Origin: a virus
Length of the DNA stretch: 24,313 nt
Virus record (IMG/VR): IMGVR_UViG_3300033156_000573
Span: 1-24,313 of that record
Direction: 5' to 3' (one strand)
Positions within the stretch are counted from its first letter, which is position 1. Each line of letters opens with the position of its first letter. Shown in pieces: positions 1 to 24,313 of the stretch. The position numbers were made by a program, and so were the translations under genes. A model generated the notes under the pieces. The model was not told where the DNA came from and made no database searches. It worked only from the letters and a program-made list of their open reading frames with translations.

Positions 1-882
1 GGCCACGCGGGTGTGGCCTCCCGACTCTCCCTCGTAAACTTCCTGCAGAACTAAGTGCAAAGAAATCTCAACTGGATACTCTTTCCAAGGGTTGTACGAA
101 ACCGACAAACTAACCCGGGGGTCCTCCCAGGGAGGAATCTTTCTTATATGAATAAGAAAATCCACATCAGGTTGTACCAAAAATGGGGCATAACGAGAAG
201 AAAATTTATAACCCACATAGGAACATATCCCTACTTTAACTCCCTTTTCCTCATAAACAACCAAGTTCTTTTCGAGGTACTCCAACGACCTTTCTTGCTT
301 CCACGAGTATCTCTTATAAGCATCCTCAACCTTAGGATGCGTAAGGAGTTGCTCCGTAGGTACTTCACAAATCAACTTTAATAATTCACTCCTAAAGTTA
401 TCATCGTCAAAAGTTTGGGACATCGCTACTGCGATTCTCAGAGGAGGCTCACGCATAAGAACAGCCTGTTCGGCAGACTTATAAGCTGCGCTGTCTACCA
501 TGTCAGCCCACGGTATCAAATCCTCAAGTAAAGGGTTAAGCTTTGCAAGGGGACTTAAAACACGAGCACAAGAAGGTGCTTCAGGATCGTAGAAATAAAT
601 CCCTCGATTTAGATCTTCGTCTTTCGGCGTTTCTCTCTCTTGATGATGGTCACTCCAGATAAAAAACTCGGAAGAAGGAAGTGACTTACTATAAGGGAAG
701 TCAGTAACAACGTTAACAACCCGTTCAAATGGAAATTTATCCCAAACATCGGGAGGGTAAGTTGAATACTCTACGAACTCTATTGTACCCAAATAAAGAC
801 TCGCTTCCTTACAGAAATTATAAGCGATTGCTCCTGACACTAAACCATCGAAATCACCATGCGTAAAAATATTAAACTTCAT
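1..882 (-). CDS. DHH-family phosphoesterase, 3' end cut by window edge
   Basis: Open frame of 294 codons starting at ATG 882 and running off the left edge. I translated it by hand. The N-terminus has HGDFDG (residues 8-13), an Asp at residue 61 (TDFP), and WSDHH (residues 76-80); these match the metal-binding motifs of the DHH superfamily (RecJ, NrnA nanoRNase, GdpP). The last visible residues are GGHTRVA (288-294), matching the GGH substrate-binding motif of the DHHA1 domain, so only a short C-terminal piece should be missing. The family uses two Mn ions to hydrolyse phosphodiesters in short RNA, pAp, cyclic dinucleotides or single-stranded DNA; which substrate applies cannot be told here. 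An AGGAGG site lies just upstream, and the start abuts the stop of the preceding gene. In a phage replication module, nanoRNA or nucleotide recycling is a reasonable inference. Confidence 0.8.
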   Translation of the reverse strand, partial: MKFNIFTHGDFDGLVSGAIAYNFCKEASLYLGTIEFVEYSTYPPDVWDKFPFERVVNVVTDFPYSKSLPSSEFFIWSDHHQERETPKDEDLNRGIYFYDPEAPSCARVLSPLAKLNPLLEDLIPWADMVDSAAYKSAEQAVLMREPPLRIAVAMSQTFDDDNFRSELLKLICEVPTEQLLTHPKVEDAYKRYSWKQERSLEYLEKNLVVYEEKGVKVGICSYVGYKFSSRYAPFLVQPDVDFLIHIRKIPPWEDPRVSLSVSYNPWKEYPVEISLHLVLQEVYEGESGGHTRVA

Positions 883-1191
883 CTATTCCTCCTGCTGTTC
901 TAAAACTCTCTTAAGGGCAAACAATCCCAAACTAATTTCATTTTCATCCATAGCAAATTTTCGGGAGGTATTTACAACCCTCTTAAACAAATAACTGAGA
1001 AACTCTCGCGTTTTACCTCCCTTAGGAAAGGACAAAAAACCCTCACTAAACATGAACCACAACAAGGCCTTACAACAAAGCTCCCATCCGTCCTTACCGC
1101 TATCACGGGGTCCACTTAAATCCCGATGAAGGCGGAACATTATAGCGCTTAACAAGCCGTGAGGATCTTCTCCAAAATACTCTTCATTCAT
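883..1191 (-). CDS. Hypothetical protein, 102 aa
   Basis: I do not recognise this protein. I chose the ATG at 1191 because it overlaps the stop of the upstream holin-like gene by 8 bases (ATGAATGA), which suggests translational coupling. A TTG at 1230 would add 13 residues but has only a weak binding site. The protein is probably soluble and mostly helical, with a Trp/Phe-rich middle (ALLWFMFSEGFLSFP) and a C-terminus ending in Gln/Glu. It has two adjacent Cys residues but no clear metal motif. Its stop is followed directly by the DHH gene, whose ribosome binding site lies in this gene's last codons. The function is unknown. Confidence 0.6.
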   Translation of the reverse strand: MNEEYFGEDPHGLLSAIMFRLHRDLSGPRDSGKDGWELCCKALLWFMFSEGFLSFPKGGKTREFLSYLFKRVVNTSRKFAMDENEISLGLFALKRVLEQQEE

Positions 1192-1567
1192 TTCGAATCC
1201 AGTAAGAAAATCGAGGAAATCTTCTCTCAAACCACCGTAACTCGGTCAAAGACAGCAAAACACTAAGTACTTCAGTAACAACAAGAAAAGGTATTACAAA
1301 TCCTTGAATTAAAAACATTCGAAGATTAAAGAAGTAATCAACTCCAACAGACGCCAATATAGTCATAGAATAAAATAACACCTTAAGCACAGTTTTCGAA
1401 AGCAAATAAACCTCAAACCTCCGAAATCTAATCGCCAGGGATACCCCTAGGACGAGATCAAGAGCTACTAAGCAAAATAAAATGATAACTTGAATAGAGC
1501 AAAACGGTGAAAGAAGTAAACCACTTCCAAAGGTAAAAAAACTCTTAAACATCATTTTAGACCTCAT
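1184..1567 (-). CDS. Holin-like membrane protein, 127 aa
   Basis: Small hydrophobic protein with about three membrane segments (near residues 23-45, 58-76 and 85-105) and a basic C-terminus. The pattern LDLVLGVSLAIRFRRFE, then a polar turn and a second hydrophobic stretch ending in GVDYFF, resembles the phage_holin_4 family (Cph1/TcdE type, consensus LDiitGxxkA). Members are usually 120-150 residues, so the length fits. Holins permeabilise the host inner membrane at lysis. The start overlaps the queE stop by 4 bases (ATGA), and ATGs 12 and 15 bases downstream are alternatives. It lies among replication genes with no endolysin in the window, so a non-lytic membrane role cannot be ruled out. 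The family call is from pattern only. Confidence 0.6.
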   Translation of the reverse strand: MRSKMMFKSFFTFGSGLLLSPFCSIQVIILFCLVALDLVLGVSLAIRFRRFEVYLLSKTVLKVLFYSMTILASVGVDYFFNLRMFLIQGFVIPFLVVTEVLSVLLSLTELRWFERRFPRFSYWIRNE

Positions 1568-2244
1568 CTTCCAGAAACTCCGTCAAACAAAACTAAATGT
1601 TCACGCGGGCCAAACCTGAACCCGAATTGCATACAAAACTCAAAACACTTTAATCCCCTCTTTATAAAGGTCTCACGAGAACGAGACTCGGGCATAACAT
1701 AAATGTCATTTGTAGATGTTATTCCCAATTGAGCCGCGTAACGAAAAACTTGTCGCGCAAAAGTAAAATCACCAACTGTTTCATCATACACAACTTTTAA
1801 AATTCTCTCAAAAGGCTTGAACGATGGAAGATCAAGAAAAGCGTCAGAATGTGGCTTAGGACTAACAGAAAAGAGAGTATCAAGCTTTGCCCAAGCAGAG
1901 GAAGGAGAAATCGTCCCATTGGTTTCGACATTTATCTTAGGAACCAATTCACGAGGTGCTTCCGTTAAGCACTTCAACAAATCCTCCTGCTGCCGCAATG
2001 GTTCTCCTCCTGTTATAACCAACAAAAGCGGATTTACACCCTTCAAATACTGTAAGAAATCCCCCTCAGTAAGATGCAAAGGGGAGGACTTCGTGGATAT
2101 TGCATAACTTGTATCGCACATCTTACAAGGTCCACAAGATAACTCAGATAAGTTACACCCTTGTAATCGAACAAAAAGCGCCGGTACACCAACAAAAGGC
2201 CCCTCTCCTTGAATACTCTCGAAAATCTCATTAACGTACAACAT
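1564..2244 (-). CDS. queE: 7-carboxy-7-deazaguanine synthase, 226 aa
   Basis: QueE is a radical-SAM enzyme that converts 6-carboxy-tetrahydropterin to 7-carboxy-7-deazaguanine (CDG), the third step of the preQ0 pathway. Visible features are the N-terminal NEIFESIQGEGPFVG typical of QueE, a cluster region with Cys30, Cys37, Cys40 and Cys43 followed by DTSY, and the radical-SAM GGEP motif at residues 79-82. The Cys spacing CX9CX2C (C30, C40, C43) differs from the classical CX3CX2C, but QueE is known for variable spacing; Cys37 is an extra candidate ligand. I chose ATG 2244 because a GGGAGGTGG site precedes it, it overlaps the upstream stop as TGATG, and the family N-terminus begins here. A start 17 codons earlier is less likely. 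With FolE2 and the DpdA-like protein in this window it points to deazaguanine modification of DNA. Confidence 0.92.
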   Translation of the reverse strand: MLYVNEIFESIQGEGPFVGVPALFVRLQGCNLSELSCGPCKMCDTSYAISTKSSPLHLTEGDFLQYLKGVNPLLLVITGGEPLRQQEDLLKCLTEAPRELVPKINVETNGTISPSSAWAKLDTLFSVSPKPHSDAFLDLPSFKPFERILKVVYDETVGDFTFARQVFRYAAQLGITSTNDIYVMPESRSRETFIKRGLKCFEFCMQFGFRFGPREHLVLFDGVSGR

Positions 2245-2675
2245 CAGATTCCACCTCCCATTACCGCTCGTGAGACGAAGTTTGAAAACTCGCACAAAAA
2301 ATATCCGTTTATAAACAAATAGGGCTGGATCCGCGTTTGAAGGTTGTCAAGCAGGGTTATAACGAATATATTACTCCCTTCCTTACGAGTTAAGATATAA
2401 AATGCGTCACCCCCGGCAAGTTGCTCGCACTCTTGGATGTACTCACGTAACTCAGGTGAGAACCCTTTCTTTAGCAACTGATTTAAAGAAATCTTTAAAT
2501 ATCGGCAAAATAACAATCCGGGACGAATTAAAGGTACTTCAAAATACTGATTATCCCCAAGTAGGTATCCCTTTAACGTGTAAAACTCACTCGCCTGTAC
2601 CTGTACTGGCCGGAGTATTTGAAGGACTCTCTTCTCCAGATATAACTGTCTGGTCTCCGACTTCGTTGGAATCAC
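2244..2675 (-). CDS. Hypothetical protein, 143 aa, overlapping the recA-like gene
   Basis: I do not recognise this protein. It starts at GTG 2675, inside the end of the recA-like gene, giving an 89-base out-of-frame overlap. The start is supported by a GGAGG site at 2683-2687, seven bases upstream. The first usable start after the recA stop (a TTG near 2516) lacks a good site and would remove a third of the protein. The sequence alternates beta-like stretches (YFEVPLIRPGLLFCRYLKI; FYILTRKEGSNIFVITLLD) with a charged helix, suggesting a small globular alpha/beta fold. No signal peptide or membrane segment is evident. Its stop overlaps the queE start (TGATG). Co-translation with recA and queE says only that it belongs to this operon. 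Confidence 0.7.
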   Translation of the reverse strand: MIPTKSETRQLYLEKRVLQILRPVQVQASEFYTLKGYLLGDNQYFEVPLIRPGLLFCRYLKISLNQLLKKGFSPELREYIQECEQLAGGDAFYILTRKEGSNIFVITLLDNLQTRIQPYLFINGYFLCEFSNFVSRAVMGGGI

Positions 2676-3714
2676 TTTCTTTCCTCCATTTTGGCGTTAA
2701 AGAAATTTGAGTTGCTCGAAGTTTGCGCAGCTGTTTTACCGAATTAGCTAGGGGACCGTAGTACGCATCTACTACACTCTCTTCAATCTCAGAAAAAATT
2801 TCGACAGGCGGGGTTCCTTGAAACTTAGTACCTTTAAAGTCCTTCCATCCTCCTCCCCCTAAATCTTTTAAGACGCCTATTTCCATGGCAAACCAGGTAA
2901 CAAAATCCGTATCATCAAAACCGGAATCAAAGTAATAAACAACGGGCGCTGATAAGTAAGGACGGTAAATTTTATTTTTCACAGCAGTTACGGCGAGCTT
3001 CATACCAACAATCTCATCTTTGTTCTCGGGGTGCGGGATGAGGCTCACTCTTTTCAACTGTAATTGTAAACAACTATGAAAGTCAAAGGCGTGTCCGCCA
3101 ATCTTTGTGACCCCGCCTGACCCCCAGAGACTAATCTTCTCCTTCTGTTGATTAGCCGCGATAAATAAGATATTTAAATCCTCCAATGAGGTAGTCAACT
3201 GGCGCAAACCTTTTGAAATCAAACGGGCATGAAGTCCTGCGGCCTTATCTGACAGGTCATCGTCAACTTCCTCGAGTACAGGAGTTGCCGCAACAGAATC
3301 CCAAGCGAAAATACGCGGAGTAGGTGGAGGGTATTTTTTAAACAGAGAACAAAGGGTTTTAAACGCCTCGACTGTCTGTTGAACATGATCGGGGTTTAAA
3401 ATCAGCAAATTTTCTGGTGATACACAAAATAATCGTGCCCAATCGTTTGTATAAGCGTGCTCAGTATCAGCAAGAGCTGCTGTCCCTCCAAAAACATGAG
3501 CTGCGCCTAGTAAAGCGGCTATAATAGCTGACTTCCCTACAGATTCAAACCCAAAAATTTCCACGACGCGCCCCAAAGGGAAACCAGGAGCACCCGTTAC
3601 ATAATCCAACGGTAAAACCCCCGAAGGTAAATAACCTCGCTCGTCCTGAGAAATAGTATCTAAAGTAGATGTTGCACACTTTAAAGACTTTCTGGCAACT
3701 TTCAACCACTCCAT
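2587..3714 (-). CDS. RecA/UvsX-type recombinase, 375 aa
   Basis: ATP-dependent strand-exchange protein for recombination and repair. Visible are Walker A GFESVGKS (residues 55-62), the catalytic-Glu motif ADTEH (Glu85, like E. coli Glu96), Walker B IFAWDS (Asp139), and an ISKGLRQL stretch. FIAANQQKEKI near residues 184-194 corresponds to the RecA INQ motif, and TKIGGHAFDFHSCLQLQL to RecA TTGGNALKFYASVRLDI. The C-terminal 30 residues are rich in Ser, Thr, Glu and Gly, likely a flexible tail like RecA's acidic regulatory tail. The tail is also the part that overlaps the next gene in another frame. A GAGGAGGTG site precedes ATG 3714. It sits just after the SSB gene, its expected partner on single-stranded DNA. 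A hairpin lies between them. Confidence 0.93.
   Translation of the reverse strand: MEWLKVARKSLKCATSTLDTISQDERGYLPSGVLPLDYVTGAPGFPLGRVVEIFGFESVGKSAIIAALLGAAHVFGGTAALADTEHAYTNDWARLFCVSPENLLILNPDHVQQTVEAFKTLCSLFKKYPPPTPRIFAWDSVAATPVLEEVDDDLSDKAAGLHARLISKGLRQLTTSLEDLNILFIAANQQKEKISLWGSGGVTKIGGHAFDFHSCLQLQLKRVSLIPHPENKDEIVGMKLAVTAVKNKIYRPYLSAPVVYYFDSGFDDTDFVTWFAMEIGVLKDLGGGGWKDFKGTKFQGTPPVEIFSEIEESVVDAYYGPLANSVKQLRKLRATQISLTPKWRKESDSNEVGDQTVISGEESPSNTPASTGTGE
2683..2687 (-). promoter_or_regulatory. Ribosome binding site inside the recA-like gene
   Basis: GGAGG on the minus strand, seven bases before GTG 2675. It lies within the C-terminal codons of the recA-like gene and decides the start of the overlapping 143-residue protein. 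Confidence 0.6.
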
Positions 3715-3730
3715 AACTACACCTCCTCAA

Positions 3731-3755
3731 GGGAGAAGGTATAACACCTTCTCCC
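3731..3755 (-). promoter_or_regulatory. Perfect 10-bp RNA hairpin between the SSB and recA-like genes
   Basis: Inverted repeat GGGAGAAGGT / ACCTTCTCCC with a five-base loop in the 50-base gap between the SSB stop (3765) and the recA-like start (3714). On the transcribed strand it is followed by TTGAGGAGGTG, the recA ribosome binding site, not by a U-run. An mRNA-stabilising, processing or attenuation element is therefore more likely than a simple terminator. The stem is seen directly; the role is inferred. Confidence 0.6.
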
Positions 3756-3764
3756 CTATCTTCA

Positions 3765-4598
3765 CTACTTGTTCATCAACTTGTTCAACAACTCTTGCAT
3801 CTTTTGTGGGTCAAACTGTCCTTGAGAAGTTTGAGAATCGTTCGCCCCTGTACTCGACGGTGAGGGTGATGCAGGAGTAGATGGTATAGAATTCTGTTGT
3901 ACTGTCTCTTGAGTATGCGGAGCGGGATCCTGCTGGGAGAGTTTCTCGGGTGCTGATGGCCCGCTCTCGAGATGTAACGGGCCTTGAGACGCACCTACTG
4001 CGCTAGGAGTTAAGTGTATATTTTCACTTTGGAGAAGTTCTGCAAGCCTATCAAAAGGAATCTCCTCAAAAACAGCGCTAAGGTCTTTCGCTTGACTCAT
4101 AATACCAGGATCAAGAGGCGACGGATCAGGATCTGGATAAACCTGGTATTTCGTATCTTTAGCTCCGGTTCCCTCGCGAGCGACAGTAATGTTCCTCCCA
4201 CCATTCAAGTCAGTTAAATCTCCCCATTTAGGATCCAAAAAGTACTGGTTTAACGACCTCCAGACAGTTACAGGCATACTCCAAATCTGGACACCAGCAG
4301 AGGGGTTCTCAAGATCAATCATATTTACGAGAAACCTATCCATAGTTTGGATCTTGTCCTTCAAGACTGCAGCAAACGCCGAGTCCTTCAACATAGTACA
4401 AACAAGACACCCATCTCCAGAGCAGAGAACGTATCTACTCCCTACCCAATGCAAATGAACTGCATAGTAATAAACAGGGATATTCTCACTCCATGGAGGA
4501 AGAATTCGGATATAATTCTTCCCGGTTTTCGGTTTCCAAAAATTCCCAGAACTAAACTTAGAAAGATCATTCTTTATTTTTGACAAATCAACAGGCAT
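3765..4598 (-). CDS. gp32-like single-stranded DNA-binding protein, 277 aa
   Basis: Likely the phage SSB. The N-terminal part has FWKPKTGKNYIRILPPW (residues 20-36), which resembles the start of the T4 gp32 core in many phages. Next is a probable zinc site: His48 or His50 with Cys59, Cys64 and Cys67 (CSGDGCLVC). The core ends near residue 165. The C-terminal third (about 195-255) is a Pro/Ser/Thr/Gln-rich linker and the protein ends in a short helix (KMQELLNKLMNK). This is unusual: gp32 and bacterial SSBs end in an acidic tail that recruits partners, and no such tail is seen. A TAAGGAGGTAA site precedes ATG 4598. Placement between the polymerase and RecA genes fits. The family assignment rests on motif resemblance and position. 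Confidence 0.8.
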   Translation of the reverse strand: MPVDLSKIKNDLSKFSSGNFWKPKTGKNYIRILPPWSENIPVYYYAVHLHWVGSRYVLCSGDGCLVCTMLKDSAFAAVLKDKIQTMDRFLVNMIDLENPSAGVQIWSMPVTVWRSLNQYFLDPKWGDLTDLNGGRNITVAREGTGAKDTKYQVYPDPDPSPLDPGIMSQAKDLSAVFEEIPFDRLAELLQSENIHLTPSAVGASQGPLHLESGPSAPEKLSQQDPAPHTQETVQQNSIPSTPASPSPSSTGANDSQTSQGQFDPQKMQELLNKLMNK

Positions 4599-4622
4599 AA
4601 CATTACCTCCTTATAAAAAAAT

Positions 4623-4652
4623 TATTTAAAAAGTTACATAGCTTCTTAACAA
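4623..4652 (-). promoter_or_regulatory. Candidate sigma70-like promoter for the SSB/recA genes
   Basis: In the 61-base AT-rich gap between the polymerase stop and the SSB start, minus-strand TTGTTA (4647-4652) and TAAATA (4623-4628) are 18 bases apart. This is a weak match to -35/-10 boxes. SSB is usually needed in large amounts, so an internal promoter here makes sense, but the region's AT-richness makes chance matches likely. Confidence 0.25.
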
Positions 4653-4659
4653 CACACGA

Positions 4660-7491
4660 TCATTCCTCAAAAAGATGATCACCTCCTTTCCAAGAATCCC
4701 CAACCTCAATATCAACAGGGATTGCTAAGTCCGTATTGGCAACCGGTCTAGTATATAAAGACCGAATCAAATCAACCACTTCCTCCAAAATACTTTCATG
4801 AACTTCAACCATTATAGCATCATGAAGCTGTACTATCACCCTTGCATCCAAATCTTTCTCCTTAAAGGCCATCTGGAGCATCCAAAGAGTCTGATTCGTG
4901 TGATCTGCGACCGTACTATTATGAACGAGATATCCCTGACACACATAATAAGGATAGGAACCTTGTACAGTTAAATCGTACATTTCCACTTTTTGCCCGG
5001 TTGGTCTTACTTGAGTAACCTTAGAGAATCTAAATTTACTCTCCCCCACAAAAGGATGAGATCCGATAATTTTCCCCTTCTTTTTATCGGTCATCCTTAT
5101 TAACGGCGTTATCAAAAGCTCGCCCAATTGTAACTCATGTACAAACTTCTCACATACACTATCCCGTGTCAAAACACAAACGCGATGATCCTTACTTGCG
5201 CGTAAAGGGAGACCCTGATCGGTTATAACTTCGATCTTCTCTTTCCAAAGAGGTCCTTGTAACTTCGCAGTCGCAAAATTTTTGCCGTTGAAAACTTTAA
5301 CTCCGTCACATCTCTCAATGGGCATATAACCGTTTTCCGTTAAGACTAACGATCCCTTCTCAACGCACTGCGGTAAAAAGTTAAGAGCCTGTCTTTCCCA
5401 AACAGATAAAAACTCGCAATCTCGCGGAAAAATCCGCGTCCGTCCAAAGACATTCTGAAGAATGCGCTCTTTACGTGCGGTCGCAACAACCGAGTGTAGA
5501 AACGCAGGGATTTCGGGATACGCACTAAATAAGGAATCAATCACATTTTGCGCCTCTTCCAGAGGAAGTTTAAATTGTTCTGTCATACTTGCTGCGCCCC
5601 GACCATAACTTATGCCATAAACCGCAAACTTTGCGAGCTTCCGCTCAATATCCCCCTTTTTAACCTTCTTCTTAAAAATACGTTCCGCAGTCTGAATATG
5701 AAAATCCTTTCCTGAATTCAATTGATCCAACATATCTCGGCATCTAGCATACCATGCCAAGGCGTACAACTCGGCACTGTTTAAATCGGCCTCAATGAAC
5801 TTGTAACCCGCAGGCACGGTAAAAACAGATCTTACCGCAGACTTTGGAATTGTCTGAATAGGGGGATTTGTTGCACTAATCCTTCCAGTTACAGTCCCTG
5901 TAACTCTAAAATCGGGGTGAACTCTACCATCGGCCTCAACAAACCTCCAAATACCTCCCTTCCCCCCTGCTAAATAAGTTGAAAGAAGTTTTTGTCTCGA
6001 CCTTAGCTTTAACAAGGAGGTAATCGCTGCAATCTTAACAGGGTCAGACCCGGCCTTAGATTTTAATTTTTGAAGTGTCTCCTCATCCGAAGAGGCTGAG
6101 CCAGTCGGTGTCCTTTTAACAATAGGAAACTTCAAGTCCGTATATAAAGCTTTTGACAATTGCTTTGAGGACCTGTAATTGAATTCGTAGCCTGTAGCCT
6201 TAAAGAGAGTACGCTCGCAATCGCGAATCTCTGACACAACTTGTTTGGTTAAGGAGTCAACCTTTTCTTTATCAACCAAAACTCCAGTTAATTCAACATC
6301 AACAAATGCAAGCTGCGTCGGAAACTCAACTCCCCAATACAGGCGTTCAAAACCTTGAACCTTGATTTCCTCGATTTGCCTTAGGGCAATCATTCGCGTA
6401 ACAATGGCATCATGCGCCGCGTACTTAAACAGTATATCCCGAGGAATTTCCGCATAGGATTTTACACGTTGTTCCCTCTTAAACTTCTCTAGGGCCAAAT
6501 CGTACTTAGGGTAATCTAAGTACAGCGTAACTAATGTATTTAGATCGGCCGGTAGGTTTTCGTTCAGAATATGTTGCGCGACCATAGTATCAAAGTACAT
6601 GTTCGATACACAAAAACCGTTTCTTTTTAAGAAACTAAGATCGAACTTACAATTCTGTGCGACTTTACGACACTTGGAGCCGAGAATTCGCTTAATGTAA
6701 GGCGCAACAATCGGGTCGTCCATCGGAATTGTATAGCCGACCCAATCCTCGAAGGAAAGAGACAAACAAATTATAGACGCTCGAAACGGGTTGACATCGG
6801 TTGTCTCCAAGTCAAACGACATTACTGCATCTTCGGGAAGCGATTCAATGTGCTTTGTTAAATCCTCTAACGCCCCTAATGTATTTACCTGAAAAATCAG
6901 GGGTGAAGGCTCAGCGTAAGTCCCTTTAATAATCCTTTCAAGCTTTTCCATATCAGATTCAAACAGCCATTGTTGTTCCTGCTGGCGCATAATACTAGCC
7001 GGGTGAATCATTGGAAAAACAAATCCCCTGTCCGTACGCAGCAAGAAACCTCTTGCAGACATAACAGAGGTTATCTCTCCCCTCGTAACATACTCAAGGG
7101 CTTGCCCTCCAAACGTAACAATTAAATGAGGTGAAATCTGTCTTAACTCAGTATGCAAACGATCATAACAAAAAGTTTTCTTTACCTTTGGAACTGGTGT
7201 CAAAACTTCACATACACAAGCATTGGTTATGTACAAAAAGGAACCACGCGTTGCAAGAAAATTATGAAAGTGAGGGGGATCAATATCGAAAATGCGCACT
7301 AGGTATTTTGCGATCATCTCTCCCGATTTACCTACAAAGGGTCTTCCCTCAAAAAACTCGTTTGTACCGGGACTCTGACCTACAATACAAATCGACGCGT
7401 GAACATTTCCTTCAGGGGGAACAAATCGTAAAGTATTACGGTAAAGGGGACACGTTCGACAATACTCTAAAACATGTGTATGTAACACCAT
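4660..7491 (-). CDS. Uracil-DNA glycosylase / 3'-5' exonuclease / family A DNA polymerase fusion with mini-intein, 943 aa
   Basis: Replicative DNA polymerase in three parts. Residues 1-190 match UDG family 4: GQSPGTNEFFEGRPFVG (38-54), HPASIM (163-168), and Cys11, Cys14, Cys92 or Cys94, and Cys108 as probable 4Fe-4S ligands. Residues 223-375 are a DEDDy proofreading exonuclease: DLE (227-229), NCKFD (280-284), YAAHD (357-361). The rest is PolA: TGRISATNPPIQTIP, motif A EADLNSAEL (Asp569), motif B RKLAKFAVYGISYG (617-630) and motif C QLHDA (Asp891). There is no 5' nuclease domain. Tyr625 sits where E. coli Pol I has Phe762, as in T7 polymerase; Ala892 replaces Glu883. A 150-residue intein splits the palm after the Gln849-equivalent Gln708. 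After splicing the enzyme would be 793 residues. ATG 7491 follows an AGGAGGAGA site. Confidence 0.95.
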   Translation of the reverse strand: MVLHTHVLEYCRTCPLYRNTLRFVPPEGNVHASICIVGQSPGTNEFFEGRPFVGKSGEMIAKYLVRIFDIDPPHFHNFLATRGSFLYITNACVCEVLTPVPKVKKTFCYDRLHTELRQISPHLIVTFGGQALEYVTRGEITSVMSARGFLLRTDRGFVFPMIHPASIMRQQEQQWLFESDMEKLERIIKGTYAEPSPLIFQVNTLGALEDLTKHIESLPEDAVMSFDLETTDVNPFRASIICLSLSFEDWVGYTIPMDDPIVAPYIKRILGSKCRKVAQNCKFDLSFLKRNGFCVSNMYFDTMVAQHILNENLPADLNTLVTLYLDYPKYDLALEKFKREQRVKSYAEIPRDILFKYAAHDAIVTRMIALRQIEEIKVQGFERLYWGVEFPTQLAFVDVELTGVLVDKEKVDSLTKQVVSEIRDCERTLFKATGYEFNYRSSKQLSKALYTDLKFPIVKRTPTGSASSDEETLQKLKSKAGSDPVKIAAITSLLKLRSRQKLLSTYLAGGKGGIWRFVEADGRVHPDFRVTGTVTGRISATNPPIQTIPKSAVRSVFTVPAGYKFIEADLNSAELYALAWYARCRDMLDQLNSGKDFHIQTAERIFKKKVKKGDIERKLAKFAVYGISYGRGAASMTEQFKLPLEEAQNVIDSLFSAYPEIPAFLHSVVATARKERILQNVFGRTRIFPRDCEFLSVWERQALNFLPQCVEKGSLVLTENGYMPIERCDGVKVFNGKNFATAKLQGPLWKEKIEVITDQGLPLRASKDHRVCVLTRDSVCEKFVHELQLGELLITPLIRMTDKKKGKIIGSHPFVGESKFRFSKVTQVRPTGQKVEMYDLTVQGSYPYYVCQGYLVHNSTVADHTNQTLWMLQMAFKEKDLDARVIVQLHDAIMVEVHESILEEVVDLIRSLYTRPVANTDLAIPVDIEVGDSWKGGDHLFEE
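4918..5367 (-). other. Mini-intein in the DNA polymerase, 150 aa
   Basis: In-frame insertion at residues 709-858 of the polymerase precursor. It starts with Cys (CVEKGSLVLTENGYMPIE, block A). It carries LRASKDHRV as a block B-like motif, with Ser where Thr is usual and a conserved His. It ends with a block F region and the terminal His-Asn, followed by Ser as the +1 residue (GYLVHN then STVAD). The flanking residues join into a normal PolA sequence (LNFLPQ-STVAD, compare APMQGTAAD in E. coli). The length leaves no room for a LAGLIDADG or HNH endonuclease. The insertion lies beside an active-site Gln, so the unspliced protein should be inactive as a polymerase. Confidence 0.9.
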
Positions 7492-7500
7492 TCTCTCCTC

Positions 7501-7959
7501 CTATTTTCCTGTAGAACCCGTACCACCTCCCCGATTATACAAATTATCGGGAAGGGCGCTAACAGGAATTAACTCAACGCGTTCTATGGGAAGGATTAAC
7601 ATCTGGAGAACGCGTTCGCCAGGACATATAACTACGTCCTCGCCGGAAAGATTAGTCACAAATGGCTCAGCATTCCCTAAATACCCCGGGTCATAAACGG
7701 CAAGACACGTTAATCCCTTTCGACGCCATGAAGAGCGAGGGACGATTAAAGCGAAATACTTCTTCGGAAGCGCCATACGAAAACCACAATATACGCGTAC
7801 CGTATCATGTGGACGGATTAAGAATCCTCCGTGTGGCGTTTGTAAGGTCGGTGTAACGGAATGTACTACCAAATCAAAACCCGCCGAAAAACGTTCTCCT
7901 TTCCTAGGAACGTAAGACTCATCAAGAGCTTCAATTAAAATATCATCTGGAAAAAACAT
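7501..7959 (-). CDS. dut: dUTP diphosphatase (trimeric dUTPase), 152 aa
   Basis: Hydrolyses dUTP to dUMP and pyrophosphate, keeping uracil out of DNA and feeding dTMP synthesis. All five motifs are visible: AGFDL (26-30), PRSSWRRKGL (74-83), VYDPGYLGN with Asp90 (88-96), PGERVLQMLI (113-122), and the glycine-rich RGGGTGSTG arm (143-151). The length matches trimeric dUTPases. ATG 7959 is chosen because a GGGGAGGTGAG site lies just upstream, overlapping the folE2 stop; an earlier in-frame start would add 23 residues of overlapping sequence unlike the family. It lies directly upstream of the UDG-polymerase fusion, so two uracil-avoidance functions are made together. A dCTP deaminase/dUTPase is a remote alternative. 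Confidence 0.93.
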   Translation of the reverse strand: MFFPDDILIEALDESYVPRKGERFSAGFDLVVHSVTPTLQTPHGGFLIRPHDTVRVYCGFRMALPKKYFALIVPRSSWRRKGLTCLAVYDPGYLGNAEPFVTNLSGEDVVICPGERVLQMLILPIERVELIPVSALPDNLYNRGGGTGSTGK

Positions 7960-7963
7960 AATC

Positions 7964-8788
7964 TCACCTCCCCAAATAGTTAAATAGAGCAAAGTCAAAA
8001 TCCTCTGACCAAGCAAAGGCGACGGCATTATGAACGTGAATACTCTCGTAATGAGTTACTTTGACCAAATAGGGAAGACGCCATCTCTCAAGACCCGTAC
8101 CAATTAAACGAACCATATCTTCTACGAATACAGGATTCTTATAAGCTTGCTCGGTAACATACTTCTCATCAACTCTCTTCAAACACTCCCTTAACGGAGC
8201 ACTTGCCGCATTTTCAACTACTTCAACTAAATCTTCAAACAAAACTTCCTTACCCGGTACGGTTGCAACAGTTACACAAGCTAGAGATCTCTGATTATGA
8301 GCTCCAAAATCGGAGATCTCCTTACTACAAGGACATAAAGAGGTATAAGGAACCTCAATACTAACCAGGATATAATCGGGACGACCTTTCATTCTTATTC
8401 CGGTCACTTTAGTCTGGACGGGGAGCTTTTGCTTAATTCCACTTACCGGAGCGATCGTATCAAGCAAATACGTAAAAGTAACCTCAACCCGAGCATCCTC
8501 GCTCTCCAATCGCTTAACAACTTCATTCAAAGACACGGCCACATTCTCTGTCAAAAAGCGACGCGATTGGAAGCAATCGCTAACTACCTCATAAAACCGG
8601 GACATGTGAACTCCTTTTGTCTTTGAAGTCAAAGAGCAATAAACGTTAAAAGCTCCTACTGTTTGCATAAACTTGTCGGTCCGAGGGTAGTAAACAAATA
8701 TAGGATATATTACACCTTCAACACCTACCCAAGGTAAGTAAACCTGAGGAAATCCTTCACTTCGGGATTGAACATCAGGTACGTTCAT
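7964..8788 (-). CDS. folE2: GTP cyclohydrolase IB, 274 aa
   Basis: Converts GTP to 7,8-dihydroneopterin triphosphate, the first step of both folate and 7-deazaguanine (queuosine/preQ0) synthesis. It begins MNVPDVQSR as FolE2 proteins do, and has GVHMSRFYEV (59-68) and SLCPCSKEIS (150-159). Cys152 is the likely metal ligand, and GAHNQRS (162-168) follows. The length is typical. ATG 8788 overlaps the primase stop by 4 bases (ATGA) after an AAAGGAG site; an upstream in-frame start lies deep in the primase gene and is rejected. FolE2 is the metal-flexible isoenzyme often used when zinc is scarce, unlike the FolE of many deazaguanine phages. With QueE and the DpdA-like enzyme it most likely feeds DNA modification, though added thymidylate/folate supply is possible. 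Confidence 0.95.
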   Translation of the reverse strand: MNVPDVQSRSEGFPQVYLPWVGVEGVIYPIFVYYPRTDKFMQTVGAFNVYCSLTSKTKGVHMSRFYEVVSDCFQSRRFLTENVAVSLNEVVKRLESEDARVEVTFTYLLDTIAPVSGIKQKLPVQTKVTGIRMKGRPDYILVSIEVPYTSLCPCSKEISDFGAHNQRSLACVTVATVPGKEVLFEDLVEVVENAASAPLRECLKRVDEKYVTEQAYKNPVFVEDMVRLIGTGLERWRLPYLVKVTHYESIHVHNAVAFAWSEDFDFALFNYLGR

Positions 8789-9603
8789 CTTACACTCCTT
8801 TCTACGAATTCTTTTAAACTCATAAACTCGCCTGAAGAAACGCGCAAACAAGGTGTTTCCCATAAATGTTTCGTATCTGAGGGAGATCTATCCAAACAAA
8901 ACCCAGCATACGAATCTACAAAGTACGTCTGGTAAAGTTTAACCGCTGTCTCTAATGACGCCTCCCATGAATCATCATCCCAAAAAACTAAAATCTTATT
9001 TACGCCCCTCGCTGCAAGCTGACTAACAACAGCTTGTGTAACAAAATGTCCATATACACAAACAGCAAATCCCTCTAAACGATAATAATCAAAGATACCC
9101 TCAACGATAATTACAGAATCACCTACTAACTCGTTCAACCCAAGCAAACAACTACTCTTTCGAAACCCACTTTTGGTCAGGTACTTGGGTGCTCCCGGTA
9201 AATCGGAGAACAACCGTATCTGAAAGTTACCCTTATCGATAGGAATCACAAGACCATAACCATGAGTAAAAAACACCAACTTAACTTTCTGAAACCGTTC
9301 AAGAGCATGTTTACGCTCAAGTAACTCATAGACCTCAGGGAATTGAACTCGAACTTCCTCTAAATCATATTCAATAAACCTTCGGGGGTCCCAAGTTAAG
9401 GAAGATCCGTTTCCAGATCCTAAAAACCCCCTATACGGAGAAAGGGAATTTCGATCAAGCTCACTCGTTCTCCCTCTAGCATCACAGCGAAAACACAAAA
9501 ACTTTCCTATCGCCCAATTTACGTACAGCTTCCCTTTTAAATCAGGTGTCTTACCTCTCAATTTACAAAAAGGGCAATAATAACGTTCCCACTCACCTCT
9601 CAT
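8785..9603 (-). CDS. DnaG-type primase, zinc ribbon plus TOPRIM, 272 aa
   Basis: Compact primase that would make RNA primers for lagging-strand synthesis. Residues 10-40 form a zinc ribbon (CPFC, then CFRC: Cys10, Cys13, Cys37, Cys40). Residues 164-175 contain the TOPRIM motif VIIVEGIFD with Glu168 and Asp172, and DDD (209-211) is the second metal site. It is shorter than bacterial DnaG (about 600 residues) and lacks a helicase-binding C-terminal domain, which is common for phage primases. I chose ATG 9603, giving an 11-base overlap with the helicase gene; a longer form from 9693 would overlap by 100 bases and add a basic tail. It directly follows the DnaB-like helicase gene, as expected for a primosome pair, and its stop overlaps the folE2 start. 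Confidence 0.87.
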   Translation of the reverse strand: MRGEWERYYCPFCKLRGKTPDLKGKLYVNWAIGKFLCFRCDARGRTSELDRNSLSPYRGFLGSGNGSSLTWDPRRFIEYDLEEVRVQFPEVYELLERKHALERFQKVKLVFFTHGYGLVIPIDKGNFQIRLFSDLPGAPKYLTKSGFRKSSCLLGLNELVGDSVIIVEGIFDYYRLEGFAVCVYGHFVTQAVVSQLAARGVNKILVFWDDDSWEASLETAVKLYQTYFVDSYAGFCLDRSPSDTKHLWETPCLRVSSGEFMSLKEFVERSVR

Positions 9604-10972
9604 CTCTAGCCTCTGGATATAAATTACTCGTGGTTCTCTCAACCTTCGTAATCGGCGGGCTGTAAAAAGTAACTGTCGGATAATAAAGTTCAACCTGATA
9701 ACCGTAAAACGAGGAACACCTTCGCGAGTAATCTAACGAAATATCAAAGATCCGGCTCTTACGCACAGTAGCATCCTCAAATTGGGTTAAATCAGAAATG
9801 GTAACGACGTGATCACAATCATATATAATCGCGTAGCTATGCCCAATCTGAGAACCTTTGACTCGTTCTTTAAGACCCTTTTTCAAGCGATTGGCTTCCT
9901 GCATTTTCATGGCTTCTCGAGTAGTTCGAGCAATCGTCCAAAGAGCCACGTTTTTCTCTTTAGCGAAATCGTGTAACCACTCAAAGACGTCAGTCCCCAC
10001 AGAATATAATTTTGACCTATCGCGAATATTTTCAGACTTAATTAAGTTGGCATAGTCTATTAACACCAAATTAAAAGAATCTCCCATAGCATCACACAAC
10101 TGCTCGTACTTAGCTTCAATGGCGGAAAAAGTAGCTCTCTTAGACGGGATATCTACGAGCTTCAACGTCGCAGGCGGCTGAAGAAAAAATCTCAAATATT
10201 TTTCAATGAGCTCGACATTATTGGCGTAATTTTCCTCAGTTATTCGAACTGGAGATTGCCCGAACTGATTAACGAGGTTTAAGTCATACCTCATAGCCAC
10301 TTCAATCGCTGACATCTCCAAAGTAAAATGAACAACTTTGGCCTTCCCTACAACTAAAGCGTGGGCTCCGATCCAATTCAAAAGAAAAGACTTCCCAATC
10401 TTAGGTGGCGCAATCAGTAGAGCAACTTCTTTGGGAAGGACTGTTCTAAAGGAACCCAGTTCAAACGGAACTGGAACTCCCATCTGTTGACGAAGGTGCT
10501 GCCACTCTCTAATTCGCTCAGATGTTGTATCAACAAGATCGACAATCTCGGACGACTTCTCTAAGGTAGAGAGCTTCTTAAACAAACTAGGTAAACTCTC
10601 AACTTTACCACTAACAAGAAGCTGTGACGCCTTTTGAATGTATCTCTGAGCTCGTCTCTGTTTTAACCAGGTTAAAACCTTTTCCTCAACATACTTCCTA
10701 TCTCCCTCTTGCCAAGAACACTCAGCCCACTCAGTAAAAAACTCAGAGGCCAATTGAATTTCTTCAGGAGTCAGCTTTTGCTGAGAAACCTCTTTAAAAG
10801 CGTTCAAAACCACCTCAGGATGAGGCAAAGTTTTATAACGGCGAATGAGATCGCGAATTGCTCGAAATAGGAATTGATGTGTCGGTTGGATAAAATCTTG
10901 CTCTTCAACTAATTGAAGTAGTTCGACATCGAGAACAGTAACGAAATAAACAAGAACCCAAACCTCTTTCAT
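9593..10972 (-). CDS. DnaB-type replicative helicase, 459 aa
   Basis: Hexameric 5'-3' helicase that unwinds the fork. The N-terminal domain (about 1-140) is helical, like the DnaB N-terminal domain. The RecA-like core has Walker A APPKIGKS (188-195), VVHFTLEMSA with the conserved Glu (213-222), and Walker B LVLIDYANLI (302-311). A late basic stretch (KKGLKERVKGSQIG) resembles the DNA-binding and arginine-finger region of DnaB/gp41 helicases. The length matches the family. ATG 10972 overlaps the stop of the preceding small gene (ATGA). Flanking UvsW-like helicase and primase genes fit a replication operon. KaiC-type or RadA proteins share the fold, but the FTLEM motif and neighbours favour a replicative helicase. 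Confidence 0.9.
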   Translation of the reverse strand: MKEVWVLVYFVTVLDVELLQLVEEQDFIQPTHQFLFRAIRDLIRRYKTLPHPEVVLNAFKEVSQQKLTPEEIQLASEFFTEWAECSWQEGDRKYVEEKVLTWLKQRRAQRYIQKASQLLVSGKVESLPSLFKKLSTLEKSSEIVDLVDTTSERIREWQHLRQQMGVPVPFELGSFRTVLPKEVALLIAPPKIGKSFLLNWIGAHALVVGKAKVVHFTLEMSAIEVAMRYDLNLVNQFGQSPVRITEENYANNVELIEKYLRFFLQPPATLKLVDIPSKRATFSAIEAKYEQLCDAMGDSFNLVLIDYANLIKSENIRDRSKLYSVGTDVFEWLHDFAKEKNVALWTIARTTREAMKMQEANRLKKGLKERVKGSQIGHSYAIIYDCDHVVTISDLTQFEDATVRKSRIFDISLDYSRRCSSFYGYQVELYYPTVTFYSPPITKVERTTSNLYPEARDER

Positions 10973-11265
10973 AGTAAGCCTCTAACCATATCTACAAAAG
11001 CAGCTACGGTTGTCTTACGCGAAACATATTGTAGAATTAACCGCCAATCACCAAAGGAAACGTCACGAATCATCTCTTCAAAATAACGAGGGGCTAGGCG
11101 TCGAATATTAAACTCGTTCAGATAAAAGTTCAACCGAGAAAGCTGCTTCACAGATTTTGGATTGTCAAAAAATTCAATGCTTATCCGAGGGTATACCTTT
11201 TTTAGGACAAGCACAAATTCAGATGCCAGGTCTTGCAACTCAACTTGGGTCAAGTACGTGAACAT
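10969..11265 (-). CDS. Small hypothetical protein before the replicative helicase, 98 aa
   Basis: I do not recognise it. It is a helical, charged protein with alternating hydrophobic stretches (FVLVLKKVYPRISIEFF; WRLILQYV) and no Cys or membrane segment. The start at ATG 11265 overlaps the UvsW-like gene by 26 bases and has a TAGGAA site upstream. The stop overlaps the DnaB-like start by 4 bases, so it should be co-translated with the helicase. Small proteins in this position in other phages can be helicase loaders or accessory factors (T4 gp59 is one such loader), but no sequence match is visible and the role is inferred from position only. Confidence 0.65.
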   Translation of the reverse strand: MFTYLTQVELQDLASEFVLVLKKVYPRISIEFFDNPKSVKQLSRLNFYLNEFNIRRLAPRYFEEMIRDVSFGDWRLILQYVSRKTTVAAFVDMVRGLL

Positions 11266-12580
11266 TGCCGAATTTCCTATACATTGAAATTCGCGATTTA
11301 CCTTGGGAATTCAGAACAGGAGGATACTGGTCCCACACGTCAAAAAAAGCAAGCCTCTTATTCTCCTCAAATCGTAAGCCTCTACCGATTCTCTGTACAA
11401 TAGCAATTTGTGACCTAACACAAGCGGCATTAATTATCGAATAAATCGAATGATTATCAACACCTTCCTCAATAACGCGCGTAGAAATCAGTATCCCTTT
11501 TTTAAGCTTTCTAGCGGCTTCGCGCTCCTTCAATTTTGACTTGTAACTAATTGCTAAACTGTCGGGGAGTAACGCTTGTAACTTTTTAAGGTGATTCATC
11601 CTATGTACTAGTACAAGAACAACCTTCTTCGTTCTTTCAAGCTCTAACTCACACAACAATTTTATAAGAGCATTACGCTCCCCGTCTAACGCAACAAAAC
11701 TCTGATATATCCAATTACTGTCCTGAAGTCGCCACCCGGGAATCTTATACGTTTCATTCGTATACTTCACAACGTAAAAATCAACTGGACACAAAAGCTT
11801 TTCTTCTAACCCTACCGAAAAATCGGCGACGTCAATCCGCTTTCCAAAGAGATCCCGCAGTTTCGTATCTAAACGGTCACTTCTACCCGAAGGAGTGGCC
11901 GTAAAACCGTACCAACGTGACGCTTCAGTATGAATAAAAGTCCGGATATAACTCGGGGCCAAAACATGAACACATTCGTCAATCAAAACGACGTCAGCCT
12001 TAAAAGGAAGAGAACGAAGGCTTTGAAACGTCGCAACAACAATAGAGCTTTCAAATTCCTTCACTCCAGCAAATACACGTCCGATATCCAAATGAGGAAA
12101 CCATTCCTTTAACCTTTCAAAATTTTGCTTCGCCAATCCCTTATTATGAACTACCACAAGTACCTTATAATCTCGAAAAGCGTGAACAAGGGCTCCAATA
12201 AGAAATGTCTTACCAATAGACGTCGGGCCTACCACCAATGCGGACCTCTCGGATAAAACCTTTTCTACTGACTTTTTCTGAAACGGTTTCAACTCAAAGG
12301 GAAGATCGCAAAGAGACGCGGGTTCGATCTCAACAGTCTTATCCTCAACATGAGAGGCAATCGCTCTAGGAATGTACTCAAGGAACGGCGAAGGGAAATA
12401 TTTTTCTTCAAAGAGGTACTCTTTCTTATCCTCCGACCAGGAAACATGCCGCCCTTTATCAGGACTGTACTTAATCCTCATAGAAGTAACAGGAAATGCT
12501 AAGGCCTCCTTTAACGCTTCGAGCTCCAACTCGGAGTACTCAACTAAAGTTGCGAGCGGCCCCTTAACTCTGATCTTCAT
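11240..12580 (-). CDS. UvsW-like superfamily 2 helicase, 446 aa
   Basis: SF2 DNA helicase or annealing motor, similar in layout to T4 UvsW, which remodels forks and R-loops and supports recombination-dependent replication. Visible motifs are Walker A GPTSIGKT (118-125), motif Ia near VVHNKGLAKQ, motif II IDECVH (Asp-Glu-Cys-Val-His, around 200-205), motif III FTATP (226-230) and motif VI QRIGRGLR (396-403). The N-terminal 90 residues may be a small substrate-binding domain. I chose ATG 12580, with GGAGG six bases upstream; the TTG immediately before it is a poorer start. It overlaps the preceding Cys-rich gene by 17 bases. An XPB/RecG-like relative is an alternative reading of the same fold. 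Confidence 0.9.
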   Translation of the reverse strand: MKIRVKGPLATLVEYSELELEALKEALAFPVTSMRIKYSPDKGRHVSWSEDKKEYLFEEKYFPSPFLEYIPRAIASHVEDKTVEIEPASLCDLPFELKPFQKKSVEKVLSERSALVVGPTSIGKTFLIGALVHAFRDYKVLVVVHNKGLAKQNFERLKEWFPHLDIGRVFAGVKEFESSIVVATFQSLRSLPFKADVVLIDECVHVLAPSYIRTFIHTEASRWYGFTATPSGRSDRLDTKLRDLFGKRIDVADFSVGLEEKLLCPVDFYVVKYTNETYKIPGWRLQDSNWIYQSFVALDGERNALIKLLCELELERTKKVVLVLVHRMNHLKKLQALLPDSLAISYKSKLKEREAARKLKKGILISTRVIEEGVDNHSIYSIINAACVRSQIAIVQRIGRGLRFEENKRLAFFDVWDQYPPVLNSQGKSRISMYRKFGNVHVLDPS

Positions 12581-13562
12581 CAAGAACCTCCTCTACGGCT
12601 TCCTTACGAATCTCCAGTGCCTTACCACGCTTAATCACCTTAAAAAGCGCCATGTAAGGAAAGTGACTCCCGGTAAATTCAGCCGAATACATTAATGGGA
12701 ATAAACAACATTGCAAAAGTTTAAAGTAACGATGATCATCAAACAGGACTAAAACATACTTCACAAAATGTTCGTTGCGTTTGATCCATCCTAAAACACG
12801 TAGAAAGGACCTCTTAGAAACCAACCATACAACAACGCACGGGATCTTCACTAGAGAAAACTTTATCTGATTTCTACCTAGATCCTCATCAACAACGGAA
12901 CGCATCGCGTCCCTAATATTCTCGCTTTCAGCATCTCCTACATCGATCCAAAAAAAGGCGTCTTGAGCATACTCAAACGCCATTAAAGACTTTAAATTAT
13001 AAGACAACCAACCCGATGACTCAAATGTTATTATGCAAAAAGGCGCGTTTTTACCTGTCCGTGCAACTAAGGATCGCAAAGAAAACGCGATTCTCTTTAC
13101 TTGATCATCAGTAAACCACTCAAAGTAAGGATTTATCTGGGGGAGCTTCGAATAATAGTTTAAGATACCGTTCTCTTCCAAAGCGAAAATCTCCCATCGC
13201 GAGAAAACTTCTGTATAAAGATGCATCTTATAAACAACGCGGAGCTGCTGCCTTACCACACGCCGCATCTTCGCGGGAAGATGCTTAGGAACTAAGTATG
13301 AAAAAAAGAACGAGACTTTTTCGGGTAGAACCACCCTATAGAAAAAGGGTAAAGCGTAAAAATATTCTTTCATAATCGTCTCGGGCCTTCCTGCGTAACC
13401 AAATTCGGTAACCGCGATCGATTCACATTCAACCCGAAAAGGGCACGCTAAGCATTTAACATTCGCAAAACTAAAGAAGCCCGCACAATAAGAAGGGTTT
13501 TCAATCTGAAAAGTTCTCCTCCCTGTATAACTTAAAATATTAAATTCGCCACGCCGTAACAT
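12564..13562 (-). CDS. Hypothetical protein with N-terminal four-cysteine module, 332 aa
   Basis: I do not recognise the whole protein. Near the N-terminus are Cys26, Cys37, Cys40 and Cys46 (C-x10-C-x2-C-x5-C, with CLACPFRVEC). This pattern recalls iron-sulfur or zinc modules such as that of WhiB (CxxCPV-x3-C). Two other proteins in this window have nearly the same spacing. The rest is rich in aromatic and basic residues with beta-like hydrophobic stretches (FCIITFES; AFFWIDVGD; CVVVWLVSKRS; YVLVLFDDH), suggesting a Rossmann-type alpha/beta domain after residue 160. It follows the gp46-like gene after three bases, with no clear ribosome binding site at ATG 13562, so the start is uncertain. 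It sits between repair nuclease and helicase genes; a DNA-processing role is only a guess. Confidence 0.75.
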   Translation of the reverse strand: MLRRGEFNILSYTGRRTFQIENPSYCAGFFSFANVKCLACPFRVECESIAVTEFGYAGRPETIMKEYFYALPFFYRVVLPEKVSFFFSYLVPKHLPAKMRRVVRQQLRVVYKMHLYTEVFSRWEIFALEENGILNYYSKLPQINPYFEWFTDDQVKRIAFSLRSLVARTGKNAPFCIITFESSGWLSYNLKSLMAFEYAQDAFFWIDVGDAESENIRDAMRSVVDEDLGRNQIKFSLVKIPCVVVWLVSKRSFLRVLGWIKRNEHFVKYVLVLFDDHRYFKLLQCCLFPLMYSAEFTGSHFPYMALFKVIKRGKALEIRKEAVEEVLDEDQS

Positions 13563-13565
13563 TTT

Positions 13566-14969
13566 TTAAGTGTGATGAGTAGTAAGAATAATCTGAGGAA
13601 ATAATTTAGTTACCTCAGACGACAATAAGGACATTAATGCACTAAAAAGACTCTCGTCTAAAGAATCTCCAATCGAATCGAGGAGCAACGGAAACTGTTC
13701 GACGCCATGCAACGCTGACGTTATATAAGAAACTGCTATGCGAAAGACAACAGCAACAAAATCACGCTGCCCAGTGGACAACTTATTAAACGAACGGCCA
13801 TCAACCTCTAAATCGAACGAAGAGGTCAAAGTAACCTCTCTAAATGGCGATCCCGTCAATAATCGAGATGTCAAAGAAGAAATTGAATTTAGCAAAGGAA
13901 CGGAAGTGCTGTCTAGAAAATCACGCAGGATCGCTCTTGCTTGAGCGACAACCTGTCCCTGCACGAGTTGTTCTCGAAGCCTTAACAAACTTGAAAGAGA
14001 AGCTTCACAGGCCTTCTTCTTTTCAATCAAAGAAAGAAGTTTCCTATGGTCCTCCACGGAGAATCCTTTTCGAATTCGCTTCCTTTGATCCTCAGTAAGA
14101 ACTGCACTCGGAGGTAACTGGGCCAGTTGACGGCGTACCTCTTGGAGCCTGCTCTTAATTTGCAAGAGTTTGTCTTGTACGATCTTACGATCAAACTCAA
14201 GCGAACCACATACAGGACAAGTAGTAACTCCACTAGCATTAACAGCCTTTTCCAAGAGGTCACACAAAAAGGATAAAGATGAAAGCTCTTGAGTAAATTG
14301 ACTTCTCTGAGCTTCTATCTCTGGGCTTTCTCGAGCTACCTGTTCTAAGAGGTAAATCTGTTCTCGATGAAAGCCTTCTAGCGAAGGGTCAACATCCTTT
14401 AATTCGTTCAACTCCCTTTGAAGCGTGTCTATCTGCTCTTGCGAAATACTCATAGTACTTTTAACTAACGGCATATTTAACGAACTTATAGCCTCGGTGA
14501 CAACGTCGAACCTGAGAAGCTCAGAGATCATTTTTCGCCGGAGGGCAGGCTTTGCCTGCGCCAGAATCGCAGCTTCTCTTTGATTGCAACAAATTGTTGC
14601 TTTAAAAAGGGACGGAGGAATTAACTTATGCTTCCAGAAATCAGTAAGCTCGTCTAGCTTCTTTATCTTCGTATTCTTCCACGTAAAATTTACACGAGAG
14701 GGCTTCAAATACCGTGTTAAAGAAAAGTGCTCGCTATTGAATTCCCCTTCAAGATTAACCAAGGAAGCTCCGATGGAGCCTTCCCTAATATAAGTCTTTA
14801 CACTACTTTCAAGCACTCTCGAGCCGTAAATCGCAAAGCTTATGCCCTCAATCAAGGACGATTTCCCACCTCCGTTAGGAAGGACGACAACATTCAAACC
14901 AGGAGTAAAAGAAAACTTTGCATCCTCATAACAATTAAAATTCACTAACTTAACACTGGAAATCCTCAT
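13566..14969 (-). CDS. Rad50/SbcC-like ATPase (T4 gp46 type), 467 aa
   Basis: ATPase subunit of the Mre11-Rad50-type nuclease that resects double-strand ends and supports recombination-dependent replication. It has Walker A PNGGGKSS (31-38), a coiled-coil arm broken by a zinc hook CPVCG (Cys251, Cys254), the ABC signature LSTGQ (397-401), a Walker B-like LLLDS followed by a D-loop SLDE (428-439), and a terminal TTHHT that may be the switch His. It is short for the family because the coiled coils are reduced. Oddly, Ser432 occupies the place of the catalytic Walker B Glu (LLLDE in most relatives). ATG 14969 overlaps the partner gene's stop (ATGA) after a GAGGAAAG site, ensuring paired synthesis. 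Confidence 0.93.
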   Translation of the reverse strand: MRISSVKLVNFNCYEDAKFSFTPGLNVVVLPNGGGKSSLIEGISFAIYGSRVLESSVKTYIREGSIGASLVNLEGEFNSEHFSLTRYLKPSRVNFTWKNTKIKKLDELTDFWKHKLIPPSLFKATICCNQREAAILAQAKPALRRKMISELLRFDVVTEAISSLNMPLVKSTMSISQEQIDTLQRELNELKDVDPSLEGFHREQIYLLEQVARESPEIEAQRSQFTQELSSLSFLCDLLEKAVNASGVTTCPVCGSLEFDRKIVQDKLLQIKSRLQEVRRQLAQLPPSAVLTEDQRKRIRKGFSVEDHRKLLSLIEKKKACEASLSSLLRLREQLVQGQVVAQARAILRDFLDSTSVPLLNSISSLTSRLLTGSPFREVTLTSSFDLEVDGRSFNKLSTGQRDFVAVVFRIAVSYITSALHGVEQFPLLLDSIGDSLDESLFSALMSLLSSEVTKLFPQIILTTHHT

Positions 14970-15940
14970 GAATCTTTCCTCGCAATAACTTCCTCTAACG
15001 TCTTTAAGGCCAAGTCAACCGCGGATGGGGAATATTTAACTTTATTCAAATTACAATAATCTCTAAAGGAATCAAGAACCGAACCTAAAGCGGGTAAACT
15101 ATACTCCGATACATCATCCGCAACGGATTCATCGGTTATCTTAACGGTAACGTGTAAAGCTACTTCCTTTATCTGGTTCACCCAATCTAGTGAAGCAGAG
15201 GATGGTATGACACATCGAACGATGGCCCCCTTCACATCCTCCAAACTATCAGGAGGTCGTATCAACTCAATAAAGGGACGAGTCTCAATCTCGACAAACA
15301 ACTTCGAATTGGGCGTTCCATCACTATAAAAATTAAATCCGCAAGGAGACCCTAACTGATTAAAAGAAAGCCTCTCCGTCGAGCCACTATAAAACACACT
15401 TGACGTAACTTCAAAGGGCATATGAAGGTCACCCAACATGGCAATCCTATATCTATCGGGTACTTCAACGGCCGAGTCCCTAAACTTTGGCGCCCTACGA
15501 TCCCTTAAATGTGCCACTAAATAATCGGCTTCACGAAATTCTGGTGGGGTTTCCGTATAAGGAATACAGTAGAAATAGGACCCCAAAACCTCAGTAAAAC
15601 CAGGAGCCTCGAAATACTTTACGTTTTCTAACGGTGAGAGAGCTACCAGCGGAGAACCCATCCTATACATCGCATTATCGTGATTCCCGGCGACAACAAT
15701 CACTGGACAATCAAACGATCCTAAAGCCGCCTGGGCAATAACAATTGCTTGCGCTGGAGGTTTACGTGTATGAAATAAATCGCCAGCTATTACAACAACA
15801 TCAGGGTTTAATTCTCTCGCTTTACTACAAGCTAATGCAAACGCTTGATAGAAATCCCGCTCACGAATATTTACCCCACCATCAAACTTATTAAAAGCAC
15901 TAAACCCTAAGTGAATGTCAGCCATGTGAACAATTCTCAT
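14966..15940 (-). CDS. Mre11/SbcD-like nuclease (T4 gp47 type), 324 aa
   Basis: Calcineurin-like metallophosphoesterase, nuclease partner of the gp46-like ATPase encoded next. Motifs in order: ADIHLG (7-12), AGDLFHTRK (52-60), AGNHDNA (84-90), LVAHLR (141-146), LGDLHMP (169-175) and YSGSTERLSF near 184-193, all characteristic of the SbcD/Mre11 family. These carry the Asp, His and Asn ligands for two Mn ions. The C-terminal 100 residues probably form the capping and ATPase-binding region. An AGGGGA site precedes ATG 15940, and the stop overlaps the gp46-like start. In T4 the pair is needed for host DNA breakdown and recombination. Confidence 0.94.
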   Translation of the reverse strand: MRIVHMADIHLGFSAFNKFDGGVNIRERDFYQAFALACSKARELNPDVVVIAGDLFHTRKPPAQAIVIAQAALGSFDCPVIVVAGNHDNAMYRMGSPLVALSPLENVKYFEAPGFTEVLGSYFYCIPYTETPPEFREADYLVAHLRDRRAPKFRDSAVEVPDRYRIAMLGDLHMPFEVTSSVFYSGSTERLSFNQLGSPCGFNFYSDGTPNSKLFVEIETRPFIELIRPPDSLEDVKGAIVRCVIPSSASLDWVNQIKEVALHVTVKITDESVADDVSEYSLPALGSVLDSFRDYCNLNKVKYSPSAVDLALKTLEEVIARKDS

Positions 15941-15958
15941 AAAAATCCCCTGCTTAAA

Positions 15959-16270
15959 CTATTCTCTCTCGAAAAGAGAAACCTTGCTTACGTTCTGAGT
16001 CGTCCTGTAAATTAAACCATTTTCCAAAACAAATGTTATGTTCCAAACGCCCAGGACACACCTAGCTTTGATCTTCCGAATCCTTCCAAGATGGAAGAAG
16101 TCCATTCCCACATAGAATGGATGAGCGTTTACAATTACAATCTCAGAAGGAGGTAGAGACTGCGCGTCTGCGCTTAACATAAAATAAAGACTCGCCCCTA
16201 CACTAAAGAGCCAAAGGAGACAGAAGAACCAGGCGAAATAAACAAATCGAGATTTTTTCACTCTTTCCAT
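15959..16270 (-). CDS. Small single-pass membrane protein, 103 aa
   Basis: I do not recognise it. A basic N-terminus (MERVKKSR) is followed by a hydrophobic segment at about residues 9-33 (FVYFAWFFCLLWLFSVGASLY), then a 65-residue domain with beta-like stretches (SEIVIVNAH; WNITFVLENGLIYRT). This suggests a membrane anchor or uncleaved signal with the C-terminal part outside the membrane; an Ala-Asp-Ala at about 34-36 could allow cleavage. ATG 16270 is chosen for its GAGGAAG site; a TTG 30 bases upstream has none. It is separated by about 18 bases from the Mre11-like gene. Superinfection exclusion or lysis control are possible roles for such phage proteins, without direct evidence here. Confidence 0.65.
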   Translation of the reverse strand: MERVKKSRFVYFAWFFCLLWLFSVGASLYFMLSADAQSLPPSEIVIVNAHPFYVGMDFFHLGRIRKIKARCVLGVWNITFVLENGLIYRTTQNVSKVSLFERE

Positions 16271-16339
16271 AACTTCCTCATAACGTTTACAGATTAACAA
16301 ATCAACTTACAAGCTTTTCATAAAGAAAGCTGGGCTGCT

Positions 16340-16771
16340 CTAGCTCCTGGTCATGTGTGACCTTGTCTTAGCTTCCATCTTCTCAAAAATCTCGCTAAAT
16401 TCATGAGTAAGTTTAGGGAAAACGCGCTTTAACTCCTCTTGATACTCATCACTAACCTTCTCCAAGTGACCCTTGCAAATGAAATCAAAATCCCTTTTCC
16501 AACGTTCAGGAACTCTAAAAACCCAAAATGCATATGTATTATCGAAATCCGCATCATAATCATCAACAAATCCTTCAATCTCCCTGATAAGCTGGTTCTC
16601 CTCTATATATTCTTCCCTATTACCTCCTCCCGTTCTTGTCAAAACCAAAATATTGTCTCCCTCTACAAAACAATCACGAAAACGAGGAAATTCACTGGGG
16701 TGCCTCCCTAACATGGGCAGAATAAAGAAAGTCGCAGGGTTAACTCCATTAATCAAATTATAAAGACTCAT
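16340..16771 (-). CDS. Conserved phage protein with TRTGGGNR motif, 143 aa
   Basis: The N-terminus MSLYNLINGVNPATFFILP, followed by a PRFRDCF stretch, TRTGGGNREEY (45-55) and a DYDADFDNTYAFWVFRVPE stretch, matches a family of uncharacterised proteins that I recall from many phages and some bacterial genomes; I know no established function. It is acidic and soluble, with a helical C-terminus. A TAGGAGGTGAAG site precedes ATG 16771. It is encoded directly after the DpdA-like gene with a 23-base gap, so it may work with DNA modification or just share the operon. The strongly conserved Gly-rich motif suggests a ligand-binding or catalytic loop. The recognition is from memory of the pattern. Confidence 0.8.
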   Translation of the reverse strand: MSLYNLINGVNPATFFILPMLGRHPSEFPRFRDCFVEGDNILVLTRTGGGNREEYIEENQLIREIEGFVDDYDADFDNTYAFWVFRVPERWKRDFDFICKGHLEKVSDEYQEELKRVFPKLTHEFSEIFEKMEAKTRSHMTRS

Positions 16772-16794
16772 AACACTTCACCTCCTACACCACC

Positions 16795-17559
16795 CTAAAT
16801 CTCAACTCCCTCTACTGAAAGGAATCTCTCAATCCACGCCATGCACTTACGTAAAACACTGCTCTCAAGTTCCGTCTCATAATCCATCGATCCATCATAT
16901 TTACCTGATAGAAAATACCTAAAGGGAAAAGACGAGTTAAAACTCCTTACAAAGGGAAGATGCAAGTAAAACGGGATCTCTACTTCAGGATTCACCAACC
17001 CTAAGATATGAATAGGCTTACTTCGTGAGAATTCCTCACAAATAAACGTAAGAACAGCAAAACGACCAAATAAAGACTTAAGATAGGAGGGGTAATCATC
17101 TAGTACCCTCACCACAGCAGAAGTAGCCATCTTTCCAATTCCCACGGTATCGATATAAGGATTCTCAACCATAGAAATCAAACACTGAAAATAATCCGAA
17201 GCGTTCTTTCCCTGAGGTACTCCCATGATCTTCGCGCCACTAAGAGACGGATTTCTTCTTACATCTTTAAGAAATCGAGTAGTCTCATCAAGCGTACGTT
17301 CTTTATCAAACAAAAAGGTGGGAGCGACAAGCTCGGCTACCTTTAGCCCCTTAACCAAAGAAGGGTCCAAAACCGAATCGCCCGTCTCTACAACCGAATT
17401 GTCTAATGTTAACCAATGTCCCTTCCTAGAAAGTTTCTTATAAAACCGTTTGTACTTCTTATTATCCCTAAGAAGACGGATGGGGACTAAATGGTGCGAC
17501 AAACCAAACTGGGTCAAAAACTCAAGGTGTGCCACCGGAGGATTTAACATCATCCACAT
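16795..17559 (-). CDS. dpdA: DpdA-like DNA transglycosylase (TGT superfamily), 254 aa
   Basis: Probable enzyme that exchanges guanine in DNA for a 7-deazaguanine base, related to tRNA-guanine transglycosylase. Motifs follow the TGT order: LDNSVVE (52-58, Asp53 in the place of the TGT DSGGFQ Asp), APTFLFD (79-85, Asp85), GVPQG (113-117, compare GIVQGG), VGIGK (139-143, compare GGLAVG) and HILGL (184-188). The zinc-binding Cys cluster of bacterial TGT is absent, and at 254 residues it is much shorter than TGT (about 375), as in compact phage DpdA-type proteins. Near residue 208, in SFNSSFP, Asn sits where I expect the nucleophilic Asp. GGAGG is 11 bases before ATG 17559. FolE2 and QueE elsewhere in the window support the assignment. 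Confidence 0.8.
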   Translation of the reverse strand: MWMMLNPPVAHLEFLTQFGLSHHLVPIRLLRDNKKYKRFYKKLSRKGHWLTLDNSVVETGDSVLDPSLVKGLKVAELVAPTFLFDKERTLDETTRFLKDVRRNPSLSGAKIMGVPQGKNASDYFQCLISMVENPYIDTVGIGKMATSAVVRVLDDYPSYLKSLFGRFAVLTFICEEFSRSKPIHILGLVNPEVEIPFYLHLPFVRSFNSSFPFRYFLSGKYDGSMDYETELESSVLRKCMAWIERFLSVEGVEI

Positions 17560-17574
17560 TTTAAAACGTCCTCC

Positions 17575-18072
17575 TTATTGGGGTAAACGAAAGGCCGATT
17601 TCAACACTGAAGCTATTTCTTCCTGAAAATCGTCAAAGCGCTTGCGGAAAACAGACGAGACTAGGTGGGCAATCCGCTCGTTAAGATAGTGCTGCAACTT
17701 CTCTTCTATTCTTTTTTCGAGGTCAATTCGGTTAACCGCTTCTTCCACAAGATCCCGAACTAAAGTCGCAAGATGTTTCTCAACAAACTCGGCTGCAAAA
17801 CTTCGAATTTTTCGCGCGACATCCTCGCGCAAAGGTGGGTTGTAAATTCGTCCCTTCTCCCTATCCAAAAACTCTTCACTTAACTCCTGAGAAGCTTTCT
17901 TTTTTAATTCGTCCAAAAAATCCTTAATCTCGAGATCATTCACGAGCCCCTTAATGTAACGCCTACTAGACTCCGAAATCACGGCTTTGGTCAACTCCAA
18001 CCGCTGCTCTTTACTCAAATGTTTCCAAAGAACGCCAAAAGCGTTAGCATCCAACCTAATAACGGTAGCCAT
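17575..18072 (-). CDS. Hypothetical helical/coiled-coil protein, 165 aa
   Basis: I do not recognise it. The sequence is dominated by charged amphipathic helices (FLDELKKKASQELSEEF; DLVEEAVNRIDLEKRIEEKL) and predicted coiled coil over about residues 45-150, with a short break at GRIYNPPLRED. No Cys, membrane or enzyme motif is seen. An ATAGGAGGTGTT site gives a clear ATG start at 18072. It lies 15 bases upstream of the DpdA-like gene and 13 bases after the preceding gene, so co-transcription is likely. Scaffolding or protein-protein bridging is a general possibility for such a sequence. Confidence 0.75.
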   Translation of the reverse strand: MATVIRLDANAFGVLWKHLSKEQRLELTKAVISESSRRYIKGLVNDLEIKDFLDELKKKASQELSEEFLDREKGRIYNPPLREDVARKIRSFAAEFVEKHLATLVRDLVEEAVNRIDLEKRIEEKLQHYLNERIAHLVSSVFRKRFDDFQEEIASVLKSAFRLPQ

Positions 18073-18085
18073 AACACCTCCTATG

Positions 18086-19129
18086 TTACACTAATCTGCT
18101 CATATACTTCTTAACTACGGGATCATCAAAATTGATCATTCCATCCCATTGGGTGTTCAAAAACACCTTCTTCGCCCGTTTGTGTCCAAGTTCTGAAGCT
18201 ACTTGATGATAGATATCATATGGGCGAATTTTCTCCTTAACGATTCTTTTTGAGAATTCGGGCATCTGTCTTCTTAACCGACTCGCAATAGTACGCCGCG
18301 CTTTCTTTGTTATGGACGTTTCAACCCACTCAGCTCCCATACGAGCCCACATATAAGTGCCTTCAACAATATTCGCTCGAAACATAACCTTTTTACGTCC
18401 GGAAGCCTTTGAAAGATCCATCAATGTCCTTAAAACTACAACACCAGAAACAGCGTTTTTCTTTTTGTTCCTAATGAGATTGATCTCGAGCAAATCTTTT
18501 GCGGCTGCGGAGATGGAGCCGACAAACTCGGACTGCTTGACTCCTTTTATGGAGCCCGAAACTGTAAAGCCGTTGAATAGCATGTACTCAGGATCAGGTT
18601 TAATCCCTTTAGGAAGGCCGTAATACGCGATAGAAGGATTCTCGAGCTTATTCGCCATCTTTATCGCAGATATTGCTGTCCTTGGGTGGCCTAGGGCATA
18701 GAGCAGTCCTCTTCTAGCTGTATAAACCTCCATATCAGCACCCGTTTTAAACACAAGTGATTTTGCGAGAGCACGTCCCCCAGGTGTAGATATCAAAACA
18801 GCCGTCATAATAGCAGGCACCGCAAGCGAAATTGATCCGTACTTCGCGGCTTTGTTAAGTGTGATGAAAACGGGTTTACCGCGAATGGTTACCCAAAAAC
18901 CTTTTCTGCCCTTTTTATCCGTTACAATTTTTACTTTACGAGAGACTTCAATCTCATCGACTTTAAAGGAAGGAAGAGCTTCACTCCTCTTAGAAGGACG
19001 CTGATCAACATCGTCAATGATTTTCTCGACGGGTTCCCAAATCAAGGAATCAGAACCATCTGCATCTACTGGTGAAGCTTTCCGCCCGAGAGGCTTAGGT
19101 AAAGTTTTGAAAATTACGACTTTAGACAT
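18086..19129 (-). CDS. Hypothetical protein, 347 aa, possible virion- or polyvalent-type domain
   Basis: I do not recognise it with confidence. An N-terminal disordered, charged region (1-65) is followed by KGRKGFWVTIRGKPVFI (about 73-89). This resembles a short beta motif often seen in phage head-associated or large polyvalent proteins (WVTIxGxxVFI). A hydrophobic stretch follows (about 97-118, SISLAVPAIMTAVLI) that could be a membrane or buried helix. A later segment, VEGTYMWARMGAEW, recalls another motif seen in such phage proteins. The C-terminal 100 residues are basic. ATG 19129 follows AAGGAGGTAC and overlaps the upstream stop by 8 bases. Its place among replication genes is odd if it is structural; a protein ejected with DNA is one option. 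Confidence 0.7.
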   Translation of the reverse strand: MSKVVIFKTLPKPLGRKASPVDADGSDSLIWEPVEKIIDDVDQRPSKRSEALPSFKVDEIEVSRKVKIVTDKKGRKGFWVTIRGKPVFITLNKAAKYGSISLAVPAIMTAVLISTPGGRALAKSLVFKTGADMEVYTARRGLLYALGHPRTAISAIKMANKLENPSIAYYGLPKGIKPDPEYMLFNGFTVSGSIKGVKQSEFVGSISAAAKDLLEINLIRNKKKNAVSGVVVLRTLMDLSKASGRKKVMFRANIVEGTYMWARMGAEWVETSITKKARRTIASRLRRQMPEFSKRIVKEKIRPYDIYHQVASELGHKRAKKVFLNTQWDGMINFDDPVVKKYMSRLV

Positions 19130-19757
19130 TTGTACCTCCTTGAGAGGAAATCAGCCCTAAATGCTTCTTTACTTCTATCATCATCTCAGAAAAAGACGAG
19201 ACAGTCAAGTAGTCCTCTGGGGAGCACTGTCCCAAAGGTGTGCTCGGGCACGAATCCCTCTCAGAACATAAGAGGCAAACGAATCCACTAACAACTTTAT
19301 CTAGAACCCAACACTCAGCTACAGGGAGAGTAACCTCTTTCTTAAGAAAGAAGGAGAAAACACCTAAGTAAAAAGCTTTATCAATCAACTCAAGTTCGGA
19401 CGGTTTCCGCTGCTGTCGATACTTTGTAACGTCAAAAGGACGTAAGGGCCAAAAACACACATCCCCAAAAGTGGAGACTACAATGTTTCTTATCTTACCA
19501 CTAAGTCCTCTCTTGGTAGCTGTCCAAGCTAAATGACGAAGTGCAGAAGCTTCAATTTGACGAACGCGTTCCCGAGTTATTCCTAAGATTTCAGAAAGGC
19601 GCTCTAACTTATGCTCGCCTTTATTAGCAATTCGAATCGTGCAATTTCCATACTCGGGGATAGTCTTTTCCCAGTAACAACAGTTCGTCTTATTACAGGT
19701 AAAGGGTAAGGAGAAGCATGGAAACTTCACCTCAAAGTTCGGAAAATAAAGTTCCAT
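19122..19757 (-). CDS. Sigma region 4-like regulator with Cys clusters, 211 aa
   Basis: Residues about 51-76 (LSEILGITRERVRQIEASAL) match the helix-turn-helix of sigma-70 region 4, which contacts the -35 box. No region 2 is present, so it is not a complete sigma factor. The N-terminus is Cys-rich (Cys14, 21, 26, 27, 39), a likely metal site. A second cluster, Cys149, Cys161, Cys164 and Cys170 (C-x11-C-x2-C-x5-C), closely resembles one in the next upstream gene. ATG 19757 is supported by AAGGAG six bases upstream; a GTG one codon earlier is possible. It may act as a transcription regulator or appropriation factor that redirects host polymerase; this is inferred from the domain. Confidence 0.8.
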   Translation of the reverse strand: MELYFPNFEVKFPCFSLPFTCNKTNCCYWEKTIPEYGNCTIRIANKGEHKLERLSEILGITRERVRQIEASALRHLAWTATKRGLSGKIRNIVVSTFGDVCFWPLRPFDVTKYRQQRKPSELELIDKAFYLGVFSFFLKKEVTLPVAECWVLDKVVSGFVCLLCSERDSCPSTPLGQCSPEDYLTVSSFSEMMIEVKKHLGLISSQGGTNV

Positions 19758-19861
19758 CACCTTCTCCTTACCTGAATCTCCCCGTCTCTAAAAACGATTT
19801 CAAAGGAATAACCCCTCAACCGCCTATTTGTGGTAAGAGTCTTTAAAAACTGTTCAATCAG
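19757..19861 (-). CDS. Candidate 34-aa small ORF bridging two regulator genes
   Basis: The 100-base gap between the two Cys-module genes is open in one frame from 19861 to a TGA at 19757-19759 that overlaps the sigma-like ATG as TGATG. The peptide would end GYSFEIVFRDGEIQVRRR, a plausible beta-hairpin. The only starts are CTG 19861 or ATT 19858, both weak and without a Shine-Dalgarno site, so it may be chance. The gap holds nothing else I can name. Confidence 0.2.
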   Translation of the reverse strand: MIEQFLKTLTTNRRLRGYSFEIVFRDGEIQVRRR

Positions 19862-20406
19862 TCTTGGGGAGGGTTTTCTGCATCCTGCGGTTGATCAGCG
19901 GCTTGACGAAACTGCTGCAGGACCTTCGTAGCGTATACATAAGATACGCCGCAAGCCTTACGAATTTCGCCAGCTTTAGCACTAGGGTTAGCTTTTAGAA
20001 ACTCCAATACAGCCTTTTTCTTATCACCTCTCATAGCTTTACCTCCTTTAACTTTTTTAGGTGAAGAACTCACCTTAGCTTTATGTTCATCCCTCTTCTC
20101 AGAAATGTCAACCTCTTTTTTCCTTTTTTTCGCAGAGGTACCCTTACGACTTTTCGAGGTCACTGCATCAAGCTCCGCCTTTCTTGAGTGCGTTGCTTTC
20201 TTGAAGAAGTCACTATCATACACGACATCCTCTGCTTCAAGTTCACTAATCCCAAGATTCTTAGAAACCTCACAGGTCTGTTTTCTCGAGCACGCGAGGC
20301 ACATTAAAGCAGAATGAACGCGTTGTAAAACAGGACAATGAACTAACCGTACAACTTTGTCTCTATACTCTTCCTTAACATCATCTTTACATAAAAGTCG
20401 TAGCAT
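19858..20406 (-). CDS. Four-cysteine module plus C-terminal helix-turn-helix protein, 182 aa
   Basis: Unnamed putative DNA-binding protein. Near the N-terminus Cys24, Cys36, Cys39 and Cys45 give C-x11-C-x2-C-x5-C, with sequence (CPVLQRVHSALMCLACS) similar to the cluster in the sigma-like protein encoded next. Residues 85-125 are a Lys/Ser-rich, probably disordered basic linker. Residues 129-168 (AVLEFLKANPSAKAGEIRKA and on) look like a helix-turn-helix or winged helix, as in H-NS/MerR-unrelated phage DNA-binding tails. The last 14 residues are Gln/Asp/Pro-rich. ATG 20406 has a textbook TTAGGAGGTGTAAA site; a longer form would overlap the reductase gene by 92 bases. A redox- or metal-sensing regulator is an inference. 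Confidence 0.78.
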   Translation of the reverse strand: MLRLLCKDDVKEEYRDKVVRLVHCPVLQRVHSALMCLACSRKQTCEVSKNLGISELEAEDVVYDSDFFKKATHSRKAELDAVTSKSRKGTSAKKRKKEVDISEKRDEHKAKVSSSPKKVKGGKAMRGDKKKAVLEFLKANPSAKAGEIRKACGVSYVYATKVLQQFRQAADQPQDAENPPQD

Positions 20407-20416
20407 TTTACACCTC

Positions 20417-22975
20417 CTAACAAGTTGAGTAACCACATTTTGAACAACTCTTACATCCTTGTCCGTTACGAACCAAGGAATAATTTTGGCATTTTGGACA
20501 CAAATCAAAGAGATCTTCGGGTTTAATATTCGTGTTAGTTTTCACAACGTCTTGTAATACCTTGGCAACGGCGTCGCAGATTGAAGTAACTCTGCCTACT
20601 CGTTTATTAACGTAATAATCACCTGTTTCAATACCCGAAAGAGACTTCATTATTACCTCTGGCTTTGTTCCAGAGCGAAGAGCCAGAGAAACCAAACGAC
20701 CTAACCCCATCGCAAGGCCGTTAACTACGTTACCACTCTTTCCAGTAGATACAAAAACTTCTATCGGCTTACCCCTCAACGACCTGTTAATTGTTATGTA
20801 GATATTATTTAAGCCCTTAAACTTGTAAGTCTGACCCGATAAAACGTCTTCCTCCCTCTTCTCATCTTCATTGTCTATCTCCACAATAGAATCTAGAACA
20901 CATCCTCTACGGTACACTGTTAAGCCCTTAAGACGATATCTCTGAGCTGTGAAGATAATCTCCTCGACTTCTTCAACGGACGTTTCTTTAGGCACATTAA
21001 TAGTTTTACTTGCCGACGTATGACTAATCTGTTGAACTGCAGAAACAACCTCAATTTGCTTCTCAGGGGGAATGAACGGAAGAGGGGGTGGATCAGAAGG
21101 GGTTACCTGTGATTTTAATATAACTGTCTGGAATTCGCCGTCGCTGTTAAGAAACTGCCTCTTTACTTGAAAAGCTTCAAGGGGCTCCAAACCTGTTGAA
21201 ATACACCTTAAAAATTGAGAAACTGAACCGGCTGGCGCCTGCGTTATTGTGGTTGTGTTCCAAAACTTCTTACTCCTCTTTGTGTACCCAATTAAAGATA
21301 GATGCTCTTTCTTATATTCTGAATCCCATTTCTTCTCCGTCCTTGTTGCTAAGGCCCACTCGTTAGAAGCAATAAGAGAGCCTCGTGTAAGAGCCGAATA
21401 AACCTCCATAATTCTATCTGTATCCGTATACTCATATCCCTTCTTAAAGAGATATTCGGCAACACCTGTTAATCCAACACCAACAGGGTGAATTTGCTCA
21501 ATACGTTCACGTAATTTACGATAAAGCCACTCCGGCTCCCGAGGAAGCCCTTGATCGTACTCTAAAGTAAGATAGAGAATGGCGTTACCAATATGTGTCA
21601 TATAGTACCCGAGCGCCTCAAAGTCACCTACACTATCTGCCGAAATAGCATTCCCTGTTAAGAGGTGACAAACACTAAAAGGAGGAGACGTGTACTCTCC
21701 ACAATTAGCAGTCAAAATACCGTTGTAGAAAACCTTATGTGTCTCGGGTTCTGTAATATTATAAACATCATATCGCTTACCTTGCTTCTCAACCTTTTCG
21801 ACGCGGCAGAAAGGCGGGCTCATTCGTCCGTGAGCTCGAGTACTGCGAATTAACGCCTCGGGAATCAAGCAATCTGAGGTGTTTAGCTCAGAAGCCTTCC
21901 TTTTCACTAAAGGAACCTTACCCAAATTTATCTGCCCTTCCTTCGTCCACGTTTTACATATTATACCATAATTATATTCAGAGGTTACATAAAACGAGTG
22001 GTCTGGAGTTACTTTAAGTTCACGCCCGTTAGATAACCTAACTAATACCACCTCCACGTTTTCGCGAGTCTTCCAAACTCGTGTGGGAATAGTGTAATTC
22101 CCGTTACCGTTCAAAACCCTGATCTTCTCTCCCCTTTGAAATCTTTCGGCCAGTTCGGCGATAGGGATCTCTCCAAGTTCTGTAGCAACTTTTGTATCGC
22201 CAGTAACACAAGGATTTACATATCGAACATGGGGCTTTAACTCAGGAGGATAAGGAGAATGATCAGCAATAACGTCGGGAAAGAGTAAACCAGGGTCGCC
22301 AGATGTCCACATTCCCAATGCAATCTCCTTGATTAATTCGCGCTGTTCCCAAAAATCCCCAAAAGCGTTTACTGAAATATTTATAGACCATAAGTCACGT
22401 CGCTCTCTCTTAAGTCGAACATACTTAAAGATATCGGGATGATTGTAATCAAGCTGGCCCAACATAGCGCCTCGCCTTTTCCCACCAGCAGCAATGCTCT
22501 TAGAAGTAGCCTCAAACATAGGAATAAATCCCACAGGTCCTGAACTAACACCTTGGGATTGATCAACGCCGCTTCCCTCTGGACGAAGAGTGGAAAAGTC
22601 AAGCCCCACACCACCGGCATACTGAAAAATACTTGCGCACGCCTCAACATACCTGAGAATGTCTTTCGTGGAATCAGGAATAGGACCTAAGGGAAAGCAC
22701 GAGTAAAATCCGCATCTTCGTGTATACGGATTTCCAAGATTCATCAACACCGGAGTTGCAAAGGTAAATTCTCTATTTTTAGCTCTACGTAAAGCCTCGA
22801 AAAGAATGTCTTTTGACACAGGATACTTTTGTTTGAGTATGAAATCGGAAACGCGCTCGATGACATCCTCATACGTTTTCTCCAATCTCTCAGAAGTCTT
22901 AGGGTGACGAATTGAGTAACGTTGGTAAATAAGGGCACGCTCAAAATCTGCCCAGCCGTTTATGACTTCTCCCAT
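20417..22975 (-). CDS. nrdJ: Adenosylcobalamin-dependent (class II) ribonucleotide reductase with mini-intein, 852 aa
   Basis: Reduces ribonucleotides to deoxyribonucleotides using B12, without needing oxygen. The N-terminal barrel has RRCGFYSCFP (Cys93 probably one of the redox pair), GGVGLDFSTLRPEGS and a GPVGF region. The radical site NPCGE is split by an intein (Pro255, then Cys425-Gly-Glu after it), and Cys436 is the likely disulfide partner. APAGSVSQ is the phosphate-binding loop. A C-terminal TSCPD-like domain (IEVFVSTGKSGNVVNGLAMG) is followed by a zinc-ribbon tail with Cys826, 829, 841, 844, 847 and 852, as in bacterial NrdJ. After splicing it would be 683 residues. GGGAGG lies 10 bases before ATG 22975. 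It supplies dNTPs to the phage polymerase. Confidence 0.95.
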   Translation of the reverse strand: MGEVINGWADFERALIYQRYSIRHPKTSERLEKTYEDVIERVSDFILKQKYPVSKDILFEALRRAKNREFTFATPVLMNLGNPYTRRCGFYSCFPLGPIPDSTKDILRYVEACASIFQYAGGVGLDFSTLRPEGSGVDQSQGVSSGPVGFIPMFEATSKSIAAGGKRRGAMLGQLDYNHPDIFKYVRLKRERRDLWSINISVNAFGDFWEQRELIKEIALGMWTSGDPGLLFPDVIADHSPYPPELKPHVRYVNPCVTGDTKVATELGEIPIAELAERFQRGEKIRVLNGNGNYTIPTRVWKTRENVEVVLVRLSNGRELKVTPDHSFYVTSEYNYGIICKTWTKEGQINLGKVPLVKRKASELNTSDCLIPEALIRSTRAHGRMSPPFCRVEKVEKQGKRYDVYNITEPETHKVFYNGILTANCGEYTSPPFSVCHLLTGNAISADSVGDFEALGYYMTHIGNAILYLTLEYDQGLPREPEWLYRKLRERIEQIHPVGVGLTGVAEYLFKKGYEYTDTDRIMEVYSALTRGSLIASNEWALATRTEKKWDSEYKKEHLSLIGYTKRSKKFWNTTTITQAPAGSVSQFLRCISTGLEPLEAFQVKRQFLNSDGEFQTVILKSQVTPSDPPPLPFIPPEKQIEVVSAVQQISHTSASKTINVPKETSVEEVEEIIFTAQRYRLKGLTVYRRGCVLDSIVEIDNEDEKREEDVLSGQTYKFKGLNNIYITINRSLRGKPIEVFVSTGKSGNVVNGLAMGLGRLVSLALRSGTKPEVIMKSLSGIETGDYYVNKRVGRVTSICDAVAKVLQDVVKTNTNIKPEDLFDLCPKCQNYSLVRNGQGCKSCSKCGYSTC
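21704..22210 (-). other. Mini-intein in the ribonucleotide reductase, 169 aa
   Basis: In-frame insertion at residues 256-424. It begins CVTGDTKVATELGEIPIAEL (block A), has LKVTPDHSF (block B with Thr and His), and ends NGILTAN before +1 Cys425. Removing it restores YVNP-CGEY, the conserved reductase radical-cysteine motif. The penultimate residue is Ala instead of the usual His, a variant seen in some inteins. There is no endonuclease domain. The +1 splicing nucleophile is the catalytic thiyl Cys itself, so unspliced protein should be inactive. Confidence 0.9.
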
Positions 22976-23065
22976 TTACTATATTCCTCCCTTACTCCTA
23001 AACCTCGTTATAAGATCAAAATGAATTACCGCGCCAAAGAGATGAAATGATCACTTATATCATAT

Positions 23066-23674
23066 CTAAATTCTTACAAAATATCGATGATGTGAAGTTT
23101 TTCCAAATTCAGAAAGAGCTTGACGATGTCTCTTAGATAAGAAACCGAGGTTCATCTCCAAATCGTACAAGCGCCAATCAGGGTTCTCTCGAAGAAGTGT
23201 CAATATCTCATTTTTACGTCGCTCCCTAGAAATGAATGCTGCAAGTTTTAAAGTATAAACGTACCGATCCCCTCTTATAACGGGGAAACAATCGTCAAGA
23301 TGATCCGGTACAAGGTAATCGGTAACAACAACCGCGTGGGGATACTCTCTCTTCATCTCCTTTATCAAAGATAGCTTCGACCTTCTAATTACTTCATCAA
23401 CATTCCCAAACTTATTAATTTCAATACAAGAAACAACATCAACCACGTGGGGAATACTCCCTGAATCAAATTTATCATTCAACAAAACTAAAGAATGATG
23501 AACATCAATGGGGACTCCACAAGTTACCAAAGGACCAAAGGCTGCTTCCTTACCATCAGTAAACAAACCAATGACACATTTATATCCTACAGAAAAGAAT
23601 AACCTCTCCAGGGAAAAAGTCTCCAACCCCTGAATTAACTCTTCGTGAACTCGTGCGATTCTCTTAAAATTCAT
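23066..23674 (-). CDS. Divergent RNase HII-like protein, 202 aa
   Basis: The motif order resembles RNase HII/HIII, which cleave RNA in RNA-DNA hybrids: TDGKEAAFGPLVTCGV (39-54, compare DEAGRGPLAGPVVAAAV), VVVTD with Asp119, IRGD (133-136), LAAFISRERRK (144-154), NPDWRLY (164-170) and NLGFLSKRH followed by SHHRYF (176-199). The C-terminal match to GYGT-x2-H and HR-x-SF is best. However, the first catalytic pair is Asp-Gly instead of Asp-Glu, the GRG junction-recognition motif is missing, and the later Asp appears as Asn155, so activity is doubtful. It could be an inactive nucleic-acid-binding relative. The ATG at 23674 lacks a clear ribosome binding site; TTG 23710 is an alternative. No database check was possible. 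Confidence 0.6.
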   Translation of the reverse strand: MNFKRIARVHEELIQGLETFSLERLFFSVGYKCVIGLFTDGKEAAFGPLVTCGVPIDVHHSLVLLNDKFDSGSIPHVVDVVSCIEINKFGNVDEVIRRSKLSLIKEMKREYPHAVVVTDYLVPDHLDDCFPVIRGDRYVYTLKLAAFISRERRKNEILTLLRENPDWRLYDLEMNLGFLSKRHRQALSEFGKTSHHRYFVRI

Positions 23675-23739
23675 GATATCAGTTTTAACGAAAGCTCGGA
23701 GAAAAGGCAAGCAGGAAAATTCAGATTTCCCTAATTTTT

Positions 23740-23988
23740 TTAAACGGTTCCATTTCCCTTTAGGCGCCTGAGAACACGTCGACGAATCGCTGTGGGGGGA
23801 GGAAAAACAAATTCGAAAGAATGAGTAATATCAAAACTCACTTTCCCTACACGAAGAATCCCAAACGAATGACAAAAGGGACAAATACTACAGGTTGCGC
23901 GATACCACCCGATTAAACGATAAGAAGGAAACTTCTCGACAATGTATCCGCACTTGGGGCAAAAAATTACGTCTCTCGTTGACCTCAC
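23740..23988 (-). CDS. Small zinc-ribbon protein, 82 aa
   Basis: Residues 10-13 (CPKC) and 33-39 (Cys33, Cys36, Cys39 in CSICPFC) form a likely zinc ribbon, with an aromatic stretch between (YRLIGWYRATC). The C-terminus has a beta-like HSFEFVFPPP stretch and a basic tail (RRRVLRRLK) that may bind nucleic acid. The start is GTG 23988, 11 bases after GGGAGG in the end of the preceding gene. It may be a transcription or replication accessory protein, or simply a structural zinc module; I cannot name it. Confidence 0.65.
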   Translation of the reverse strand: MRSTRDVIFCPKCGYIVEKFPSYRLIGWYRATCSICPFCHSFGILRVGKVSFDITHSFEFVFPPPTAIRRRVLRRLKGNGTV

Positions 23989-23995
23989 TTAAACA

Positions 23996-24259
23996 CTAAC
24001 CTCCCTCAACACCTAACTCATGGGGAACGGGGCTTTTCGACGAAAAAGCCAGAAGACCCTTTTCAAAGGCCCACAAGAGAAAGGATTGGAAAATAGGGTG
24101 ATTTACGTCGAATTCTGGAGGGAACTCAAACTCCCCCGAATCGGAAACCGTAACCCGATAACAGTTACCATCATATCTAACTAATATCTCACCCTCAGAC
24201 GACAACAACACGTAAGAATCATCCGTATCTTCAGGAACAAGGGCTAAGTACTCTTTCAT
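23996..24259 (-). CDS. Small acidic hypothetical protein, 87 aa
   Basis: I do not recognise it. It is acidic, with short beta-like stretches (SYVLLSSEGEILVRYDG; YRVTVSDSGEFEF) and one amphipathic or aromatic helix (FQSFLLWAFEKGLLAF). It is probably soluble. ATG 24259 overlaps an open frame entering from the window edge as ATGA, which supports the start even though no Shine-Dalgarno site is visible. The stop lies 7 bases before the zinc-ribbon gene's GTG. Confidence 0.65.
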   Translation of the reverse strand: MKEYLALVPEDTDDSYVLLSSEGEILVRYDGNCYRVTVSDSGEFEFPPEFDVNHPIFQSFLLWAFEKGLLAFSSKSPVPHELGVEGG

Positions 24260-24312
24260 AAGACTGAGGGAAAAATGCCACCCTTCGCAACCGTTAAGGC
24301 GCTACTTAACCC
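24256..24312 (-). CDS. C-terminal tail of an upstream gene, cut by the window edge
   Basis: Only one frame is open from the right edge: 18 codons ending FPSVL and a TGA that overlaps the next ATG by 4 bases (ATGA), the same coupling used throughout this operon. The tail is too short to identify. Confidence 0.5.
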   Translation of the reverse strand, partial: GLSSALTVAKGGIFPSVL

Positions 24313-24313
24313 G

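Follow-up and report, generated by a model that had tools for sequence, protein, structure and literature searches.

Phage polymerases in which a uracil-DNA glycosylase (UDG) domain precedes a proofreading exonuclease and a PolA domain are already known (SPO1 gp31, phiLo gp158), and the architecture is not unusual among phages. Bacillus phage SPO1 gp31 has an N-terminal domain of the UDG superfamily, followed by exonuclease and PolA; this UDG domain has neither the Fe-S cysteines nor the pocket Asn, the gene contains an intron, and the genome encodes a dUMP hydroxymethylase. The polymerase of Thermus phage phiLo (gp158) carries the three domains in one chain of 1175 aa, retains the Fe-S cysteines and the catalytic His, has the motif 1 sequence GEAPG and gives no Pfam intein match; its structure, PDB 9qhs, matches phiLo residues 34–1175 at full length. 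Archaeal family B polymerases have a uracil read-ahead pocket, in which recognition is tied to the polymerase. The closest free-standing enzymes are the family 4 UDGs (UDGa), here represented by Tth UDGa (PDB 1ui0), and UdgX, which is defined by D56, D59 and a loop with R107/H109 (PMC10776899). In the PDB, UdgX goes under the entry name "Phage SPO1 DNA polymerase-related protein". The literature library searched contained no functional study of a UDG–PolA fusion.

Here we analyzed a metagenomic, partial virus record from IMG/VR, 24,313 bases long, taken whole and called the window. Like SPO1 and phiLo, it encodes UDG N-terminal to exonuclease and PolA in one open reading frame (ORF) without a 5' nuclease, but the element within its gene is an intein where that of SPO1 is an intron, and its UDG domain is only 22–26% identical to that of phiLo. 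The archaeal enzymes belong to an unrelated polymerase family and fold, and uracil sensing by the window polymerase is putative. What is new is that a divergent lineage has an altered motif 1 and carries an intein whose site is empty in a relative.

Polymerase gene, intein and neighborhood

The polymerase and the adjacent dUTPase are laid out as follows:

7501–7959, minus strand: dUTPase (the called ORF begins at 8028, but the internal ATG at 7959 is the likely start; Pfam dUTPase, E 1.9e-15)
4660–7491, minus strand: UDG–exonuclease–PolA polymerase gene with intein (943-aa precursor, ATG start)
6922–7491, minus strand: family-4-type UDG domain, residues 1–190 (Pfam, PDB matches, AlphaFold2)
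6388–6876, minus strand: 3'–5' proofreading exonuclease, residues 206–368, with D227, E229, D284 and D361 (Pfam and alignment)
5368–6351, minus strand: N-terminal part of the PolA domain, residues 381–708 (Pfam and alignment with relatives)
4918–5367, minus strand: mini-intein, residues 709–858 (150 aa), from Cys1 to His-Asn, then +1 Ser (Pfam Intein_splicing, E 5e-9, and relatives)
4663–4917, minus strand: C-terminal part of the PolA domain with motif C LHDA, residues 859–943 (alignment with relatives)

Pfam matched UDG at residues 25–184 of the 943-aa ORF (E 6e-19), DNA_pol_A_exo1 at 206–368 (E 9e-20) and DNA_pol_A at 409–707 and in a second piece (E 1e-66), the last being split by the Intein_splicing match; no 5' nuclease family was found by Pfam in this ORF, nor any in the related record L003. 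The four DEDD residues of the exonuclease fall in invariant or near-invariant columns of the polymerase alignment and the palm aspartates are present as D569 and D891, as in family A DNA polymerases with proofreading. A model of the intein-free polymerase of a relative, L005 (pLDDT 89.3, pTM 0.85), matched Klenow-type polymerases over the exonuclease and polymerase parts. The preliminary description, made from the sequence, had placed a UDG domain ahead of a proofreading domain and PolA at 4660–7491, with no 5' nuclease and with a dUTPase gene adjacent, and all of this was borne out. Its further statement that the PolA is replicative is supported as probable: PolA was the only DNA polymerase found in three longer related records, where searches for PolB and PolIII alpha came back empty, and this supports a replicative role, though short of proof. 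The gene product is thus likely the phage's replicative family A polymerase.

The 150-aa insertion has Cys1, the block B His, the C-terminal His-Asn and a nucleophilic +1 residue expected of an intein, and its site is empty in L005 (IMGVR_UViG_3300021509_000085), where NFLPQ is followed without interruption by STVADHTN. In L002 the intein is 247 aa long (residues 709–955), 97 aa longer than in the window, and its internal insert contains no recognized endonuclease domain. By Pfam, an intein was present in 2 of the 33 members of the polymerase alignment, both from the window lineage. Splicing would leave a mature window polymerase of about 793 aa. This intein had been overlooked in the preliminary description. 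The B12-dependent ribonucleotide reductase gene of the window (20417–22975, minus strand) also bears a mini-intein (residues 256–424, 169 aa, nt 21704–22210), distantly similar to that of the polymerase (24.5% identity, E 2e-7).

The dUTPase lies directly upstream of the polymerase on the same strand, and the 9-nt gap before the polymerase ATG holds a strong ribosome-binding site, GGAGGAGAG. The Pfam profile is matched to its end (129/129) and the protein has the tail RGGGTGSTGK, a C-terminal motif of the GGxGSTG type, in agreement with a trimeric dUTPase; the same neighbor is found in L002, L005 and L027, and the two genes are probably co-transcribed. Genes for FolE2, primase, a DnaB-like helicase, a gp32-like SSB, RecA and SbcCD-like proteins are also near the polymerase. 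The close relatives, too, all come from metagenomes as incomplete records, and L002, L003, L004, L006 and L027, having near-identical polymerases, were counted as one lineage member. The name AUK014 of the metagenome-assembled genome (MAG) containing L027 hints at the Auka vent sediment study (PMC9213671), the MAG itself being absent from the main text. Since the same continuous fused ORF, flanked by the same neighbors, recurs in separately sampled contigs (L002, L004, L005) and in the MAG contig L027, and the same domain order is found in phage isolates, we regard a misassembled or frameshifted UDG/polA junction as a negligible explanation of the fusion.

Other genes of the window are recorded here as side observations. 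A QueE-like gene (1564–2295, minus strand) and FolE2 (7964–8863, minus strand) suggest 7-deazaguanine modification of DNA or tRNA, and Brevundimonas phage MaInes likewise has QueC/D/E-type genes beside its UDG–PolA gene. A gene at 16795–17559 that by eye looked DpdA-like was supported by no profile library. The window further encodes a weakly RNase HII-like protein (23066–23710, minus strand), scoring under curated cut-offs, and a small protein matching sigma-70 region 4 (19122–19760, minus strand), possibly a phage transcription factor. Neither ThyA nor ThyX was found in the related records, which are partial.

Fold and active site of the UDG domain

Alignment with Tth UDGa located the following elements, from the N terminus:

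7450–7461, minus strand: first Fe-S cysteine pair, C11 and C14
7354–7380, minus strand: motif 1 GQSPGTNEF, residues 38–46 (Q39/S40 replace E41/G42; E45 matches E47)
7210–7233, minus strand: motif 3 YITNACVC, residues 87–94 (uracil-binding N90, Fe-S C94; V93 replaces K83; Asn89 loop missing)
7168–7170, minus strand: fourth Fe-S cysteine, C108
6985–7005, minus strand: motif 2 HPASIMR, residues 163–169, with the catalytic H163

Among PDB sequences, the domain matched 1l9g, 1vk2 and 1ui0 at E of about 1e-16, and also UdgX. The preliminary description had proposed prediction of the N-terminal fold as a check, and the AlphaFold2 model of residues 1–198 (pLDDT 86.5, pTM 0.86) returned a family-4-type UDG fold with the pocket residues present: its nearest folds were 1ui1, 1ui0, 1l9g and 1vk2 (TM 0.73–0.76), and the phiLo structure 9qhs ("phiLo family-A DNA polymerase with modified template") was also among the matches. 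The predicted fold is thus of the family-4 UDG type, and from the residues retained we expect it to hold a [4Fe-4S] cluster and to bind uracil in its pocket.

The agreement with family 4 is incomplete. The four cysteines (C11, C14, C94 and C108) are present and probably bind the cluster; the uracil-binding Asn80, the thymine-excluding Glu47, the stacking Phe54 and the catalytic His155 of Tth UDGa are kept as N90, E45, F52 and H163. On the other hand, motif 1 reads GQSPGTNEF against the consensus GE(G/A)PGxxED, Lys83 is replaced by Val, and motif 3 has lost its RPPxN segment, which holds the water-positioning Asn89. The probable Fe-S cysteines and the HPAS motif named in the preliminary description thus align with those of Tth UDGa, with the amendment that the active site is not fully canonical. 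Scores also stayed under the curated NCBIfam cut-offs: the domain reached 70.5 bits on TIGR00758, where 125.3 are required, and 76.5 on Arch_udg, where 250 are. The window domain is fused whereas UDGa is free-standing. UdgX shares the overall fold and the motif positions, but the window has T43 and F46 in place of D56 and D59 and lacks the extended loop of motif 3 that bears R107/H109; UdgX-type cross-linking was rejected on these residues.

Published kinetics of Tth UDGa on G/U substrates cover mutants related to these changes: k2/Km was 2.4e5 for the wild type, 2.7e2 for E41Q, 4.5e4 for E41Q-G42D, 3.5e4 for N89A and 94 for H155S (PMC5387724). The 888-fold loss caused by E41Q was thus eased to 5-fold in E41Q-G42D, N89A cost about 7-fold, and E41Q also lost measurable binding of uracil-containing DNA (PMC5387724). 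With QS in motif 1 and without the Asn89 loop, the window lineage probably excises uracil weakly, slowly or not at all.

Fused and free UDG domains compared

A search for the same fusion in other phages, likewise suggested earlier, found it in SPO1 gp31 and the phiLo polymerase, and 75 fused sequences besides the window were collected. From phage records and IMG/VR we compared 76 fused domains (the window and 75 further) with 25 free ones; as the seeds were partly fused and the scan patterns favor canonical PFxG or NxxxCRPP stretches, counts in this set are not prevalences. A scan seeded with the Brevundimonas phage polymerase gave no matches. UDG, exonuclease and PolA were all recognized by Pfam in each of the 33 members of the polymerase alignment. 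The motif 1 doublet was EA in 64 of the 76 fused domains, and the equivalents of H155, E47 and N80 were present in 76, 74 and 71, respectively, and each cysteine in 70–73; in most fused phages, then, the active site plausibly retains the capacity for excision. QS was confined to the window lineage (3 of 76 fused domains) and absent from the 25 free domains. On the UDG tree, the labels fused and free required 5 changes, compared with 23 in shuffles, and the window lineage sits on a long branch (3.33 changes per column) whose deep placement is unsure.

Five fused domains, from SPO1-type and Serratia/Yersinia phages (L007, L011, L019, L020 and L022), have lost the pocket Asn. Beyond the window lineage, many fused polymerases have thymidylate synthase or a related gene no more than a few kilobases away. 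We draw no link between loss of this Asn and dUMP hydroxymethylase or thymidylate synthase neighbors: all five losers have such genes, but so do many keepers. One 137-kb record, G005 (IMGVR_UViG_3300017593_000402), contains a second, different UDG–PolA gene (787 aa; L118) at 103–107 kb; with a local G+C of 35% against 43% elsewhere and different neighbors, it was not accepted as a paralogue, and the record is probably chimeric.

Within the window lineage, the four cysteines, N90, E45, F52 and H163 are invariant at 77–78% domain identity. Between L002 and L005, the UDG domain had a dN/dS (Nei–Gojobori) of 0.075, compared with 0.056 in the linker and exonuclease and 0.046 in PolA residues 381–708, values from this one pair, dS between the window and either relative being saturated. 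The UDG domain is under purifying selection and is not a decaying relic. The alternative of a structural relic raised in the preliminary description is accordingly not favored, given the retention of pocket and Fe-S residues and a dN/dS near that of the polymerase and exonuclease. Such constraint alone fits uracil recognition and a purely structural or docking role equally; that the base-contacting side chains are kept, the motif 1 doublet excepted, favors recognition.

Role of the UDG domain

We consider it slightly better than an even bet that the domain serves uracil surveillance from its place on the replicative polymerase, with excision weakened in the window lineage. In favor of this reading stand the domain order and predicted fold, the cysteines and pocket residues retained, purifying selection on the domain, the adjoining dUTPase, the thymidylate synthase or related genes close to many fused polymerases elsewhere, and PolA as the one DNA polymerase found in related records. 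The preliminary description held that the polymerase could stall at or excise template uracil; either may occur, though the changed motif 1 and the lost Asn89 loop argue for weak excision in this lineage. The intein would have to splice out for activity, after which the 793-aa polymerase would work beside a dUTPase that keeps dUTP out of the pool, and the UDG domain would complement the latter by letting the polymerase recognize uracil in DNA being copied or just copied; in the window lineage, binding and pausing or slow removal would be likelier than efficient cutting. The low family-4 scores, the long branch and the loss of binding in Tth UDGa E41Q (PMC5387724) speak against this reading, as does a selection signal that a structural or protein-docking role would explain as well. 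The related records, themselves partial, yielded no AP endonuclease, and without one the phage's own enzymes would have more difficulty repairing an excision in the template. Our estimate includes the case of a pure read-ahead sensor, in which the domain has changed from an excising enzyme into one that holds on to uracil in the template, leaves it uncut and makes the polymerase stall. Fusion to the polymerase and a retained pocket in an altered catalytic context fit such a sensor, but because E41Q cost Tth UDGa its DNA binding and most of its activity (PMC5387724), a binding-only role is not assured, and taken by itself the sensor is quite improbable.

Two readings lie outside surveillance with weakened excision. 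That the UDG fold only stabilizes the polymerase or docks another protein, for instance SSB or helicase, seems rather unlikely to us: the SPO1-type domains L019 and L020 persist without the Fe-S cysteines and pocket Asn, showing that a UDG domain can endure without a working site, but in the window lineage these very residues, together with E45, F52 and H163, do not vary. A fully active glycosylase, removing uracil during or just after replication with QS compensated elsewhere in the pocket, is in our judgment unlikely. The residues touching the base in Tth UDGa are kept apart from E41/G42, doublets other than EG can work, as QD brings E41Q within 5-fold of the wild type (PMC5387724), and most fused relatives have the canonical EA; against this, QS is peculiar to the window lineage, the Asn89 loop and Lys83 are gone as well, and the missing AP endonuclease counts here too. 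Surveillance with weakened excision is the reading we retain.

The collected set offers a ready comparison of fused domains with an intact site, the QS lineage and SPO1-type domains that lack the cysteines or the pocket Asn, and L005 provides a natural intein-free version that could be expressed. Were uracil recognition and synthesis coupled, these polymerases would lend themselves to uracil-aware amplification and would represent a second answer to the problem that archaeal polymerases solve. Should the sensor reading be true, family A polymerases would sense uracil by means of a glycosylase fold.
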